In this document: positions 1 through 64,000 of the stretch, in pieces | Layout: the number at the start of each line of letters is the position of its first letter | How positions within the stretch are numbered: position 1 is the stretch's first letter | NCBI RefSeq assembly: GCF_902168175.1 | Contig: NZ_CABHOU010000025.1 | Location: forward strand, 310,001 to 374,000 | Length of the DNA stretch: 64,000 nucleotides | Origin: an uncultured Chitinophaga sp. | GTDB taxonomy: Bacteria; Bacteroidota; Bacteroidia; Chitinophagales; Chitinophagaceae | Reading direction: 5' to 3' | Made by a program: the position numbers and the translations under genes | The notes under the pieces: generated by a model | What the model was told of the DNA's origin: nothing | Seen by the model: the letters and a program-made list of their open reading frames with translations, nothing else | The model's database searches: none

Positions 1-117
1 AGGATGATGGTGGGTAGCGGTAGAAGATGTAAAAAACACTTTCGCTACGGTGAAAAGTAAGAGCGTACCAATGGTAAGCGCCACTATCCACTTTGTGATG
101 GACTTTGGCTTAGTCAT
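1..117 (-). CDS. Partial membrane-anchored protein, N-terminus only
   Basis: This reading frame is cut by the left window edge and is too short for the ORF track. Read on the minus strand it begins MTKPKSITKWIVALTIG and continues LLLFTVAKVFF, a single N-terminal membrane or signal-anchor segment, then a Ser/Thr/His-rich stretch. Its ATG overlaps the stop of the upstream kelch gene by 8 bases, which suggests translational coupling in one operon. From memory, kelch and DUF4270 genes in related bacteria can be followed by a small DUF4907 protein, and this could be one. Too little is visible to confirm that. Confidence 0.45.
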   Translation of the reverse strand, partial: MTKPKSITKWIVALTIGTLLLFTVAKVFFTSSTATHHHP

Positions 118-1135
118 TTTCATTGTAGGTTGCGGTTGGATCAAACTCCCACAGATCTTCGAAAGGCAGGCTGGCACTGTTACCCAGGCCTACATATCCC
201 CTGTTATTAATACTGAATGCAATAGCACCGCTACGGGCTAATCCCTCAAAGCTGCGCTTCTGGTCCCACACGTCATTAATCGGATCGTACTCCCAAACAT
301 TGGTGGTTAAACCGCTTTTGGAACCGGTGGCAATGTATCCCTTGTTGTTCATTACGAAAGCCACACCGTTGCTGGACACCATATCGTAATCGTTATCGTA
401 ATCTTCATCACTTACGTTAGATATCTTACGCTTTTCTGTCCATTTATTGGCAGCAGTACTGGCAGGATCGAACATGTACATGTCGTTTACGCTTAACGTT
501 TGACCGGTGTTGGGGTTGGAACCCGTTACCACATACGCTTTATCGTTAATTACGAAAGCAACCGCATCGGAACGTTTGTTGCCGCTGAACGATTCTTCTT
601 TGCTCCACGACTGTGATGCAGGATCAAAAGAATAGAAGTCTTTCAGGTAGTTACCATCATAACCGCAGGTTACATAACCTTTGCCTGCAACACCGAAGGC
701 GGTAGCGCTGTAACGTGCAGTGCCAGCGAATGGAACACCCGGCTCCCACTTATCGGTAGCTGGTGTATATACCCAGGTATCGTTCAGTTTATTTACGCCA
801 TCGTAACCGGTGGTTACATAACCAAGGCCATTTACAGCAAAGGCTACTGCGCTGTTACGGGCTGCGCCTGGCAAATCGGCTACCTGTGTCCAGGAATTGG
901 AGGTCTGATCGTAATACCAGAAATCTTTCAGCCTGTTGGTGCCGTCGTAACCGGTACCTATATAAGCCTTATTATCTATTACGAACGAAACGGCTTCTCC
1001 CCGGGCTACCCCTTCGAGTGAGGAACGGCTGATCCAGTTCCCAATCTCTTCCGTATCATCGTCTTTGGAGCAGGAGGCAAGAAATACGCCGGCTGCCAGC
1101 AGAACCCAGGAATGTCTAACATTGAACATAAGCAA
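110..1135 (-). CDS. Kelch-repeat lipoprotein (galactose-oxidase-like propeller)
   Basis: A 341-residue secreted lipoprotein. The N-terminus has a hydrophobic segment ending in the lipobox FLASC followed by acidic residues, so export and lipidation are expected. The mature part is about six kelch-type repeats of roughly 50 residues, each with a hydrophobic strand, a GYVTxGYDG-like turn and a W-Y/F pair (for example DTWVYTPATDKWE, DFYSFDPASQSW). This is the signature of a beta-propeller. Kelch propellers in envelopes often bind glycans or proteins, but no catalytic residues can be assigned. The gene is transcribed divergently from a DUF4270-like lipoprotein and overlaps the partial gene downstream of it. 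Confidence 0.8.
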   Translation of the reverse strand: MLMFNVRHSWVLLAAGVFLASCSKDDDTEEIGNWISRSSLEGVARGEAVSFVIDNKAYIGTGYDGTNRLKDFWYYDQTSNSWTQVADLPGAARNSAVAFAVNGLGYVTTGYDGVNKLNDTWVYTPATDKWEPGVPFAGTARYSATAFGVAGKGYVTCGYDGNYLKDFYSFDPASQSWSKEESFSGNKRSDAVAFVINDKAYVVTGSNPNTGQTLSVNDMYMFDPASTAANKWTEKRKISNVSDEDYDNDYDMVSSNGVAFVMNNKGYIATGSKSGLTTNVWEYDPINDVWDQKRSFEGLARSGAIAFSINNRGYVGLGNSASLPFEDLWEFDPTATYNEND

Positions 1136-1154
1136 TTACAGTTTTTAACAGCGC

Positions 1155-1162
1155 CAAAATTA
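1155..1162 (-). promoter_or_regulatory. Candidate -7 element for the kelch lipoprotein gene
   Basis: On the minus strand this reads TAATTTTG, a match to the Bacteroidota -7 consensus TAnnTTTG, 20 bases before the kelch start codon. No TTG is visible at the expected upstream spacing, so only half of the promoter is supported. Confidence 0.3.
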
Positions 1163-1402
1163 TCCGGGGAACTGTTAGGGTGGATATAAAATAGACGGAA
1201 TACCTTTTTTAAGGGGATGAATATTGCTATTTCATCTGCCAATCCAGCGAAATGGCGATTTCACGCTATCTCAGGCCTGTCCTGCTCTTGACGGCAAACA
1301 GCGGGAAACTTATCACGTTCATCGATAAATAAGGGCAACTGGCATATTTAAACATTTCTTTCGCGCCCTCACGTTATAAACTTGTGCGTTGTCTTTTAAA
1401 CT

Positions 1403-2704
1403 ATGCGCAAAATATCATGCTTATTAATAGCAGTTTCGGCCCTTTACCTGGCGTCCTGCGAAAAGAGTGGTTTCAGTTACGAGGATGTAACTACGGAAAA
1501 CGGTGCCGGTTATATATTACTGGATACTTTTTCGGTGGATGTGAAAACGATCCAGTTGGACTCGGTACCCAGTTCGGGATTGGGAGTCATCCTCAATGGT
1601 TATTATAACGATCCGCTGTTCGGAAAAATTACAGCAGGGTCTTTTTTTGAAATGACTATGCCCAGTGTGCGCAGCATTGAGAATAATATGGTGTACGATT
1701 CGGTGGAGCTTATCCTGCGCGGTAATGGCTACTATTATGGAGATACTACGGTACCGCTAAACATCAGCGTATACCAGCTTACACAAAATATTAAACTGGC
1801 AGATAACAGTAGTTCCCTTTATACACACAATTCATTTGCCACCGCCTCCTCTCCCTTAGGCACCAAACAAACGTACCTGCGGCCTTTAGAGAAAGATACG
1901 GTAAGCATTCGCCTCGCGGATACCAAAGGCCGCGAAATATGGGATTTGTTCGCAGCAAAGGCTAACGAAGTATCCGGTGATGCGCAATGGCTCGACTACT
2001 TCAAAGGGCTGGCCATAAAAACCGGCACTACTAACGTGATTTATGGCTACGATGCCAGCACTGCGGTAATGCGTATTCACTACCATATTAACAGCCTGGA
2101 ACGTGGTACCAACTATTTCGAGTTCCCACTGTCTAACACGGCCTACCAGTTTAATAATGTACAGGCCGACCGTACAGGCACGCCTATCGCTGCACTTAAC
2201 ACCACCAATAACAGCATTCCTGCTGATCAACTTGATAATGCGGCTTACATACAAGGTCTTACGGGCGTGGTGACGCGCCTCGATCTGCCCTCTATTAAAA
2301 AACTGCAGGAGCTGGGCCGTTTTGGAAAGATCGTTAGCGCAACACTGGTTGTACAACCTGTCAGGAACACTTACATAAGGGCGAATATGCCTTCTAAAAC
2401 AACTTTGGTAGAAGCCGATACGAAACAGAACAGGGGCGATACACTGACGGGCAGCAGCACGGGCGGTTACCAGTACGGCGACTTCACTTACGACGCACTG
2501 TACAACGAAAACACCAGCTACACGTACGACCTTACCAGCTATTGTAATGCAGAACTGGCGGCGGATAACATTACTACCCGGGGATTGCTGATGATGCCTA
2601 CCTACTTCGACTTTCATACGCGGTTCGACAGGCTGGTGATTGGCAATAAGGTGAACGCGAAAAACAAAATGACTTTTAAAATTTATTACCTGTTGTATAA
2701 ATAA
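1403..2704 (+). CDS. DUF4270-like outer-membrane lipoprotein
   Basis: A 433-residue protein with a lipoprotein signal peptide (lipobox LASC near residue 19). The body is beta-strand rich, contains phrases such as DSVELILRGNGYYYGDT and a late LTSYCNAELAADN region, and ends in a hydrophobic strand (KIYYLLYK). Length and pattern fit the DUF4270 family as I recall it; its function is not established. It starts a rightward pair with an outer-membrane protein and is divergent from the kelch lipoprotein. Shared location and secretion signals suggest one envelope complex, which is inference. A false antisense ORF of 279 residues covers its 3' half. Confidence 0.65.
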   Translation: MRKISCLLIAVSALYLASCEKSGFSYEDVTTENGAGYILLDTFSVDVKTIQLDSVPSSGLGVILNGYYNDPLFGKITAGSFFEMTMPSVRSIENNMVYDSVELILRGNGYYYGDTTVPLNISVYQLTQNIKLADNSSSLYTHNSFATASSPLGTKQTYLRPLEKDTVSIRLADTKGREIWDLFAAKANEVSGDAQWLDYFKGLAIKTGTTNVIYGYDASTAVMRIHYHINSLERGTNYFEFPLSNTAYQFNNVQADRTGTPIAALNTTNNSIPADQLDNAAYIQGLTGVVTRLDLPSIKKLQELGRFGKIVSATLVVQPVRNTYIRANMPSKTTLVEADTKQNRGDTLTGSSTGGYQYGDFTYDALYNENTSYTYDLTSYCNAELAADNITTRGLLMMPTYFDFHTRFDRLVIGNKVNAKNKMTFKIYYLLYK

Positions 2705-2719
2705 GTGCGAACGATACTC

Positions 2720-3964
2720 ATGCAAACAAAACTATACCTTACACTTTGCGGATGCAGCCTGATGCTGCTGGCAGCTAAGCAAACCAGCGCACAAAAAGGC
2801 ATGAACTCCCTTTACTCTTCCTATGGTATTGGCGACCTGGAAGACAAGGACTACAGCCGCAACTTTGGCGTGGGCAGCGCAGGTATCGGCCGCCGGTCGG
2901 GCAACTACCTGAACGAATTAAATCCGGCCAGCTACAGCGCACTACCTACACAACGTTTCTTTTTCGAAGTATCGGGCGCAGGCAGAATGATGCAGTACAG
3001 CACTTCTACCTACACGCAAAGCGCAGGTGACCTCAACTTCAAGAAAATAGCTATGGGCTTTAAAGCCGCTAAACCTTGGGGCGTAAGTATTGGGGTTACG
3101 CCATTCAGCAACATCGACTACAAAGTATTAAATACAAAATATATCACTGGTACACCCACCGGTGTTAGAAGTGCCATAGAGGGTTCCGGGGGCCTGACCC
3201 GGGCGTACTTTTCCAATGCAGTACAACTGGGCAAACACTTTTCAGTGGGTTTGTCCGGAGCCTTTCTATTCGGCAATGTTACCACCACCGACAGTACCGG
3301 CAGCACCGGCGCATCCAGCGATGTGTTTACTGAAAATGCACGTTCACTCCGCAACTTCAACCTTACCTCCGGCCTGCAGTACAGCGGCCGCGTAGGCAAT
3401 ATGATACTGGGCGCCGGCCTTACCTATCGTATGCAAACGAAGCTGCGCTCATCGCAAACGTTTACGATCAAAGACAATTCGGACAATACCTATTATGAAG
3501 AAGATGTACGCACCAGCGATTATGTAATTCCCGCGCAATACGGCGCCGGCCTTTCGCTTACAAACGGCCGGCTGACGGCGGTGGCCGATTATAAAATGGC
3601 CGACTGGGCCGGCAAAAACAGTAACGAAAGCGATTACATTTATACAAAGTCACAACGCGTGGCCGGTGGTTTGGAGTACAGTTTTTACAAGTATTACCTC
3701 AACAGCCGGGTAGAAGGGTTGTCGTTACAACTGGGCGCCAACTATCAAAATTCGTATATGAAAGTAAAGGGGCAGGACATTCGTGATTTCGGCATCACAG
3801 CCGGTGCGTCTTTGCCGGCAGGTAGTACTTTACGTTACTACGTAGGCCTCGAAGTAGGGCAACGTGGTACACAAAACAAAGGATTGATCCAGGAAAACTA
3901 TCTGAACATTGTATTCAGCTTATCCATGCGCGACCTATGGTTCTTTAAGCGGGTGGAATACTAA
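2720..3964 (+). CDS. Outer-membrane beta-barrel protein
   Basis: The ORF track starts at a GTG (2705), but the ATG at 2720 gives a normal signal peptide (MQTKLYLTLCG, ending TSAQ), so that start is preferred. The mature protein (about 390 residues) alternates amphipathic strands with aromatic girdles. It opens with SSYGIGD and a conserved-looking NELNPASYSALP stretch, which resembles FadL/OmpP1-type barrels of Bacteroidota. The C-terminus is a typical final barrel strand (SMRDLWFFKRVEY). It follows the DUF4270-like gene by 15 bases and is very probably co-transcribed. The transport substrate, if any, cannot be read from the sequence. Confidence 0.65.
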   Translation: MQTKLYLTLCGCSLMLLAAKQTSAQKGMNSLYSSYGIGDLEDKDYSRNFGVGSAGIGRRSGNYLNELNPASYSALPTQRFFFEVSGAGRMMQYSTSTYTQSAGDLNFKKIAMGFKAAKPWGVSIGVTPFSNIDYKVLNTKYITGTPTGVRSAIEGSGGLTRAYFSNAVQLGKHFSVGLSGAFLFGNVTTTDSTGSTGASSDVFTENARSLRNFNLTSGLQYSGRVGNMILGAGLTYRMQTKLRSSQTFTIKDNSDNTYYEEDVRTSDYVIPAQYGAGLSLTNGRLTAVADYKMADWAGKNSNESDYIYTKSQRVAGGLEYSFYKYYLNSRVEGLSLQLGANYQNSYMKVKGQDIRDFGITAGASLPAGSTLRYYVGLEVGQRGTQNKGLIQENYLNIVFSLSMRDLWFFKRVEY

Positions 3965-4000
3965 GATATTTAAAGACGGTGTACGTTAAGAAGCGCGGGC

Positions 4001-5395
4001 CTAGGCATTTATGCCGGCCTGCGTTTCGCTTTTAAGCACATGCCTGAACCCCAGGAAATCGCTGAACCATTTACCGGAAGCTTTGATCGTACGTTGCTGT
4101 GTAACATGATCTACATGCACCAGTCCAAACCGTGCACGGTACCCTTCGGCCCATTCAAAGTTATCGGTGAGCGTCCAGGCGAAGTAGCCGTTTACGGGCA
4201 CGCCTTCGCGTTTAGCCTGCAACACGCCCGCCAGGTATTCACGGAAATAACGGATGCGCTGCGCATCGTTCACCACCCCGTTTTCCATGTTATCGTTAAA
4301 GGCTGCGCCGCTTTCAGATACAATGATATTTTTTACTCCTTCGTACGCACCAAACTGTTTGAGGATATTGTACATGCCCACACCACTTATCTCCCAGCCC
4401 AAAGCCGTTACAGGTACATTACGCGAGCGTGGTTTTACCTCCGACACATTTACGTAAGGCATAAACGGATTATGCCGCACCACCAGCGGGAAGTAGTTCT
4501 GCACCCCGATAAAATCGAATTCGAAAGGCAGTTTATCCCAATCGCGCCACATGGCGTAACGGCGTTCTATACGATGAAGCAGGGGAAAGTCATCAGCAGG
4601 ATAACGCATGCCCAGTGAGGGTTCTATAAACAAACGGTTAAAGAGCGCGTCGGCTCTGCGGGCCGCTTTAATATCGGCTTCGCTCTGGGTATTGGGGATG
4701 ATGTGTGAGCAGGAAAACGTAGTGCCCACGTTCGCATTTTTCACTTCATCCCTTACTACACGCCCGCCTTCTGCCTGCGCCAGTGCTACGTGATGCACTG
4801 CGGGTAAAAAGTAAGAGAGCCCGAATTTGCCCGGGGCATGTACCCCCAGCATATAACCCAGCGAGGTAAATCCGAAAGGTTCGTTCAGAATGATCCAGTT
4901 TTTCACCTTATCGCCAAAAGCCCGCGTAACCACCGTTACATAATGTTCAAACGCAAACACAATACCCCTGTGGCACCAGCCGCCTTTGTTCTCAAGCGCC
5001 TGCGGTAAATCCCAGTGATAGAGGGTAACGTAGGGTTCGAGTCCCACTTCAAGGCAGGTGTCGATCACTTTGTGGTAAAAATCGATGCCTGCCTGGTTAA
5101 CCGGCCCTGTACCCTTGGGTAAAATACGTGGCCAGGAAATGGAGAAACGGAATACGGAGAAGCCCAGGGCCTTTGCCAGCAGTATATCATCGCGGTAGTT
5201 CACATAAAAATGGCAGGCCTGTTGTGCATGCGTACCATCCTTGATCTTACCTTTTCGTCCGCTGAACGTATCCCAGATAGAGGCGCCTTTCCCATCCGCA
5301 TCGCAGGCGCCCTCGTTCTGAAAAGCAGAAATTACTACTCCCCAGGAAAAGTCGTCCCCGAAATCATTACGCGAAAAGGATGCAGGCAGGATCAT
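4001..5395 (-). CDS. Glycoside hydrolase family 1 beta-glucosidase
   Basis: A 464-residue retaining beta-glycosidase of the TIM-barrel GH1 family. The N-terminal FSWGVVISAFQNEG and FRFSISWPRILPKG blocks, YHWDLPQAL, ILNEP (acid/base Glu, about residue 168) and VSESG (nucleophile Glu, about residue 373) are all in GH1 order. The nucleophile motif reads SESG rather than the usual TENG, but the Glu is kept. WTLTDNFEWAEGY near the C-terminus is the aglycone/glycone-binding segment. No signal peptide is seen, so it is probably cytoplasmic and cleaves imported beta-glucosides. It is convergent with the barrel gene and has no obvious operon partner. Confidence 0.93.
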   Translation of the reverse strand: MILPASFSRNDFGDDFSWGVVISAFQNEGACDADGKGASIWDTFSGRKGKIKDGTHAQQACHFYVNYRDDILLAKALGFSVFRFSISWPRILPKGTGPVNQAGIDFYHKVIDTCLEVGLEPYVTLYHWDLPQALENKGGWCHRGIVFAFEHYVTVVTRAFGDKVKNWIILNEPFGFTSLGYMLGVHAPGKFGLSYFLPAVHHVALAQAEGGRVVRDEVKNANVGTTFSCSHIIPNTQSEADIKAARRADALFNRLFIEPSLGMRYPADDFPLLHRIERRYAMWRDWDKLPFEFDFIGVQNYFPLVVRHNPFMPYVNVSEVKPRSRNVPVTALGWEISGVGMYNILKQFGAYEGVKNIIVSESGAAFNDNMENGVVNDAQRIRYFREYLAGVLQAKREGVPVNGYFAWTLTDNFEWAEGYRARFGLVHVDHVTQQRTIKASGKWFSDFLGFRHVLKSETQAGINA

Positions 5396-5530
5396 ATTAA
5401 TCCCGAAATTAATGCTTAACCCACTTACCCTGTATTATAATTTTGTTAATAAGGTGGGGCAAGCCACGGAATAAACCATCAGCCGCCGTTGTGTCACTCC
5501 CTTCAGCGGCATCTCTCTCCCCATCATTTT

Positions 5531-5565
5531 AAAAAAGGTAAGAGGAACGGTAAGCTCCTCTTACC
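5531..5565 (-). terminator. Rho-independent-type hairpin with no upstream gene
   Basis: A perfect 10-bp stem (GGTAAGAGGA with TCCTCTTACC, 9-nt loop) is followed on the minus strand by a run of T. It lies about 140 bases upstream of the GH1 start and has no annotated minus-strand gene feeding it. It may end an unrecognised small RNA or act as a 5' regulatory hairpin for GH1. Confidence 0.45.
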
Positions 5566-5760
5566 ATATATGATGAAGCCGCAACCGTCAGGAATTTTTC
5601 AAACCAATATGTCAAAGAACTTGTGATGACAAGGGAAGCTTTTCCTCCCAGCCATTCGTGATCGCACATTGCCTTTTTAGCATCTTCCGACGGTATAAAA
5701 GGTATGGATCACAGTCACAAATGCAAAGGTACTATCATGAAATGCCGGTTCGGGTTACAA

Positions 5761-5813
5761 TGGGACGAAGCTTAGAGAACGTTGGGACGAAGCATATAGA
5801 AGCCTGGGACGAA
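5761..5813. repeat. Degenerate 22-bp tandem direct repeat
   Basis: TGGGACGAA occurs three times, starting at 5761, 5783 and 5805, exactly 22 bases apart. The first two full 22-mers agree at about 17 positions. The period is about two helical turns and is not a multiple of three, so it does not suit a coding repeat. It could be a binding-site array. Confidence 0.55.
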
Positions 5814-5975
5814 AGCCCTCATCATCCTCTGAAACTCTTTACCAGCAAGGGATACAACTCATATAAACACCTTACAAATATTCAATTAATTCAATTTCAG
5901 ATCGTTGAAGACTTACAAAACGGAAATAATTGCCAAAAGTCGCTCCAGATATACTTTCTTCCGGCGAAGGTATAT

Positions 5976-6067
5976 CGATCCTATATCGATCCTTTAATAG
6001 CCGTGTGCAGGGGCGCGGGTTTCAGCGGAAGCGGGTATAGGATGGATAAAGGATCGATATAGGATCG
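5976..6067. repeat. Perfect 21-bp inverted repeat with 50-nt loop
   Basis: The arms at 5976-5996 and 6047-6067 are exact reverse complements over 21 bases. Each arm contains GATCGATAT or its complement, and the left arm also holds two direct copies of TATCGATCC. The GC-rich loop is unrelated. It may be a palindromic intergenic element or a recombination or protein-binding site. Confidence 0.7.
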
Positions 6068-6149
6068 GTACGCATCACATTGTTCGGCAAAAAGGCACTC
6101 AGCCGACGGACGGCAGGTTTTATTGTGTGCCCTCCTCAGCGGGCGTCAC

Positions 6150-6210
6150 CCTGTCCGGCGTCGCGAGGAACGAAGCGATGACGGGGAGAGAAATGCCGCT
6201 GAAGGAATGA
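6150..6210. repeat. REP-like intergenic sequence (tentative)
   Basis: The stretch containing GCGAGGAACGAAGCGATGAC resembles an intergenic repeat I recall from Bacteroidota genomes. Only one copy is present in this window, so repeat status cannot be shown here. Confidence 0.25.
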
Positions 6211-6340
6211 CACAACGGCGGCTGGGGAATGGCTTAAAACCCATTTTAAAGGCCCAAACGCGGCACATCGCTTCAAATACGAACAAGCACCTGCAGGCGA
6301 TGCAGGAGCTTAAAATCCTGCTTTCTTTTATTACATTTGG

Positions 6341-7381
6341 ATGATGACTAAGCGTATTTACAACACACTGGCGGCAGGCGCGCTGGCCTGCCTGGTGGCC
6401 TGCGGACAAACACCTCCCAATAAACAGGAGGTGAAAAATCCGGCCGACAGCCTGAACCGCATGGTGCTCATTCCAGGTGGGGAGTTTGACATGGGCGCGG
6501 ATGACGATCAGGGGCAGCCCGACGAGTACCCGAAACATAAAGTACAACTCGACTCGTTCTGGATGGACGAACACGAGGTGACCAATGCCGAATTCGCGCT
6601 TTTTGTGAAAAGCACGGGTTATAAAACGGTGGCAGAAAAGCCGGTGAGTATGGAAGAGATCATGCGTGAACTGCCGCCCGGCTCGCCACAACCAGACAGC
6701 AGCATCCTGGAGCCCGGCTCGCTGGTGTTTACACCGCCCGACCATGCAGTGCCTTTAAATGATGTATCGCAATGGTGGCAGTTTATACATGGCGCCAACT
6801 GGCTGCACCCACTGGGGCCAGATAGCGACATCAGGGGTAAAGATAATTATCCCGTAACGCACATCGCTTATGACGACGCGGTGGCTTATGCCAACTGGGC
6901 CGGCAAACGCCTGCCCACCGAAGCCGAATGGGAATATGCGGCACGTGGCGGCCTCGCCAACCAACCTTACCCCTGGGGCAGCGAATTACTTACAGAAGGT
7001 AAAACCAAAGCCAATACGTGGAACGGCCATTTTCCATATGAAAACACACAAACCGACGGCTTCTACGGACTGGCACCGGTGAAAAGTTACGGCGCCAACA
7101 CTTATGGCCTGTACGATATGAGCGGCAACGTATGGGAACTTTGCGCCGACTGGTTCCACAGCGATTATTATAAAAGTCTGACTGGTATAAGCACGAACCC
7201 GAAAGGCCCCGAACAGGGTTACGATGCAGAAGATCCCGGCACGGTAAAACACGTGATACGCGGCGGCTCGTTTATGTGCAGTGATGAATATTGTAAAGGT
7301 TACAGGGTATCGGCCAGGATGAAAACCTCGCCCGAATCGGGGTTATCTAACTTAGGTTTCCGGTGTGTGAAAAGTAAATAA
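6341..7381 (+). CDS. Formylglycine-generating-enzyme family (SUMF1-like) lipoprotein
   Basis: A 346-residue protein with a lipobox (CLVACG near residue 22) and an FGE-sulfatase fold. Markers in order are LIPGGEFDMGADDD, DEYPKHKVQLDSFWMDEHEVTNAEFA, the core RLPTEAEWEYAARGG, the SGNVWELCADW block, and a final RGGSFMCSDEYCKGYR ending in GFRCVKSK. The two cysteines in MCSDEYC sit where the copper-binding catalytic pair of true formylglycine-generating enzymes lies, whereas many bacterial SUMF1-like proteins lack them. This suggests it could oxidise a sulfatase Cys to formylglycine, but no sulfatase gene is nearby and an envelope location would be unusual. Start could be either of two adjacent ATGs (6341, 6344). 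Confidence 0.85.
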   Translation: MMTKRIYNTLAAGALACLVACGQTPPNKQEVKNPADSLNRMVLIPGGEFDMGADDDQGQPDEYPKHKVQLDSFWMDEHEVTNAEFALFVKSTGYKTVAEKPVSMEEIMRELPPGSPQPDSSILEPGSLVFTPPDHAVPLNDVSQWWQFIHGANWLHPLGPDSDIRGKDNYPVTHIAYDDAVAYANWAGKRLPTEAEWEYAARGGLANQPYPWGSELLTEGKTKANTWNGHFPYENTQTDGFYGLAPVKSYGANTYGLYDMSGNVWELCADWFHSDYYKSLTGISTNPKGPEQGYDAEDPGTVKHVIRGGSFMCSDEYCKGYRVSARMKTSPESGLSNLGFRCVKSK

Positions 7382-7387
7382 AAAAAT

Positions 7388-7418
7388 AAGGGGGAAGAAT
7401 GGATATTCTTTCCCCTTC
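7388..7418. terminator. Bidirectional terminator between convergent genes
   Basis: A roughly 13-bp stem (AAGGGGGAAGAAT with ATTCTTTCCCCTT, loop GGAT) lies between the FGE-like and BlaR1-like genes. A run of T follows it on the minus strand, so it suits blaR1 best. Confidence 0.65.
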
Positions 7419-7441
7419 TGCATCTGCGTGAGTATAAAATT

Positions 7442-9763
7442 CTATTGTCTGATGATCTTTTTTGTATAAGTTTTACCGTCTACCAGCACCTTCACATAAT
7501 AAGTACCTGCAGGCGATTTGCTCAAATCTACAAGCGACCTGGCAGCAACGCCGCTACCATTGCTCTTTTCGCTATATACCACCTCGCCGTTTGAATTAAA
7601 AACTTTCATTTCAGATTTACCACTTTTCGATCCTGGATAGTCAACAGTGTATCTGCCATCACTTGAAGGATTGGGATAAACGCGGAGCGCTTTATTGCTG
7701 GTATTTCTGGCAGCAGCAAACTTCGCCAGGCTTTCTTTTTCTGAATCAGCCGCAGCTACCTTTTTAAGTTCGCCACCTTTCTTAGTGGTGATGATGATTA
7801 CTCCATGGTTCCCCCTGGGCCCGTAAAGGCTGGCAGCGCTTTGGTCTTTTAATACACTAATCGATTCGATGCTGTTAGCATCAATTCTCTGCAGCACGTT
7901 GGAGTCGCTCATTTTTCCGTCCACTACGTACAACACATCATGAAGACCAGATGTGCCGCGGGAGGTGATCCTGAGCGGCTGGCGGGTTGAATCAACGTGA
8001 CCCGTAAACCTTATATTCCTGCCAACAACCGTACGTACCGAATCAGGCGTAAATACGAACAGGCTCCTGGAGTGATCGTCTGCCCCGCCGGAAAAACCGT
8101 TCTGTCCGGACCTGTAGATTAAATTCACGGGTGTTTGATCGCCCGCCTGTTTGGTTTCTACGTATACATAACCTTTCTGGTTCTCCGTTTTAAGCGTTAC
8201 CGATTTAAGACGGTCGCTGCTTAACGCCCCTACTTCTTTTTCAGAAGAAGGTTTGCCATCCAGTACATATTCGTAATCTTTACCCGCGAGGCGGGTAACT
8301 GATACTGGCCGACCGGCGTTATTGCCCGCTCCAACAAATACAACGTCCTGTCCGGGTTTACTGCTAAAAGCATAAGTACCGGTAAGGCGAGATGGCGGTG
8401 CTACGCTGCTGGATATGCCGATAACTTGTCCCTGTACCGTACGTGGTCTAACACCGCTCGCCTGGCGATTGCCATAACCGGTAACCGTAACTTCCTGAAG
8501 CGGTTTACTCTCAAGCGATTTAGCGGTACCAGCTTGCGCGTTGCCGTAGCCGGTTACTACTACTTCATCCAGCCTGCTTGTAAATTCTACAGGTTCTACA
8601 ATTTGACCGGCTGTAGCTAAAAACGTCAGCTGCGCCTTTAAATATGTTGTGTCAACCTTTCCTGCCTTTTGCTGCACTTCCTGCAACATCAGTTGCAGTG
8701 GCTTTGGATTGCCGGTACTATCATTCAGTTCGATAGTAATTGTTTTACGCGGTTTTTTAGTGGTATCTGCTTTACCTGTTACTACTACTTCTTCCAGCGG
8801 TCTCTTTATGTTCTCCACTTTTACCGGTGGAATGGTATCTGTTTCTTCAACAAATAATTGTGGGATGGTGCCCTGCCCTACCGGCGCCAGTTTAACGCCC
8901 GCACGGCTAAAGTTAAGTGTGAGCACGAGCACGCTTACCATACAGCCCAGTACTAAATACCGGACCACCTGGTAACGCGATGATCGTTCTTTATTCATCA
9001 TCATAATACGGTTTTTGAGATGTGAAAAATTGAAATTGTTTGCGATGGCCGTCGCGTATGGAGCTCCACTTACTTTTAAAAGGCTGTATTGGTAAACTTT
9101 AGCGTCTACCCCCGCCCGCAGCATCCTGCGGTCGGTAATAAATTCAAGGTTTTCACGGATGGCTGTTTTCATCAGCCAGGCGCCCGGATTAAACCAATAG
9201 AAAACATTGTTCACTTCTCCCATCATCACATCGGCAGAATGCCATTCTTTAACATGTATCTGCTCGTGGCTGATTACTGCTTCCAATTCTTCGCCGGAGT
9301 GCAGGGAGGGATTTAAATAGATATTCTTAAAGAAGGAAAAAGGTGCCATCTCTCTTTTCACGATCCTCACTTTCGAGTTTCTCACCTTTGCCTCTTTCGA
9401 GGTCATATGAAACACCAGCAACGACAGCAACTGGAATAACAAACGGATCGTCATTACCGCCACACCGGCCCAAAACACGTAGGTCAGAAACGTCCATACG
9501 GTAAATTCCGCTGCCTCAGGCGCAGGTCTTAACGCGTTAAAGTCGGGCACATAATATACTACCGTTTCCAGCGCACTTCCGTTACGGTGGAAGAAATCAT
9601 TGACATCCACCAGCGGAAATACCGATGAAAACACAATTCCTGTAAGCAGGAAAAAACGGTTGAGCGTGTAAAAGGTGAGCCTTCTTAATCCCAGGCGATA
9701 TGCCAGGTAAAAGAGGCTGAGTGCCACATTCGCCTTCAACAGGTAGATAAAAAGATCAGGCAT
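7442..9763 (-). CDS. BlaR1/M56 metallopeptidase fused to plug-like and T9SS sorting domains
   Basis: A 773-residue protein. Residues 1-290 form a BlaR1/MecR1-type sensor protease: several membrane helices, a HEQIHVKEWHSAD zinc motif (HExxH) and a further helix near VLGCMVSVLVLTL. The rest is not a penicillin-binding sensor. It contains repeated VVVTGYGN-like phrases and, around residue 640, SISVLKDQSAASLYGPRGNHGV, which mimics the plug box of SusC-type receptors. The last 80 residues (VYPNPSSDGRYTVDY to GTYYVKVLVDGKTYTKKIIRQ) match a type 9 secretion type-A sorting tail. It is co-directional with blaI, 40 bases downstream. By analogy it should cleave or signal to BlaI; the ligand sensed by the new domains is unknown. 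Confidence 0.88.
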   Translation of the reverse strand: MPDLFIYLLKANVALSLFYLAYRLGLRRLTFYTLNRFFLLTGIVFSSVFPLVDVNDFFHRNGSALETVVYYVPDFNALRPAPEAAEFTVWTFLTYVFWAGVAVMTIRLLFQLLSLLVFHMTSKEAKVRNSKVRIVKREMAPFSFFKNIYLNPSLHSGEELEAVISHEQIHVKEWHSADVMMGEVNNVFYWFNPGAWLMKTAIRENLEFITDRRMLRAGVDAKVYQYSLLKVSGAPYATAIANNFNFSHLKNRIMMMNKERSSRYQVVRYLVLGCMVSVLVLTLNFSRAGVKLAPVGQGTIPQLFVEETDTIPPVKVENIKRPLEEVVVTGKADTTKKPRKTITIELNDSTGNPKPLQLMLQEVQQKAGKVDTTYLKAQLTFLATAGQIVEPVEFTSRLDEVVVTGYGNAQAGTAKSLESKPLQEVTVTGYGNRQASGVRPRTVQGQVIGISSSVAPPSRLTGTYAFSSKPGQDVVFVGAGNNAGRPVSVTRLAGKDYEYVLDGKPSSEKEVGALSSDRLKSVTLKTENQKGYVYVETKQAGDQTPVNLIYRSGQNGFSGGADDHSRSLFVFTPDSVRTVVGRNIRFTGHVDSTRQPLRITSRGTSGLHDVLYVVDGKMSDSNVLQRIDANSIESISVLKDQSAASLYGPRGNHGVIIITTKKGGELKKVAAADSEKESLAKFAAARNTSNKALRVYPNPSSDGRYTVDYPGSKSGKSEMKVFNSNGEVVYSEKSNGSGVAARSLVDLSKSPAGTYYVKVLVDGKTYTKKIIRQ

Positions 9764-9803
9764 ACAGTTTACTTGTATGGTGAAAGAATTTTTAGTTGCT
9801 GCG

Positions 9804-10160
9804 TTATTTCTTCTCTATCATACGGATGATCTCTTTCAGCTCATCCGGGCTTATATTTTTTTCCCTGGCGAAAAAGGTCACCAGTTCTTTATAAGAATTT
9901 TCGAAATAGTCTTTCACAAAACCACTCATGAACTTACGGGTGTAGTCGCCTTCTTCTATCAGTGGCGTATATTCATATACGTTACCTATTTTAGTGCTGC
10001 CCAGGTACCCCTTCTTTTCCAGGTTCTTAATGGTAGAAGCCAGTGTGGTGTATGGCGGAACAGGTTCCGCATGTGCCTCCAGGAAATCCTTCACAAACCC
10101 CTTCCCTATTTTCCAGATGGACTGCATGGCAGCTTCTTCCTGTTTGGTTAATTTTTCCAT
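9804..10160 (-). CDS. BlaI/MecI/CopY-family repressor
   Basis: A 118-residue winged-helix repressor of the BlaI/MecI family, close to the usual length of about 120. KLTKQEEAAMQSIWKIGKGFVKDFLE and YTTLASTIKNLEKKGYL give the DNA-binding domain with its recognition helix. The C-terminal half (FVKDYFENSYKELVTFFA to IRMIEKK) is the helical dimerisation part. It is first in an operon with the BlaR1-like protease. A four-half-site palindromic array sits about 30-63 bases upstream and recurs in the divergent promoter at 11.46 kb, so the protein probably represses both its own operon and that pair. This link is inferred from the shared sites. Confidence 0.9.
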   Translation of the reverse strand: MEKLTKQEEAAMQSIWKIGKGFVKDFLEAHAEPVPPYTTLASTIKNLEKKGYLGSTKIGNVYEYTPLIEEGDYTRKFMSGFVKDYFENSYKELVTFFAREKNISPDELKEIIRMIEKK

Positions 10161-10189
10161 ATAAGATGTGTTATATCACATAACGAATG

Positions 10190-10223
10190 TACGGAAGTTT
10201 CGTATATCTACGAACATTTCGTA
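10190..10223. promoter_or_regulatory. Candidate BlaI operator upstream of blaI
   Basis: Four half-sites TACGGA, TTCGTA, TACGAA, TTCGTA are separated by 3, 4 and 3 bases. The same order and spacing recur at 11449-11482. The first half-site has one mismatch to TACGAA. Confidence 0.7.
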
Positions 10224-10262
10224 GCATTTTTATAAAAAATATTTCAAGAGATTAATTTACAG

Positions 10263-11429
10263 TCACTTACCATTATCACGATAGTCGAGCGGCACCATTT
10301 CCGCCACCTTTTCCCAGGCCCAGTAGCCTTCATATACCAGGTCGGCCGGTGCTTCCACGTTCCCGTTTTCATCTACCCCAACGGTGGGCACAAACAAATG
10401 CACCATGGAAGTTTGCGGATAACGTTGCCCTGTGCCGCGGCCTTTACTCTGTGCATAGTCTAATGGTTCTTTTTCACGCTGATATATGACCTGCAGATAG
10501 TTCCTGAAGTGTAACACCATCCCTTTTTGCTGTGCGGGCTGGTGGAAAAGGCTGTCGTAACTTACCGCACCGGTATATAAGTAATCGGCATAACGGGGGC
10601 CAAATGTCTGCCGGGGATTAATCAGCTGCCGCGGCAGCGTATCGCCGGGTTCGCGGGGCTCGGGCGTGTTACTCCGCACCTGGCGCACCACCTTATTCAC
10701 TTTAAATCCATCGGCTTCCAGTTGTTTCGCCATCAGGCTGCGCATAAAATGCAGGGAGGAACCACGGTAAGCGGTGAGCCTGCGCGCCTCCCACCTTTTT
10801 TGCTGCCGGCTGTTCTTTGCCTTCATTTCCTGGAACTGCGGGAAACCATAATACAATACATAGTTCTGCTTATAGTCGTTCACATAACCTTGTAACAGGT
10901 ACTTTATGCGATAGCCCAATACCGGGTTCTCTATTTCCAGCATACCGTCCGACTCGGCCGTTAGCAGGCGCTGCGAGTGATCGAACTGTATATTAATGAT
11001 CTCGTCGTTCAGTATTTTACAGGAAGCGGCAGCGGTGCCTGCACCTAAAAAGGTTTGGCGGAATACCCGCAGCCAGCTCTCGCGTTGCGGATCTTTTCTG
11101 ATTATGACTTCACTTAACTGCCCCGTCTTAGGTTTAAGTTTAAGCGTAAAGGTCAGGCTGGTATCCTGTAACATCACCGGCACTACCAGGGCTTCGTAAC
11201 CCAGGTAAGATACGATCAGCTCGTAACGGCCGTTGGGTATCTTGTTTATTGAAAAGCTGCCTTGTTCGGTGGTACGGTCGCCCAGTGTGGTTTGACTCAG
11301 GAAAACGCTGGCGAACGGGAGTGCGGCTCCATCCTTTTCACTGATTACTTTACCTGTAATCCGGCTTTGCGCAAACAAATCAGTAATCAATAAAATACCC
11401 AGTAAGCTGGCAGTTAAAAATTTATTCAT
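10263..11429 (-). CDS. Secreted protein with carboxypeptidase-like regulatory domain
   Basis: About 388 residues from the start preferred here, MNKFLTASLLGILLITDLFAQ, a clear signal peptide ending in FAQ. The ORF track uses an ATG five codons further upstream. Residues 25-110 form a CarboxypepD_reg-like Ig fold (ITGKVISEKDGAALPFASVFLSQTTLG, INKIPNGRYELIVSYLGYE), common at the N-terminus of Bacteroidota outer-membrane proteins. The remaining 270 residues match no family I recognise. They are rich in Tyr, Arg and Gln and include LQGYVNDYKQNYVLYYGFPQF and a hydrophobic VHLFVPTVGVDENG. It is divergent from a TlpA-like gene, and both share the operator array. Confidence 0.6.
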   Translation of the reverse strand: MNKFLTASLLGILLITDLFAQSRITGKVISEKDGAALPFASVFLSQTTLGDRTTEQGSFSINKIPNGRYELIVSYLGYEALVVPVMLQDTSLTFTLKLKPKTGQLSEVIIRKDPQRESWLRVFRQTFLGAGTAAASCKILNDEIINIQFDHSQRLLTAESDGMLEIENPVLGYRIKYLLQGYVNDYKQNYVLYYGFPQFQEMKAKNSRQQKRWEARRLTAYRGSSLHFMRSLMAKQLEADGFKVNKVVRQVRSNTPEPREPGDTLPRQLINPRQTFGPRYADYLYTGAVSYDSLFHQPAQQKGMVLHFRNYLQVIYQREKEPLDYAQSKGRGTGQRYPQTSMVHLFVPTVGVDENGNVEAPADLVYEGYWAWEKVAEMVPLDYRDNGK

Positions 11430-11448
11430 CTTCAATAATATCATTAAT

Positions 11449-11482
11449 TACGAAACTTTCGTAAATTTACGAAAAGTTCGTT
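11449..11482. promoter_or_regulatory. Candidate BlaI operator in divergent promoter
   Basis: The half-sites TACGAA-3-TTCGTA-4-TACGAA-3-TTCGTT match the array upstream of blaI. The centre, TTCGTAAATTTACGAA, is a perfect 16-bp palindrome that includes TAAATTTA, close to a -7 box on both strands. Repressor binding would therefore cover both divergent promoters. Confidence 0.72.
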
Positions 11483-11491
11483 TCAATCCAT

Positions 11492-12577
11492 ATGAAATCT
11501 CCCCTTCTCCTTCCGCTGCTCATCCTTTGTGTATGTTGTAACCTCTGTTTTATACCAGGTAACATATTCCGCATAAGCGGCGTATTAAAGGGCGCGCCCG
11601 ACAGTACGCTGCTTTACCTATATAAAGGTATTCGCAAAACAGATTCTGCATATGTACTTAATGGTAAATTTTATTTCTCCGGGCAGGTAGCAGCTCCGGC
11701 TGAGCAGTTAATTATCCGTACATCGGATTTCAGCGAGGCGAAGTATATGTGGGTAGAGAATAAAGAGATAAGTGTGGAAGGAGAGAAAGGAAAACTTCGG
11801 GAGGCGGTGGTAAGAGGCTCTGCAGCGCAACTGGAAAATGAACAACTCGATATTTTGCGTAATAGATTATACGCAATCCGCGATAGCATTAAAAAAATTC
11901 ATAGCGCCGATACTTCCGGCGTATCGAAACTGACACTAAAGAAAGCGCAGGATGATATTGAAAAGCAGCTCCGGCAAACCGACCGCGATTTCATCCGCCA
12001 GCATCCATCTTCAATAGTAAGCGCTGTACTTGTAAGCACTTATGCCAGCAGTTGGGGCCGCGACACTACTGCTGTTCTATATAAACTACTTAATGCAAGT
12101 ATTCAGCAAACCAGGTACGGTAAAGATGCTGCAGCGTTTATACGACTTAACAGGCCTGTAGATATTGGCATGCCTGCACCATTGTTCACAGCTCCCGGCA
12201 TCAACAATGAAAATATTTCCCTGGCGTCGTACAAAGGCAAAGTAGTACTGATAGAATTCTGGGCCAGTTGGTGCGGCCCCTGTAGAAAGTCTAATCCCGA
12301 ACTGGTAAAGTTATATGAAGAATTTCACCCGAAAGGACTGGAAATACTTGGTATTTCTTTAGATGAAGACAGAGTGGACTGGGAAACCGCTATCAAACAG
12401 GACAAACTTCCATGGCCGCAGGCAACTGATCTCAAAGGACCCAAAACAGCACCGGCACTTATCTACGGCGTATCCGCCATCCCCGACAATTTTCTTATCG
12501 ATGTGAATGGTAATATTATCGCCCATCGTTTAAACACCAAGGCACTTAGGGAAAAACTATCTGAACGTCTTCAATAA
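11492..12577 (+). CDS. TlpA-like thiol-disulfide oxidoreductase with DUF4369-like N-terminus
   Basis: A 361-residue exported protein. A signal peptide (MKSPLLLPLLILCVCCN) precedes an N-terminal DUF4369-like beta domain (FRISGVLKGAPDSTLLYLYKG), a charged helical linker, and a C-terminal AhpC/TSA-thioredoxin fold (about residues 225-361) with LIEFWASWCGPCRKSNPEL and the cis-Pro loop VSAIPDNFLID. The CGPC pair supports redox activity, probably reducing periplasmic or surface disulfides. It is divergent from the carboxypeptidase-like gene and shares a BlaI-type operator with it, while two TlpA paralogs lie just downstream on the other strand. Confidence 0.87.
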   Translation: MKSPLLLPLLILCVCCNLCFIPGNIFRISGVLKGAPDSTLLYLYKGIRKTDSAYVLNGKFYFSGQVAAPAEQLIIRTSDFSEAKYMWVENKEISVEGEKGKLREAVVRGSAAQLENEQLDILRNRLYAIRDSIKKIHSADTSGVSKLTLKKAQDDIEKQLRQTDRDFIRQHPSSIVSAVLVSTYASSWGRDTTAVLYKLLNASIQQTRYGKDAAAFIRLNRPVDIGMPAPLFTAPGINNENISLASYKGKVVLIEFWASWCGPCRKSNPELVKLYEEFHPKGLEILGISLDEDRVDWETAIKQDKLPWPQATDLKGPKTAPALIYGVSAIPDNFLIDVNGNIIAHRLNTKALREKLSERLQ

Positions 12578-12656
12578 TGCTTAAGCCCTCGTGTTCTCCT
12601 GCCTGATAGGAAGATGGAAATAATGAATATTCACGGGGTGGCGTACTCGTAAAGAC

Positions 12657-12690
12657 AAGGGGCACTTCAACACTGAAGTACCCCCTTTAT
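12657..12690. terminator. Bidirectional terminator between convergent TlpA genes
   Basis: An 11-bp stem (GGGGCACTTCA with TGAAGTACCCC, one G-U pair, loop ACAC) is flanked by A-rich and T-rich sequence on both sides. It can end both the rightward TlpA gene and the leftward his-trp/TlpA transcript. Confidence 0.7.
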
Positions 12691-12710
12691 AAGTTTGGAT
12701 GATGGTTATG

Positions 12711-13850
12711 TTAATCTGCCATCAACTCTTCCAGTTTTCTTTCCAGCGCTTCGCCGCGGAGGTTTTTACCAATGATGCGGCCTTCCGGATTTACGAGGTA
12801 ATTTTGAGGAATAGCCCTGATGCCGTAAAGTTTGGCCACAGCATTACCCCATCCCTTTAAATCACTTACCTGCGACCATGTGAGCTGGTCCTTCTCAATG
12901 GCTTTGATCCATTTATCTTTCGAATCGTCAAGCGAAACACCGAATACGGTAAAGTTTTTATCCTTATACTGATTGAAAGCTTTTACCACATTAGGGTTCT
13001 CCGCCCGGCAGGGACCGCACCAGCTAGCCCAGAAATCAACCAGCACATATTTACCACGGAACGACGACAGGCTGACAGGTGTGCCTTCGGGCGTATTTTG
13101 TGAGAAATCGATAGAGGGCTGGCCTACAGTAGTTTTCTTAGCAATATCCAGTCGTTTTGCAAAAGCCTCGCCCGATGGACTTTGCTTTACTTCATCTGAC
13201 AGGTTATTGAAGATGGGCTCTATTTCCGGAATATTGATATCGTATCCCGCCAGGTTGTTGATCACGTAAATACCGATGGAGGTGTGCGGATTTTGTTTAA
13301 GGTAAGCCCGGAGCGTGGCGCTACGTTTACCATCCAGCTCCTCGAACTTCGCCTCAAGTTTTTTCATTCCCTCTTCATCTTTGGCATCGTACAGTTTGCG
13401 GTATTGCTTTTGGAGGTCCGACGACTTTTTCACCAGCGATGATTCCATTGCTGTCAGCTTCGCCAACTCTGTTTGTGCTGCGCCGCCTTTTACTTCGGCA
13501 TCTCCGCTGATGTCGGTGATGTTTACCGTAGTAGTTCCCTTATCGATGAAAAACTTCGCTATTTCTTTACGGCTCTTGCCTCCCGGCTTTTCCGGCACTT
13601 CGAGGTACATAAAGATAGAGGCATACACAGGTTCTTCCAGTTTGCCTTTGAACACAAACTGGCCATCAGTTACCTCGGCACTATCTACCTTGTTCCCCCA
13701 GGCCTTGCGCATACTGATGTACACCTTACCTGGCTGGTTAATGGCGGATGTGCCTTTAATATCGTAGTTGATTGATTTTGTTTTGGGTTGGGCCCACAGT
13801 GCCCCCGGCAGGAATAGTGCAGCTATCAGGACTATTCGTTTCATACTCAC
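12711..13850 (-). CDS. TlpA-like thioredoxin-fold lipid/periplasmic protein (paralog 2)
   Basis: A 379-residue protein with a signal peptide (MKRIVLIAALFLPGALWAQ), a DUF4369-like first domain, a long charged coiled-coil-like linker (LAKLTAMESSLVKKSSDLQKQYRKL region), and a C-terminal TlpA/AhpC fold with LVDFWASWCGPCRAENPNVV and a cis-Pro AIPQNYLVN loop. It is clearly paralogous to the gene upstream and to the 11.5-kb gene. It lies 73 bases downstream of the next TlpA gene and before the bidirectional terminator, so it may be the last gene of the long his-trp transcript. Either of two N-terminal Met codons could start it. Substrates are unknown. Confidence 0.88.
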   Translation of the reverse strand: MSMKRIVLIAALFLPGALWAQPKTKSINYDIKGTSAINQPGKVYISMRKAWGNKVDSAEVTDGQFVFKGKLEEPVYASIFMYLEVPEKPGGKSRKEIAKFFIDKGTTTVNITDISGDAEVKGGAAQTELAKLTAMESSLVKKSSDLQKQYRKLYDAKDEEGMKKLEAKFEELDGKRSATLRAYLKQNPHTSIGIYVINNLAGYDINIPEIEPIFNNLSDEVKQSPSGEAFAKRLDIAKKTTVGQPSIDFSQNTPEGTPVSLSSFRGKYVLVDFWASWCGPCRAENPNVVKAFNQYKDKNFTVFGVSLDDSKDKWIKAIEKDQLTWSQVSDLKGWGNAVAKLYGIRAIPQNYLVNPEGRIIGKNLRGEALERKLEELMAD

Positions 13851-13923
13851 TGTTTTTGTTTATTACCTGCAAAAATCCCCTTTTAGCGAAGGAAAACCAA
13901 CGCTATTGTGATAAACGGTTCGG

Positions 13924-15012
13924 CTATTTCAGCAGTTCCGCCAGGGTAGCTTCCAGTTGTTCGCCGCGCAGGTTGCTCGCCACTATACGCCCTTCCGGGT
14001 CTACCAGGAAGTTAGCGGGAATACCCCGTACGTTATACAGGCGTGCCGCTTTGTTGTTCCAGCCGCCCAGGTCCGACACCTGCGTCCAGGCCAGTTTATC
14101 TACGGCAATGGCTTTCAGCCAGTCGTTGCGTTCTTCGTCCAGCGAAACCCCGAGTATGGTGAAGTTCTTGTCCTTATACTTGTTGTAAGCGGCTACCACG
14201 TTAGGGTTTTCCTGCCTGCACGGGCCGCACCAGCTCGCCCAGAAATCGATCAGTACATATTTGCCGCGGAACGACGACAGCTTTACAGGTTTACCCTTTT
14301 CATTGTTCTGGGTAAAGTCCTTCGCCATCACCAACGGTTGTTTGCTCTGGTTTACAGACGCCAGGTGTTGTTCTATCATACTGGCATACTTCGACTTTCT
14401 TACCTCGGGCTTCAATGTCTGGTACAAATCATCCAGTTCGTCGGGCTGCAGGCGGTTGCTCAGTTCGTGCAGCAATAACCAAAGGCTGGCCAACTGATCG
14501 GGGTGTTGGGTGATAAAATCTTTACCAGCCTGAATAACACCTGTATTAAACGTTTCTGCTTTTTTACGGAAAGCTGCCTTGGCCGCTTCATCGTCGCCAC
14601 CAATTTGTGCCGCTTCGGCATTTAATTTGGCCGCCTGCCTGCTAAACGAACGGAAAGTGCGCTGGTACAGTTGCATGTATTTCGTTTCCTCGTTCACCTT
14701 CATGGTATTAGCCAAAGGGAAATGGGCAGTATCCAGGTCCAGTTCCAGCGGATCTTTACGTGGCACCAGCAGCAGGGGCATGTTATTATCTGAGAACATC
14801 AGTGCAAAAACTTCTGCTTCAGGGTCTTGTTTAACGCTAAACCGGAACTTTTCCTCCTTAATTACAGCGGAATCCAGCGGACGGTCGCCGGTATCGTTAA
14901 ACAGGTAAAGGGTTCTACCGTTTGCGCCTTTAATGGTACCGCTAATGGATTGCTGTGCATGGGCACAAACGGCCGAGGCGAGTAATGCTACAGATAAAAA
15001 GAGGTTTTTCAT
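13924..15012 (-). CDS. TlpA-like thioredoxin-fold protein (paralog 3)
   Basis: A 362-residue exported protein with a signal peptide ending in CAHAQ, a DUF4369-like domain (ISGTIKGANGRTLYLFNDTG), a helical middle segment, and a C-terminal thioredoxin fold with LIDFWASWCGPCRQENPNVV and RGIPANFLVDPEGR. It starts only 9 bases after the hisIE stop, with no terminator between, so read-through from the his-trp operon is likely. That would place redox proteins under amino-acid control; the physiological reason is not evident. The three DUF4369-TlpA proteins here probably arose by duplication. Confidence 0.88.
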   Translation of the reverse strand: MKNLFLSVALLASAVCAHAQQSISGTIKGANGRTLYLFNDTGDRPLDSAVIKEEKFRFSVKQDPEAEVFALMFSDNNMPLLLVPRKDPLELDLDTAHFPLANTMKVNEETKYMQLYQRTFRSFSRQAAKLNAEAAQIGGDDEAAKAAFRKKAETFNTGVIQAGKDFITQHPDQLASLWLLLHELSNRLQPDELDDLYQTLKPEVRKSKYASMIEQHLASVNQSKQPLVMAKDFTQNNEKGKPVKLSSFRGKYVLIDFWASWCGPCRQENPNVVAAYNKYKDKNFTILGVSLDEERNDWLKAIAVDKLAWTQVSDLGGWNNKAARLYNVRGIPANFLVDPEGRIVASNLRGEQLEATLAELLK

Positions 15013-15021
15013 TATTCCGGT

Positions 15022-15615
15022 TTATTTATGCCTGTCTTTCAACACATTAATGATGTCTTCCAGCTTAAATCCTTTAGCCTGCAATAAAATCAGGTAATGG
15101 AACAGCAGGTCGGCACCTTCGTCGAGAAACAGGTTATCGTTATTGTCTTTTGCTTCAATCACCAGTTCCACCGCTTCTTCTCCTACCTTTTGCGCCATTT
15201 TATTAATGCCGCGGGCATACAGTTTAGAAGTATAGGAAGCTTCGGTAGGATTACTGATCCTGTTGGCAATGATCTCTTCCAGTTTAGCCAGGAAATCGCT
15301 GCTTTCATTCTTCTCGTCCCAGCAGGTATCTGCGCCGGTATGGCAAACAGGGCCTGCGGGATCGGCTTTGATGAGCAGGGTATCCTTGTCACAATCCACC
15401 TTAACGTCTTTCACGTACAGGAAATTGCCGCTCTCCTCTCCTTTTGTCCATAACCGCTGTTTAGAGCGGCTGTAAAAGGTCACTTTGCCTTCCTCCATGG
15501 TTTTGTCGAAGGCCGCCTGGTCCATGTAACCGAGCATCAGCACCTTGCTGGTAGTGGCGTCCTGTATAATGGCAGGCACCAGGCCGTCGGGAGATTTCTT
15601 AAAATCGATCTGCAT
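15022..15615 (-). CDS. hisI: Bifunctional phosphoribosyl-AMP cyclohydrolase / phosphoribosyl-ATP pyrophosphatase
   Basis: A 197-residue HisIE fusion catalysing steps two and three of histidine synthesis: hydrolysis of PR-ATP to PR-AMP, then opening of the adenine ring. The N-terminal cyclohydrolase part (about residues 1-110) has LMLGYMDQAAF, FYSRSKQRLWTKGE, the metal-binding DCDKD and CHTGADTCW. The C-terminal pyrophosphohydrolase part has KVGEEAVELVIEAK and DEGADLLFHYLILL. Fused HisIE is usual in this phylum. It is the last his gene in the block, 48 bases after hisF. Confidence 0.96.
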   Translation of the reverse strand: MQIDFKKSPDGLVPAIIQDATTSKVLMLGYMDQAAFDKTMEEGKVTFYSRSKQRLWTKGEESGNFLYVKDVKVDCDKDTLLIKADPAGPVCHTGADTCWDEKNESSDFLAKLEEIIANRISNPTEASYTSKLYARGINKMAQKVGEEAVELVIEAKDNNDNLFLDEGADLLFHYLILLQAKGFKLEDIINVLKDRHK

Positions 15616-15663
15616 AAATATAATGAATAAGCTATATATCGGTATACCGCCCGTAAAATTACG

Positions 15664-16419
15664 TTAGAAGCGGATAGAAAGGTTACGTTGGTACAGGTAC
15701 TTTTTGAGGTCCTGTATTTCCATCTCCTTATAATGGAAGATACTGGCTGCCAGTGCTGCATCAGCCTGTGCAATCTCAAACACGTCCGCAAAATGCTGCA
15801 TCGTACCTGCGCCGCCCGATGCGATAATGGGCACGCTCAGGTCTTGCGCCAGCCGGCCGGTAATATCCAGGGCAAAACCCTGTTTGGTACCGTCGTTGTT
15901 CATAGAGGTGAGCAGTATTTCGCCAGCGCCACGTTCCACAGCCTCTTTGGCCCAGTCGGTGGTTTTGCTTTCGGTTTTAACACGACCTCCGTTCAGGTAT
16001 ACATACCAGTCGCCGTCCTCAAATTTGGTATCGATGGCTAATACCACACACTGGCTGCCAAATTCCTGCGCCAGTTCGTTCAACAGTTCCGGCCTGCGAA
16101 AGGCGGCGGAGTTTACAGATACTTTGTCTGCCCCGGCGTTCAGCAGTATACGTACATCTTCCACCGAACTAATTCCTCCACCAACGGTAAAAGGAATATT
16201 AATATGGCGGGCGATGCGTGTAACCAGTTCTGCCAGGGTTTTCCTGCGTTCTACAGTAGCCGTAATATCGAGGAATACGAGTTCGTCTGCACCCTGCTCT
16301 GCATACAAAGCACCCAGTTCAATGGGATCGCCGGCATCGCGGATGTTTTCGAAGTTCACTCCCTTTACGGTCCTGCCGTCTTTAATATCCAGGCAGGGTA
16401 TAATGCGTTTTGTAAGCAT
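15664..16419 (-). CDS. hisF: Imidazole glycerol phosphate synthase, cyclase subunit
   Basis: A 251-residue TIM barrel that joins ammonia from HisH with PRFAR to give imidazole glycerol phosphate and AICAR. It begins [22 protein letters not shown] with the first catalytic Asp, has [27 protein letters not shown], the second-half catalytic Asp in [14 protein letters not shown], and [17 protein letters not shown]. Length is normal. It follows hisA by 6 bases. Confidence 0.97.
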
Positions 16420-16425
16420 AGCTTT

Positions 16426-17151
16426 TTAAACGTTGAATTGTTTGAGTTCGCTGATAGAGATCCTGTTCTCGTAAATGGCCTTGCCAATAATAGCCCCCGC
16501 ACAACCAGCTTCCTGCAGGGCTTCCACGTCGCGGATATTACTCACGCCACCGCTGGCAATAAAGTGGATGTTGTTAAAACGCTCCAGTATCTTTTTATAC
16601 AAATCCACCGAAGGCCCCTGTAACAATCCGTCTTTAGAGATATCGGTACAGAAAACGTTCGTCACACCTTTGTCTACATTCGACTGTAAAAAGTCGTACA
16701 CGCTCAGCTCAGTTGTTTCCAGCCAGCCGCCTACTGCTATGTTCTCCCCTTTTACGTCGGCGCCTAAAAACATTTTATCTGCTCCGTATTGTTGCAGCCA
16801 GCCAAAGAAGATCTCCGGCTGCTTAACGGCCACGCTGCCAATGGTAGCCATCGCCGCGCCGCTTTCAAACACAATACTGATGTCCTTATCTGTTTTAATG
16901 CCTCCACCGAAATCAATCACCATGTTTGTTTTACCGGCAATATCTTCCAGCACTTTCCAGTTTACCACCGCGCCTTTTTTAGCACCGTCGAGGTCTACCA
17001 GGTGCAGGCGCGTAATACCTGCATCTTCAAATTCTTTCGCCACTTCCAGCGGGTGCTCGTTGTACACCGTTTTTTGTGCATAGTCGCCCTGTGTAAGGCG
17101 AACACATTTACCGCCGATAATGTCGATAGCGGGAATAATTTCAAAAGGCAT
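16426..17151 (-). CDS. hisA: Phosphoribosylformimino-5-aminoimidazole carboxamide ribotide isomerase
   Basis: A 241-residue TIM-barrel isomerase converting ProFAR to PRFAR. IPAIDIIGGKCVRLTQGDY supplies the first catalytic Asp, VIDFGGGIKTDKDI a phosphate loop, VFCTDISKDGLLQGP the second catalytic Asp, and IASGGVSNIRDVEAL the other phosphate loop. Only HisA function is expected because a separate TrpF is present. It lies 3 bases after hisH. Confidence 0.97.
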   Translation of the reverse strand: MPFEIIPAIDIIGGKCVRLTQGDYAQKTVYNEHPLEVAKEFEDAGITRLHLVDLDGAKKGAVVNWKVLEDIAGKTNMVIDFGGGIKTDKDISIVFESGAAMATIGSVAVKQPEIFFGWLQQYGADKMFLGADVKGENIAVGGWLETTELSVYDFLQSNVDKGVTNVFCTDISKDGLLQGPSVDLYKKILERFNNIHFIASGGVSNIRDVEALQEAGCAGAIIGKAIYENRISISELKQFNV

Positions 17152-17154
17152 TAT

Positions 17155-17748
17155 CTATAAGTTCAAAAAGCTTTCAATGAGTTTCTCTCCGTGTTCCGCA
17201 CTCTTTTCGGGGTGGAACTGTACGGCGTAAAAGTTATTCTTCTGCAAAGCAGCGCTGTAATTGATCACGTAGTTCGCGATAGCAGTAGTTTCCGAGCCCA
17301 GCTCGGCATAATAGCTATGCACGAAATACATGTACGCGTTCTGCGGTACGTGTTCAAATATCTTACTGTGTAAACCGGTAATGTTGTTCCAGCCGATCTG
17401 CGGGATCTTCAGCAGGTTCTCCACCGGTGAAGTAAATTTCTTTACGTTCAGGTCGAAAATGCCGAGGCATTCGGTGTTGTTTTCCTCAGAGTGTTTACAC
17501 ATCAGCTGTTGCCCCAGGCAAATGCCAAGCGTAGGCTGCTCCAGGTTTTTGATCACCTTATCCAGGCCTTTTTCCTGCAGGTACTTCATAGCACTGCTGG
17601 CTTCTCCCACACCGGGGAATATCACCTTATCGGCCGCCTGTATCTCTTTCGGATCGTCGGTTACCACGCCTTCGATATTCAGGCGTTCCAGTGCGAACAG
17701 CACAGAGCGGATGTTTCCAGCGTTGTATTTTATAATAACGGTCTTCAT
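17155..17748 (-). CDS. hisH: Imidazole glycerol phosphate synthase, glutamine amidotransferase subunit
   Basis: A 197-residue class I glutaminase that feeds ammonia to HisF. The oxyanion/nucleophile elbow is LGICLGQQLM with the catalytic Cys. GVGEASSAM is the early glycine motif, and AVQFHPEKSAEHG gives the catalytic His and Glu. It starts 8 bases after trpA, marking the point where the block returns from trp to his genes. Confidence 0.96.
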   Translation of the reverse strand: MKTVIIKYNAGNIRSVLFALERLNIEGVVTDDPKEIQAADKVIFPGVGEASSAMKYLQEKGLDKVIKNLEQPTLGICLGQQLMCKHSEENNTECLGIFDLNVKKFTSPVENLLKIPQIGWNNITGLHSKIFEHVPQNAYMYFVHSYYAELGSETTAIANYVINYSAALQKNNFYAVQFHPEKSAEHGEKLIESFLNL

Positions 17749-17756
17749 AATCTGTA

Positions 17757-18527
17757 TTAGTTGATGATCGCCTTTACAAACTGGTTAACAGTTTGCGGTA
17801 CATCGTTGCTTGTTTCCAGTGCTTTTACGAACGCGCTGCCAATAATGGCGCCGTTGCTGTAAGCACTTGCCGCCTCAAAAGTAGCTTTATCTTTTATACC
17901 AAACCCAATCAGCACCGGGTTTTTAAGCTGCAATTTTTTGATGCGCTCGAAATACTGCTTCTGCCCGGCAAACTCTTTGTCCTTACCAGTAGTAGAGGAC
18001 GAAGACACTGCATATACAAATCCCCTGCTCAGCCCGTCGATTTTACGGATACGTTCATCACTGGTTTCGGGAGTGATCAGGAAGATAAGATGCAGGCCAT
18101 GTTTTTCGAAAAGCGGTTTGTATTCATCCTCGTATTCGTCCATCGGCAAATCGGGCAGGATGATACCATCTACGCCGGTAGCGGCACAATGTTCGAGGAA
18201 GTTCTCCACGCCAAACTGCAGTACCGGGTTAATATAACCCATCAGGATAATAGGCAGGTTTACACGTTGCCTTACATCTTTCAGTTGCTCAAACAATTTC
18301 TTAATGCTCATGCCATTGGCAATTGCTTTTGTGCTGCTGGCCTGTATTACCGGCCCATCTGCCAACGGGTCTGAAAAGGGCATGCCCAGTTCTACCATAT
18401 CGGCGCCTGCCGCTTCGAGCGACTGCATCACCCCAACAGTATCATTGATAGCGGGGTAACCTGCGGTGCAGTATATATTGAGAATGTTGTTTTGCTTTTT
18501 GCTGAACAATTGGTCAATGCGGTTCAT
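17757..18527 (-). CDS. trpA: Tryptophan synthase alpha chain
   Basis: A 256-residue TIM barrel that cleaves indole-3-glycerol phosphate to indole for TrpB. The catalytic Glu lies in ADMVELGMPFSDPLADGP and the second catalytic Asp in GIILPDLPMDE. VYAVSSSSTTG and GFGIKDKATFEAAS supply the phosphate site. It is 6 bases after trpB and 8 bases before hisH. Confidence 0.97.
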   Translation of the reverse strand: MNRIDQLFSKKQNNILNIYCTAGYPAINDTVGVMQSLEAAGADMVELGMPFSDPLADGPVIQASSTKAIANGMSIKKLFEQLKDVRQRVNLPIILMGYINPVLQFGVENFLEHCAATGVDGIILPDLPMDEYEDEYKPLFEKHGLHLIFLITPETSDERIRKIDGLSRGFVYAVSSSSTTGKDKEFAGQKQYFERIKKLQLKNPVLIGFGIKDKATFEAASAYSNGAIIGSAFVKALETSNDVPQTVNQFVKAIIN

Positions 18528-18533
18528 TGCCTA

Positions 18534-19742
18534 TTATTTTTTAAGATTTTTAATATAGGTTTCCAGGTCCTTGTCGCCACGGCCCGAAAGACACACGACC
18601 ACTACATCCGTTGGCTTCAGGTCCAGCTCTTTCAGCTTGGCCAGCGCGTGTGCGCTTTCCAATGCGGGAATAATCCCTTCCAGGCTACACAACTCGTAAG
18701 CCGCCTGCAGCGATTCTTCGTCCGTAGCATTCAGGAACAAACCACGGCCGGTATCGTACAGGTGAGCGTGCATAGGGCCTACTCCGGGATAATCAAGCCC
18801 TGCGGAAATAGAATGCGGCTCTACGATCTGCCCGTCTTCGGTTTGCATCAGCAGGGTTTTACTGGCATGTATCACACCTATTTTACCCAACTGCGAAGTA
18901 GCCGCCGAATATCCACTGTGAACACCTTGTCCCGCCGCCTCTACCGCCACCAGTTTCACGCCCTCATCTTCTGTAAAATGAAAGAAGGTACCGGCTGCAT
19001 TACTGCCACCGCCCACACAGGCTACTACATAATCAGGCAACTCACTACCTGTTTTCTCTTTCAGCTGTGCCCTTATCTCTTCACTGATCACCGACTGGAA
19101 ACGCGCTACCATATCAGGATATGGATGCGGGCCTACTACAGAACCAATGATATAATGCGTATCAACCGGGTTATTGATCCAGTCGCGGATGGCTTCGTTA
19201 GTAGCGTCTTTCAGGGTTTGACTGCCGCTGGTAGCTGCTACCACGGTAGCGCCCAGCATTTTCATACGGGCCACGTTAGGCGCCTGGCGTTGTATATCGA
19301 CACTACCCATGTAAACAATACATTCCAGCCCCATTAACGCACACACCGTAGCCGTAGCCACACCGTGTTGGCCGGCACCGGTTTCTGCGATAATACGCTT
19401 CTTACCGAGGCGTTGCGCCAGTAATATCTGCCCGATGGTGTTATTGATCTTATGTGCGCCAGTATGGTTAAGGTCTTCGCGCTTCAGGTAAATTTGCGCA
19501 CCGTATTTTTCGGAAAGCCTTTTAGCCAGGTATAACGGGGACGGACGGCCAACATAATCTCTCAACAGGTCTTCAAACTCCTTTTGAAAGGCGGGGTCGC
19601 TCATGATCTCCATATATTTCGTACGCAGCTCTTCTACGTTCGGGTACAGCATTTCGGGGATGTATGCACCGCCGAATTTACCGTAATACCCTTTCTCATT
19701 TACATGATACTTAGATCCCTTCGTGTTAACCGCAATATTCAT
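18534..19742 (-). CDS. trpB: Tryptophan synthase beta chain
   Basis: A 402-residue PLP enzyme condensing indole with serine. Motifs are [13 protein letters not shown] at the N-terminus, [14 protein letters not shown] with the PLP Lys, [13 protein letters not shown] with the catalytic Glu, and [12 protein letters not shown] for the PLP phosphate. [26 protein letters not shown] closes the fold. It is the standard TrpB1 length, and neighbours agree. Confidence 0.97.
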
Positions 19743-19750
19743 CGTCCTAA

Positions 19751-20386
19751 TTATTTTACGGGTGAGTGTTTGATGTTGTTGATGAAAGCATGTACCTGGT
19801 CCATATTTTTAACACCAGGTGCTGTTTCAAATTTGCTGTTTACGTCCACTGCATACAAAGCGGGCAGTCCCAGCTCCATTACAGCTTCTGCATGCGAGGG
19901 GCCAATCCCCCCGCTCAGGAAAAATGGTGTTTTAAAAGGGTACTGCGATAGCAGCGCCCAGTCGAACAACTTACCGGTACCGCCATATTCGGCGCCGGCG
20001 GTATCAAAAAGAAAGTAATCGCATACATATTCATACCGGGCTACGGTATCAAAAAGCCCAACACCGTCGCCAATGCGGAAGGCTTTGATCACCACTGCCG
20101 ATTCTCTCACAGTGGCACAGTAGTCAGGCGTTTCATCGCCGTGTAACTGCGCTACGTCCAGGCCGTAGTCCTTGATGATCTGTAGCACCTGCGACAAGGG
20201 AGCGTTTACGAACACGCCTACCTTTTTTATGCCTTTACCGGTTTCGCGTACGGTACGGGCATCCAGTTTATTACCAACGAAACGTGGTGAACGTTCGTAG
20301 AAAATAAAGCCGGCATAGTCGGCGCCGCCTTCTATGAGCAGCTTTAACTGTTCTGCTTTGGTAATGCCGCAGACTTTTACTTTCAT
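19751..20386 (-). CDS. trpF: Phosphoribosylanthranilate isomerase
   Basis: A 211-residue TIM barrel doing the Amadori rearrangement of PRA to Cd[13 protein letters not shown] carries the catalytic Cys, [12 protein letters not shown] and [21 protein letters not shown] include the catalytic Asp, and [12 protein letters not shown] plus [17 protein letters not shown] form the phosphate site. Its start overlaps the trpC stop by 4 bases (ATGA), implying coupled translation. Confidence 0.96.
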
Positions 20387-21186
20387 ATAGCTTTCAGTTG
20401 TTCCTTTAATGTATTGGCAAAGGCTTCAAATGCGGCCGGCGGGTTCTCCTGTTTCATGAAATGTTCTCCGATCAGGAAACCATCGAAGCCGGCACGTTTC
20501 AGCGCTACAATGCTTTCAATATCATTGATGCCGCTTTCGGCTACTTTATATTTATCGGAAGGTATTTCTTTGGCCAGCTCAAACGAACGGTTAATATCCA
20601 CCGTGAAGTTGGTGAGGTCGCGGTTGTTTACGCCCACCAGGTGCACCGATGGCGCTACCTTTTCCAACTGGGGCAAACTGTTTACTTCCAGCAGCACTTC
20701 CAGTCCAAGGTCTTCTGCGTATTTAGCGAGATGGGCCACTTCTTCCTTCGTTAAACATTCGGCGATCAGCAATACCACATCGGCACCAATAGCTTTGGCT
20801 TCGGCGATCTGGTACTCATCTATCACAAAATCTTTACGGAGAATAGGAATGCGGTTGATGGAGCGGGCCACCTGCAGGTCGTCTATAGAGCCACCGAAAT
20901 AAGGGCCGTCTGTAAGGACGGAGAGGCCCGATGCGCCAAAGCGGGAGTACGCACAGGTAACGTCTTTCACGCTAAACTTGTCGTTGATAATTCCCTTCGA
21001 TGGCGATTTACGCTTAAACTCGGCAATAATGCCTGTTTTATCCGGCATACGCAGGAACTCGCGCAGGGAGAAGGGACTGCACCTGTACAGGGGTGACAGG
21101 TTCAGGTCTTTAATGCTGCGCTGTTTTTTGCGCTCTTCCACTTCTACCCGTTTGGTTTCCACTATTTCCGATAAAATATTTTTCAT
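20383..21186 (-). CDS. trpC: Indole-3-glycerol phosphate synthase
   Basis: A 267-residue TIM barrel converting CdRP to indole-3-glycerol phosphate. IIAEFKRKSPSKGIIN contains the Glu/Lys active-site set, LRKDFVIDEYQIAEAKAIGADVVLL the catalytic Lys, and VGVNNRDLTNF plus VAESGIND the later motifs. It is separate from trpF, with which it overlaps by 4 bases. Confidence 0.97.
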   Translation of the reverse strand: MKNILSEIVETKRVEVEERKKQRSIKDLNLSPLYRCSPFSLREFLRMPDKTGIIAEFKRKSPSKGIINDKFSVKDVTCAYSRFGASGLSVLTDGPYFGGSIDDLQVARSINRIPILRKDFVIDEYQIAEAKAIGADVVLLIAECLTKEEVAHLAKYAEDLGLEVLLEVNSLPQLEKVAPSVHLVGVNNRDLTNFTVDINRSFELAKEIPSDKYKVAESGINDIESIVALKRAGFDGFLIGEHFMKQENPPAAFEAFANTLKEQLKAI

Positions 21187-21196
21187 GCCCTAGAGT

Positions 21197-22189
21197 TTAT
21201 TGAAGACTGATCAATTTTTGGAACGATTGATATGCTTTGCCCGATTCCAGCGAAGTTACTGCCGCCTGGAAGCAGGATTCGTAATCGGCGTAAGTACCGA
21301 GGCAGTGAAGCCCCATGGCCGAATTGGCCAGCACAACAGAATTTTGCGCCCATGTACCTTCTCCTTTCAGCACTTTCACAAATATCTTCGCTGCTTCTTC
21401 GGTAGTGGCACCACCGTAAATATCCTGTGGCGTTACTTTCCGTTTACCCAGCGCTTCCGGTGTCCAGTTGTGTTCTCCTTTATTGGTAATCACTTTGGTA
21501 TCACCTGTAAGAGAAATCTCATCGTAGCCGTCGAGGCTGTGTACAATGGCAAAACGCTTGTCGGTTTGCTGGAAAAGATAGTTATAAATTCTGGCCATTT
21601 CAAGGCTGTACACGCCTATGAGCTGCGATTGGGCGAAAGCAGGGTTCACCAGCGGGCCCAGCATATTAAAGAAAGTGCGTACACCTAACTGTTTGCGGAT
21701 GCCGGCTACATTCTTCAATGCAGGATGAAACATTGGTGCGTGCAGGAAACAGATGCCTGCCTCTTCCAGTTCCTTTTGTAATGCACCCTGGTCGTTTTTA
21801 AACTTATAGCCTATCAACTCCATTACATTGGATGCGCCGCTTACAGAAGACACGCCATAGTTGCCATGTTTGGCCACCTTTCCACCGGCGCCTGCCACGA
21901 TAAAGCAGGAAAGGGTGGAAATATTAAAGGTGTTCTTCTGGTCGCCGCCGGTACCAACAATATCCAGCACGTCGTGACCATTAAGATCAACCGGCACACA
22001 CATTTCCAGCAGTGCATCGCGGAAACCGAGCAGTTCGTCGATCGTAATGCTGCGCATCAGGAAAACGGTCATGAAGGCCGCCAGCTCACTATCGTTGTAC
22101 AATCCTTTGGATATACCAGTCAGTATTTCTTTTGCCCCTTCGCGGGTAAAGGTTTTATGTTCGAAAAGGTAGTTAAGTATTTTTTTCAT
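21197..22189 (-). CDS. trpD: Anthranilate phosphoribosyltransferase
   Basis: A 330-residue transferase joining anthranilate to PRPP. The PRPP/Mg loop DIVGTGGDQKNTFNIST, the KHGNYGVSSVSGASNVMELIG anthranilate region and NMLGPLVNPA are present. SLDGYDEISLTG is a late conserved block. It is 36 bases after trpG and is not fused to it. Confidence 0.97.
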   Translation of the reverse strand: MKKILNYLFEHKTFTREGAKEILTGISKGLYNDSELAAFMTVFLMRSITIDELLGFRDALLEMCVPVDLNGHDVLDIVGTGGDQKNTFNISTLSCFIVAGAGGKVAKHGNYGVSSVSGASNVMELIGYKFKNDQGALQKELEEAGICFLHAPMFHPALKNVAGIRKQLGVRTFFNMLGPLVNPAFAQSQLIGVYSLEMARIYNYLFQQTDKRFAIVHSLDGYDEISLTGDTKVITNKGEHNWTPEALGKRKVTPQDIYGGATTEEAAKIFVKVLKGEGTWAQNSVVLANSAMGLHCLGTYADYESCFQAAVTSLESGKAYQSFQKLISLQ

Positions 22190-22225
22190 GTTGATGATGT
22201 TAGTGGTTGAGAAAAAAGGAAACTT

Positions 22226-22795
22226 CTATTTCTCCAGCCAGTTCCGCAAAATCTGCTCTCCTTTCGGTGTAAGCACACTTTCGGGATGGAACTGCACACC
22301 GCTTACATCATAAGTTTTGTGTTGCAGGGCCATTACAAAACCATTTGCATCGCGCGCGGTTACTTCCAGTTCGGCCGGTAGTGATTTTTCATCAACCACC
22401 CATGAATGATAACGACCCACTTCCAGTTCGTCGGGCAGGTTGTTAAACAGCCTTCCGCTGCGCGAGATAACATTTACAGGCGTAGCCACGCCATGATATA
22501 CTTCAGAAAGATTGATCAGTTTTCCGCCAAAGGCCTGGCCAATGGCCTGCTGACCAAGACATACACCAAATATAGATTTGGTGGCTGCGTATTCTTTGAT
22601 CAAAGGCAGCAGTAAACCTGCTTCCTCCGGAATGCCCGGGCCAGGCGAAAGAATGATCTTATCGTAGGCCTTCACGTCCTCCAGCTTGATCTTATCGTTA
22701 CGGTGCACGGTAACTTTACCGTTAATGATCTTTTCCACCAGGTGCACCAGGTTGTAGGTAAAAGAATCGTAGTTATCGAAAACGAGGATGTTCAT
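22226..22795 (-). CDS. trpG: Anthranilate synthase, glutamine amidotransferase component
   Basis: A 189-residue class I glutaminase delivering ammonia to TrpE. It starts ILVFDNYDSFTYNLVHLVE. ILSPGPGIPEEAG, the nucleophile elbow FGVCLGQQAIGQAFGG, RYHSWVVD and VQFHPESVLTPKG complete the family set. It is 2 bases after trpE, and its position suggests a role in Trp rather than folate synthesis. Confidence 0.96.
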   Translation of the reverse strand: MNILVFDNYDSFTYNLVHLVEKIINGKVTVHRNDKIKLEDVKAYDKIILSPGPGIPEEAGLLLPLIKEYAATKSIFGVCLGQQAIGQAFGGKLINLSEVYHGVATPVNVISRSGRLFNNLPDELEVGRYHSWVVDEKSLPAELEVTARDANGFVMALQHKTYDVSGVQFHPESVLTPKGEQILRNWLEK

Positions 22796-22797
22796 TG

Positions 22798-24207
22798 TCA
22801 GATGTTTTGAGCCTTGATAATGGCCTGTTTCAGTGCATTCAGTTTATTGTTTACTTCTTCCAGTTCGGAGGTGGCTACCGATTTGGCCACTACTCCTGCG
22901 CCTGCCTGGTAGTACAGCGTATTGTTTTTGCTCAGCATCGAACGGATCATGATAGCATGATTAAAATCGCCGTTAAATCCAACAAATCCTACGCAACCGC
23001 CATAGAAGCCACGCGAAGTGGGTTCATAACGGTCTATCAGTTCCATGGCCTTAAACTTGGGAGCGCCGGAAAGGGTGCCCGCAGGGAAGGTATCGGCCAG
23101 TATACTGAAAGGCGGGGTTTTACCGTCGATATCGCCGGTTACTTCGCTAACAAGGTGAATAACATGGGAATAAAAATGGATTTGCCTGTACGATGTTACT
23201 TCCACATTGGTAGCGTGGCGGCTCAGATCGTTGCGGGCAAGATCTACCAGCATTACGTGTTCCGCGTTCTCCTTCGGATCTTCCAGCAACTGCGCAGCGA
23301 GTTGTTTATCCTGCTCGTCGTTGCCTGTACGCCTGAACGTGCCGGCAATAGGGTGGATCACCGCTTTACCGTTACGCATGATCAACTGCGCTTCGGGCGA
23401 AGAGCCCATTAATTTATAGTCGCCGTAATCGAAGTAAAAAAGGTAGGGAGATGGGTTGATGGAGCGGAGGGCGCGGTATACATTAAACTCGTCGCCGGAA
23501 AATTGCTGGTTAAAGGAGCGGGACAGTACGATCTGGAAAACATCTCCGCGGAAGCAGTGTTCGCGGCCCTTTTCCACCATCTGTATGTATTGCTCCCCTG
23601 TCATATTACTCTTCTCTTCTCCAACCGGGGCAAAAGGATAAGCGGGGAAGTCTTTGATGCGGATCAGCGATTCGATCTGGTCAAATTCGCTCTCCACCCC
23701 GTCTATCGCGTTTTCGCATAAGTACATCTCATCCTTGAAGTGGTTAATGACGATCACATACTGGTAAAAACGATAGCGCATCAGTGGGATCGTATTACCG
23801 TTGGTTTCGCGCTTCTGGAATTTGATGGTTTCGAAAAACTGAACGGAATCGAACGTGCTGTAACCGTAAAGTCCTTCAGTAAAAGGCACGGGACTCTTTT
23901 CCGTAAAGGTGAAGCTTTGGAGGAAGTTATCCATTTCTTTCAAAACTTCCGCAGGGCTGTTCAATTGCCTGCGTTCCGGTTCCTTATTGGGGTACTTGAA
24001 CTCGAAAATATCCGTAGAGGTAACCTCAATGCCAGCAATGGGTTTGATGGCAATAAAAGAATAACTGTTTTCGCTGGCATGCGAGTCGGTGCTTTCCAGC
24101 AATATAGACCCGGGGAATTTATCCCTGATGCGCAGGTAAATACTTACCGGTGTATACACATCGGCCAGCATCTGTTTGAATTTCGTCCGTACCTGAATCT
24201 GTTTCAT
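22798..24207 (-). CDS. trpE: Anthranilate synthase component I
   Basis: A 469-residue chorismate-using enzyme, first of the nested trp genes. LLESTDSHASENSYSF near residue 35 contains the LLES element of the Trp feedback site. The C-terminal chorismate-binding domain has FQIVLSRSF, IAGTFRRTG, EHVMLVDLARNDLSRH, PAGTLSGAPKFKAMELID and FYGGCVGFVGFNGDFNHAIMIR. It is preceded by a 271-base gap that holds a promoter, a Trp-rich leader ORF and a terminator, so regulation by both attenuation and feedback inhibition is expected. Confidence 0.97.
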   Translation of the reverse strand: MKQIQVRTKFKQMLADVYTPVSIYLRIRDKFPGSILLESTDSHASENSYSFIAIKPIAGIEVTSTDIFEFKYPNKEPERRQLNSPAEVLKEMDNFLQSFTFTEKSPVPFTEGLYGYSTFDSVQFFETIKFQKRETNGNTIPLMRYRFYQYVIVINHFKDEMYLCENAIDGVESEFDQIESLIRIKDFPAYPFAPVGEEKSNMTGEQYIQMVEKGREHCFRGDVFQIVLSRSFNQQFSGDEFNVYRALRSINPSPYLFYFDYGDYKLMGSSPEAQLIMRNGKAVIHPIAGTFRRTGNDEQDKQLAAQLLEDPKENAEHVMLVDLARNDLSRHATNVEVTSYRQIHFYSHVIHLVSEVTGDIDGKTPPFSILADTFPAGTLSGAPKFKAMELIDRYEPTSRGFYGGCVGFVGFNGDFNHAIMIRSMLSKNNTLYYQAGAGVVAKSVATSELEEVNNKLNALKQAIIKAQNI

Positions 24208-24308
24208 GATGGAACTCAGTGTATGCTTTTGTACCGGGCGTTTAGCCCGGGGATGGCTGAATAATACTTTCGGATATCCTGCTTCTTTCTCCGTTCCGGA
24301 ACCGGCCT

Positions 24309-24343
24309 AAAAAGCAGAAGGCCCGCTGTGTACAGCGAGCCTT
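24309..24343 (-). terminator. trp attenuator terminator hairpin
   Basis: On the minus strand AAGGCTCGCTGT pairs with ACAGCGGGCCTT (one mismatch) and is followed by CTGCTTTTT. It lies between the Trp-codon leader ORF and trpE. A part of the leader (GAGCTT) can pair with AAGGCTC as an alternative, and TGGCAC in the leader can pair with GTGCCA, so competing structures are possible. Confidence 0.75.
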
Positions 24344-24372
24344 CAAATATTTGTAATACAAACATGGCACTG

Positions 24373-24432
24373 TTACACAGCGTAAGCTCTGGAAACGTGC
24401 CACCAATATTTGTATGTGAAAGTCTTTGTCAT
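24373..24432 (-). CDS. trpL: trp leader peptide with tandem Trp codons
   Basis: A 19-residue ORF too short for the track: MTKTFTYKYWWHVSRAYAV then TAA. The two adjacent TGG codons at positions 10-11 would stall a ribosome when charged tRNA-Trp is scarce, just before the competing hairpins that end in the terminator at 24309-24343. The ATG lies 8 bases past a -7-like box, leaving almost no untranslated leader, in the same arrangement as the his leader. The position immediately upstream of trpE makes classical transcription attenuation the obvious reading, inferred from sequence only. Confidence 0.85.
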   Translation of the reverse strand: MTKTFTYKYWWHVSRAYAV

Positions 24433-24440
24433 ATCGGGAA

Positions 24441-24471
24441 CAAATATGCAAGGAAATCCGCACAATTACAA
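24441..24471 (-). promoter_or_regulatory. Candidate internal promoter for the trp genes
   Basis: TTG, 20 bases, then CATATTTG (one mismatch to TAnnTTTG) lies just after the hisB stop. The -7 box is followed by TTCCCGAT and the leader ATG, closely matching the his promoter arrangement (TACCCGAA then ATG). Confidence 0.6.
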
Positions 24472-24478
24472 ATTTATT

Positions 24479-25615
24479 TTAAAGCACGCCTTTTGTACTC
24501 GGAAGCTGCATATTATCGGGGTTGCGCTTCACTGCCATTTTGATTGCCTTGGCAAAGGTTTTGAAGATGGCCTCTATTTTATGATGCTCGTTATCTCCCT
24601 CTGCCTTGATGTTCAGATTGGCCCGGGCCGCGTCGGAGAAGGATTTAAAGAAGTGGAAGAACATCTCTGTAGGCATCTCTCCTATCTTCTCTCTCTTAAA
24701 CTCCGCGTCCCAAACAATCCAGTTACGACCGCCGAAGTCGATGGCTACCTGGGCCAGGCAGTCGTCCATAGGCAGGCAGAAGCCGTATCGTTCTATCCCT
24801 CTTTTATCGGCCAAAGCGGTACCAATGGCCTCGCCCAGTGCAATACCGGTATCTTCTATGGTGTGGTGTTCATCTATATGCAGGTCGCCTTTTGCCTGTA
24901 TGTCCAGGTCAATACTGCCGTGGCGGGCAATCTGGTCGAGCATATGATCAAAGAAATGTAAACCTGTGCTGATATTGGCTTTGCCGGTGCCGTCGAGGTT
25001 TAATTTAATGCGGATATCGGTTTCTTTGGTGGTACGTACATGTTCCACCTGGCGTAAACCTACTTTCAGGAATTCGTAGATCTTAGCCCAGTCGGTGGTT
25101 TCAAGTGCTACCACTTCCTGTAGTTTAGCCGCATCTCCACTCACTTCCGCAGCGCCCAGGGAGCTGTCTTCTTTCATCCAGATGGCTTTGGCGCCCAGGT
25201 TCTGGGCCAGTTGCACATCGGTAATACGGTCGCCTATCACGAAGCTGTTCGCCAGGTCGTACGTGCCGTCCATATACTTCGTAAGCATGCCGGTACCGGG
25301 TTTGCGGGTAGGTTTGTTTTCGGCAGGCAAACTACAATCGATGCAGATATCAGAAAACACTACGCCTTCACCTTCAAATGAACGCAGGATGTGGTTTTGT
25401 GCGGGCCAGAAAGTATCTTCTGGAAAAGACGCCGTGCCCATACCATCCTGGTTGCTCACCATTACCAGCACATAATCCAGTTCTGCAGCTATCTTCCCGA
25501 GGTAAGTAAATGCTTTGGGATAAAACTCCACCTTGTCCAGACTGTCGATCTGGTACGTTGGTGGTTTTTCTTTGATCATGGTGCCGTCGCGGTCTATGAA
25601 CAGTATTCTTTTCAT
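24479..25615 (-). CDS. hisB: Bifunctional histidinol-phosphatase / imidazoleglycerol-phosphate dehydratase
   Basis: A 378-residue fusion. The N-terminal HAD phosphatase (about 1-165) has [17 protein letters not shown] and [10 protein letters not shown], and dephosphorylates histidinol phosphate. The C-terminal dehydratase (about 185-378) has [33 protein letters not shown] and [16 protein letters not shown] metal ligands. Its start overlaps the hisC stop by 4 bases. It is the last his gene before the trp insertion. Confidence 0.97.
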
Positions 25616-26652
25616 GCTTGTAATGCGTTTAACAGTTTAACGTTTTCTTCCGGTGTACCTACGGTAATACGCAGGCAGCCTGCACACAGTTCTACTTTGG
25701 AGCGGTCGCGCACAATAATGCCCTGTTCTACCAGCTTATTATACAATCCTTTCGCATCCACGGTTTTGGCCAGTACGAAGTTGGCGTCGCTGGGGTATAT
25801 TTTTGTTACCACGGGCAGTTTGGCCAAACCTGCTACCAGCTTCTCGCGCTCGTCCACTGTTTCTTTAATCCAAACATTCACACGCTCCATATTCTCAAGT
25901 GCTTCCAGCACTAAGTCCTGTGAAGCCTGGTTGATATTATAAGGTGGTTTGATCTTGTTCATCACATCGATGATCGGCTCGCCCGCAAAGGCCATCCCTA
26001 CACGTAAAGCTGCGAGTCCCCATGCCTTCGACAGTGTTTGTAACACTACCAGGTTAGGATATTCTGTCAGTTCCTGTATAAATGTTTTTTGTTTGGCGAA
26101 GTTGATGTAAGCTTCGTCGATTACCACCACACCATCGAAGTTGTTCAGCACCATTTCAATATCCACGCGGTTAATGGAGTTACCGGTAGGGTTATTGGGC
26201 GAGCAGATAAAGATAAGTTTGGTATTGGCGTCGATGGCTTCTTCGAGGGCGGGGAGGTCTAACTGGAAATCTTCGGTGAGGCTTACTTTACGGATAACGG
26301 TGTCGTTAATGTTGGCACTTACTTCGTACATGCCGTAGGTAGGCGGACAAAGCACCACGTTATCGATGCCGGGGCGGCAGAAGGCGCGGTAGAGTACATC
26401 TATACATTCATCGCTGCCATTACCGAGGAAGATGTTTTGTGGCGGCACGCCTTTTATATCGGCCAGCTTGTATTTGATCTTCCATTGCATGGGATCGGGA
26501 TAACGATTGTAATCCTTTTCCAGTGGAGAGCCGAAGCTGTTTTCGTTAGCGTCCAGGAAAACGCCGGCTTCTCCTTTAAACTCATCTCTTGCGGATGAAT
26601 AAGGCACCAGCCTTTTAATATTATCGCGGAGTAAATTATTTAAGTCGAACAT
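25612..26652 (-). CDS. hisC: Histidinol-phosphate aminotransferase
   Basis: A 346-residue fold-type I PLP aminotransferase. [11 protein letters not shown] at the N-terminus, [34 protein letters not shown], and [16 protein letters not shown] with the PLP Lys are in order. It transfers the amino group from glutamate to imidazole acetol phosphate. It is 11 bases after hisD. Confidence 0.97.
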
Positions 26653-26663
26653 GATTCAGTACA

Positions 26664-27947
26664 TTAATTGTTGATTGCTTTTAAACGAACAGTAACGGCC
26701 AGTTTATGTGCATCCAGCCCTTCTGCCGCGGCCATGGTTTCTATCACCGGCCCAAGTTTTTGTAACCCTTCGCGGCTCAGTCGCTGGAACGTGATCTTTT
26801 TCACAAAGCTATCGAGCGATACACCACTGTACGCAGTGGCATAACCGTTGGTAGGTAAAGTATGGTTGGTGCCCGAAGCGTAGTCGCCTGCACTTTCAGG
26901 AGAATAATTACCGAGGAATACAGAACCTGCATTTACCACCCGGGCTGCAATAGCTTCGTCGTCCTTACAGGCCACGATCAGATGTTCCGGCGCATAAGCG
27001 TTCAGCAGCTCCATCGCATCGTCGAGGTTTTTCACCAGCAACAGTTTACTGTTATTCAGCGCCTGTTCCGCAATATCGCGGCGGGGCAGTTCTTTCAGCT
27101 GTGCTTCCACAGCCGCCTGCACATCAGCGATCACTTTTTCCGAAGTGGTTACCAGCACTACCTGGCTATCCGGACCATGCTCCGCCTGCGATAACAGGTC
27201 GGCTGCCACAAATTCAGGTACACAGGTATCGTCGGCCAGCACGGCAACTTCCGAAGGACCAGCAGGCATATCGATCGCTAACCCGGCTTTGCTTACCAGT
27301 TGTTTTGCGCAGGTAACGTACTGGTTACCCGGACCAAACACCTTGTACACCCGTGGCACGCTTTCGGTACCATAAGCCATAGCGCCTATTGCCTGTACAC
27401 CGCCTATCTTAAATACACGGGTGATACCAACGAGTTGTGCGGTGTAAAGAATTGCAGGGTGAATACCATCTTTACCGGCAGGGGAACAAAGCACAATTTC
27501 TTTACAACCCGCCAGCTTAGCCGGTATACCCAGCATTAAGATGGTGGAGAACAAAGGTGCAGAGCCACCCGGAATGTACAAGCCTACCTTTTCGATGGCA
27601 GTGGCGCGGCGCCAGCATTGTACACCGGGCATGGTTTCTACCACGGTTGTTTGTTCCTGTTGCTGTTGATGGAATACTTCGATATTACTTTTAGCCTGTT
27701 GTATAGCAGCTTTCAGCTCGTTGCTCACCTCAGCGGCAGCGGCAGCAAATTCAGCTTCACTTACACTGATATCTCCCAGTTCGGCCTTATCGAACTGCAG
27801 TGCAAATTTGCGTACAGCTACGTCTCCGTTGGCTTTCACCTCTTCAAGTATAGCGGCCACCCTGGCTTCCAGGTCGCGCGTATCAAATGCGGGCCTTTGC
27901 AGTAACTGGTTCCAGGTGCTTTTTTCCGGGTAACGGATATATTGCAT
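26664..27947 (-). CDS. hisD: Histidinol dehydrogenase
   Basis: A 427-residue zinc enzyme catalysing the last two oxidations to histidine. YIPGGSAPLFSTILMLGIPA, GGVQAIGAMAYGTESVPRV, KVFGPGNQYVTCAKQLV, DMPAGPSEVAVLAD, DLLSQAEHGPDSQ and the late NHTLPTNGYATAYSGVSLDSF are all present. The His of SQAEHGP and later residues form the zinc and catalytic site. Normal length, 11 bases after hisG. Confidence 0.97.
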   Translation of the reverse strand: MQYIRYPEKSTWNQLLQRPAFDTRDLEARVAAILEEVKANGDVAVRKFALQFDKAELGDISVSEAEFAAAAAEVSNELKAAIQQAKSNIEVFHQQQQEQTTVVETMPGVQCWRRATAIEKVGLYIPGGSAPLFSTILMLGIPAKLAGCKEIVLCSPAGKDGIHPAILYTAQLVGITRVFKIGGVQAIGAMAYGTESVPRVYKVFGPGNQYVTCAKQLVSKAGLAIDMPAGPSEVAVLADDTCVPEFVAADLLSQAEHGPDSQVVLVTTSEKVIADVQAAVEAQLKELPRRDIAEQALNNSKLLLVKNLDDAMELLNAYAPEHLIVACKDDEAIAARVVNAGSVFLGNYSPESAGDYASGTNHTLPTNGYATAYSGVSLDSFVKKITFQRLSREGLQKLGPVIETMAAAEGLDAHKLAVTVRLKAINN

Positions 27948-27958
27948 CGCTTTAATTT

Positions 27959-28816
27959 TTAAATCACCATTTTTTCGATCGGCACTACTAAAATGCCTTG
28001 TGCGCCGGCGGCTTTCAGGCTTTCGATAATGTCCCAGAAGTCGTTTTCGTTCAGTACAGAATGTACAGAGCTCCAGCCTTCTTCGGCCAGTGGCAGTACG
28101 GTAGGACTTTTCATACCGGGCAGCAGGCTGATAATCTTAGCCAGGTTATCGTTAGGGGCATTCAGCAATACGTATTTATTGTTCTTCGCCTTCTTAACAG
28201 CTTTAATGCGGAACAGCAGTTTGTCCAGGATCTGGGTTTGTTCTGCCGTCAGTTTTTTATTGGCGATCAGTACTGCTTCCGATTTCAGGATGGTTTCTAC
28301 TTCCTTCAAACCATTCATGAATAAAGTAGAACCGCTGCTTACGAGGTCGCATATAGCATCGGCCAAACCAATACCGGGTGCAATTTCAACCGAACCGCTG
28401 ATCTCGTGAATTTCCGCCTTAATGTTATTTTTATCAAGGAACTGACCGAGTATTACGGGGTAACTGGTAGCAATGCGCATATTCTGCATATCGCTTACCG
28501 TGTTGTACTCCATTGTTTTGGGAACGGCCATTGATAAACGGCATTTACCAAAACCCAGTTTCTCGATCGCATCTACCGGGCGGTTTTTCTCCAGCACAAC
28601 GTTTTCGCCAACGATACCGATATCGGCTACGCCATCTTCCACGTATTGCGGAATATCATCATCGCGCAGGAAAAATAGTTCCAGTGGAAAGTTGCTGGCT
28701 TCTGTTTTCAATTTGTTAACACCGTTGTTCATATCAATTCCGCATTCCTTCAGCAGTTTGATAGAATCGTCGTGTAAACGGCCTGATTTCTGGATCGCAA
28801 TTCTAAGTTTTTGCAT
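27959..28816 (-). CDS. hisG: ATP phosphoribosyltransferase, long form
   Basis: A 285-residue enzyme for the first committed step, joining ATP and PRPP. LRIAIQKSGRLHDDS starts the catalytic part, and VADIGIVGENVV plus GSVEIAPGIGLADAICDLVSSGSTL give the PRPP loop. The last 80 residues (YVLLNAPNDNLAKIISLLPGMKSPTVLPL and so on) are the regulatory ACT-like domain of the HisG-long form, so feedback by histidine without HisZ is expected. It is the first structural gene after the his leader and attenuator. Confidence 0.96.
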   Translation of the reverse strand: MQKLRIAIQKSGRLHDDSIKLLKECGIDMNNGVNKLKTEASNFPLELFFLRDDDIPQYVEDGVADIGIVGENVVLEKNRPVDAIEKLGFGKCRLSMAVPKTMEYNTVSDMQNMRIATSYPVILGQFLDKNNIKAEIHEISGSVEIAPGIGLADAICDLVSSGSTLFMNGLKEVETILKSEAVLIANKKLTAEQTQILDKLLFRIKAVKKAKNNKYVLLNAPNDNLAKIISLLPGMKSPTVLPLAEEGWSSVHSVLNENDFWDIIESLKAAGAQGILVVPIEKMVI

Positions 28817-28850
28817 TGTATCTGTTTTTGGCCGGCTCCCGGCAGCCTTA

Positions 28851-28885
28851 AATAAAAAAAGGCCTACCGGAACCGGTAAGCCTTT
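28851..28885 (-). terminator. his attenuator terminator hairpin
   Basis: On the minus strand AAAGGCTTACCGG pairs with CCGGTAGGCCTTT (one G-U pair) and runs into seven T. It lies between the His-codon leader ORF and hisG. Confidence 0.85.
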
Positions 28886-28918
28886 GATGATGTTTTTATA
28901 TCTTTTAAGTACATAAAA

Positions 28919-28981
28919 TCATCCCAGCCCACCGCTCTGGTAAGTATGATGATGATGTGTATGTACGTTGTTATTTTTCAT
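28919..28981 (-). CDS. hisL: his leader peptide with five His codons
   Basis: A 20-residue ORF missed by the track: MKNNNVHTHHHHTYQ and five more residues, then TGA. His codons occur at positions 7 and 9-12. It precedes a strong terminator hairpin and hisG, exactly the layout of classical his attenuation, in which stalling at His codons would let transcription continue. The ATG lies 8 bases beyond the promoter -7 box, so the message would have only a few untranslated bases. Confidence 0.9.
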   Translation of the reverse strand: MKNNNVHTHHHHTYQSGGLG

Positions 28982-28989
28982 TTCGGGTA

Positions 28990-29019
28990 CAAAAGTAACA
29001 AGTATTATGGAAAATGCAA
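28990..29019 (-). promoter_or_regulatory. Promoter of the his-trp operon
   Basis: TTG, exactly 19 bases, then TACTTTTG gives a full match to the Bacteroidota primary-sigma promoter consensus. It is followed by TACCCGAA and the hisL ATG. Confidence 0.8.
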
Positions 29020-29059
29020 CTATTTTTTTCCAAATGCCTGCACCGCCTTGGATTTGGTG

Positions 29060-29563
29060 CTAAAAATTCTCCAAAAGCCTTACTCTCAGATGCTTTAGGG
29101 CCAATTTCATGTGCGTTTTTACCGAATTGATGGAGATGCCCATGTTATTGGCCGTTTCCTGGTACTTTTTATCATCAAGATAAATAGAGGTAAAAACCTG
29201 TAGTCTTTGCGGGGGCATTTCGTTTACGGCATGCGTGAGCATTTCTTTTACTTCCCTGCTGTAAACCTCCGGTAACACGTAATCACGGAGGGTTAACTGG
29301 TAATCGAGTTGCCTTACTTCCTGGAAAGCCTTTTTAGTGAGATGATTAAAACAACGGTTCTTAACAGAAGTCCACATATAACGCTCAATATCGTCGATGC
29401 GATAGTACTCCCGTTTTTCCCAGATGTCGGCAAACAGGTTTATTACAATGTCCTTCGCATCCTCCCTGTTTCCAAGAATAGCATACGCTGCGATGCAAAA
29501 CACCTCATACTTCTGCCTGTAAATTGTTTCAAATGTAGCTGCTTCCATTTTTTTGTAAAACAT
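29060..29563 (-). CDS. ECF-type RNA polymerase sigma factor
   Basis: A 167-residue sigma-70 family factor of the extracytoplasmic-function type. Region 2 spans about residues 10-80 (TFETIYRQKYEVFCIAAY, REDAKDIVINLFADIWEKR, YMWTSVKNRCFNHL). Region 4 spans about 110-165 (EMPPQRLQVFTSIYLDDKKYQETANNMGISINSVKTHMKLALKHLR) with the helix-turn-helix. The start may be Met1 or Met6. The adjacent divergent small FecR-like protein could be its partner, but no full FecR anti-sigma gene is next to it. Confidence 0.88.
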   Translation of the reverse strand: MFYKKMEAATFETIYRQKYEVFCIAAYAILGNREDAKDIVINLFADIWEKREYYRIDDIERYMWTSVKNRCFNHLTKKAFQEVRQLDYQLTLRDYVLPEVYSREVKEMLTHAVNEMPPQRLQVFTSIYLDDKKYQETANNMGISINSVKTHMKLALKHLRVRLLENF

Positions 29564-30032
29564 TGCCCCGTCCTCATGTTAGAAAACATCAGAACGCGGG
29601 TCTTAAGCTATTAATAAACGGACTGGAAAATAACAGGTTACACAATGCGACGATGAAAGTTATGCCTCATAAGGCTCCCAAAGTTGACAAACTAATCCAA
29701 ACAATTCACGCCGCAAATCTAAGCAGGATGGTGGGACTTTAAAAGCGTTCGCTTGTTAATGTGTGGTTAAACGGGGCAAAAAGAGAAATTGGAGGCCAGG
29801 AATGGCCTCCACTACTATAGACACTTAATAAATGCCATCGATGCACATTAAAGTACCGATGTAATAAGAAGACCAATAAAAAGACCTTAAGGGTGAACCG
29901 CCTGAAAAATATCTTAACATATTATATATGATAAAGTGTTTTCGCGTTGGATGTAAACGCGTTCAATTAAAAACTTCGTTATAAATTTTAATGGATTTCG
30001 TATTTTGTAAGTCTTAACGTTACGAGTTAAAA
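29564..30032. other. Intergenic region between sigma factor and small FecR-like gene
   Basis: No credible ORF. At 29791-29810 there is a perfect 8-bp hairpin (GGAGGCCA, loop GGAA, TGGCCTCC) followed on the minus strand by TTTCTCTTTTT, which could be a terminator or part of a small RNA. The stretch 29860-30000 is AT-rich and could hold promoters for the divergent genes. Confidence 0.4.
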
Positions 30033-30344
30033 ATGGGCACAGAAAAGATAACATGCCCCGTGGTGATCGAAAAAAACAGGACTAGCCATATTCTCATTAA
30101 TATGCGACCGGACAAGAGGAAAAAAATTGATACGTTATTACTGAAGCAACTTTCGGGTAGCTTATCTTCTGCCGAAACTGCCGCACTGCAGCAGTTTACA
30201 GACGAACATGCTGACGTGAAGGCACTACAACTGGCCCTGCAGGCACGCATGCATACGCCTGAAGCGCAACTGTTTAAACAAAGCCTCGATGCCGATAAGG
30301 ACTGGACGCAGGTACTACTGCGAATAAACAAAAACAAGCAGTAA
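30033..30344 (+). CDS. Small FecR N-terminal-domain-like protein
   Basis: A 103-residue protein, or about 80 if the internal ATG at 30102 is used. The part from RKKIDTLLLKQLSGSLSSAETAALQQF to DKDWTQVLLRI resembles the N-terminal, sigma-binding domain of Bacteroidota FecR proteins, and compares with the first 70 residues of the full FecR at 38.8 kb (LSEPERLLLQQY, LQARMH). It then stops: there is no membrane helix, FecR domain or DUF4974 tail. It could be a soluble anti-sigma fragment acting on the divergent ECF sigma factor, or a degenerate remnant. Confidence 0.5.
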   Translation: MGTEKITCPVVIEKNRTSHILINMRPDKRKKIDTLLLKQLSGSLSSAETAALQQFTDEHADVKALQLALQARMHTPEAQLFKQSLDADKDWTQVLLRINKNKQ

Positions 30345-30453
30345 TTATCTCACTGTAAGTGTAAATTGGGATGGTTCATTATAACGCTGATATTAGTAAT
30401 CGTTTATTCATCGGCGTTATTCAACCGGATTTTCGCATTACGCCAATACTTGT

Positions 30454-31407
30454 TTACTGGTTCGTCAGGTCTATATTGATACGACCTCTCGTTTTTCCCC
30501 AATATGTAAATAGCGCTTTGCCTACAATGGAATCCTTTGGCACCGGACCTTCATAGCGGCTATCCAGGGCATTATCGCGATTATCGCCCATAATAAAATA
30601 GTGACCCGCCGGCACCCTGATCCCCTTCATGGTATGAAAAGAAGTATCTAGTATTCTTGGCGTTTTGTACACGCTATAACTATGACCGTTTGGTAGTACC
30701 TGCGTAAAAAGCTGTTTTTTTATGGGACTGCCAAATTCATCTCCAGGATCAAACTCCCCCTCCTTGTGTGTTACCTCACTCACCAGCTTTTCAGCACAAA
30801 CCCTGCCGTTGATAACAGGGTTGTTGGCCAGGATGTCCAACTCATCGCCCGGCAAACCTATTACACGATGAATAACGTAATGGCCATTGTGTATGTATAC
30901 TACCATGTCGCCATACGCTATATCCTCATTGTTATATGCACGTGTGTTTACAACAATTCTATCGCCTACAAGCAACGTTGGTTCACTGGATGGACTAGGA
31001 ATGATAAATGTACTGACACCCAAAACGTTAAAAAAGTTATTAGCACCCCATACCAACATCACACCAAATGCGGCCAACAGGTGATAATACCAGGTATTAA
31101 ATGGCTTAGGCTCATATTTAATCTGCCTTTTAGAAGCGGTTACGGCGGCCTCTATCATCAAAAAAAGACGAAAACTGGTGTCAACTAAGGTTAAAATTAT
31201 GAAGCCATAAAATGTAAAAGCCGTTCCGCAGAGGCCTGCAATAATTAAGCAGGTATAGTATCCTACGAAATAAAAAACCGCCTTTTTCAATTGTCCGTTG
31301 TAAAGCTGGCCAAGGCCTGGCAAAAATCCGAGCAAAAATGCGATCAATGGGTTTCGCGGTTTGTTCTTTCGGTCTAATTCCCCGAGATCAATATTGGTAA
31401 CGGACAT
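30454..31407 (-). CDS. Signal peptidase I-like protein with Lys-to-His change
   Basis: A 317-residue membrane protein. Residues 15-95 hold several helices with NPLIAFLLGFLPGLGQLYNGQ, resembling small TM2/DUF5683-like membrane modules. A further helix leads into an S26 peptidase domain: PSPSSEPTLLVGDRIVVN carries the likely catalytic Ser, YVIHRVIGLPGDELDI is box D, and YFIMGDNRDNALDSRYEGPV is box E. In LepB-type enzymes the residue before RVIGLPGD is the catalytic Lys; here it is His, as in the ER/archaeal Ser-His type. It may be an unusual or inactive paralog. It is a single gene downstream of no obvious partner. Confidence 0.85.
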   Translation of the reverse strand: MSVTNIDLGELDRKNKPRNPLIAFLLGFLPGLGQLYNGQLKKAVFYFVGYYTCLIIAGLCGTAFTFYGFIILTLVDTSFRLFLMIEAAVTASKRQIKYEPKPFNTWYYHLLAAFGVMLVWGANNFFNVLGVSTFIIPSPSSEPTLLVGDRIVVNTRAYNNEDIAYGDMVVYIHNGHYVIHRVIGLPGDELDILANNPVINGRVCAEKLVSEVTHKEGEFDPGDEFGSPIKKQLFTQVLPNGHSYSVYKTPRILDTSFHTMKGIRVPAGHYFIMGDNRDNALDSRYEGPVPKDSIVGKALFTYWGKTRGRINIDLTNQ

Positions 31408-31582
31408 AGTAGGTATTTAAGGGTAGCTGCAAGATAGAAAAGAAATTTCCTGGCACTGCATATTTTTTCGCTGAGGCTGAAGAAACAAACACAGCCTGAC
31501 AAGCTGTATGCTGTAAATCTTATACGGATTAACAATCGGCTTAACGCTATTTCACTCTTCATAAGAAAAAATGCTGGTGAAC

Positions 31583-31613
31583 AAAAAAAAGCAGCCGGCT
31601 TTCGCCAGCTGCT
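31583..31613 (-). terminator. Terminator after the SusC/SusD operon
   Basis: On the minus strand AGCAGCTGGC pairs with GCCGGCTGCT around a GAAA tetraloop and runs into eight T, 27 bases past the SusD stop. Confidence 0.85.
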
Positions 31614-31639
31614 CCCATTTATCAACCAACCTTCGCTCA

Positions 31640-33328
31640 TCACTCATACCCATTGGGTTTGAGTAATTTGTTGGCGTTGAGGGCTCTTTGAGGAATTGGA
31701 AATACGCTTCTGTCTTTAGCATCGGTTGGTTTATCCCACCACTCGCTGCCGAAACGGTCCCAGCGTACAAGATCGGTGCGGCGGTGACGTTCGCCTATAA
31801 ATTCGCGGCCAAGTTCTATTACGAACTCGTCGTCGGTTAGTTTGGCGAGGTTGTTTACGTAACTGGTGGCAGCCCAGGCAGCATCGGGGAAGTTGCGTTT
31901 GCGCACGGCATCAAGATTGGCAGCAGCACTGGCTTTGTCGCCCGCACGATACTGACATTCGGCCAATGAATAGTATATTTCTGCCAGCCTGATTTCTGCT
32001 ACTGAGTTAAACATAAACAACTCTTTGGTCATCGGTAACCATGGGAACTTCATCAGCCTCGGGCCTGAATTTTCTTCGCCTGTATTTACATGCGAGCCTT
32101 CGGACCATCGACCACCGGGCTTTTCGGAAAAACGGCCTACCATGTCTACATAAGCCAGTGGTTTACCATTATACTCTTCTGAACCTTTTACCGTTTTGGT
32201 GCTATCAAACCCAAAACCGGCAGCATAGTTAAACTCATACTGCTGGCCGATCAGGAAGAAGCCCTCGTAAGTGCCGCTTGCATCGGTGGTTTTAAATGGC
32301 TGCTTACGTTTGTCTGTAGCCTCGTAACGTTCGTAAGGCATGCCCAGCTTGTAAGCCATCAGGTTACCATCCACATCGCGCGAAGGGGTAAGATGAATAC
32401 CGTTCCAGCCACCCCAGTCGTTATCCAGCGAATAACGGGCCTGGTAGTGCATAGTGGCATTGTACATCCAGCCCATTTCGTAAGTGTTTTTCGCATGGGC
32501 AAACTCAAACAGATTTTCGGGCGAGCGGTAACCTTTAATACCAGAGCGGAATGGGCCGCGGTAATCGGCATCCAGTGAATAAGTACCGTACTTGCCGCTG
32601 ATGATGTCCTGCGCAACAGTGGCACAATCGGTATACCTTGGCGTGCCTGTCCATTTTTCAGCGTTCAGGTAAAGGCGCACCAGCAGTGCTGCAGCGCTGC
32701 CCTGGTCCCAACGGCTTACCTTACCGTTTTTAGGAAGACCAGGTAACGATTCTTTCAACTCTGTTTCTATGTACGCAAACACTTCCTGGGGAGTGCTTTG
32801 TGCCTCCAGCTTTTGCGGATCTTTGTAAATAGGCACCGTGCGGAAGAAGTCGATGAGGAACAGGTAGAACCATGCACGCAACGTTCTCAACTCCGCAATG
32901 TGCTGGGCTTTGTCGGCCTCCGTGAAACCAAACTTAGGATAGTCAAGTGTTGTGATATCTTTTATCACCACGTTACACTGACCAATCCCCTGGTACGGAC
33001 CAACCCATCCGCCGTTAATATGACCATCGTCTACGTTCCAGGTATGACCGTGCATGCGTATCCAGTCGCCACCATCGTAACCGTGTTTACCTTTCTGCGT
33101 CCACACAAAGTTATCGGCAGTCAGTTCGCTTAATATCCAGCGGTCGCCATCCCAGCCACACCAGTGACCATGTTCGTAGGGGCGTACCACGGCAGCAATA
33201 ATGGAGTTTTTATCCTGGTAATAGGTGCTTGACGGCAATATATCGAAAGGCTCCTCGTCCAGGTTCGTACAGGCCGAAGTGCCCAGTATCGAGCAAAGGA
33301 GCAGGCCGCATATTTTCTTTATGTTCAT
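31640..33328 (-). CDS. SusD/RagB-family outer-membrane lipoprotein
   Basis: The true start is most likely MNIKKICGLLLCSILGTSAC (33328), 29 codons inside the ORF track entry, because this gives a lipoprotein signal with the lipobox TSAC and lies 22 bases after the SusC stop. About 562 residues follow the SusD plan: an N-terminal LDEEPFDILPSSTYYQD segment, TPR-like helices (AELRTLRAWFYLFLIDFF, YIETELKESLPGLP, AALLVRLYLNAEKWTG), and a C-terminal EFIGERHRRTDLVRWDRFG plus FPIPQRALNANKLLKPNGYE. It caps the SusC barrel and binds glycan or another oligomer. The substrate is unknown, and no CAZyme is nearby. Confidence 0.94.
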   Translation of the reverse strand: MNIKKICGLLLCSILGTSACTNLDEEPFDILPSSTYYQDKNSIIAAVVRPYEHGHWCGWDGDRWILSELTADNFVWTQKGKHGYDGGDWIRMHGHTWNVDDGHINGGWVGPYQGIGQCNVVIKDITTLDYPKFGFTEADKAQHIAELRTLRAWFYLFLIDFFRTVPIYKDPQKLEAQSTPQEVFAYIETELKESLPGLPKNGKVSRWDQGSAAALLVRLYLNAEKWTGTPRYTDCATVAQDIISGKYGTYSLDADYRGPFRSGIKGYRSPENLFEFAHAKNTYEMGWMYNATMHYQARYSLDNDWGGWNGIHLTPSRDVDGNLMAYKLGMPYERYEATDKRKQPFKTTDASGTYEGFFLIGQQYEFNYAAGFGFDSTKTVKGSEEYNGKPLAYVDMVGRFSEKPGGRWSEGSHVNTGEENSGPRLMKFPWLPMTKELFMFNSVAEIRLAEIYYSLAECQYRAGDKASAAANLDAVRKRNFPDAAWAATSYVNNLAKLTDDEFVIELGREFIGERHRRTDLVRWDRFGSEWWDKPTDAKDRSVFPIPQRALNANKLLKPNGYE

Positions 33329-33350
33329 GTCTGTAGTTTTTAAGTTGATA

Positions 33351-36347
33351 CTAGAAATTAACCTGCGCACCAAGCGTGAATGTGCGGGTAATAGGATATA
33401 CATCCAGGTTGCCATAACCGGGCGTTAAGCCGGTAATACCCACCTGTGTAGGGTCCAGACCCGTAAATTTGGTGATGGTGAATACGTTGCGCACAGCGCC
33501 ATAAATCCTGAAGCTGTTTACCTGTTTGACAGGCAGCTTCGGCGACCAACCCAATGTGATGTTATCCAGTTTGAAGTAATCGCCTTTTTCCAGGAAGTAG
33601 TCGGTGATCAGTTTGGTGGAAGTAATCTGACCGTTGCGGCCATACGCATCTTTCAGCAGGTTAATACCCGGCTCGGCCTGCAGGCCATAGTACATCTGGT
33701 AAAGGTTCATGATATCGTAATCGAAACGCCCGCGGAAGTAAAGCGACAGATCGATGGTTTTGTACTGGAAGGTATTGCCCCATGAAAGTTCATAATGCGG
33801 CGCACCGTTACCAATATAAGCTTTGTCGGTACCCGAGCTGGCAGTAGAACCAAGGATCTTTTCCTTACCTACGATACCATCTTTCCAAACCATGATTTTA
33901 CCCTCATCGTTAACGCCCGCATATTTATAACCCCAGAAGCTGCCCAGTTCCACACCAGGTTCCAGGCGATAAGCCGGGCCAGGGTTACCGGGAGAAGGAA
34001 GGTCCTGCAGGTAACGGATGTTACCAGTATACGTATCATCCGACCATGACACCAGTTTAGATTTCAGGTAAGAACCTGTAACATTTGTAGTGTAACGGAA
34101 GTCGCCATTATCCACTACGTTGTAGTTCACGGTAAGCTCTATACCCTTGGTGCTGGAAGTTCCCACGTTCACGAACATCTGCTCGTGCAGGAACGCGCCC
34201 ACAGGCACATCGTAGTTATCGAGCAACTCTTTACTCTGCCGATCGAACAGGTCGATGCTACCGGAAAGTTTGTTATTAAAGAACGCGAAATCGATACCCA
34301 GGTTATAAGCGATAGCCTGCTCCCACTGCAGGTTAGGGTTGAAGTTGTTACCCGGCCCATACACCCTTATCCACTGCCCCATATCGTTGAGGTAGCGGCC
34401 ATAAGCAGTATACTTGGCCAGGGAAGTGTAACGTGGGAAACCAGAGCGGCCGGCAGAACCATAAGAGAAACGCACTTTTAATTCATTCACCGCGCTATTG
34501 CCTTTCAGGAAGCCCATGTTGGAAACACGCCAGGCTGCGGATACGGCAGGGAACAACCCCCAACGGTTGTCTACACCAAACTTGCCGTTACCTTCATAAC
34601 GCAGCGAGCCGGTGAGGAAGTAAGTATTATCGTAATTATAACTTACACGACCGAGGAAAGCGGCAATTTTCTCTTTGCTCTTCCACGAATCCATACCCAG
34701 GCGACCTTCTTTGTTGTTCCAGTTACCTGCGTCAAGGTTGTTGTATTTAAAGGCATCAGAAATAAAGTCCATGTTTTCTGCCCAGAAACCCTGGTTGTTA
34801 AATTCCTGGTAGCTGTAACCGGCCATTACAGAAAGATCGTGCTTGCCGAAACGCTGGTTGTAATTGCCGAGCCACTCCAGCGTGTAATCCGTCCAGGTTT
34901 CGTTTTGCAGGCGGCCACGGCCTACACGACTGTTCTGGATCGATTCGGCCGATTTAGAGGTATAGTATTCGCGGCCCATACGTTCGTGTCCCTGCCTGGC
35001 AAGTTTCAGTTCTGTATTCAGGTTTTTGAGGATGTTCAGTTTCACGTTAAGGTCCATGATAGAATACTTCTGATCGGCGCCGTTTTCCCTGGCTTTCAGG
35101 TTCTGTACCGGGTTATAGGTATCAAAGCCCTGCAGCGTATTATACATCAGCGGATTAGTGGGGTCCATGATGGGGAGGGTAGGGTTAAGTTTTATAGCCA
35201 TTTTAAAGGCATCGTAGTTGGTATATTCCTCTTTGGTAACTCTTTGGGAAAGATTGCCCGAAAACTCCAGCAAACCGTCTAAAACACGCTGCTGGAAGTT
35301 AGCACGGTAACCATACTCCCGGCGTGAAGTAGCGATATCGATACCGTCCTTAGTACGGAAGTTGCCGGAAAGACGGAAAATACTGTTTTCGCTACCGCCA
35401 CCAACGGTAAGGAAATGGTTTACGCCGAAGTTGTCTTTGCGAATGAGTTCATCATACCAGTCTACCCTTGCACCCCGGTCGGTATCCCGGTTTTTGGCAA
35501 GAAACTCTTCGGCAGAAAGAATTTCAGGTCTGGCCGCAATGGCATCATGCTCAGCGTAACTGTCGTAAGTAAGGCTCACTTTTCCGGCTTTACCTTTTTT
35601 AGTTTGAATGAGGATAACGCCGTTAGCGCCACGTGAGCCATAAATCGCCGCCGCTGATGCATCTTTCAAAACGTTGATTGATTCAATGTCCTGTTGAGCG
35701 ATGTTGCGGATATCGCCGCCTGGCATACCATCAATAACGATCAATGGTTCAAAACCCGCACCAATAGAGCCAACACCGCGTACCTGGATAGTAGCGCCGC
35801 TGTTCGGGTCCGCCGCTGCGGTGTTAGATACGGCCACGCCGGCAACCTTACCTTCTATCTGCGCCAGCGGACTATTAAACCCGCCCTGGATGAAGTCTTT
35901 GCTGCTAATAGAGGTAACCGCATTGGTGAGGTTCTTTTTTTGTACAGAACCATAGCCCACCACCACAACATCCGTAAGCTGGCTAACAGATTCTTTCAGG
36001 TCGATGGAAAGGTCTGCTGCCTCCCCCACCGTTACTTCTTTTGTTTCGTAACCGAGGTAGGTAACGACCAGTACGGCGCTATTATCGGGCACCGATAATT
36101 TGAATTTGCCCTGTGCGTCTGAAAAGGTACCGGTAGTGGTGCCTTTTATGCGAACGCTCACATTAAACAGGCCCTCACCTTTGGCATCTTTAACAGTGCC
36201 GGATACCTGCCTCGATTGGGCGAATGCGGCCGTACAGCATAATAAAAGGAGGGCAGCGAACAATGCTCTTTTAGCTAAAACGCTAGTTATAAATCGTTTT
36301 AGCAAACAGTCCAGCGTCCGCATGGGGGAGTAAACTGATTTTTTCAT
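33351..36347 (-). CDS. SusC/RagA-family TonB-linked outer-membrane transporter
   Basis: A 998-residue barrel with a signal peptide (ending AAFAQ near residue 44). It has a CarboxypepD_reg-like domain (QVSGTVKDAKGEGLFNVSVRIKGTTTGTFSDAQGKF), a TonB plug with VVVGYGSVQKKNLTNAV, and the SusC-type plug phrase INVLKDASAAAIYGSRGANGVILIQTKKG. The C-terminal barrel ends ITRTFTLGAQVNF. It lacks the STN domain found in the 40-kb SusC, so sigma/FecR trans-envelope signalling is not expected. It forms an operon with the SusD gene downstream. Confidence 0.96.
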   Translation of the reverse strand: MKKSVYSPMRTLDCLLKRFITSVLAKRALFAALLLLCCTAAFAQSRQVSGTVKDAKGEGLFNVSVRIKGTTTGTFSDAQGKFKLSVPDNSAVLVVTYLGYETKEVTVGEAADLSIDLKESVSQLTDVVVVGYGSVQKKNLTNAVTSISSKDFIQGGFNSPLAQIEGKVAGVAVSNTAAADPNSGATIQVRGVGSIGAGFEPLIVIDGMPGGDIRNIAQQDIESINVLKDASAAAIYGSRGANGVILIQTKKGKAGKVSLTYDSYAEHDAIAARPEILSAEEFLAKNRDTDRGARVDWYDELIRKDNFGVNHFLTVGGGSENSIFRLSGNFRTKDGIDIATSRREYGYRANFQQRVLDGLLEFSGNLSQRVTKEEYTNYDAFKMAIKLNPTLPIMDPTNPLMYNTLQGFDTYNPVQNLKARENGADQKYSIMDLNVKLNILKNLNTELKLARQGHERMGREYYTSKSAESIQNSRVGRGRLQNETWTDYTLEWLGNYNQRFGKHDLSVMAGYSYQEFNNQGFWAENMDFISDAFKYNNLDAGNWNNKEGRLGMDSWKSKEKIAAFLGRVSYNYDNTYFLTGSLRYEGNGKFGVDNRWGLFPAVSAAWRVSNMGFLKGNSAVNELKVRFSYGSAGRSGFPRYTSLAKYTAYGRYLNDMGQWIRVYGPGNNFNPNLQWEQAIAYNLGIDFAFFNNKLSGSIDLFDRQSKELLDNYDVPVGAFLHEQMFVNVGTSSTKGIELTVNYNVVDNGDFRYTTNVTGSYLKSKLVSWSDDTYTGNIRYLQDLPSPGNPGPAYRLEPGVELGSFWGYKYAGVNDEGKIMVWKDGIVGKEKILGSTASSGTDKAYIGNGAPHYELSWGNTFQYKTIDLSLYFRGRFDYDIMNLYQMYYGLQAEPGINLLKDAYGRNGQITSTKLITDYFLEKGDYFKLDNITLGWSPKLPVKQVNSFRIYGAVRNVFTITKFTGLDPTQVGITGLTPGYGNLDVYPITRTFTLGAQVNF

Positions 36348-37169
36348 GATGATCTATTTTTGGTTGAGTGGAAATGATTTTTGTTCAGGCAATACGAAGC
36401 TGTTCACACAGATGGGCTGTGCGTTCGTGGTTGAGTGAAAGGTATTGTCAATGATGCATTAAACCATTAACCTGGCGTTCGGCCTGTACACCGGTGGAGC
36501 CGGGCAGGCGGAAAAAGGTTACGGCATAGCGTTGACTGCTTGTGTGTTTGTTTCATACGTGAATGCAATAAGTTTAGTCATGGGATTTCCATTACACTAC
36601 TGGGTAAGCCTGCTGGTGCGGAACTTCTACGCAATCCTGCCGGGGGTATCTCTGTCTTTTTTTCTCATAAATCCATTGCTTATGCTTTAGCTACAATGGT
36701 AATACTCACTGCTACAATCCTTTATACCAGAAGGCTAAACCGGTTTTTCATCTGTTCCTGTTACTTAGAGTTTTTGAAATGGCGCGTTGACAATTTAGTT
36801 TGAAAGTGTTGTGATTTTAATTCTGGTTAAAAATGCGCGTATCAATTTGGGTTTAATACGCTGTTGACTGACGTGGAATACTTCGTGAATATCGGAAATA
36901 ATTTCAAATTATCAAGCTACTGGTTAAAAAATATCAATCATGAACTTGCCCGTCTTGTGGCTAAAAGGATGTATTTCCTCGTGCGTTGTGAAAGAAAGTT
37001 ACAAAATGCCACCGACTTTTCAAAGCAGCATTACAGGAACGGCTGATAATAAAAAAAGTTTGCCTGCCGGATAGTACCAATTCGTTTTTGCGTATTCTAT
37101 AAGTAAGTCAGTAAGCCGTCAGGCCTATACAGGCAATGTATTTATCAAAAAACTCAACCAGATCGATTC
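36348..37169. other. Intergenic region upstream of the first SusC gene
   Basis: This 822-bp region separates divergent genes. ORFs of 87 and 60 residues (36540-36803, 36864-37046) show no domain or usual composition and are not accepted. A stretch near 36456-36476 (CATTAAACCATTAACCTGG) resembles the half of the 42-bp repeats found before the sigma gene at 38.1 kb. Otherwise it is AT-rich and unremarkable. Confidence 0.5.
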
Positions 37170-37862
37170 ATGAGAATGTCTAAAATGTTTCCGGCCATTG
37201 CCGGGCTCGCGTTTTTCTTTATTGCCTGCGGCGACAGCGACGATGTGAAAGCGCCGGCCTCCTTTACCTTTGTGAATGTAATGGCTACGGCGAGGCCCTC
37301 CATCGCCACCTTTACGCCCGGCCCTGTAAATTATGGCGGTGTAAAAACCGTAGCTTACAGCGCCAGTTTCCAGTACACTGTTAATCCGGGCCTTTCGCCG
37401 CTGTACGTAGTACAAAACAGCGATACTACCAGGCCATTGTTCAGCGGCTCGGTAAACCTGTTACCAGGCAGCATCAACACTTTTTACCTGATTGGCGACA
37501 CCACCAGGCCCGATACGCTGTTTACCCGGGAAACCGTACCGCTGTATACCGACAGCAGTGCAGGACTTCGTATAGTACATGTTTCGCCCGCCAGCCAGAC
37601 TGTTACCGTTAACGTGAAAGGCGCTACGGATAAAGAATTTGCGGATGTAAGTTACAAACAGACCAGCATCTTTAAAACCTACCCTGTAAGGGCAACAGGC
37701 AACAGCCGCATCCTGGAATTGCGTAATAAAGCCAACGACAGTCTGCTGGTTACTTTTACCTGGAACTATACCATCGGTCGTAATTACACATTAGTATTTA
37801 CGGGGGATGTGATCAATAAACAGCCGGCTGCACTGAAGGCGTTTGCTGTAAATAACTTTTAG
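37170..37862 (+). CDS. DUF4397-like lipoprotein
   Basis: A 230-residue lipoprotein (lipobox FIACG near residue 20, followed by DSDD). The body has repeated beta strands and the phrases AGLRIVHVSPASQTVTVNVKG and YPVRATGNSRILELRNKANDSLL, typical of DUF4397 proteins that carry one or two Ig-like domains. Its role is unknown. It is a single gene ending in a hairpin terminator, upstream of but not obviously part of the sigma/FecR locus. Confidence 0.65.
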   Translation: MRMSKMFPAIAGLAFFFIACGDSDDVKAPASFTFVNVMATARPSIATFTPGPVNYGGVKTVAYSASFQYTVNPGLSPLYVVQNSDTTRPLFSGSVNLLPGSINTFYLIGDTTRPDTLFTRETVPLYTDSSAGLRIVHVSPASQTVTVNVKGATDKEFADVSYKQTSIFKTYPVRATGNSRILELRNKANDSLLVTFTWNYTIGRNYTLVFTGDVINKQPAALKAFAVNNF

Positions 37863-37879
37863 GCTGGTACCAGCGTTTT

Positions 37880-37920
37880 TATAAAGGAGGAAGGAGGAGT
37901 TGTTCCTCTTTCCTCTTTTA
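37880..37920 (+). terminator. Terminator after the DUF4397-like gene
   Basis: A long AG/CT stem (TAAAGGAGGAAGGAGG with CCTCTTTCCTCTTTTA, with G-U pairs) and a T-rich end lie 18 bases after the stop codon. Confidence 0.6.
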
Positions 37921-37940
37921 AGATTACCCCAGAAAAAGGC

Positions 37941-38018
37941 TTCGCCATTCATTAACCTCTTAACCAGCGGTTAAACCAGCTTCACCGTTCATTAAACCGG
38001 TTTAACCAGCGGTTAAAC
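37941..38018. repeat. Two 42-bp tandem repeats containing TTAACC-AGC-GGTTAA palindromes
   Basis: TTAACCAGCGGTTAAAC occurs identically at 37960 and 38002, 42 bases apart. Each copy is preceded by a related TTCnCCnTTCATTAA stretch. Each repeat contains a perfect palindrome with a 3-base spacer. It lies 68-145 bases before the sigma factor start and probably binds a regulator. Confidence 0.65.
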
Positions 38019-38085
38019 TTTTTGCCCCTCCCCTCACGGCACCCCATCTATCCCTTCCTTAGAATTCCGGCTAAAATTTTATAGC

Positions 38086-38706
38086 TTGCGGAACATATCA
38101 ACCAGCCATCTATTATTGCCTGCAAATCAATCATATGAAGAAAAAGCGCTGCTAAAACAGGTAGCAGCCGGAAACGAAGCGGCATTCAATCAACTTTTTG
38201 AGCGGCACCGTAACGGCGTTTACCTGCATGCCCTTACCTACGCCAAATCTCCCGAGTTTGCGGAGGAACTTGTACTCGACATATTTATGAAGATCTGGGA
38301 CAACCGCGAACGGCTGCCCGAGGTCGATCATTTCCCGGGTTACCTGTTCATTCTTTCGCGCAACCAGGTTATTTCGGCCATGCGTAAACGGCTGGAGCAG
38401 CCGGTTACCGATATGGACCTCACGCAGTGGGCAACACATGGCATGGGGCCCGACAAACACCTGGAGTTCAAAGAAGTGCAGGTGATGCTGGAAAAGGGTA
38501 TTGCGGCTTTATCCCCACAGCAGCGTACTGCCTTTACGCTTAGCCGCCACGAGGGCAAAACGTATGATGAAATTGCAGCGATCATGGGCATTTCGAAACG
38601 CACGGTGAATTTTCATATCGTAGGGGCCCTAAATACCCTGCGCCACTTTTTTTATTCGCGTACGGCCCCGCTGCTGGCCTACCTGGTTACTTTTCTTTTA
38701 TCCTGA
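38086..38706 (+). CDS. ECF-type RNA polymerase sigma factor
   Basis: A 206-residue ECF sigma factor starting at a TTG in the track. Region 2 (residues about 25-95) has EAAFNQLFERHRNGVYLHALTYAKSPEFAEELVLDIFMKIWDNR. Region 4 (about 140-190) has LSPQQRTAFTLSRHEGKTYDEIAAIMGISKRTVNFHIVGALNTLR. The hydrophobic C-terminal tail (APLLAYLVTFLLS) is typical of the Bacteroidota FecR-controlled type. It is followed by a FecR gene and a SusC with STN domain, so cell-surface signalling should activate this locus. Confidence 0.92.
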   Translation: MRNISTSHLLLPANQSYEEKALLKQVAAGNEAAFNQLFERHRNGVYLHALTYAKSPEFAEELVLDIFMKIWDNRERLPEVDHFPGYLFILSRNQVISAMRKRLEQPVTDMDLTQWATHGMGPDKHLEFKEVQVMLEKGIAALSPQQRTAFTLSRHEGKTYDEIAAIMGISKRTVNFHIVGALNTLRHFFYSRTAPLLAYLVTFLLS

Positions 38707-38798
38707 TAAAAAATATTTTTCACTTACCCTGTTTGGCCGCCTTTTTTCTGCGTCTTTAATAACAGGACAGATTAAGCGGACCGGCCCGCACTATTCAT

Positions 38799-39995
38799 AT
38801 GGAAATAAACAAGCTCAGAGAATTGATGGAAAAGTATGCTTCCGATAGCCTTTCGGAGCCGGAACGCCTGCTTTTGCAACAATACACGAACGATCCGGAG
38901 CAAAGGGCCGATGTGGAAGCCGTATTAGAAGAAAGCTACCTGTCCGGCGAGTACACTACGGCCGAACCGCCCGAACGGGCAGCACGCCTTCATCAAATGT
39001 TGCAGGCCCGCATGCACCCCGCAACGGAAACACCGGTGCGCCGTATCCGTACCAAACGTATTTATTGGGCTGCCGCTTCTGTACTGTTACTGATGGCAGC
39101 AGGCATATATTACTGGTCGGCCCGCACCACCGAAAACCTTACACCATCGATAGCCACAAAAGGCACGGATATACAACCAGGTAAAAATGGCGCTATCCTT
39201 ACCCTGGCCGATGGCTCGGAGATTGTGCTGGACAGCCTTAAAAACGGGCTGGTAGCACAGCAAACGGGTACACAGGTAATGCTCAGCAACGGGCAATTAC
39301 AGTACAACGCCAGCGGACAGCCCAATGGCGAAATGCAATACAATACTATCAGCACGCCTAAAGGCCGGCAGTTCCGGGTAACATTACCTGATGGTACTAT
39401 CGTGTGGCTGAATGCAGCGAGTTCCATCCGTTACCCTACTTTTTTTGCTGGCAAAGACCGTCGGGTGCAGGTAAACGGGGAGGTATATTTCGAAGTGGCA
39501 CAAAATGCACAACAACCATTCAGGGTATCTGTAAATAATAAAGAAGAAATCGATGTACTGGGCACCCATTTTAATGTAAATGCCTACGAAAACGAACAAC
39601 ATATAGAAACTACCTTACTGCAGGGCAGCATAAGGGTGTCTACCGTTGCTGCCTACTCATCAAAAGGCGTAACACTTAAGCCCGGGCAGCAGTCACAAAT
39701 TACGCCAGGCGGCGGCCAACCTGATATTCTGGTTAGCGATGCTGTAGATACAGATAAGGTAATGGCCTGGAAAAATGGCGCTTTCAACTTTGACAATTTA
39801 AGCCTGGATGAGGCCATGCGTGTGCTTGAGCGCTGGTACGATATCGAGGTGGTTTATGAGAACGGTATACCCGATATACAATTTGGGGGAGAAATAGACC
39901 GTAATGTAAGTTTATCAGAATTATTAAAAATACTGGGCAAAACCAAACTGAAATTCAGGATAGAAGAGAACAGAAAGCTTGTCATTATAAAATAG
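38799..39995 (+). CDS. FecR-family anti-sigma factor
   Basis: A 398-residue inner-membrane regulator. The N-terminal sigma-binding part is about residues 1-80 (LRELMEKYASDSLSEPERLLLQQY), with a single membrane helix IYWAAASVLLLMAAGIYYW at about 88-107. The periplasmic FecR domain includes QFRVTLPDGTIVWLNAASSIRYPTFF and VNGEVYFEVAQNAQQPFRV. The C-terminal DUF4974-like region is FNFDNLSLDEAMRVLERWYDIEVVYE. It is expected to read the STN domain of the SusC downstream. Confidence 0.93.
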   Translation: MEINKLRELMEKYASDSLSEPERLLLQQYTNDPEQRADVEAVLEESYLSGEYTTAEPPERAARLHQMLQARMHPATETPVRRIRTKRIYWAAASVLLLMAAGIYYWSARTTENLTPSIATKGTDIQPGKNGAILTLADGSEIVLDSLKNGLVAQQTGTQVMLSNGQLQYNASGQPNGEMQYNTISTPKGRQFRVTLPDGTIVWLNAASSIRYPTFFAGKDRRVQVNGEVYFEVAQNAQQPFRVSVNNKEEIDVLGTHFNVNAYENEQHIETTLLQGSIRVSTVAAYSSKGVTLKPGQQSQITPGGGQPDILVSDAVDTDKVMAWKNGAFNFDNLSLDEAMRVLERWYDIEVVYENGIPDIQFGGEIDRNVSLSELLKILGKTKLKFRIEENRKLVIIK

Positions 39996-40232
39996 TAAAG
40001 ACAATAGATATGCATAATGTGGATGATGGCCTCCCAACCGGGCCAAACAACGATGTATTGCCTGTACCGGCTTACCAAACGCTTCTAAAATTTTTACCAG
40101 CCACTCCCGGCAACGAAATACTGGCTTTTATGCTAACATAAACCGGTAAAAAGAAACCGCCACGGTTCGCTCCCGTGACGGCAGATCGATTTAGTGTCAC
40201 TCATTATTTAACAACCAAATCAATTGCAATTT
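39996..40232. other. Short gap between FecR and SusC genes
   Basis: It contains a GC-rich hairpin around 40157-40183 (CACGG with CCGTG in an imperfect stem) but no ORF or clear promoter. A processing or attenuation role for the SusC message is possible but not shown. Confidence 0.35.
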
Positions 40233-43200
40233 ATGCAAAAAACTGCGAATTGGTCTGGACGCGGCATTGCCATGCCCTATCACCGGCAATGCGGACGCCA
40301 GCCAGAAACCAAAATCATGTTAGTGACGCCATGGAGGCTACAAACAACTGCTCCAGGCAACACTTTCAAAAAATTAATGCTGGTGATGAAATTGACTGTA
40401 TTTCTCCTTACGGTAGTTTTAATGAACGTGTACGCATCCGGCTCGGCGCAATCGGTTACGCTGTCCGGTAAAAACATGCAGCTGAAAAAGGTATTTTCTG
40501 CCATCAAGCAACAAACGGGCTACCATGTGTTTTTTGAAGCAGAAACGATGAATGCTGCAAAAAATGTTTCGTTTAATGTGAACGATATGCCGCTACAGGC
40601 GTTTCTCGATATTATTCTTAAAGATCAGCCGCTGGCTTATGAAATAACCAGCAAAACGATTTCCATCATACCTAAAAGTAAACCGATAGTACCGGCGCTG
40701 CTGAAAGCTGCTGCCGAAGAGGCAGCACCGCTGGCGCCGGCTTTCGTTTATGGCACCATTGAAACTTATGCTGGCGAACCGGTGAGCGGGGCATCCATAA
40801 GGGTAAAAGGAACCAACCAGGGCACGGTGACGAATGCCAAGGGCTACTTTTCGCTGGAAGGTATTCCGGATAATGCTGTACTGCTGGTATCCAGCATCGG
40901 CTTTAAACCGGTTACTATCGGTATCCGCACGTCTGCTACCGGGTATACGGCGTATGCAATGGATAAGGTGCAGGCGGGTGATATAAAAGCCACCGCAGGC
41001 AATAATGTTACGCTTTCGATAAAACTGCAGGCCAGCATCAACGAACTGGACAAAGCAGAAGTGGTATCAAAAAGAGCGGCCGGGGTGCCGGTTGAAATGA
41101 AGAACCGCCGCCACCAAACGTTATCACAGTTACTGGAAGGCAGTGTACCGGGCCTCACGCTCAAAACAGAGATCACGACCACGCACGACCTGTTCCTGAA
41201 TGGCAACGACCTGGAAGAACAATATGAGCGGTTTAAACGCAATGGCCTGGATATGTCGCAATACCCAACTTACGAAAGCTACCTGAAGTTTTACTACGAC
41301 ATGTCGAACCAGGCCTATACGCCAGGCGGTAGTACTATCCCCCAGCAGCGCGTGAACTATACCACTCAGACCACAAACAGCGGCGTTATACCGGAACTGC
41401 GTGGGGCCAGTGGCTTTACCGGTGGGCAATCGGGCCTGTTAGTGGTGATCGACGGCTTTCCGCAGGATAACTTCCCGGCCGATTACCCGATGAATAACGT
41501 AGAATCGATACGGATTATAAGGGACCCCGCGGAATGTGTGAAATGGGGGCCAAAAGCAGCAGGTGGTATTATCATGATCACAACCACTGGCGCACAACCT
41601 GGTAAACTACAGATCAACTATAGCACTAACCTCTTTTACTCGGAACGACCCGATAATAGTAATGGAGCGATGCAACTGGCTTCCAGCAAAGAGATACTGG
41701 ATTACTATAAGGAAGGTTACGATAAAGGACTCGCAGGCTATCTGCAAACGGCGAATGTAAACATGCTTACACCCGCCCAAAGGATGTTGTATTACCTCGG
41801 TAAAGGCACACTGTCACAAAGCGTTTTCCAGCAACAATGGGATTCCATGTCGCTGCTCTCTAACCGCGGCCAGCTACGTAACCTGCAACAGGATATTTTC
41901 TCGCACAACCACACGCTGTCTGTAATGGGCGGCAGTAATGCTTACCGGTTTAATGTAAGCGGCACCTACAGGTACGGTAAAAACTCCGCAAGGGGCAGCC
42001 ATGCGGAAGACTTGTTGCTGAACATTAAAAACGACCTTAGGCTGTTCAAAGGAAAGCTCGTTGCCAGCCTCGATGTAAACACAATTAACAGTACTTCTAA
42101 AGACCCTGGCGCTACTTCTATTTCCAGTATGGACCCGTATGAAATGCTGGTAGATAAAGACGGCAGTTATGTTTACAACAATTATGAAGTAAGCCCGGAA
42201 CTGAATAACACCATGCAGCAACTCGGCTTCTTCAATTATGGTATTAACCCGATAGAAGATCAGCTAAACAGTTCGATCAAAACAAAGATATCCGGCTTTA
42301 ACTCAAGACTGAACGTACAATGGGACCTCGCTAAAAACCTGCAATGGTCTACTTCGGTACAGTATAATCCAAAGCACAACAGCAGCGAGAACTGGGATGG
42401 TATCCGTTCGAGTACCGCGAGAAGAAAGATCAACGAATATGGTATTGTACGTAACGCTGCATCAGGCAATGTAATCGACTTTTATGTACCGCCTGGCGAC
42501 ATCATGCGCAGGTCTTCGAGCAACTCCGAAGTATGGAACGTTCGTTCGGGCCTGACTTACAAACTGAAGCTGGGCAATCATACCATTCTTGCAGGTGCGG
42601 GTATGGGCGCGGGTAGTGAAAAAACTACTATCAACCCGGACACTACGCTCTACGGTTACAATAAGACTACAGGTACGGGCCTCCCCATCATGTATACTGG
42701 TCAAACATCTTTATCTAACTACCTGGGAAGAGCGGTTTATCCGCTGGAATTACTGCTGCGCAGCATGCCCGCCGAAACCATTTCGCGGAACACGTCTTTT
42801 AACGGCAACTTTACTTATTCATACAAAGACAAATACGAGTTTAATACGGGGTATGCTTCTGTATTCCTGCCAATTAGCGGCGGAAGCGAATCATACGCCA
42901 GTCTTACGGATTATTCCGCTACCGGCACCTGGAATATGCATCGTGAATCCTTCTTCCATATTCCCTGGATCAATTCTATGAAACTGTCTGCACTGTTCGA
43001 GCAGGTGCGGTTGCCCGAATTACCGGCCACCTTATCGGCCACCCGGACTTTACAGACACTCTGGAACACTAACAGCATATTCGTATCTGCTTTTACACCT
43101 GCGCAACTGAACGGGCAGGTAAGTACCAATATCGGCGGCCAGTACCAGGTAGGCCTGTCAGGCGAACGCATTACATTCAATGTGCGGTACAACCATCCTT

Positions 43201-44357
43201 CACAGGGCGGCGACCAATTATCCGGCGGACTTAACTGGGATATTACCAGGGAGCGCTTCTTCCGCTCCAAAACGATCAGCAGCCTGTCTCTCGACGTAAC
43301 CGTGGCCGACATCAGTCCTTACCAGGGCCTTGCCCTCATGATGTCCACCAACACGCCTAAAGCCGGTGGCGGTTACAGTATGATCAGTGTAACTAACTTC
43401 GAATTACTGCCTGCCCATCAACAAAACCAGGAGGCACATGGCAGAATAGGTATCCTGAAAGATCGTTTTACTTTCGATATCAACTTTTACCGCAGTACCC
43501 GTACCGGCATTGCGTATGGCACCTTCCCTACCGATCCGGCCACAGGCCTTGGCGCGCAACCTAACTATAGCAAGATGTTGAACAAGGGGGTGGAAATGGC
43601 ATTGATGACGAAAATCATCGATAATAAAAACTTTCTGTGGATGATGAACCTGAACGGTGCGTACAATGTGAACGAATCGCTGAATGCCCCCAATGTTAAT
43701 TTCTCTATGACGCGGGATTACCTGACCGCTACCCGCGATGGTTATGCTACCGATAACATATGGAGTTACAACTGGGCAGGACTGGACGCTACTGGCAATC
43801 CGCAGGTATATAACAGTAAAAAAGAAAAAGCCGCCATGCCCGATTCCGCCAGCCTCGTTTACAGCGGCAGGCTGCGGGCTCCATGGACAGGTGCAATTAT
43901 CCAGAACCTGGAATACAAAAATTTCTTCTTCAGCGCCCGCGCCATGTTAAGTATGGGGCATGTGTTCAGGGTGTATACACCCGCGCCGTCCGGCATACTG
44001 GACAAACACGAACTCATCTCCAAACGCTGGAAGCAGGCAGGCGACGAGGCATTTACCGATGTTCCGGTAATGGCAGCGGGGAGTATTTCAAGATCGCTGG
44101 TGATACAAAACTCCACCAACACAATTGAACCTGCCGACAATCTCCAATTGAGAGAAATACAGTTTGGCTGGTCGGCCCCGGCTACTATGTTGAAAAACAA
44201 ACAGGTAAAAGGTCTCACCATTTCAGCGCAGGTACGTAATGTGGCAGTGTGGGCGCGCAACAAATATGGGATAGATCCTACGATTGTATCCAACAACGGT
44301 CTTGTAGGTTACAAACAGCCTGTCCAGTATGCGTTAAGTGTGAATTTGAATCTCTAA
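40233..44357 (+). CDS. SusC/RagA-family transporter with STN signalling domain
   Basis: The ATG at 40233 (MQKTANWSGRGIAMPYHRQ) is preferred over the TTG in the track. About 1374 residues: a signal peptide (MKLTVFLLTVVLMNVYASGSAQ), an STN domain (VTLSGKNMQLKKVFSAIKQQTGYHVFFEAETM), a CarboxypepD_reg-like domain (YGTIETYAGEPVSGASIRVKGTNQGTVTNAKGYF), a plug with IIRDPAECVKWGPKAAGGIIMI, and a large barrel ending YALSVNLNL. The STN domain links substrate binding to the FecR/sigma pair upstream. It forms an operon with SusD, a lipoprotein and a TlpA protein. The plug phrase differs from the usual VLKDASA type. Confidence 0.95.
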   Translation: MQKTANWSGRGIAMPYHRQCGRQPETKIMLVTPWRLQTTAPGNTFKKLMLVMKLTVFLLTVVLMNVYASGSAQSVTLSGKNMQLKKVFSAIKQQTGYHVFFEAETMNAAKNVSFNVNDMPLQAFLDIILKDQPLAYEITSKTISIIPKSKPIVPALLKAAAEEAAPLAPAFVYGTIETYAGEPVSGASIRVKGTNQGTVTNAKGYFSLEGIPDNAVLLVSSIGFKPVTIGIRTSATGYTAYAMDKVQAGDIKATAGNNVTLSIKLQASINELDKAEVVSKRAAGVPVEMKNRRHQTLSQLLEGSVPGLTLKTEITTTHDLFLNGNDLEEQYERFKRNGLDMSQYPTYESYLKFYYDMSNQAYTPGGSTIPQQRVNYTTQTTNSGVIPELRGASGFTGGQSGLLVVIDGFPQDNFPADYPMNNVESIRIIRDPAECVKWGPKAAGGIIMITTTGAQPGKLQINYSTNLFYSERPDNSNGAMQLASSKEILDYYKEGYDKGLAGYLQTANVNMLTPAQRMLYYLGKGTLSQSVFQQQWDSMSLLSNRGQLRNLQQDIFSHNHTLSVMGGSNAYRFNVSGTYRYGKNSARGSHAEDLLLNIKNDLRLFKGKLVASLDVNTINSTSKDPGATSISSMDPYEMLVDKDGSYVYNNYEVSPELNNTMQQLGFFNYGINPIEDQLNSSIKTKISGFNSRLNVQWDLAKNLQWSTSVQYNPKHNSSENWDGIRSSTARRKINEYGIVRNAASGNVIDFYVPPGDIMRRSSSNSEVWNVRSGLTYKLKLGNHTILAGAGMGAGSEKTTINPDTTLYGYNKTTGTGLPIMYTGQTSLSNYLGRAVYPLELLLRSMPAETISRNTSFNGNFTYSYKDKYEFNTGYASVFLPISGGSESYASLTDYSATGTWNMHRESFFHIPWINSMKLSALFEQVRLPELPATLSATRTLQTLWNTNSIFVSAFTPAQLNGQVSTNIGGQYQVGLSGERITFNVRYNHPSQGGDQLSGGLNWDITRERFFRSKTISSLSLDVTVADISPYQGLALMMSTNTPKAGGGYSMISVTNFELLPAHQQNQEAHGRIGILKDRFTFDINFYRSTRTGIAYGTFPTDPATGLGAQPNYSKMLNKGVEMALMTKIIDNKNFLWMMNLNGAYNVNESLNAPNVNFSMTRDYLTATRDGYATDNIWSYNWAGLDATGNPQVYNSKKEKAAMPDSASLVYSGRLRAPWTGAIIQNLEYKNFFFSARAMLSMGHVFRVYTPAPSGILDKHELISKRWKQAGDEAFTDVPVMAAGSISRSLVIQNSTNTIEPADNLQLREIQFGWSAPATMLKNKQVKGLTISAQVRNVAVWARNKYGIDPTIVSNNGLVGYKQPVQYALSVNLNL

Positions 44358-44368
44358 AAAAATTATTT

Positions 44369-45799
44369 ATGAAGATATTTTCATTACCCGCAATATGCCT
44401 TGTACTGGTAGCCACACTCGCTACCGGTTGCGAAAAATTCCTGGGCGTGCGGCCAGACACCAACCAGGCTAACCTTTACAAAGTAGCCGATTTGCAGGAA
44501 ATGCTGAACAGCAGCGGCATGGGCGAACCAAACTTCGTGATCGCCGATCTTGTAAGCGACGACATAATGATTCCCGAGCGCCTGCTCACCGAGCTAAATC
44601 CCAACTCCTATTTCACAAAGGCCCATATCTGGGGCCCTACTGTATGGGAAGTAGCCGATGTTGATCCGGTTTATAACAGCGCCTATAAGTGGATACTGCA
44701 GATGAACATCATTCTCAACTATATCAATGAAACCAATGATGGCACTCCCGCCCAGAAAAGCCTCATCAGCGCCCAGGCAAAAATAAACAGGGCCTACTAC
44801 TACTATCAGCTACTGAATCTTTACGGACCAGCCTACCAGGCCGCTACCGCTGCTACCGACCTCGCCGTACCACTGGTGCTGGCACCCGATGCATCGCTTA
44901 AACCGGCACGTGCTACTGTTAAAGCAGTATATGATCAAATTGTAAAAGACCTGGAAGATGCCGTGAATACAAGCAATCTGCCCGACTTTGGTGTGGACGT
45001 TATCCATCCCGGTAAAGCGGCTGCGTTGGCCATGTTGGCCAAAACTTACCTGTATGCAGGCAACTATGCCAAAGCACAGGAAACGGCCGGGGCGGCCCTG
45101 GCTATCAGATCTGCCATTCTCGATTTCAATACCTTTTCATTTGTAAACCCACCTACGCCCGCAGCAGGTGTGATTAACAAACCTATGCTACTGAGAGACC
45201 AGACCAATAACCCGGAAGTCTTGTTCGCGAAAGTATGCATCGACTATACCTATTTCTCTACTTTTAAAGCTACGCCGCTGATCAGCGACGACCTAAGCAC
45301 ACTACTGGGTACAAAAGACCTCCGCTTTTTATATAATTTCTACAAGCTAACCACCAACACCCGCTACAGTTACATGATTTACGCCAGCGCAGGCATGCAG
45401 TTCAACTATAGCATTGGCGTACCGGAAATGATGTTGATCAGAGCGGAATGTTTAGCCCGGGATAATGGCGGCAGTGATGCAATAACCCTGCTGAACCAGC
45501 TGCGCCTGAAACGTTTTAAAACGGCGGACTATGCAGCGCTTACTTACACCAATGACGAAGATGCGTTGAAAGCTGTTCTTGATGAAAGAAGAAGAGAACT
45601 GTTCATGCGCGGTGGCACCCGCACCTTTGACCTTAAGAGGTTAAACCTGGAAACTGCCTTCAAAAAAGACCTGGTAAGGAAATCCGATGTAACCGGCAAT
45701 GTAATCGCTACGCTGCCCGCCGGTTCACCACGATACCTGTTCCCGTTCCAGCCAAGCATCATCGCCAACAATCCCTTAATTATTCCCAACGAACGCTAA
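44369..45799 (+). CDS. SusD/RagB-family outer-membrane lipoprotein
   Basis: The start at MKIFSLPAICLVLVATLATGC (44369) gives a proper lipobox and lies 12 bases after the SusC stop; the longer ORF track version overlaps SusC. About 476 residues, TPR-like helices (INRAYYYYQLLNLYGPAYQAAT, AALAMLAKTYLYAGNYAKAQETAG), a C-terminal VLDERRRELFMRGGTRTFDLKRLN and YLFPFQPSIIANNPLI. It should cap the SusC barrel. The substrate is not predictable here because no degradative enzyme is present. Confidence 0.94.
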   Translation: MKIFSLPAICLVLVATLATGCEKFLGVRPDTNQANLYKVADLQEMLNSSGMGEPNFVIADLVSDDIMIPERLLTELNPNSYFTKAHIWGPTVWEVADVDPVYNSAYKWILQMNIILNYINETNDGTPAQKSLISAQAKINRAYYYYQLLNLYGPAYQAATAATDLAVPLVLAPDASLKPARATVKAVYDQIVKDLEDAVNTSNLPDFGVDVIHPGKAAALAMLAKTYLYAGNYAKAQETAGAALAIRSAILDFNTFSFVNPPTPAAGVINKPMLLRDQTNNPEVLFAKVCIDYTYFSTFKATPLISDDLSTLLGTKDLRFLYNFYKLTTNTRYSYMIYASAGMQFNYSIGVPEMMLIRAECLARDNGGSDAITLLNQLRLKRFKTADYAALTYTNDEDALKAVLDERRRELFMRGGTRTFDLKRLNLETAFKKDLVRKSDVTGNVIATLPAGSPRYLFPFQPSIIANNPLIIPNER

Positions 45800-45810
45800 A
45801 AAAATTATTC

Positions 45811-46779
45811 ATGTATACTTATAAATATACGTTGCTCGCCATGCTGCTGTTTTGCACAGCGATGGTATCGTGCAGCAAAGACGATGATACGGGGCTTGAC
45901 TTCGATGTGGTAAAAAGTCTTTCGTCCACCAACATACTGCCAACCGGCGATGGTGCGGCGGTAGTGTCGGACGGTAAACTGTTATTCGAAGGCAGTAAAC
46001 CAGGTGCCTTCTTCCCCATCCTGAAGAACTTAAGCGGAAAAGACGTGGAAGTAACAGCAAGAATAGATACCAATCCTGCACTGCTGCGCATCTACGATAG
46101 TCTTTATCATACTACTTCACCCGCCATAACGAACGGCCTTTTTACATTGGCGAACAATGGCAGGTGTATTATCAAAGCCGGACATTACAAATCGGCAGAT
46201 TCGATCGGCATTTTGCCGGGTACAGCGGCAACATTTGCGCCCGGTAATTACCGTTACGTGGTACCGGTGGTGCTGGAAAGCAAATCTGCCAACCTGCTGA
46301 AGGCCCGCATTATGTTCGTGAAATACAATGTAACCATCACCAATGCCTACATCTCTTCGGCATCTACCGGTAGGAATAACATTGTGCTCACGGCCATTTC
46401 CGTTGTTCCACAAATGCCCTCGCCACTGATCAGGGTAAACCTGGAATCGGCTATCGCCAGTACGTCTAAATATGCGATAGAAGCGGTTAACTCACAGGAA
46501 CTTACAGATGCTTACAACGCTAAATTCCAGACGGCTTACAAACCATTCCCGGCAGGCTCCTGGGTTTTCAGTACCGATTCAACTACGATCAATGCCAACA
46601 CCCTGTCATCGGCCAATGGTTTCACTCCCATATTCAGGCCCGACCCTACGAAATTCCCTGTAGGCAGCACTTACATCATGGCACTGAAAGTAAAAGATCC
46701 CAAGGGCGTTGGATTAACGACCACGGAAATACTGGCCAGCAAAAATGTGCTGTTCGCCATTATTACTTCAGTACAATAA
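45811..46779 (+). CDS. Surface lipoprotein, BT_3987/DUF1735-like (tentative)
   Basis: A 322-residue lipoprotein (lipobox MVSCS near residue 20). Two similar beta-rich segments follow: LFEGSKPGAFFPILKNLSGKDVEVTARIDTNP and a later SPLIRVNLESAIASTSKYAIEAVNSQ with KFPVGSTYIMALKVKDPKGVGL. The layout is like BT_3987/DUF1735 lipoproteins that commonly follow SusC/SusD, so it is likely a surface substrate-binding accessory. It starts 11 bases after the SusD stop and is in the operon. Confidence 0.55.
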   Translation: MYTYKYTLLAMLLFCTAMVSCSKDDDTGLDFDVVKSLSSTNILPTGDGAAVVSDGKLLFEGSKPGAFFPILKNLSGKDVEVTARIDTNPALLRIYDSLYHTTSPAITNGLFTLANNGRCIIKAGHYKSADSIGILPGTAATFAPGNYRYVVPVVLESKSANLLKARIMFVKYNVTITNAYISSASTGRNNIVLTAISVVPQMPSPLIRVNLESAIASTSKYAIEAVNSQELTDAYNAKFQTAYKPFPAGSWVFSTDSTTINANTLSSANGFTPIFRPDPTKFPVGSTYIMALKVKDPKGVGLTTTEILASKNVLFAIITSVQ

Positions 46780-46806
46780 CATCATCCAATCATAAAATAC
46801 GGAAAC

Positions 46807-48195
46807 ATGAAAAATAGGATTACAGGGCTACTGACCATGGGCGCAGCGTTACTTTTCGGACATACAGCGCACGCCCAGGTAAACATGAAAACGCTGGCCA
46901 CCAGCAAAGAAGAAAGCCATTTTGTACTGGCATACAAAGCTTATGACAGTGCAGGCCGCAAAGCTGCCGCCGACTCTGTTGTTGCTTTTGCCAAAAAGAA
47001 CATCCCGCAGAGTAAGGCGATGCGTGCGGAGTTGGTACAAAAGATGCAGCAGGAAAAAGACGTCCTTAAAAGAGAACAGCTTTTTAAACAATGCGTTGAC
47101 GCCTATCCAATCCGTAACATTCCCGGCATCTTCGTAGTATACGATTACATGCGTGCAGGTATCGGCGCACACTACGCTACAGAGGGCAATTCCGCTAAGG
47201 CAAAACAATATGCCGACGAAATGGAATACCCGTTTTGGGCGGGAGAAGGTCGTATGATCATTGCGAACGCGCTGTTGAAAAAAGGCGATACCGCCACCGC
47301 TACCGGACTGGTTTTAAAGGCTGTAGAAACCGGCCGCGCATTCGTAAATCCCAAACCCGGCGACAATGAGGCGCAATTTGCAGCGGTAGGTTATCCTTAC
47401 TCCAACCTTATGTATGCCAACCTGATGTACCGTCAGGGGAATTATGATACCGCCCTGGTGTATATGGAAGAAGCTGCACGATACAATGCCCGTGGTGAGG
47501 GTGATTATTACCTGCTGCACGCCCGCATTCTCCGCGCCCTGAATAAACTTCCGGAAGCACAGGCAAAACTCGAAACGTCGGTAATTACAGGCAAATCCAA
47601 CCAGGTAAGTCTGAAAGAACTACAGGAAATTTACCAGTTACGTAACGGCAATACGAGTGGATTTGAAACTTATGTTGCGGGACTTAAAAACAAAATGAAA
47701 GCCGAAACTAAAGCCAGGGTTTCGAAAGAAATGATAGACGAACCGGCGCTTGCATTTGCACTGAAGGATTTGAACGGCAATAGTGTATCGCTGGCCAGCC
47801 TGAAAGGAAAAGTAGTAGTACTCGACTTCTGGGCCACCTGGTGTGGCCCCTGCAAAGCCTCTTTCCCTGCTATGAAAAAGGCGCAGGATAAGTTTAAGAA
47901 TGATGGTAAAGTACAGTTCCTGTTCATCGACTGCTGGGAAAGAGCGGAAGATTACGAGGAACTGGTAAAGAAGTACATCACGTCTAACAAGTACGACTTT
48001 TCTGTATTGTTCGATCCGAAACCTGCGGAAGGCAAATCGGTAGCAGAGCATTACGGAGTAACCGCCATCCCTGCCAAATTTGTGATTGATGGAAATGGCA
48101 GGATCAGGTTTAAAATGGCAGGCTTTACGGGGGGCGAAGAAGCTGCCGTAGAAGAGCTGTCGGCCATGATTAACATGGCCAAAGGAAGCAATTAA
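46807..48195 (+). CDS. TlpA-like thioredoxin-fold protein with helical N-terminus
   Basis: A 462-residue secreted protein. The signal peptide ends HTAHAQ. Residues 25-310 are helical repeats (DTATATGLVLKAVETG, DYYLLHARILRALNKLPEAQAKL), and the C-terminal 150 residues are a TlpA fold with VLDFWATWCGPCKASFPAMK and VTAIPAKFVIDGNGRIRF. The CGPC pair implies redox activity. It is the last gene of the sigma-controlled SusC/SusD operon, where it may reduce or mature imported or surface proteins. Confidence 0.88.
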   Translation: MKNRITGLLTMGAALLFGHTAHAQVNMKTLATSKEESHFVLAYKAYDSAGRKAAADSVVAFAKKNIPQSKAMRAELVQKMQQEKDVLKREQLFKQCVDAYPIRNIPGIFVVYDYMRAGIGAHYATEGNSAKAKQYADEMEYPFWAGEGRMIIANALLKKGDTATATGLVLKAVETGRAFVNPKPGDNEAQFAAVGYPYSNLMYANLMYRQGNYDTALVYMEEAARYNARGEGDYYLLHARILRALNKLPEAQAKLETSVITGKSNQVSLKELQEIYQLRNGNTSGFETYVAGLKNKMKAETKARVSKEMIDEPALAFALKDLNGNSVSLASLKGKVVVLDFWATWCGPCKASFPAMKKAQDKFKNDGKVQFLFIDCWERAEDYEELVKKYITSNKYDFSVLFDPKPAEGKSVAEHYGVTAIPAKFVIDGNGRIRFKMAGFTGGEEAAVEELSAMINMAKGSN

Positions 48196-48217
48196 CCCAC
48201 AGTAACCAATAAAGAAG

Positions 48218-48250
48218 AAAGCCGCTGCAGTTTATCTGTAGCGGCTTTTG
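48218..48250 (+). terminator. Terminator after the SusC/SusD/TlpA operon
   Basis: AAAGCCGCTGCAG pairs with CTGTAGCGGCTTT, one mismatch, followed by TTGTG, 23 bases after the TlpA stop. Confidence 0.8.
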
Positions 48251-48390
48251 TGCTTTGGGACCTGGCATTAAATCACTGTAATGCAACCTGACATAAATTA
48301 TTGCGGCCAGGCGCCCCGACAACGGCAGCCGCAATAAAGTTGCAGCCTGCCAGGGGCACGAAACTCTCGAACGCTCAAAAAAACTCATCA

Positions 48391-48415
48391 AAATGTAAAG
48401 TATTCATTACATTTG
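48391..48415. promoter_or_regulatory. Operator/promoter of the membrane-protein/HTH pair
   Basis: AAATGTAA, 8 bases, TTACATTT is a perfect inverted repeat that overlaps TACATTTG, a full -7 box match, 20 bases before the ATG at 48435. The same motif occurs at 49112. Autoregulation by the HTH protein is likely. Confidence 0.65.
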
Positions 48416-48434
48416 GTAACGTAAAGGCTACATT

Positions 48435-48845
48435 ATGAAAGAAAATTCCTTCCCCTACAATTACCGGCTTAAAGCGCTGGGTATACTGATTATGCTCGCC
48501 GGCGTATTCAGTTTTTTCCAGCAATACATCAGGAAAGATGTTTTTGATGCCAATGAACTGGCTGTTGGCTTAAGCTGGGGTTTGGTATTCTTTTTTTTCT
48601 CCAAAGAGAAAAGGGATGATGAGATGATACATATATTGAAATTTAAAGCGCTAACCAGGGCGGTGATCATCTCGTTCGCCATCACTCATCTTTATAACTA
48701 CCTGATGCTGAACTGGCGCCTTGAACGCGAAAAAGACATTATCCTCTCCATATCTGCCTATCAATTCCTGGCGCTTACATTACTGATCGCCACCGGTATA
48801 TTTTATTACATGAAACATCAGGCCTCGTTAATTGAAGAAAAATGA
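48435..48845 (+). CDS. Small integral membrane protein
   Basis: A 136-residue protein with about four hydrophobic segments (LGILIMLAGVFSFFQQYI, LAVGLSWGLVFFFF, AVIISFAITHLYNYLML, FLALTLLIATGIFYYM) and charged loops. No family is recognised with confidence. Its stop overlaps the start of an XRE-type regulator by 4 bases, so the two are translated as a pair. Such pairs often let a membrane protein modulate a small HTH regulator, but no evidence shows it here. Confidence 0.7.
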   Translation: MKENSFPYNYRLKALGILIMLAGVFSFFQQYIRKDVFDANELAVGLSWGLVFFFFSKEKRDDEMIHILKFKALTRAVIISFAITHLYNYLMLNWRLEREKDIILSISAYQFLALTLLIATGIFYYMKHQASLIEEK

Positions 48846-49048
48846 AGAATCTTATTAAGGTAGAACGAGCCAGGAACAATGTAACACAGGCTGAACTGGC
48901 AGATAACGTGAAGGTGGCAAGACAAACAATTATCGCCATTGAAAGCGGGAGGTTCGTACCGTCTACAATGCTGGCATTAAAGATAGCGAAGGTACTGAAG
49001 TGTAGCGTAGATGTGCTTTTTGAGCTGGAGGAAACGGATTGGCAGTAA
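48842..49048 (+). CDS. XRE-family small HTH regulator
   Basis: A 68-residue cro/C1-type helix-turn-helix protein: NLIKVERARNNVTQAELADNVKVARQTIIAIESGRFVPSTMLALKIAKVL. The length matches the compact YozG-like regulators. It overlaps the membrane protein gene by 4 bases (ATGA). The inverted AATGTAA/TTACATT motifs before the pair and again downstream are likely targets. Confidence 0.88.
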   Translation: MKNLIKVERARNNVTQAELADNVKVARQTIIAIESGRFVPSTMLALKIAKVLKCSVDVLFELEETDWQ

Positions 49049-49111
49049 TACGGACCTACCTGCCCCCTAAATTCACCCATGATAAAGGGGTTTGAAATGT
49101 CTGCAGCATAT

Positions 49112-49135
49112 AATGTAAATGAATGCCTACATTTA
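49112..49135. promoter_or_regulatory. Second AATGTAA/TACATTT operator with -7-like box
   Basis: AATGTAA, 9 bases, TACATTT has the same total length (23 bases) and ends as the site at 48391-48415, and TACATTTA is one base from a -7 box. It lies 16 bases before the ATG at 49151 and upstream of the acyltransferase. Confidence 0.5.
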
Positions 49136-49150
49136 CACCTTATTGCAGAA

Positions 49151-49306
49151 ATGAATGGAAAAATGGCTTTACTGGAGCAGGATGAAAAAGACAAGATGTT
49201 CTCACACATGTACCTGGTAACAGGCTTTCGCCCTGAAATGAAACCAGCAAAAAAGTATCCATATCACTCACTGCCGGCATTAATGCCTGGCGGCCTGCAC
49301 AAATGA
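49151..49306 (+). CDS. Possible short protein downstream of HTH regulator
   Basis: The ORF track begins at 49079, but the second operator/promoter lies inside that frame, so the start at 49151 is preferred (51 residues: MNGKMALLEQDEKDKMF, then VTGFRPEMKPAKKYPYHSL). No domain is recognised. Support comes only from the promoter-like site and open frame; it may be non-coding leader for the acyltransferase gene 97 bases further on. Confidence 0.25.
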   Translation: MNGKMALLEQDEKDKMFSHMYLVTGFRPEMKPAKKYPYHSLPALMPGGLHK

Positions 49307-49402
49307 ACAGCAAGTTTAGCAGCAAGTTTAATGACAGAATACTATTTCCGGGCAACTCCTTATGCATCGGCTGGTTTTAAAATTGGATTTTAAGTTTTAG
49401 CG

Positions 49403-50272
49403 ATGAAGCAAACATTACAGAATATTGTAAACAAGAGTGTTTACGGCTTTTTTTATGCCGTTAGCCTGATGCCAGTGACTTTTTTATATGCAATCGCTTC
49501 TTTCGCGCATTTCCTCGCTTATTACGTTATTGGATACAGGAAAGCAGTAGTCATTCAAAACATTGCACGTTCCTTTCCTGAAATGAAATATGGACAGGTA
49601 CGCAGCATTGTAAAAAAGTTCTATGCCTCTTTCTTCGCCTATTTTGCCGAGATGATAAAGAGTATTTCTGTTTCGGAGAAAGTGCTGGATAAGAAGATAA
49701 TATTTGAGAACCTGGAGATTATAGACAGTCATGTGAGCGCAGGAAGAAATATAATTGCCAGTATGGGGCATTGCGGCAACTGGGAAATGCTGAATTTTAT
49801 GCCTTATAAGCTTCAACACGACATGTACGCTGTTTACAAACCCCTTCAGTCGGCAATGATGAACAAGCTGATGCTCAGACTCCGGTCGCGCTTTGGTATG
49901 AAGATGATATCCGACAAATCGGTTGTACGTCATATACTGACTCAAAAATCATCGCCGGCCGTATACCTGTTTCTGGCCGATCAAAGTCCCCGGACGAAAG
50001 AAGAAAAGTATAAATTCGAGTTGCTGAACCAGGAAACCTATTTTTTTTCAGGTATGGAAAAGCTGGCGCGTGTGAGCCGATCGGCAGTTATTTACCTGCA
50101 CATTACACAGTTATCAAAGGGCAGTTACAAAATAACGTGCATGCCCATATGCTCCGAAGCCGAATCCATGAACGAAGGAGAAATAACCCAAAAGTATGTC
50201 GGGCTGCTAACGGAAAATATCAAAGAAGCACCAGCCGGCTGGCTGTGGACGCATAAAAGGTGGAAAAGATAG
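49403..50272 (+). CDS. Lipid A / lysophospholipid acyltransferase (LpxL/HtrB-like)
   Basis: A 289-residue membrane-associated acyltransferase. The N-terminal hydrophobic part (MPVTFLYAIASFAHFLAYYVIGYR) leads to the RKAVVIQNIARSFPEM segment and the catalytic HxxxxE motif in SMGHCGNWEML (about residues 120-127). FLADQSPRTKEEKYKFELLNQETYFFSGMEKLAR gives the later substrate-binding block, and WLWTHKRWKR the conserved C-terminus. It likely adds a secondary acyl chain to lipid A. It follows an operator-like site shared with the HTH pair. Confidence 0.9.
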   Translation: MKQTLQNIVNKSVYGFFYAVSLMPVTFLYAIASFAHFLAYYVIGYRKAVVIQNIARSFPEMKYGQVRSIVKKFYASFFAYFAEMIKSISVSEKVLDKKIIFENLEIIDSHVSAGRNIIASMGHCGNWEMLNFMPYKLQHDMYAVYKPLQSAMMNKLMLRLRSRFGMKMISDKSVVRHILTQKSSPAVYLFLADQSPRTKEEKYKFELLNQETYFFSGMEKLARVSRSAVIYLHITQLSKGSYKITCMPICSEAESMNEGEITQKYVGLLTENIKEAPAGWLWTHKRWKR

Positions 50273-50795
50273 GTGGGCTGATCGAGATCATGAAGTTAAA
50301 CAACGAATAGACTACTATGCAACTAGCTGGATTACTTGCTTAAATACGTTTATAAACATGCCGCATTTTTGTAAGAAGTAAATATCGAAAATACAACCAC
50401 AAGGTTCGGGGTTGTCCGGCTTTGTACCATACATGGATCTGAACCAACAAACAATTAAAAGTCAACAACATAATTTGGCTGCATCTATGCGAAAAAGGGA
50501 AGATCCGCTTTTAGAGCGGATCTTCCCTTTTTGTTACCCGAGATAAATCATTTTCAAACCAATTTATACAGATAATCAATAGCTTAGGCGGAATTTGATT
50601 AAATTCTGGGTAGAGAGTGGCAGCTTTTATTTGCGCCAACGCCTTTCTTCAGGCCACGATGTCTTTCAACTATAAGCTAATATTTTTATCAAATAAGCTT
50701 AAAGAATACCATTGCCTGTGGTAACAATAAGTTAATATGAATATTCATTAAGTCGCTTCCTGATTGCCTATTTTGCTACAGAATTTAAAGTCATA
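50273..50795. other. Intergenic region holding repeat copy A
   Basis: No ORF. It contains a sequence related to the 63.28-63.46-kb stretch, including a hairpin terminator and a 50-base tail (copy A, listed separately), then AT-rich sequence before the sigma gene. It marks the left side of an accessory cassette. Confidence 0.6.
50430..50590 (+). repeat. Dispersed intergenic repeat, copy A (hairpin plus tail)
   Basis: Core: AAGATCCGCT/AGCGGATCTT hairpin, then a tail ending ACCAATTTATACAGATAATC. The part before the hairpin (ACATGGATCTGAACCAACAAACAA) is a diverged match to copy C. The hairpin stem here is lengthened by AAAAAGGG/CCCTTTTT and could terminate transcription. Confidence 0.75.
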
Positions 50796-51386
50796 ATGGC
50801 AAAAGGGGAAATAGATAGATTTATGGAACTATGGTTGGAAGGCGATGAATCGGCTTTCAAAGGCGTTGTTAATCACTATTACCATCAAATGTATTCCTTC
50901 GCACTCCAAATGACCCACAACCGGGAAGATACGGAGGAATTAGTCATGAATTCATTTCTCAGACTGTGGCAACATAAAAACCGGGTCATTTATGTGTCCA
51001 GGCCCGACGAGTATCTTTTTGGTATCCTGCGCCGGGAAGTCGCGGGCTACGCCAGAAAGCGCGTATTGGTAGCAGAACCTATGGAAAATATCGAACCTGG
51101 AGAATTAGGAACAGTAGAACATCCGCAGTTTAATATAAAGGAATTGCGGGCAAAATACCAGGCGGCCCTGGACAAACTCACACCCAGACAAAGAGAGGTC
51201 TTTCAGCTCAGCAGAGAGCAGGAACTAACCCAACAGGAAATCGCCAACACCACAGGCCTATCCATAAATACCGTGGGCAACCACATGAACGCTGCGCTCA
51301 AGGTTTTTCGAAAAGAGATGAACGAATACCCCAACGCACTACCTGCGATTTTCTTTAGCTTCACAACTGCCGAACTGCTTTTCTGA
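50796..51386 (+). CDS. ECF-type RNA polymerase sigma factor
   Basis: A 196-residue sigma factor. Region 2 (about 18-85) includes ESAFKGVVNHYYHQMYSFALQMTHNREDTEELVMNSFLRLWQHK. Region 4 (about 125-180) has LTPRQREVFQLSREQELTQQEIANTTGLSINTVGNHMNAALKVFR. A hydrophobic C-terminal tail (AIFFSFTTAELLF) is typical of the FecR-controlled type. A FecR gene and an STN-containing receptor follow. Confidence 0.92.
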   Translation: MAKGEIDRFMELWLEGDESAFKGVVNHYYHQMYSFALQMTHNREDTEELVMNSFLRLWQHKNRVIYVSRPDEYLFGILRREVAGYARKRVLVAEPMENIEPGELGTVEHPQFNIKELRAKYQAALDKLTPRQREVFQLSREQELTQQEIANTTGLSINTVGNHMNAALKVFRKEMNEYPNALPAIFFSFTTAELLF

Positions 51387-51538
51387 TAATCTCCTTACTC
51401 CCACCCACATCAGGTTAATTAACATTAACAGCCCCGCCCCGTATGTTAACAATTTATGAACTCGCACTTTTCATCTAGTGGCTAACAGCGATTTTCTCAT
51501 TGTTTATAATAGATGGCATGCTGGTATGCCCGTAAACA

Positions 51539-52762
51539 ATGAATGAAATGAGCCGACCATCAAGAGAAACACTCATCCGTTACTTTAGGGGAAAATGTCT
51601 TCCGTACGAGATTGAACTGGTAGAACTATACCTTTCCATGCATACCGACAACGAATACGTGGAAGCATGTATAGCAGAAGTGTGGGACGAACTGACGCCT
51701 TCCCAATCTAATTCAGTTGACAACGATCTGGAAAAATTTAGGGCAGAACTAGACCAAAGGAAAAGAACATGGGTACAACTTCCCGCATTGGATGACCAGG
51801 AAAAGGCCCAGCCTTCTGTTTTCCTACTTCCCGCGTGGATAAAAGCTGTTGCAGCTGCCGTCATCCTTATCGCGGGTACAGCATTGGCAATTTACACTAC
51901 ACAGCTAAAGACTTCCGAAACCCAGGTTGTAAAAACAAAAGACATGTTGTCCGGAAATGACAGGGCATTACTCACCTTATCTGACGGTTCAACCGTTTCT
52001 CTTTCAGGCCAGGCAAAAGGTAAGATAGCGGTACAACAAGGATTTACGGTCGAAAATACCGGCGAGGGCGAAATCGTATACAGGTCAACAGGAGGTGACA
52101 CTGCTAGGACCAACGCTTATAACAGCATCGCTACCCCTAATGGCGGTCAGTACGTGGTGTCCCTGCCCGACGGGTCGAAAGCCCGGCTGAACGCGGCCTC
52201 TTCCCTGACCTATCCCGTTCACTTCTCTGGCAAAGAACGCCGCGTAAAGATGACGGGTGAAGTGTACTTTGAGATAGCCAAAGCCATTAACAATAAAAAT
52301 AAGCACATTCCATTCTTCGTAGAAACGGACTGGCAGGAGATACAGGTGCTGGGTACCATGTTCAATGTAAATGCCTATACCGATGAGCTCCAACAAATGA
52401 CCACGCTGGTGGAAGGCAGTGTACGACTGAAATCCAATGCTAACGGTTCCTATACAATGTTGAAACCCGGTCAACGAGCCTTGGTAGGAAATTCGGTCAC
52501 GGTTTCCGATGCCGACATGAAACATGACCTCGCATGGATAAACGGTAAATTTATTTTCCAAAGGGAAGAGCTTGGGAGCATCCTACGAAAAATCTCACGG
52601 TGGTACGATCTTGAAGTCGAATGCCCACCCGAACTGGCGAACATAAAGTTTACGGGTAAGCTTTCCCGAAACCAGCCCATCTCGGCAGTGATAAAAATGA
52701 TTTCCGCCACCAATAAAATAAACATTCAATTAAAAGAAAGGAGGATCATCGTGAAAAAATAA
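51539..52762 (+). CDS. FecR-family anti-sigma factor
   Basis: A 407-residue inner-membrane regulator. The cytoplasmic N-terminus includes SRETLIRYFRGKCLPYEIELVELYLSM. A single helix, WIKAVAAAVILIAGTALAIY, is near residues 98-118. The FecR domain has GQYVVSLPDGSKARLNAASSLTYPVHFSGKERRVKMTGEVYFEI, and the DUF4974-like end is FIFQREELGSILRKISRWYDLEVE. It should couple the receptor downstream to the sigma factor upstream. Confidence 0.93.
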   Translation: MNEMSRPSRETLIRYFRGKCLPYEIELVELYLSMHTDNEYVEACIAEVWDELTPSQSNSVDNDLEKFRAELDQRKRTWVQLPALDDQEKAQPSVFLLPAWIKAVAAAVILIAGTALAIYTTQLKTSETQVVKTKDMLSGNDRALLTLSDGSTVSLSGQAKGKIAVQQGFTVENTGEGEIVYRSTGGDTARTNAYNSIATPNGGQYVVSLPDGSKARLNAASSLTYPVHFSGKERRVKMTGEVYFEIAKAINNKNKHIPFFVETDWQEIQVLGTMFNVNAYTDELQQMTTLVEGSVRLKSNANGSYTMLKPGQRALVGNSVTVSDADMKHDLAWINGKFIFQREELGSILRKISRWYDLEVECPPELANIKFTGKLSRNQPISAVIKMISATNKINIQLKERRIIVKK

Positions 52763-52887
52763 TTAGCCACAGACATGACCTAACAAAATAGGCGGAGATG
52801 CTAGAACATCTACCGCCAGATAATTAAGGTTATTTGAAAAAATGCGCGAACAGTTTTAAAAACAACAAAAATTATTTAGACAATAAT

Positions 52888-55800
52888 ATGAAAAATCCAC
52901 TCGTGGGCAAACCCACCAGCAACAATTTTCTACACAGACCTTTCAATCAATTCATGCGTGTTATGAAAATCACCATGGTATTAATGACCTGCTTTATCAT
53001 GCAGTTGAGCGCAGCTACTTACGGACAGAAACTCACGATAAACAGACAGAGCGTTCCGCTTGCAGTTATTCTGGAAGAAATAAACGAGAAAACAGGATAT
53101 GATTTCTTTTATGATGCTGACATATTTGATGGAATGCCAAAAGTATCGCTTAATGTCAGGAATGCAGCAATTGACGAAGTGCTGTCCCTCTGTTTTTCTG
53201 ATCTACCCTTTGATTATACCATCAATAGTAAGATTGTCACCATCAGGAAGATTTCTAAAGGCGCGCTCAATGTCCCCGTCCAGCAACCCGGCCGCATCTC
53301 CGGCAAAATTATAGACGAACGCGGTGCTCCCCTTCCAGGAGCAAGCGTAAAAATTGTACAGACCAATCAGGCCGTACAAAGTAATGTAGATGGGAGCTAT
53401 AATTTTACCGTTGCCCCTGGCACTTACACCATCGAGGTAAGCTATATCTCCTTTCAGACCAAGCGTGTTACCGAAGTGGAAGTGAAAGCCGGAAAGTTGA
53501 CCAATCTCACCATCGTCATGAAATTGGCAACCAGCAAACTCGCCCAGGTTGTGATAACGGGCAACTTCAAGAAAGAAAGCACCGCAGGACTGTATGCCCG
53601 CCAGAAGAATGAAGCAGGTATCTCCAATGGTATCAGCCGGGAGCAAATAGGCGCATTGCCCGACAAGAGCGTGGGCGAAACCCTTAAACGTATATCTGGC
53701 GTGAGTACCAACGACAACCGCCGTGTGGTGGTACGTGGTATTGCCGAACGTTACAACCTGGCCATGATGGACGGTGCTACCCTGCCAAGCACCGACGTAC
53801 AGGTGCGTGATTTTGAGTTTGACATTGTGCCCAGCAATCTGGTGGATAACGTAACGGTAAGCAAAACAGCAACGCCCGATATGAGCTTCGGTTTTGGCGG
53901 TGGATTGGTACAGATCAATACCATGGCGATTCCCGACAACAATTTTACGACTTTAAACTTCGGCTACAAATATATCAATGGCAGCACCGGTAAAGATTTC
54001 CTGGGATATGGACGTGGTAAGAACGATTATCTGGGTTTTAACGACAAGAGCAGGGATCATTTTCCCGATGGGTTATTAACGTTCGGAGGCAAGTCGTTTT
54101 ACAACCCGACCAGCCCTTATAGTTCGCCCACCCAGGCAGAGCTTGACGCAGGTATGGTAGCCGTAACACCCGAAATGATTGGCGAGCAGAACAAACGCAT
54201 TGGCGGATTGGCACGTTTGGGTACACGTACCTATAAAACAATGCCGGGACAGAACTACCAGTTTAGTCTGGGGCGAATCTACAACCTTAAAAACAGCCGA
54301 CTGGGATTTGTAGGTTCTTTAAGCTACCGAAATGAGCAGTCTATTGACGACATCAGCCATTATGAACGTGGCAGATGGGAACATCTTGGTAGCCCCGTTT
54401 ACGATGTTGAAACAGGCAAAGAAAAGGACGAAAGTACCGCCAAACAATATAATTTCAACACCAGCTGGGGTGCACTGCTCAATCTGGGATGGAGTGCCAA
54501 AAACCACAAGCTTACTTTCCGAAATTTCCTTTCCCGCTCTTTTGCCAACCAGTTTTTCCGTTTGGAAGGCTTTAGCAACGACCATCCGGCAAATTATGGT
54601 GAAAATCCTGACATAAGGGAATACGACCGCCCTAAATTCATCGACCTGCTGCAGAACCGCATTAACGGCGAGCACCGTTTTGGCAATTTCGGGTTCGACT
54701 GGAGCGTGGCCCGCAACAAGATCAGCAACCTGGAGCAGGATGCTGTAGATGCCAATCTTGCGCTCTGGGAAACCATGAACGGTAAAGTGTACAGGTATTT
54801 TCCGCAGGCAACCACCAATACGGGTAATTATACGCTTACCCGCTCGGAGTACAAATACGAAGAAACCAACCTGATGGCAGAAGCTGCCGTCAAGTACAAT
54901 TTCAACGTGTTGGGACAAAAGCAACTCTTCAAGACTGGATTTCAGTACAGGGATACCAAAGGGAAATACAACTGGAATATCCTGCCCATAGGCAGTGCCA
55001 GCAGCAGCAGCAATGTACAGTACCTGCATATACAGGACTGGGCATCTCATTTGGATTTTAGCGATCCGCTAAAGGACATTTACTATTATCCCGGAGGCTA
55101 TGATGCGAATTATTATGAGGGCAAGAACAACAATCAGGCATATTATGTCATGCTGGACAACCGCCTTACCAATTGGATCAGATTGGTATGGGGCATACGG
55201 GCAGAGAGCTATGTGTACGAGAAGTTAAAAGACGGTGCTTCCGACTTTTACGGACAGGCAACCATGAACAATGCCCAAAAGGCCCGCTTTGTGGATCCCG
55301 CAACAGGCAACCTCGTGCACCGCACACTCGATGCCAGTGCCGAAGACCTTAAATGGCACTACCTGCCCTCGGCAAACCTGACACTTACACCGCTCAAAGA
55401 CTTTAACATCCGGGCCTCCTATGGCAAATCGGCCATCCGTCCGTCGCTGATCGAGAACTCTAATTTCTCCCGTTACAATTACGTATATGGTCGCATGCAG
55501 CGCAATGTGGGGGTAATTTCCACCTTGATCGATCATTACGATTTACGTCTCGAATGGTATCCCGGAGCCGGAGAAGTGATTTCGGCAGGTTATTTTACCA
55601 AACATTTTAAAAACCCCGTAGAGCTATACCTCGATATCTTTGACAGCAGCGGTTCCATTGACCTGTTTACGCAAAACTCAGACTATGCCGATGTAAGGGG
55701 ATGGGAATTTGACCTGCGCAAAAGTCTGGGCTTTATTTATCCCGACTTCAAAGTGCTGGGCGATATATATGTAAGCGGTAACCTGACCTTACAGACTTCT

Positions 55801-56382
55801 GAAGTACAGGCAAGTACATTCAAGTACGAAACAATGGGAGAGGGAAAAGATAATTACGATAACGGTTATACCTACCGCACCAAGACTCTTCTGAAAGAGA
55901 AACGTCCCTTGTATGGACAGGTTCCGGTAATATATAATTTGGGACTGCAATATGCAGGCGAACGTTTGGGAGCGAATATCGCCTTTAACCATACCGGTTA
56001 CAAAACCCTGACCGTGGGCATGTTGCCCCAATATTCGGAAAGCGAACGCCCCCGTAATCAGCTGGATGCGCAGTTGAGCTACAAGTTCCTGAAAAATAAA
56101 AAGTTGGAAACCAGGCTAAACATGAGCAACCTGCTTAACAGTGCATACCGCTTTTACAACAATTCTACTGCAACGTACAAAAGAAAGCCGGGAACCGAGA
56201 ACACAGCCATGACGGAATGGTCTGATATTTTTGAATGGCAATACGGATTTTCCAATAAATATGAAGAGGGCTATTACGAAACTTCGGAAGATGGCAAGAC
56301 CAAAAAACGCATAGGCGATACCAATACCTTCATCCGTAAGGTTGGTACTTCGTTAAGTCTGTCAGTGTCATATTCTTTTTAA
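52888..56382 (+). CDS. TonB-dependent receptor with STN domain, not SusC-type
   Basis: The ATG at 52888 (MKNPLVGKPTSNN) is preferred over the TTG in the track. About 1164 residues: a signal peptide (KITMVLMTCFIMQLSAATYGQ), an STN domain (LAVILEEINEKTGYDFFYDADIF), a CarboxypepD_reg-like domain (ISGKIIDERGAPLPGASVKI), a plug (GETLKRISGVSTNDNRRVVVRGI and DFEFDIVPSNLVDNVTVSKTATPDMSFGFGGG), and a barrel ending GTSLSLSVSYSF. There is no SusD gene; two related lipoproteins follow instead. It imports an unknown ligand, possibly a metal chelate or peptide. Confidence 0.93.
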   Translation: MKNPLVGKPTSNNFLHRPFNQFMRVMKITMVLMTCFIMQLSAATYGQKLTINRQSVPLAVILEEINEKTGYDFFYDADIFDGMPKVSLNVRNAAIDEVLSLCFSDLPFDYTINSKIVTIRKISKGALNVPVQQPGRISGKIIDERGAPLPGASVKIVQTNQAVQSNVDGSYNFTVAPGTYTIEVSYISFQTKRVTEVEVKAGKLTNLTIVMKLATSKLAQVVITGNFKKESTAGLYARQKNEAGISNGISREQIGALPDKSVGETLKRISGVSTNDNRRVVVRGIAERYNLAMMDGATLPSTDVQVRDFEFDIVPSNLVDNVTVSKTATPDMSFGFGGGLVQINTMAIPDNNFTTLNFGYKYINGSTGKDFLGYGRGKNDYLGFNDKSRDHFPDGLLTFGGKSFYNPTSPYSSPTQAELDAGMVAVTPEMIGEQNKRIGGLARLGTRTYKTMPGQNYQFSLGRIYNLKNSRLGFVGSLSYRNEQSIDDISHYERGRWEHLGSPVYDVETGKEKDESTAKQYNFNTSWGALLNLGWSAKNHKLTFRNFLSRSFANQFFRLEGFSNDHPANYGENPDIREYDRPKFIDLLQNRINGEHRFGNFGFDWSVARNKISNLEQDAVDANLALWETMNGKVYRYFPQATTNTGNYTLTRSEYKYEETNLMAEAAVKYNFNVLGQKQLFKTGFQYRDTKGKYNWNILPIGSASSSSNVQYLHIQDWASHLDFSDPLKDIYYYPGGYDANYYEGKNNNQAYYVMLDNRLTNWIRLVWGIRAESYVYEKLKDGASDFYGQATMNNAQKARFVDPATGNLVHRTLDASAEDLKWHYLPSANLTLTPLKDFNIRASYGKSAIRPSLIENSNFSRYNYVYGRMQRNVGVISTLIDHYDLRLEWYPGAGEVISAGYFTKHFKNPVELYLDIFDSSGSIDLFTQNSDYADVRGWEFDLRKSLGFIYPDFKVLGDIYVSGNLTLQTSEVQASTFKYETMGEGKDNYDNGYTYRTKTLLKEKRPLYGQVPVIYNLGLQYAGERLGANIAFNHTGYKTLTVGMLPQYSESERPRNQLDAQLSYKFLKNKKLETRLNMSNLLNSAYRFYNNSTATYKRKPGTENTAMTEWSDIFEWQYGFSNKYEEGYYETSEDGKTKKRIGDTNTFIRKVGTSLSLSVSYSF

Positions 56383-56402
56383 TTTCTTATACAATTAATA
56401 TC

Positions 56403-57140
56403 ATGAGAACAATGAAAATATTTTATGCCGTACTAACTGGTGCATTCCTGTTGGTACTGGTAGCCTGCAATAAGCGTGAGGATGATTTCTTTTATACAGG
56501 AGAGGCATTAACTGTTAAACTAATAGGTTACAACGGTAGTAGTGAGGAGTTGGAAATAAAAGTAGATACGTTCAAATTCAAACGCACTGTGTCTGCAAAC
56601 GAAACCATTAATCAAAGCGATGCCTATCTGTTTACAGATAACCAGCGTACCGCTAAGCTGACCGTCACCGAAAAGGGCACGGGTAAGCTGGTATTAGAAA
56701 GAGAATTGGAAAAAAGCGAAAAAAATGTAACGGTTAATCTCTTCTATACAAATGATGGGATAGTTCCCTACAATCCTCCACCGGTCAACCCCAATACCAA
56801 TATCGTAGGTGTTTTTATTACCAAAAACCAGCAGACAATTACTACGGCAGATATAGCTGTAACGTTATCTGGAAATGTTATCACCTTTTTAGCCCAAAAC
56901 GTTCCTCCCAACCAATGGTTCTTTTTTGAAACGGACTATATACCTACTGTTCCTGCAACGGAACGTATTCTGTTTCGCCGGGCCGGGACTACATTAGGGT
57001 ATTATCAGAATAGCACAGGTAGAAATATCTTTTCCAACTTCCCTTTATTTCCCGTAGATGGAACGAAAGGAGCGCTTCGCAGCTATATTATAACAGGCAG
57101 TACGGGAATTATAAATATCGCTGCAACCAGAGTGTTTTAA
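56403..57140 (+). CDS. Unknown lipoprotein, first of a tandem related pair
   Basis: A 245-residue lipoprotein (lipobox LVACN near residue 21). It has a first beta domain (TVKLIGYNGSSEELEIKVDTFKFKRTVSANETI), then a proline-rich NPPPVNPNTNIVGVF joint and a second domain (LAQNVPPNQWFFFETDYI). No family is recognised. It shares LxGYNxSxxxLEIxVDT and AxNVxPxxW patterns with the next gene, so they are diverged duplicates. It lies 20 bases after the TonB receptor and probably acts at the cell surface with it. Confidence 0.7.
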   Translation: MRTMKIFYAVLTGAFLLVLVACNKREDDFFYTGEALTVKLIGYNGSSEELEIKVDTFKFKRTVSANETINQSDAYLFTDNQRTAKLTVTEKGTGKLVLERELEKSEKNVTVNLFYTNDGIVPYNPPPVNPNTNIVGVFITKNQQTITTADIAVTLSGNVITFLAQNVPPNQWFFFETDYIPTVPATERILFRRAGTTLGYYQNSTGRNIFSNFPLFPVDGTKGALRSYIITGSTGIINIAATRVF

Positions 57141-57159
57141 AGTATAAAATAGTAAAATC

Positions 57160-57924
57160 ATGAACCCATATTTAAAGAATACAGCTATTATCGCTCTTAT
57201 TGCAGGTTTCTTTACCGCATGCAATAAGGATATAGAAACCACAAAAGCGGTTGCTTTTGATATTGTTGGGTATAATACCAGCAACAATGATCTGGAAATT
57301 TCGGTAGACACGGTCGTGTTTTCAAGATTTCCTATAGCGGCAAATTCAGTGGTTAGCTTTGGGAAGTCGTACACCTATCCATCGGTCAAACGTGAAGCGC
57401 AGATCAGTGTTAAGGACAAGCAGTCGGGCAACGAGGTTTGGAAACAAACCGTTCGCTTGTCGGATGCAGAGCTGGAGCAGTTCTATCCCTTTGTATGGCT
57501 GGATGGACAGGTATTGGCGGTCAATCCCCCAACTGCCGATGCCAACACCAATAAAATTGGCTTCTATGTGCACTATCCGCAAAGCAACGATCCAATTGAT
57601 ATTTTTATTAAGAACGAAGCCGGACAGGCGGCCTACTTCGCAAAGAACGTAACACCCGGCACCTGGGTGTATAGCGATTACGTCACACCTGAGGGCTTTT
57701 TCCAAAACCCGAACGGTGACTTTTACATTCATTGTACCAAAGCCGGTACAACTGATAGCTGGGCATTTGACAACAATGAGGCGAAAAGTAAAGTGTCTAA
57801 CAATAATAACGGTACTTTCTTTCCGTTGCACCACACCCAAAAGGGCAATGTGCGCTCCTATTTTATTACACCCGGTATGTACCAAATGGAGTTGATACGG
57901 TTGTTTAAAAAGCCACGGAATTAG
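57160..57924 (+). CDS. Unknown lipoprotein, second of a tandem related pair
   Basis: A 254-residue lipoprotein (lipobox FTACN near residue 20) with the same two-domain plan as its neighbour: DIVGYNTSNNDLEISVDTVVFSRFPIAANSVV, a NPPTADANTNKIGFY joint, and FAKNVTPGTWVYSDY in the second domain. Function unknown. The distance of 19 bases implies one operon. The pair may take the place of SusD as receptor lids or be substrate-binding lipoproteins; this is inference. Confidence 0.7.
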   Translation: MNPYLKNTAIIALIAGFFTACNKDIETTKAVAFDIVGYNTSNNDLEISVDTVVFSRFPIAANSVVSFGKSYTYPSVKREAQISVKDKQSGNEVWKQTVRLSDAELEQFYPFVWLDGQVLAVNPPTADANTNKIGFYVHYPQSNDPIDIFIKNEAGQAAYFAKNVTPGTWVYSDYVTPEGFFQNPNGDFYIHCTKAGTTDSWAFDNNEAKSKVSNNNNGTFFPLHHTQKGNVRSYFITPGMYQMELIRLFKKPRN

Positions 57925-58008
57925 TTGTATGAAAGCCATTGGCCAGCGGGAGCATCTTGTTGGTCTTGCAAATCTTTAATTAACATAACGGGCTTTAGTA
58001 ACAAAAAA

Positions 58009-58102
58009 GAAGATCCGCTCTGAGAGCGGATCTTCACTACCTGTTACCGGGGATGAAGCGTTTTCGAACCAGTTTATACAGATAATCAATTCCTTAGGAC
58101 GA
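58009..58102 (+). repeat. Dispersed intergenic repeat, copy B (hairpin plus tail)
   Basis: The hairpin GAAGATCCGCTC/GAGCGGATCTTC is followed by CTGTTACCGGGGATGAAG and TTTTCGAACCAGTTTATACA GATAATCA-like sequence, matching copies A and C. It lies 84 bases after the last gene of the sigma/FecR/receptor cassette and can serve as its terminator. Confidence 0.78.
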
Positions 58103-58122
58103 AATAATGCACTAAAAAACGT

Positions 58123-58153
58123 AAAAAAATCCCCCACTCAATGAGCGGGGGAT
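58123..58153 (-). terminator. Terminator of the 57-residue gene
   Basis: On the minus strand CCCCCGCTCA pairs with TGAGTGGGGG around a tight loop, followed by seven T. It lies 54 bases after the stop of the small basic gene. Confidence 0.75.
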
Positions 58154-58206
58154 AACTCCCGATAATCGGGTTAATTTTTGAATTAAATCCGACAAGTAAA
58201 AGGTGG

Positions 58207-58380
58207 TTAGCGCTCTTTGCGAACCCCTTTGAATGGCTTGCCGTCAGCTTTTTGATCCATAAACTTTCCAGTTGAGGTATCCCTTTTCACAAAGGTCTTT
58301 GTTTGTGGATTGTATGTCTGACTCCTTCCAGTTACTTGACCGTTGCGGTGTCCATCTCCGGACTTTCCGTTTCTAGCCAT
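58207..58380 (-). CDS. Small basic protein of 57 residues (conserved-looking)
   Basis: An ORF below the track cutoff. It reads MARNGKSGDGHRNGQVTGRS, then QTYNPQTKTFVKRDTSTGKF and MDQKADGKPFKGVRKER. It is highly charged, with no membrane helix, and has the Gly/Lys/Arg-rich, TYNPxTKxFVKRDxxTGKF style of short conserved Bacteroidota proteins I have seen without a defined function. It ends near a strong terminator and has its own leader of about 70 bases. Location is inferred to be cytoplasmic, and a nucleic-acid role is only a guess from composition. Confidence 0.7.
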   Translation of the reverse strand: MARNGKSGDGHRNGQVTGRSQTYNPQTKTFVKRDTSTGKFMDQKADGKPFKGVRKER

Positions 58381-58468
58381 GACTAAAAATTGACATCATG
58401 ATGGCAGCTATTTATTACTGAGGCGCTTGCCGCCCAAGTGACGATTTGCAAAGATTAAGCAAATAGCC

Positions 58469-58547
58469 TATCTTTACAACGCAAGAAGATGCCTCGAAAC
58501 ATTCATTGCGACCAAAGCATCGTCAACAGTTGCTTTGGTTTTTTTAT
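58469..58547 (+). ncRNA. Candidate small RNA transcript
   Basis: A TTG (58446), 20 bases, TATCTTTA promoter-like pair precedes about 65 bases ending in the hairpin ACCAAAGCA/TGCTTTGGT and eight T (58511-58547). No ORF fits between. It lies between the small basic gene and the PepSY gene on the opposite strand. Confidence 0.3.
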
Positions 58548-58637
58548 TCTAAAGCTTATTAAGTTCAAAAGCGTAATTATAGCTGATCTTTCCCTTTAAG
58601 TAAACGTTTAAGAATTTCTCTGGCGCTAGCATCATCT

Positions 58638-59804
58638 TCACGTCCCGGCTTTCACCTGCGCAGTAACACGGTTTGCAGATGACAATTTGTTCGCCGGCTT
58701 TTTCTTCTTCTTCTTTCTACCCCACCATACCATAAAACCGGTAACCGGCAACGATGCCGAGATAAGCGACGCAAAGAACATCGCAATACGCCCCGGCAAC
58801 CCCGCAATGCCGCCTACATGGATGTCGTAGTTCATCCGCGCCACTTTTTCCGCAAGGGTTGCATCGGCATATTTGCCCAGGTACGGCACTGGTATCTCTT
58901 TACCGGTATACTGATCGAAGTAGCAGTAGTCCGCATTGTGGGACTGTTGGCTGCTGGGATAGGCACGCGCCACTATGGGAGCTGAGTCATTGATGGGCAG
59001 GGATAGGGCAAGAACGGCAGCATCGTGGTACCGCTGCCTAAACTGATCAAACACCTGGTTGATGGTGGTGCTGTCTTTTGCAGGCGCATTCCTGTCAGAA
59101 TTGACGGCGATGGCACCAGGCCTGGTTTTCCCACCGCTGAACACCCAAAATTCTGCCTGCGCCATCCACTGGAAGCTCCACACCAGGCCCGTTAAGGCGG
59201 CGAACAATACGATCCAGCTGGCATAGAAGCCTAACACATTATGCAGGTCATAGTTGAGGCGTTTAGGGGACGTGTCCCATTTAATGCGGAAGCTTGTTTT
59301 TCTACGCGCCTTGTTGCGGGGCCACCACAGCACGATCCCGCTAACCAGGATGACCAGGAAAACAAGGGTGCCGTAGCCGACTACAAGATGGCCGATATCC
59401 TGGGGCAGCCAGAGGTACATATGCCCATCGATGATAAAGCGGAAGAACTCGTCCTTCCGGTCGAGCACCTTTTCCACGTTACCGGAGTATGGATTCACAT
59501 ATACGTTGAAATAGTAGTAAGGCTTTTTTTGATAGAACTGCACCACGGGCGCTTTGCCCGCCTCTTCATACAGGATGCGGAACGCCTTTTTGCCGTTCAT
59601 GGCCTGCTCTGCGACGGCGCGTATATCCGTCACCGGTTTATACGGTTTGTTTTCCACCGTTACGAAACGATAGGGCTGCGTAAATTCGGATATTTCGGGT
59701 TGCCAGGCATAAATAGCGCCGGTAATGGAAATAATAAATACAACGATTCCTGAAATGAGGCCCAGCCACAGGTGCAGCCAGCCGAAGATCTTTTTCATGT
59801 TCAT
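58638..59804 (-). CDS. PepSY-associated transmembrane protein (iron uptake)
   Basis: A 388-residue inner-membrane protein. It has a first helix (LHLWLGLISGIVVFIISITGAIYAW), a PepSY-like periplasmic region with FRILYEEAGKAP and YFNVYVNPYSGNVEKVLDR, then helices VVGYGTLVFLVILVSGIVLWWP and FYASWIVLFAALTGLVWSFQW, and a C-terminal helix before a Lys-rich tail (WWGRKKKKKKP). Such proteins are often linked to siderophore receptors and may reduce ferric siderophores in the periplasm. It lies 70 bases after a siderophore receptor gene, with a hairpin between. Confidence 0.88.
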   Translation of the reverse strand: MNMKKIFGWLHLWLGLISGIVVFIISITGAIYAWQPEISEFTQPYRFVTVENKPYKPVTDIRAVAEQAMNGKKAFRILYEEAGKAPVVQFYQKKPYYYFNVYVNPYSGNVEKVLDRKDEFFRFIIDGHMYLWLPQDIGHLVVGYGTLVFLVILVSGIVLWWPRNKARRKTSFRIKWDTSPKRLNYDLHNVLGFYASWIVLFAALTGLVWSFQWMAQAEFWVFSGGKTRPGAIAVNSDRNAPAKDSTTINQVFDQFRQRYHDAAVLALSLPINDSAPIVARAYPSSQQSHNADYCYFDQYTGKEIPVPYLGKYADATLAEKVARMNYDIHVGGIAGLPGRIAMFFASLISASLPVTGFMVWWGRKKKKKKPANKLSSANRVTAQVKAGT

Positions 59805-59820
59805 ACGCGATATGCAATAA

Positions 59821-59859
59821 CGTAAAATGAAGACACCTGCCTGGTATCTTCATTTTACG
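59821..59859 (-). terminator. Hairpin between siderophore receptor and PepSY genes
   Basis: A perfect 13-bp stem (CGTAAAATGAAGA with TCTTCATTTTACG, 13-base loop) lies between the two genes. No long T run follows on the minus strand, so it may lower rather than stop read-through. Confidence 0.5.
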
Positions 59860-59874
59860 CCGGTTGGCCAATGT

Positions 59875-62211
59875 TTAGAATTTGATGGTGAGATTCACTG
59901 CCCAGTTACGTGGCGGCTGTGGCTCGCCCCAGGGGCCCCAGTACATCTCGTTGGTAATATTGTCCAGCTTCACCCCTACGCGGTAACCCGGACGGTCGTA
60001 GAAGATCGTGCCGTTAAACACAGTATAGGCGGGGAAGTAGGTGAGGTTGTTATTGTCGAATACGATGTCTCCGTTGTACACCGCACCGGCGCCAATACCC
60101 AACCCGGATACTTTTCCGCTGTTGATGCGGTAGCTGATCCACGTGTTGGCCGTGTGTTTTGCACCCGATGCCGGCGGACGCTTGCCTACAAAATCTTTCG
60201 CCTTGGTGATCTCTATGTCATTGAAGCCATAACCAGCCAGGATGTTGAGGCCGGAAATGGGATTGGCAATCACCTCCGCTTCAAAACCTTTACTTTTCCA
60301 GGTGCCATCCTGGTAATAGATGGTAAGGTCGGTATTATCCTGACGGATTTTGTCTTTTACTGCAATGTCGTAAGCACTCAGTGTTACGCTTAATTTACTT
60401 TTCAGGAGGTCGGCTTTAATACCACCTTCCCACTGGTTCGCCTGCTCCGGCTTAAACACATTGCCGTTACGGTCTACCTGTGCGGAATAGCTAAAGCCGT
60501 TCTGGTAATTCGCGAATACAGACAACTGATCTTTCACCACCTGGTACACTGCACCGAATTTAGGGGAGAAAGAAGACTTGTTGTAGTTGCCGGTCGTTTT
60601 GCCGGTAGCCAGGGAATAAGTTCCTTTAGCATCTACTCTATCCCAGCGCACACTTGCCATAACGAGTAACTGATCGGTAAGGTTCACTACGTCGGACACG
60701 TAAATGCCGTAACGGTCTGTATGGCTTTTGAAGTAGTTCGTGGGTTTCATACCTGCCAGGCGCCTGTCTACATCTTCTCTCATTAAGATAGGCGTTGTTC
60801 CGGTGGTAGATATTGTATCGTGCATGTAGTTCAGGATGTAAGTGGGCTGGGTAATATCCGCCAGGTAGTCGGCGCCCATCAGTACGCGGTGTTTGATAGC
60901 ACCGGTGTGGAACTCACCATTCAGGTTCTGCTGGATCTGGATGGTGTTGTAGTTATGGCTGTACTTTTGTACGCGCCTGGACAAGGTTTCGCCGGTGCCT
61001 AACAGCGTACCGCTGAACTGGTACTGCTGGCGGGCATTTACGCCGCCGGTAGAAAATATGGTGGTCGTATTCCAATTGCTGTTGATCTTATAGTTCATGG
61101 TAGCAAACAGGTTATAACCGGGGAATACGGACTCCAGGTCGTTGGAATAGAACGTGCGTTTGTAGTATTTCGCCATCGCGGCTTTATAGTCGGCCGGAGC
61201 ACCCAACGGGTTGATGTAGGCGATAGCCTGTGTACCAGCGTTGCGGAACATTTCCACATCTATGAGGAACGAAAGGCGGTCGCTCGCTTTATAAGCGAAA
61301 GAGGTTGCCAGGAAGTAGTTACGCCTGAAACCTGCTTCCTGGAAGCTCTCCTGTCCCCAGCGACCAAGGTTTACACGCAGCAGCGCGGTTTTGTCTTCGT
61401 TCAGCGGTGCGTTGATGTCTGCCGTGATGCGGTTCAATCCCCAGCTGCCGGCCGTGAAGTTGAGGTCTGTCCGGAAGGTTTCGAAAGGTTTTTTGGTCAC
61501 CCTGTTTACCAGGCCGCCGTAAGATACCGCACCGCTACCAAACAAAGTACCGGAAGGGCCTTTCATCACTTCGATGCGCTCCAGGTTGGCCATGTCTACC
61601 GTAATCAGCTGGTTGGCCACCATGCCGTTGCGGATGTAGTTAGCAGTACGGAAACCACGGATGATGGTAGACGTACGGCCGTTACTCACCGTTTCGGTAG
61701 AGTTGACGCCGGCCACGTTTTTGATCGCGTCTTTATATTCAAGGATGCCCTGTTCTTTAATGATCTCGGAGGTGACGATGTTGTATACCTGCGGGTTTTC
61801 CAGGTTTTTCAGCGGCATACGGGCCACGTAGTCACTCTCTTTTTTAGCGAATTTATTTTTGCCGCTGGCGATGATCACTTCCTGGAGCGTTTGCTGCGAA
61901 GCTTTCAGCTGGAAGTTTTGCTCCACGGTTTGACCGGCTGTGATGTTCACCGTAAAACTGATCATATCATGCCCTGCCACGAATACTTCTGCCAGGTAGG
62001 TGCCGGGCGCCACGTTCCGGATAACATAAGCGCCGTTTTCGTTGGTAACGGTTTGCTTGCGAGCGTCTTTCAGGCGAACGCCTACGCCTGGTACTTCCGT
62101 ACCGTCTTCCGCCGTAACGCGGCCTTTGATCGCGCCGTAGTTAATTGTCTGTGCAGTCGTTGTCCTGATCATGACGAGCATGAAGAGGCTTATAATGGTA
62201 ATTACTCTCAT
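59875..62211 (-). CDS. TonB-dependent siderophore receptor
   Basis: A 778-residue outer-membrane receptor. The signal peptide ends RTTTAQ. A CarboxypepD_reg-like domain (IKGRVTAEDGTEVPGVGVRLKDARKQTVTNENGAYVIRNV) precedes the plug (TSTIIRGFRTANYIRNGMVANQ, MANLERIEVMKGPSGTLFGSGAVSYGGLVNRVTKKP), and the barrel ends NWAVNLTIKF. The plug phrases match the siderophore class. With the PepSY protein it forms an iron-uptake pair. A TAACTTTG -7-like box lies about 49-56 bases upstream; no clear Fur site is recognised. Confidence 0.95.
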   Translation of the reverse strand: MRVITIISLFMLVMIRTTTAQTINYGAIKGRVTAEDGTEVPGVGVRLKDARKQTVTNENGAYVIRNVAPGTYLAEVFVAGHDMISFTVNITAGQTVEQNFQLKASQQTLQEVIIASGKNKFAKKESDYVARMPLKNLENPQVYNIVTSEIIKEQGILEYKDAIKNVAGVNSTETVSNGRTSTIIRGFRTANYIRNGMVANQLITVDMANLERIEVMKGPSGTLFGSGAVSYGGLVNRVTKKPFETFRTDLNFTAGSWGLNRITADINAPLNEDKTALLRVNLGRWGQESFQEAGFRRNYFLATSFAYKASDRLSFLIDVEMFRNAGTQAIAYINPLGAPADYKAAMAKYYKRTFYSNDLESVFPGYNLFATMNYKINSNWNTTTIFSTGGVNARQQYQFSGTLLGTGETLSRRVQKYSHNYNTIQIQQNLNGEFHTGAIKHRVLMGADYLADITQPTYILNYMHDTISTTGTTPILMREDVDRRLAGMKPTNYFKSHTDRYGIYVSDVVNLTDQLLVMASVRWDRVDAKGTYSLATGKTTGNYNKSSFSPKFGAVYQVVKDQLSVFANYQNGFSYSAQVDRNGNVFKPEQANQWEGGIKADLLKSKLSVTLSAYDIAVKDKIRQDNTDLTIYYQDGTWKSKGFEAEVIANPISGLNILAGYGFNDIEITKAKDFVGKRPPASGAKHTANTWISYRINSGKVSGLGIGAGAVYNGDIVFDNNNLTYFPAYTVFNGTIFYDRPGYRVGVKLDNITNEMYWGPWGEPQPPRNWAVNLTIKF

Positions 62212-62259
62212 GGAAAGATGTTAAGGTTAGGCTGATTACAGGATTCAGTAATCGAGGCG

Positions 62260-62267
62260 CAAAGTTA
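62260..62267 (-). promoter_or_regulatory. Candidate -7 element of the siderophore receptor
   Basis: On the minus strand this reads TAACTTTG, a full -7 consensus match 49-56 bases before the receptor start, but no TTG is at the usual distance. A GATTAC/GTAATC inverted repeat lies between it and the gene. Confidence 0.4.
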
Positions 62268-62390
62268 GAAGAAGGACAAAGGGTGTGTAGATCAAATGCG
62301 GAATTTGATTTACGCTAACGGGAAATCTTCCGTAATCAATTACAAAAAGGGCGACTAACAAGTGGTCGTTGCACAACTAAACCATAGGCA

Positions 62391-62438
62391 TAATAAGAAA
62401 GCACAACAAACCTTACCGTTTGTTGTGCTTTCTTATTA
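62391..62438. repeat. Perfect 21-bp hairpin next to decayed transposase
   Basis: The arms 62391-62411 and 62418-62438 are exact reverse complements with a 6-base loop. AAGCACAACAAAC/GTTTGTTGTGCTT is the core. It could be a bidirectional terminator or insertion-sequence-associated hairpin 44 bases before the transposase remnant. Confidence 0.7.
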
Positions 62439-62481
62439 TAGCATATTGATAATCAAATGTTTGATTTGTATAATTTATACT

Positions 62482-62935
62482 ATGCAAGACAAGAAAGATT
62501 ATCAGGAGAGACTGTTCATTCAGTTCCTGCTCTCCGACTACGTTCCTCAAGACAATTTTTACAGGCAATTGAAGTCAATAGTTTATTTTAGCTTCTTATA
62601 TGCATCAACTGCTAAATATTATGGAAGTGAAGGGCAGAAAAGTATAGACCCGGTAGTTTTTATGAAGTTGATGTTGGGGGGATTTAGAGAATCTAAACAG
62701 CGATCGAAGGATTATCTCCACTTCTAGGATGCGCATAGATATTCTGTATTTCATAGGTTATGATTAGATGAAGAACTTCCCTGGCATTCCATGCTTAGTC
62801 CCACTCGTCAACTTTATGGAGAAGAAGAGTTTATGACTTTATTTAAACTGGTATTGAAACAATGTATGGATAAGGGTTTGATATCAGGTAAGCGTCAGGC
62901 GGTCGACAGTGTATTTTTTTTCGGCATTGTTTGCG
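62482..62935 (+). pseudogene. Decayed IS1182-like transposase, N-terminal remnant
   Basis: Three frames together spell an IS1182/DUF772-type N-terminus. Frame one: MQDKKDYQERLFIQFLLSDYVPQDNF, then YYGSEGQKSIDPVVFMKLMLGG. Frame two: ENLNSDRRIISTSRMRIDILYFIGYD. Frame three: DEELPWHSMLSPTRQLYGEEEF and ISGKRQAVDSVF. So there is a frameshift before ENLNS and another after GYD, and the gene is cut after about 150 of roughly 500 codons. It is inactive. The two ORFs in the track (62362 and 62791) are pieces of it. Confidence 0.82.
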
Positions 62936-63216
62936 GGTATTTCAACCGGCCAATACTTGTTTCTTCTCTTTAATTTGATACGGATGTGGACAGGGCAACA
63001 ATCGCTTTTATTTCGTCTTTTTCGCCAGTTTAAAATGGGCGCAAATGAAGGAGTAAAACATTGCCTCTTAGTTTAATCTTGAGCGTATTTTTTGTGGAGG
63101 CGGGAGGTCTTGTGGAAGGGAAAAAATGATTGAGCTTTGGGCAGAACCAATGGTAGAACAACCCGCGATTTTCGGCGAGTTTCGGCGGAGGTGGCCTTGA
63201 ATGGAGGTAAAATAGA

Positions 63217-63249
63217 AAAACCGCTACAGAGTAGACCTGTAGCGGTTTT
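63217..63249. terminator. Hairpin terminator, bidirectional
   Basis: AAAACCGCTACAG pairs with CTGTAGCGGTTTT, a 13-bp perfect stem with a 7-base loop and A/T tails on both sides. On the minus strand it follows a tRNA-tail-like fragment. Confidence 0.65.
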
Positions 63250-63280
63250 AGAGACTTTTGAAACCCGCGGAGAAGGGTTT

Positions 63281-63461
63281 CGTTGTAATACCTGTTACCA
63301 AGGATGGATTCGAACCACCAAACAACTGTAAATCAACAATAAACATCAGACTGCACAATAGCAAAAAAAAGAAGATCCGCTCTACGAGCGGATCTTCACC
63401 ATCTGTTACCCTTGACGATTTTTTTTCGAACCAATTTATACAGATAATCAGTAAGTTAAGC
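63281..63461 (+). repeat. Dispersed intergenic repeat, copy C, with tRNA-tail-like segment
   Basis: It comprises GGATGGATTCGAACCACCAA (minus strand GGTTCGAATCC, a tRNA T-arm consensus), a spacer, the GAAGATCCGCTC/GAGCGGATCTTC hairpin at 63371-63397, then TTTTCGAACCAATTTATACA and a GATAATCA tail. Copies A and B match it at the hairpin and tail. No tRNA 5' half was found. Confidence 0.72.
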
Positions 63462-63834
63462 TGATTTCTCTCGTTACACTGTTAGGCAAGACACCCCTTC
63501 AGCAATCATAAAGAGTCATAGCTCCGGCACTCCGCTTTCCGCTGAATGGCATTGTGAGCTTTGTGACTACGGTGCTAAGGGAGAATAATGAAGTTTTAGG
63601 CTACACGATGCAGAAAACCTAAAAGCAGCGAAAAACATATTCCTATTTTGGTGAGTTTATTATTGGAGGGCTGAAAATATTTTTTTGCATTTTAGTACCA
63701 ATAGCACTTTATGTTGCTTTTAAAAGGTATAAAAAAACGTAAGGTCGTATTTCATCTTATTCGCACCCATCAATTATTTCGCTTTTTTTATTGCCATCAA
63801 ACCCATTGTATTTTTCACCACTCATTTCGGCTGA

Positions 63835-64000
63835 GAAGTCAATGCCTCCACGCTGGAAATTAAGAATTTCACCTACGATGGATATGCAGATTTCAGTAAG
63901 GCTTATTTTCATATTGGTGCTGCAAATGCAGATAATGATTTATTATTAAGCATTGATTTAAACCTCTATAATAGTTCATTACAGAAAATATTTTTACATA
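63835..64000 (+). CDS. Partial open frame at right edge
   Basis: A frame open from just after a TGA (63832-63834) to the window end. It reads EVNASTLEIKNFTYDGYADFSKAYFHIGAANADNDLLLSIDLNLYNSS, coding-like in composition. No start codon or signal peptide precedes it in frame, so it may be a broken gene or have a non-standard start. No family is recognised. Confidence 0.25.

Follow-up and report, generated by a model that had tools for sequence, protein, structure and literature searches.

A predicted attenuator with adjoining Trp and His codons inside a his-trp-his operon of Chitinophaga

Gene order and leader regions of the operon

The open reading frames on the minus strand of the window (the whole 64,000-nucleotide stretch of Chitinophaga DNA that we analysed) are arranged in the order hisGDCB-attenuator-trpEGDCFBA-hisHAFI, where the his and trp names come from reading the translations (Table 1). 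Searches by tblastn with the window proteins recovered the same his/trp order in relatives. Gene hisB was found in 79/79 genomes of the genus, and the complete his-trp-his order in 75 of 79 sequences (78 genus relatives plus the window); some genes of the remaining four were not found within the stretch examined.

Table 1. Features of the his-trp-his locus, by position in the window.
Feature	Position	Strand	Basis and remarks
Head-of-operon his attenuator	28858..28997	-	TACTTTTG box 28997-28990; leader ORF 28981-28919, MKNNNVHTHHHHTYQSGGLG; terminator 28885-28858
hisG, hisD, hisC, hisB	24479..28816	-	5' of the attenuator; open frames and order in relatives
hisB-trpE gap		-	271 bp; holds promoter, leader ORF, exclusive stems and terminator
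Internal promoter (predicted)	24441..24472	-	sequence; TTTG 24472-24469, 20-nt spacer, CATATTTG 24448-24441
Leader peptide ORF	24373..24432	-	sequence; MTKTFTYKYWWHVSRAYAV, 19 codons, stop TAA; putative 5' UTR of ~4 nt
Tandem Trp codons W10 W11	24400..24405	-	sequence; TGG TGG
His codon H12	24397..24399	-	CAC, directly after the Trp run; proposed second regulatory codon
Segment 2	24366..24380	-	folding and alignment; partner of segment 1 (TGGCAC/GTGCCA) or of segment 3 (antiterminator)
Segment 3	24326..24341	-	antiterminator partner; overlaps terminator 5' arm, loop and start of 3' arm
Intrinsic terminator (segment 3:4)	24317..24344	-	-21.2 kcal/mol; 12 bp, 4-nt loop, then UGCUUUUUAG U tract
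trpE	22798..24207	-	open frame; first gene past the attenuator
trpG, D, C, F, B, A	after trpE, down to 17757	-	open frames; tblastn order in relatives
hisH, hisA, hisF, hisI	15022..17748	-	open frames; past trpA, behind the same attenuator

At the head of the operon lies a his attenuator on which the original prediction was silent. Its leader peptide contains HTHHHH and is followed by a strong terminator. In all 84 loci that reach upstream of hisG, this gene was preceded by a short ORF in which His codons cluster, and one of these ORFs contains Trp.

The original prediction instead concerned the hisB-trpE gap, where it placed a trp attenuator with its own promoter in the middle of a his operon; sequence, folding and conservation all support this reading. 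The promoter-like pair that it named is of the Bacteroidetes type (TTTG followed by CATATTTG), with one mismatch to the consensus TTTG/TAnnTTTG. A -7-like motif was found in 252 of 262 leaders, and 217 of these 252 also had TTTG or TTG at the -33 distance. A scan of the sigma-70 (E. coli) type yielded 22 sites versus 22.1 expected, hence no excess over shuffles; given that promoters of Bacteroidetes are of another kind, none was to be expected. The TAnnTTTG box of Flavobacterium is placed at -12 to -5 (PMC9723704); if the box is placed likewise here, transcription would start near 24436, about 4 nt 5' of the leader ATG, and the leader ORF would therefore be nearly leaderless on its own transcript. 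The same ORF would be internal on read-through his transcripts. Among the 252 leaders with the box, 139 had the leader ATG 4–11 nt past it.

The leader ORF itself ends in TAA and contains tandem TGG codons, as had been claimed, but the 14 residues originally quoted were five short of its true length of 19. An equivalent ORF was found 5' of trpE in 262 of the 271 loci examined. As expected of a trp attenuator, the ORF is short, contains tandem Trp codons and lies directly 5' of trp genes. Moreover, the genes downstream of it (trpEGDCFBA and hisHAFI) serve each amino acid coded in the leader, as expected of an attenuator for more than one amino acid.

Within the genus, the leader ORF preceded trpE in 78/78 sequences having that gene. 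The Trp run was W-W, W-W-W or W-R-W in every case, and His followed the last Trp directly in all 78 (WWH, WWWH or, in eight, WRWH), encoded by CAC in 74 leaders and by CAT in 4. Same-genus loci thus kept both the Trp codons and the hairpin, the conservation that had been proposed as a check, with W-R-W as the variant in eight of 78. In those eight genomes (TGG CGT TGG) the flanking His codons were kept. Beyond the genus, sixty loci of the family had the same leader design. Insertions have produced hisB-trpE gaps of 1.2–2.8 kb in seven loci, in which the attenuator stays beside trpE. Two successive Trp leader ORFs were observed 5' of trpE in Fulvivirga, a Flammeovirgaceae MAG and Rufibacter; these are possibly tandem attenuators.

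Terminator, alternative stems and modelled stalling

The GC-rich hairpin with a T run that had been noted 5' of trpE is the 12-bp terminator 24344-24317 with its UGCUUUUUAG tract, which ranked top in the terminator table of the his-trp region. An intrinsic terminator with a U tract therefore lies between the leader and the first gene, as in trp attenuators, and 260 of 262 leaders were followed by a terminator-like hairpin. The folded leader RNA had an energy of -49.3 kcal/mol (z = -4.2), and 0/200 shuffles were as stable.

Stem conservation was scored on 43 aligned leaders from the genus and near relatives. The terminator was paired in 100% of cells and exceeded shuffles. The antiterminator (CTGTGT.ACAG.GCC with GGC...CTGT.ACACAG, 13 pairs) was paired in 95.3% of cells, and its covariation was greater than in all 500 shuffles. 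The 1:2 stem (TGGCAC/GTGCCA) was paired in 95.7% of cells and was too invariant for a shuffle comparison. This stem was one of the two alternative pairings originally proposed, and it is conserved in the genus; the other, GAGCTT/AAGGCTC, was considered as the antiterminator and rejected, for it appears in the window's fold with the ribosome stalled at W11 but is confined to this species and its closest relatives.

We modelled stalling by exposing the nascent RNA past a ribosome, with its leading edge set 13 nt beyond the start of the A-site codon. In the window, the terminator 5' arm was captured (occupancy 0.53–0.57) with the A site at Y9, W10, W11, H12 and on to A16, and it was free (0.01–0.07) for a ribosome at F5, Y7, V19 or the stop. 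The folding check suggested earlier, with a ribosome at the WW codons, thus came out as anticipated in silico. Averaged over 141 leaders with his genes downstream, capture formed a plateau of 0.65–0.66 from four codons before the Trp run through the residue after it, and fell past this plateau to 0.29 at the stop codon. In the model, then, the antiterminator is exclusive with the terminator and is released when the ribosome stalls on the Trp codons but not when it is at the stop, while the codons for each of the two amino acids lie inside the stall-sensitive region. Together, the exclusive stems and the modelled stalling would amount to classic attenuator logic.

A strong intercistronic terminator next to a chance ORF would be the non-functional explanation of such a layout. 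We regard it as very improbable, because the leader ORF with its Trp run, the exclusive stems and the terminator are found again and again in family and class, even where more than 1 kb has been inserted between hisB and the leader.

The His codon and the downstream his genes

We compared 244 leaders of known linkage from the family and the class, where a leader was called linked if hisH followed on the same strand, no more than 16 kb downstream. Linkage was read from contigs, such that a few cases may be wrong in the following counts: His stood at +1 of the Trp run (strict definition) in 139/143 linked leaders versus 30/101 unlinked leaders. Four linked leaders had Gln at +1, with His at -1 in three (HWWWQ, all of one genus) and at +2 in one (WWWQH). 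Under a broad definition (His at -1 to +2) the counts became 143/143 linked versus 30/101 unlinked; this range was set after the four exceptions had been seen, which makes the strict counts the conservative choice. The leaders with Q after the Trp run were weighed as counterexamples and dismissed, as all four have a neighbouring His.

A scan of offsets -5 to +7 showed that His was enriched at two positions only, +1 (101/105 linked versus 28/78 unlinked) and -1 (41/105 versus 1/78). After TrpE was collapsed at 75% identity, His was present in 26/28 linked versus 20/50 unlinked leaders (p = 2.9e-6). A Pagel-type likelihood-ratio test on a 243-tip TrpE tree gave 26.7 for the strict definition (p = 1.6e-6, 2 df) and 41.5 for the broad one (p = 1e-9), p-values that rest on a gene tree, a midpoint root and a chi-square approximation. 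On the same tree the fitted rate of His loss was 1.93 in unlinked versus 0.11 in linked lineages. The second codon type is thus constrained when the genes of its pathway are in the operon, both in the raw counts and in the tree-aware test.

These results bear on the possibility that the His codon merely adjusts the pace of the ribosome, or is a relic of an ancestral mixed operon, and that its link to his genes is a phylogenetic coincidence. Two clades do contain most of the linked operons, and His is often kept by their unlinked members. Set against this are the tree-aware p-values (1.6e-6 or lower) and the pattern of replacement: in unlinked lineages His has repeatedly given way to Q, L, R, V or F, whereas no replacement was seen in a linked operon without a neighbouring His. 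We consider this possibility to be quite unlikely. Outside the family, linked leaders of Algoriphagus, Cecembia, Belliella, Litoribacter and Mariniradius read WWWH, and in place of His unlinked leaders have L or V (Cyclobacterium), F (Lunatimonas), P (Hymenobacter) or N, K or S (Flavobacterium). His has nonetheless been kept without linkage in Fulvivirga, Adhaeribacter, Rufibacter and some Algoriphagus. In the 33 linked loci where no hisB was seen upstream, His was kept in 33/33 (broad definition), and therefore the His codon follows the downstream his genes.

A somewhat stronger contender, which we still hold to be improbable, is a plain trp attenuator in which the His codon is retained as part of the 1:2 stem and not for sensing His. 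The bases of this codon were mostly paired in that stem in our folding (mean pairing 0.74–0.86), the stem is nearly always paired in the genus, and RNA structure therefore adds to the conservation of the codon. Other leader positions, such as an RGL end conserved elsewhere in the family, likewise resemble antiterminator constraint. But a plain trp attenuator predicts no dependence on downstream his genes. In addition, His can switch sides of the Trp run (HWWWQ, WWWQH), although its presence in linked operons is absolute only when -1 and +2 are counted. Finally, linked genomes change the codon only synonymously or to Q with a neighbouring His: the +1 codon in linked operons was CAC in 82 leaders, CAT in 57 and CAA in 4, which is synonymous drift with CAA only beside another His. 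Trp attenuation as originally proposed is supported at the sequence level, but the pure trp reading left out hisHAFI past trpA and the conserved His codon that adjoins the Trp codons; these two features together point to a sensor of two amino acids.

A proposed two-amino-acid sensor and its relation to known leaders

We propose that the hisGDCB-trpEGDCFBA-hisHAFI operon contains a ribosome-mediated attenuator whose leader probably senses Trp through WW and His through the adjacent H. The anatomy and exclusive stems described above are read directly from sequence and comparison, as are their conservation and the association of the His codon with downstream his genes; from them we infer termination, stalling and a response to each amino acid, as follows. 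RNA polymerase would arrive either from the internal promoter or from the upstream his promoter, which has its own His-codon attenuator. With both charged tRNAs ample, the ribosome would reach the stop and cover segment 2, the terminator would form, and trp-hisHAFI would be off. Stalling at W10, W11 or H12 would leave segment 2 free to capture the terminator 5' arm, and polymerase would then proceed into trp and hisHAFI. Without the His codon, His starvation would open the head attenuator with hisHAFI still shut behind the trp attenuator. That is, because hisHAFI lies behind that attenuator, transcription under His starvation alone would stop before trp-hisHAFI. H12 would let the leader open on either uncharged tRNA, and in this way the conflict posed by the gene order would be solved.

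Besides the pairing of the His codon in the 1:2 stem, three observations speak against sensing of two amino acids. The leader of this species has a single His codon, and attenuator sensitivity rises with the fraction of regulatory codons (PMC1183508), so the response to His may be weak. The 30 of 101 unlinked leaders that also have His mean that its use is not confined to operons with following his genes. Lastly, the stall-permissive region in this species is broad, from Y9 to A16, and position alone therefore does not pick out His.

Multi-amino-acid attenuators are textbook examples in the ilvGMEDA and thr operons of enterobacteria. The present leader would share with them a single peptide in which two or more amino acids made by the operon each have regulatory codons. 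Those systems, however, pair amino acids of one branched pathway, whereas here two separate pathways are joined by gene order. Among the open-access papers that we searched (subscription journals lay mostly outside the search) no Trp+His leader was found described, and an attenuator for these two amino acids would be new in that respect. An interruption of the his operon by trp genes was reported for Thermoflavifilum thermophilum and Filimonas lacunae (PMC8305728); this is a similarly mixed his-trp cluster, but the passages found in that paper treat gene order in two species, mention no leader or attenuator of the cluster and state that there are no expression data.

The whole window had no match in Rfam at gathering threshold. 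The E. coli trpL type (RF00513, Trp_leader) shares the short ORF, the tandem UGG codons, the 1:2, 2:3 and 3:4 stems and the U-tract terminator before trpE; the leader described here differs in its mid-operon site, its near-leaderless start, its Bacteroidetes promoter, the conserved His codon after the Trp codons and the his genes downstream, and it scored 22.9 bits against RF00513, below the gathering cut-off of 41. Trp leaders of Bacteroidetes are known as Bacteroid-trp (RF01692; Weinberg et al. 2010, PMC2864571; PMC6414381), and leader-peptide attenuation has been suggested 5' of Flavobacterium amino-acid operons (PMC9723704). Bacteroid-trp RNA likewise has Trp codons, and its weak, partial match in the window (31.4 bits) fell below the cut-off of 49, which was reached in 0/100 genomes of the order; its consensus has UGGUGGUG, without a His codon.

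Side observations were made mainly in Cyclobacteriaceae, in loci where many trp operons contain genes for DAHP synthase and/or phenylalanine 4-hydroxylase, located between trpA and hisH where this could be read. In most of the corresponding leaders the Trp run has Tyr or Phe codons as neighbours (KYWWWH, WWWYF, WWWLTYFF), but Tyr also occurs in leaders of some loci that lack these genes. A third sensed amino acid (Tyr/Phe) is only suggested by such loci.

Trp leaders sampled from this order escape the present Rfam models. We offer, as a speculation that may well prove wrong, that the trp leader peptides of Bacteroidota are an evolving bar code of operon content, a multi-input gate in which neighbours of the Trp run are gained and lost with pathways: His with hisHAFI, and possibly Tyr/Phe with DAHP synthase and phenylalanine 4-hydroxylase (Algoriphagus KYWWWH, Cyclobacterium WWWLTYFF). 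Under the two-amino-acid reading, a fused two-pathway operon could escape regulatory conflict, since genes of one pathway behind the attenuator of another could be rescued by a single codon. Across many genomes, the association of leader codons with operon content provides a natural experiment, through which the evolution of attenuator specificity can be tested directly.

Follow-up and report, generated by a model that had tools for sequence, protein, structure and literature searches.

How did a five-gene sigma/FecR/receptor/lipoprotein module come to stand between direct repeats in the genome of an uncultured Chitinophaga sp. (G000)? The window, that is, the whole stretch of 64,000 nucleotides analyzed here, spans C25:310001-374000. 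The module, which lies entirely on the plus strand, encodes an ECF sigma factor (50796..51386; Pfam Sigma70_r2/r4), a FecR anti-sigma regulator (51539..52762; Pfam FecR, FecR_C), a TonB-dependent receptor with an STN signalling domain and an uncertain start codon (52834..56382; Pfam STN, CarboxypepD_reg, Plug), and two small proteins with lipoprotein-like N termini and no Pfam match (56403..57140, 32% identical to its neighbour, and 57160..57924). The last protein has relatives in 29 of 79 genomes of the genus, encoded at loci other than this one, with at best 48% identity outside its own genome.

The preliminary description had placed repeat copies A and B on either side of this module in the same orientation, and a copy C at 63.4 kb near a tRNA-tail-like stretch. 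These copies are real: 50489-50595, 57999-58105, and 63361-63467 are identically oriented and align over 107 bp without gaps at 78% identity (82% in the best local alignment). The tRNA-tail-like stretch is genuine as well, and an intact tRNA-Gln(CTG) gene with the same terminator as the repeats lies outside the window (C25:383840-383911, minus strand). The array is read on the minus strand behind this tRNA and includes a fourth copy, D, just past the window edge. No known RNAs were returned by an Rfam scan of the window.

Each repeat is a hybrid of an element end (RE), a displaced tRNA 3′ tail, and a terminator. Read in the direction of the tRNA, a conserved A/T-rich end (TTATTGATTATCTGTATAAACTGGTTCGAAAACATTCC..) is followed by the acceptor strand of the tRNA 3′ end (GGGTAAC at Gln, CTGGGCAC at Leu) and by a terminator hairpin, whose stem usually matches that of the local tRNA (GAAGATCCGCTC at Gln, AAACCCGCTC at Leu). 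Because stem and acceptor are locus specific, the first half of the repeat is assigned to the incoming element and the second half to the displaced tRNA tail. On the minus strand of the window, a displaced tRNA-Gln terminator hairpin of an older unit beyond A (50496..50531) lies next to RE(A), the right end of cassette A-B (50544..50587; profile match at C25:360544-360587). The left end of cassette A-B is a tRNA-Gln-type hairpin with a T-run like that behind the intact tRNA (58003..58038), next to RE(B), the right end of cassette B-C (58053..58097; profile match). Copy C comprises a terminator hairpin (63364..63397) and RE(C), the right end of cassette C-D, which runs past the window (63415..63459; profile match). 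A second T-loop-like motif (GGTTCGAATCC) lies ~105 bp behind the T-loop of the tRNA (L012:18740-18840), and similar left ends are found at copies A and C and in contigs C106 and C42. At copy C this motif (63302..63330, minus strand) is the place where cassette B-C formerly joined the tRNA; homology to the tRNA-borne cassette of Chitinophaga sedimenti begins at window position 63317.

With up to 3 mismatches allowed, a 28-bp segment of the repeat occurs at 10 places in the 6.65-Mb genome and nowhere in a reversed control; the repeat is therefore neither a chance match nor a common operon terminator. An RE profile built from sequence alone found 12 sites in four same-strand arrays, namely copies A to D behind tRNA-Gln(CTG) on C25, two and four sites behind tRNA-Leu(CAG) genes on C42 and C106, and two sites on C72, where a tRNA-Leu(CAA) gene is 21 kb away. 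A known tRNA-Gln or tRNA-Leu gene stands in front of three of the four arrays. RE sites are present, often clustered, in 28 of 79 Chitinophaga genomes, whereas a family draw of 200 genomes gave only noise-level matches outside the genus; one exact pattern searched in IMG/VR was not found. In the fetched loci of relatives, RE sites lie downstream of tRNA-Leu genes with CAA, CAG, and TAG anticodons. An ARAGORN “tRNA-Lys” at locus L112 resembles a decayed tRNA-Leu and was left out of the target count.

The RE is coding. At all 43 sites examined, the opposite strand reads V-P/T-x-x-x-x-x-S-N-(Q/H)-hydrophobic from the core, with a stop after 18 to 47 codons (mostly 18 to 28); in the window, the plus strand at RE(A) holds these serine-integrase tail codons (translation VTRDKSFSNQFIQIINSL), and the translations at RE(B) and RE(C) are VTGDEAFSNQFIQIINSL and VTLDDFFSNQFIQIISKL. 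Codon-position entropies of 0.65/0.39/1.14 make position 2 the most and position 3 the least conserved (permutation P of 0.003 to 0.005). A large serine recombinase (LSR) that is not located at a tRNA (L191) ends in VPSSGRYSNQRMYQK and a stop, an RE-type tail, and at several borders in relatives the 3′ remnant of an LSR gene continues in frame into an RE tail. The RE tail therefore corresponds to the LSR C terminus, which puts attP within the 3′-terminal part of the integrase gene; in elements that are intact, the hairpin then consists of integrase codons in antisense, and many borders are 3′-terminal relics of decayed integrase genes. In the repeat of the preliminary description, the hairpin is thus the displaced tRNA terminator, and the conserved tail is where the coding sequence of a serine integrase ends. 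The idea that the tail is a degenerate tRNA gene body was abandoned once the RE was found to be coding. At L033, where a frame at 8436-10211 meets a tRNA-Leu gene at 10083-10167, the integrase codons by the core also form the tRNA terminator hairpin on the other strand, so that a single segment is at once integrase coding sequence, tail of the tRNA, and terminator.

Two LSRs and three tyrosine recombinases are encoded in the genome. The LSRs of C72, L100, and L108 have Resolvase, Recombinase, and Zn_ribbon (zinc-ribbon) domains, and the C72 reading frame ends on top of the tRNA-Leu(CAA) gene. The second LSR, a distant one, lies ~300 bp from the tmRNA gene (C64 locus L038:7882-10323). In 27 of the 30 LSR homologue loci fetched from the genus, the 3′ end adjoins a tRNA gene on the opposite strand, and 25 of 27 further loci at the order level have a tRNA or tmRNA; overall, 52 of 57 sampled loci from the order Chitinophagales adjoin a tRNA or tmRNA 3′ end. 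In each of 24 loci examined, the LSR frame runs into the tRNA without a stop. Of 28 close LSRs, 13 have an RE within 45 kb on the opposite strand and are on its tRNA side (0.23 expected), and no RE was detected near the other 15; none of 42 distant LSRs is placed in this way. RE sites are present in 15 of 17 genomes with a close LSR homologue (Fisher P = 6e-7); these association counts are uncorrected for phylogeny. The family is 22 to 25% identical to the best phage and plasmid recombinases listed. It differs from the ccr family and has only a distant likeness to phage and plasmid LSRs. Its placement at tRNA and tmRNA genes and near RE arrays makes it the most likely source of the recombinase behind the arrays.

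Most cassettes lack an integrase. In the tRNA-Gln array, none of the cassettes from A-B to D-tRNA contains an integrase gene, such genes being present only in some arrays at other tRNAs. Likewise, a search with LSR queries that covered the tRNA-Gln intervals of G000 and a part of the G168 interval (L101) found no LSR. We infer from the LSR-type RE tails at tRNA-Gln that the same family acted there.

The spacing of the half-sites is also informative. From TTCGA to the acceptor, tRNA-Leu has a spacer of 7 nt, and the RE has one of 12 nt at 34 of 35 sites in relatives; from the T-loop motif to the acceptor, the distance is 8 nt in tRNA-Gln and 13 nt in its RE. The acceptor is outside the RE search profile, although the spacing still follows in part from the alignment of RE sites. 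In serine integrases, the ZD motif occupies positions 11 to 19 in attB and 16 to 24 in attP (PMC3783163), and a corresponding 5-bp shift is found here, at the left half-site only. With the GG common to both tRNAs taken as the central dinucleotide, which is our choice, TGGTTCGAA would sit at the ZD positions; the exact crossover point is thus a presumptive one. A tyrosine-type crossover in the T-loop core was ruled out by the wrong sequence after TTCGAA in every RE and by the 5-nt longer spacer, and a XerCD/dif-type site was weighed by eye and dropped.

We compared the tRNA-Gln locus of G000 with those of G168 and C. sedimenti (G281). All three share synteny both upstream of the tRNA and in the distal flank (C25:341.6-346.4 kb), with 73 to 80% backbone identity in the comparisons with G000, while the interval between tRNA-Gln and copy A is wholly different in both relatives. 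A search with LpxL as a distal marker was confounded by paralogues. The sigma/FecR cassette is absent from the locus in G168 and G281, and no empty tRNA site was seen in the genomes compared. The RE at copy A has an ortholog in G168, making A the oldest border. Cassette B-C lies directly on the C. sedimenti tRNA-Gln (joint ..TCCAGGTCGGGTAACAG|GTATTACAACG) with 96 to 97% identity, against 73 to 80% for the backbone, and has moved between species with one border at the tRNA. At the tRNA-Leu(CAG) locus, C106:32938-34353 matches C. sedimenti 2924543-2923119 at 87.6%; the match starts at the tRNA and stops at an RE border, and the cassette is the first of the array in G000 and internal in C. sedimenti.

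The module is one of four cassettes stacked behind tRNA-Gln, and cassettes measure 0.85 to 7.5 kb. Cassette B-C carries a PepSY-TM protein and a TonB receptor (58638..62211, minus strand; Pfam), C-D a subtilase, and the D-tRNA interval HEPN- and Mrr-type defence-like genes. The latter interval (L012:14151-18503; 40% GC) encodes a HEPN protein, unknown 445-aa and 229-aa proteins, and an Mrr-type NTPase/nuclease, a candidate defence system; a cassette at a tRNA-Leu (L031:18185-19965) holds a candidate defence pair of a DUF262/NsnA-like protein and a 209-aa protein. A small basic open reading frame near copy B (MARNGKSGDGHRNGQVTGRSQ..; window 58200-58390, minus strand) belongs to a segment that C. 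sedimenti lacks in its version of the cassette. The transposase remnant that had been reported near copy C is present (62430-62937) but marks no module border: it falls in ~0.5 kb missing from the otherwise 96 to 97% identical C. sedimenti cassette and is therefore a local insertion, probably acquired (or lost in C. sedimenti) after the two copies split. In a codon/GC check, the composition of A-B is only mildly atypical (44.8% GC versus 48 to 50% in the flanks).

Taken together, the module is very probably one cassette of a tandem array that grew by one site-specific integration after another at the tRNA-Gln 3′ end, most likely through an LSR. A circular cassette would recombine with the tRNA, its left end giving the tRNA a new 3′ end and terminator, while the old tail and terminator would be shifted behind the right end of the cassette; each event would leave one repeat, the newest closest to the tRNA. 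The LSR, whose gene holds attP within its 3′ end, would upon integration have its tail, VPSSGxFSNQ(F/I/L/V/M).., swapped for an antisense-tRNA read-through. Recombination of attP with attB by these enzymes, and mobilization in trans of the cassettes that lack an integrase, are presumed; such cassettes were probably moved by an integrase encoded elsewhere or are decayed integrase elements.

Could the repeats be ordinary terminators or a REP-like repeat, with gene content differing by unrelated rearrangement? They do contain a hairpin and a T-run, and the preliminary description had named a plain terminator at hundreds of operon ends, or a cassette kept in synteny by relatives, as the findings that would speak against integration. 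Neither was found, and the restriction to 12 same-strand clustered sites, the tRNA genes in front of three arrays, the hybrid tRNA-tail structure, and the fall of transferred-cassette borders on repeats leave this explanation with hardly any credence. The proposal, made in the preliminary description, of repeated integration at one tRNA-associated site gains support from the hybrid junctions, the variable interval, and the B-C transfer.

The arrays might instead be the work of tyrosine integrases, the usual tRNA-targeting enzymes (PMC4383910), whose genes have since been lost, the serine integrases being coincidental neighbours. The G168 Gln interval does hold a truncated tyrosine-recombinase-like open reading frame, which has no catalytic-domain match; yet the three tyrosine recombinases of G000 all lie outside the intervals, the RE encodes the LSR tail even at tRNA-Gln sites, and the LSR-RE proximity far exceeds expectation, which makes this account improbable. 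More weight, although we still consider it unlikely, is due to the idea that only the founding elements were site specific and that array growth and cassette swaps reflect RecA-dependent homologous recombination between junction repeats. The ~80% identity of the junctions and the scarcity of integrases in the cassettes fit such a process, and serine integrases reportedly need a helper factor to recombine any pairing except attP x attB (PMC3783163). Against it, the junction repeats are short and diverged, and the transferred cassette B-C starts at the 3′ end of the tRNA, which otherwise only integration uses. Serial site-specific integration remains the preferred reading.

Tycheposons, like the arrays described here, are tRNA-anchored cargo islands, and they use tyrosine recombinases. 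The tyrosine recombinases of G000 comprise only XerC/D-like proteins and one phage-type protein, and none was found in its tRNA-Gln intervals. Integron cassettes and CALINs, as described in PMC11389934, where tycheposons are also named, similarly form same-orientation tandems with a repeat at each border and many without an integrase; here, however, there is neither IntI nor attC, the cassettes are multigenic, and the borders are tRNA-like and coding. In Islander/TIGER tRNA islands (PMC4383910, PMC12424338), an intact tRNA at one end and a displaced 3′ fragment in the same orientation at the other likewise mark the ends, and tandems are known. Both marks are found here, with a serine rather than a tyrosine integrase; an integrase on the island is missing from A-B to D-tRNA, and since most cassettes lack one, the Islander filter would miss them. 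The cassette chromosomes of Staphylococcus and Enterococcus, SCC and ECC (CcrAB LSRs at the rlmH 3′ end; PMC6222049), share an LSR, variable cargo, junctions made of direct repeats, and the restoration of the target gene at its 3′ end, but here the target is a tRNA, the integrase is not CcrA/B, attP is inside the integrase gene, and arrays have up to five right ends. In mycobacteriophage integration-dependent immunity (PMC9262239), attP also lies in a coding gene and integration at a tRNA alters the protein C terminus, although that gene is a repressor served by a tyrosine integrase rather than the gene of the serine integrase itself.

A serine integrase family at tRNA and tmRNA 3′ ends throughout the Chitinophagales contrasts with a database statement of 2015 that serine integrases were not known to target tRNA genes (PMC4383910), although later descriptions may exist outside the open-access literature. 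Their known tRNA targets make these enzymes attractive integration tools for Bacteroidota. Tentatively, the family may be specialized on tRNA and tmRNA genes, the tail swap switching its activity or stability and the tail codons at borders letting the integrase choose among right ends, so that multicassette segments could move between tRNAs and species. Island finders that need an on-board integrase will miss the cassettes without one, although the cargo of several includes defence-like genes or, in the case of the window, modules for iron-type uptake.
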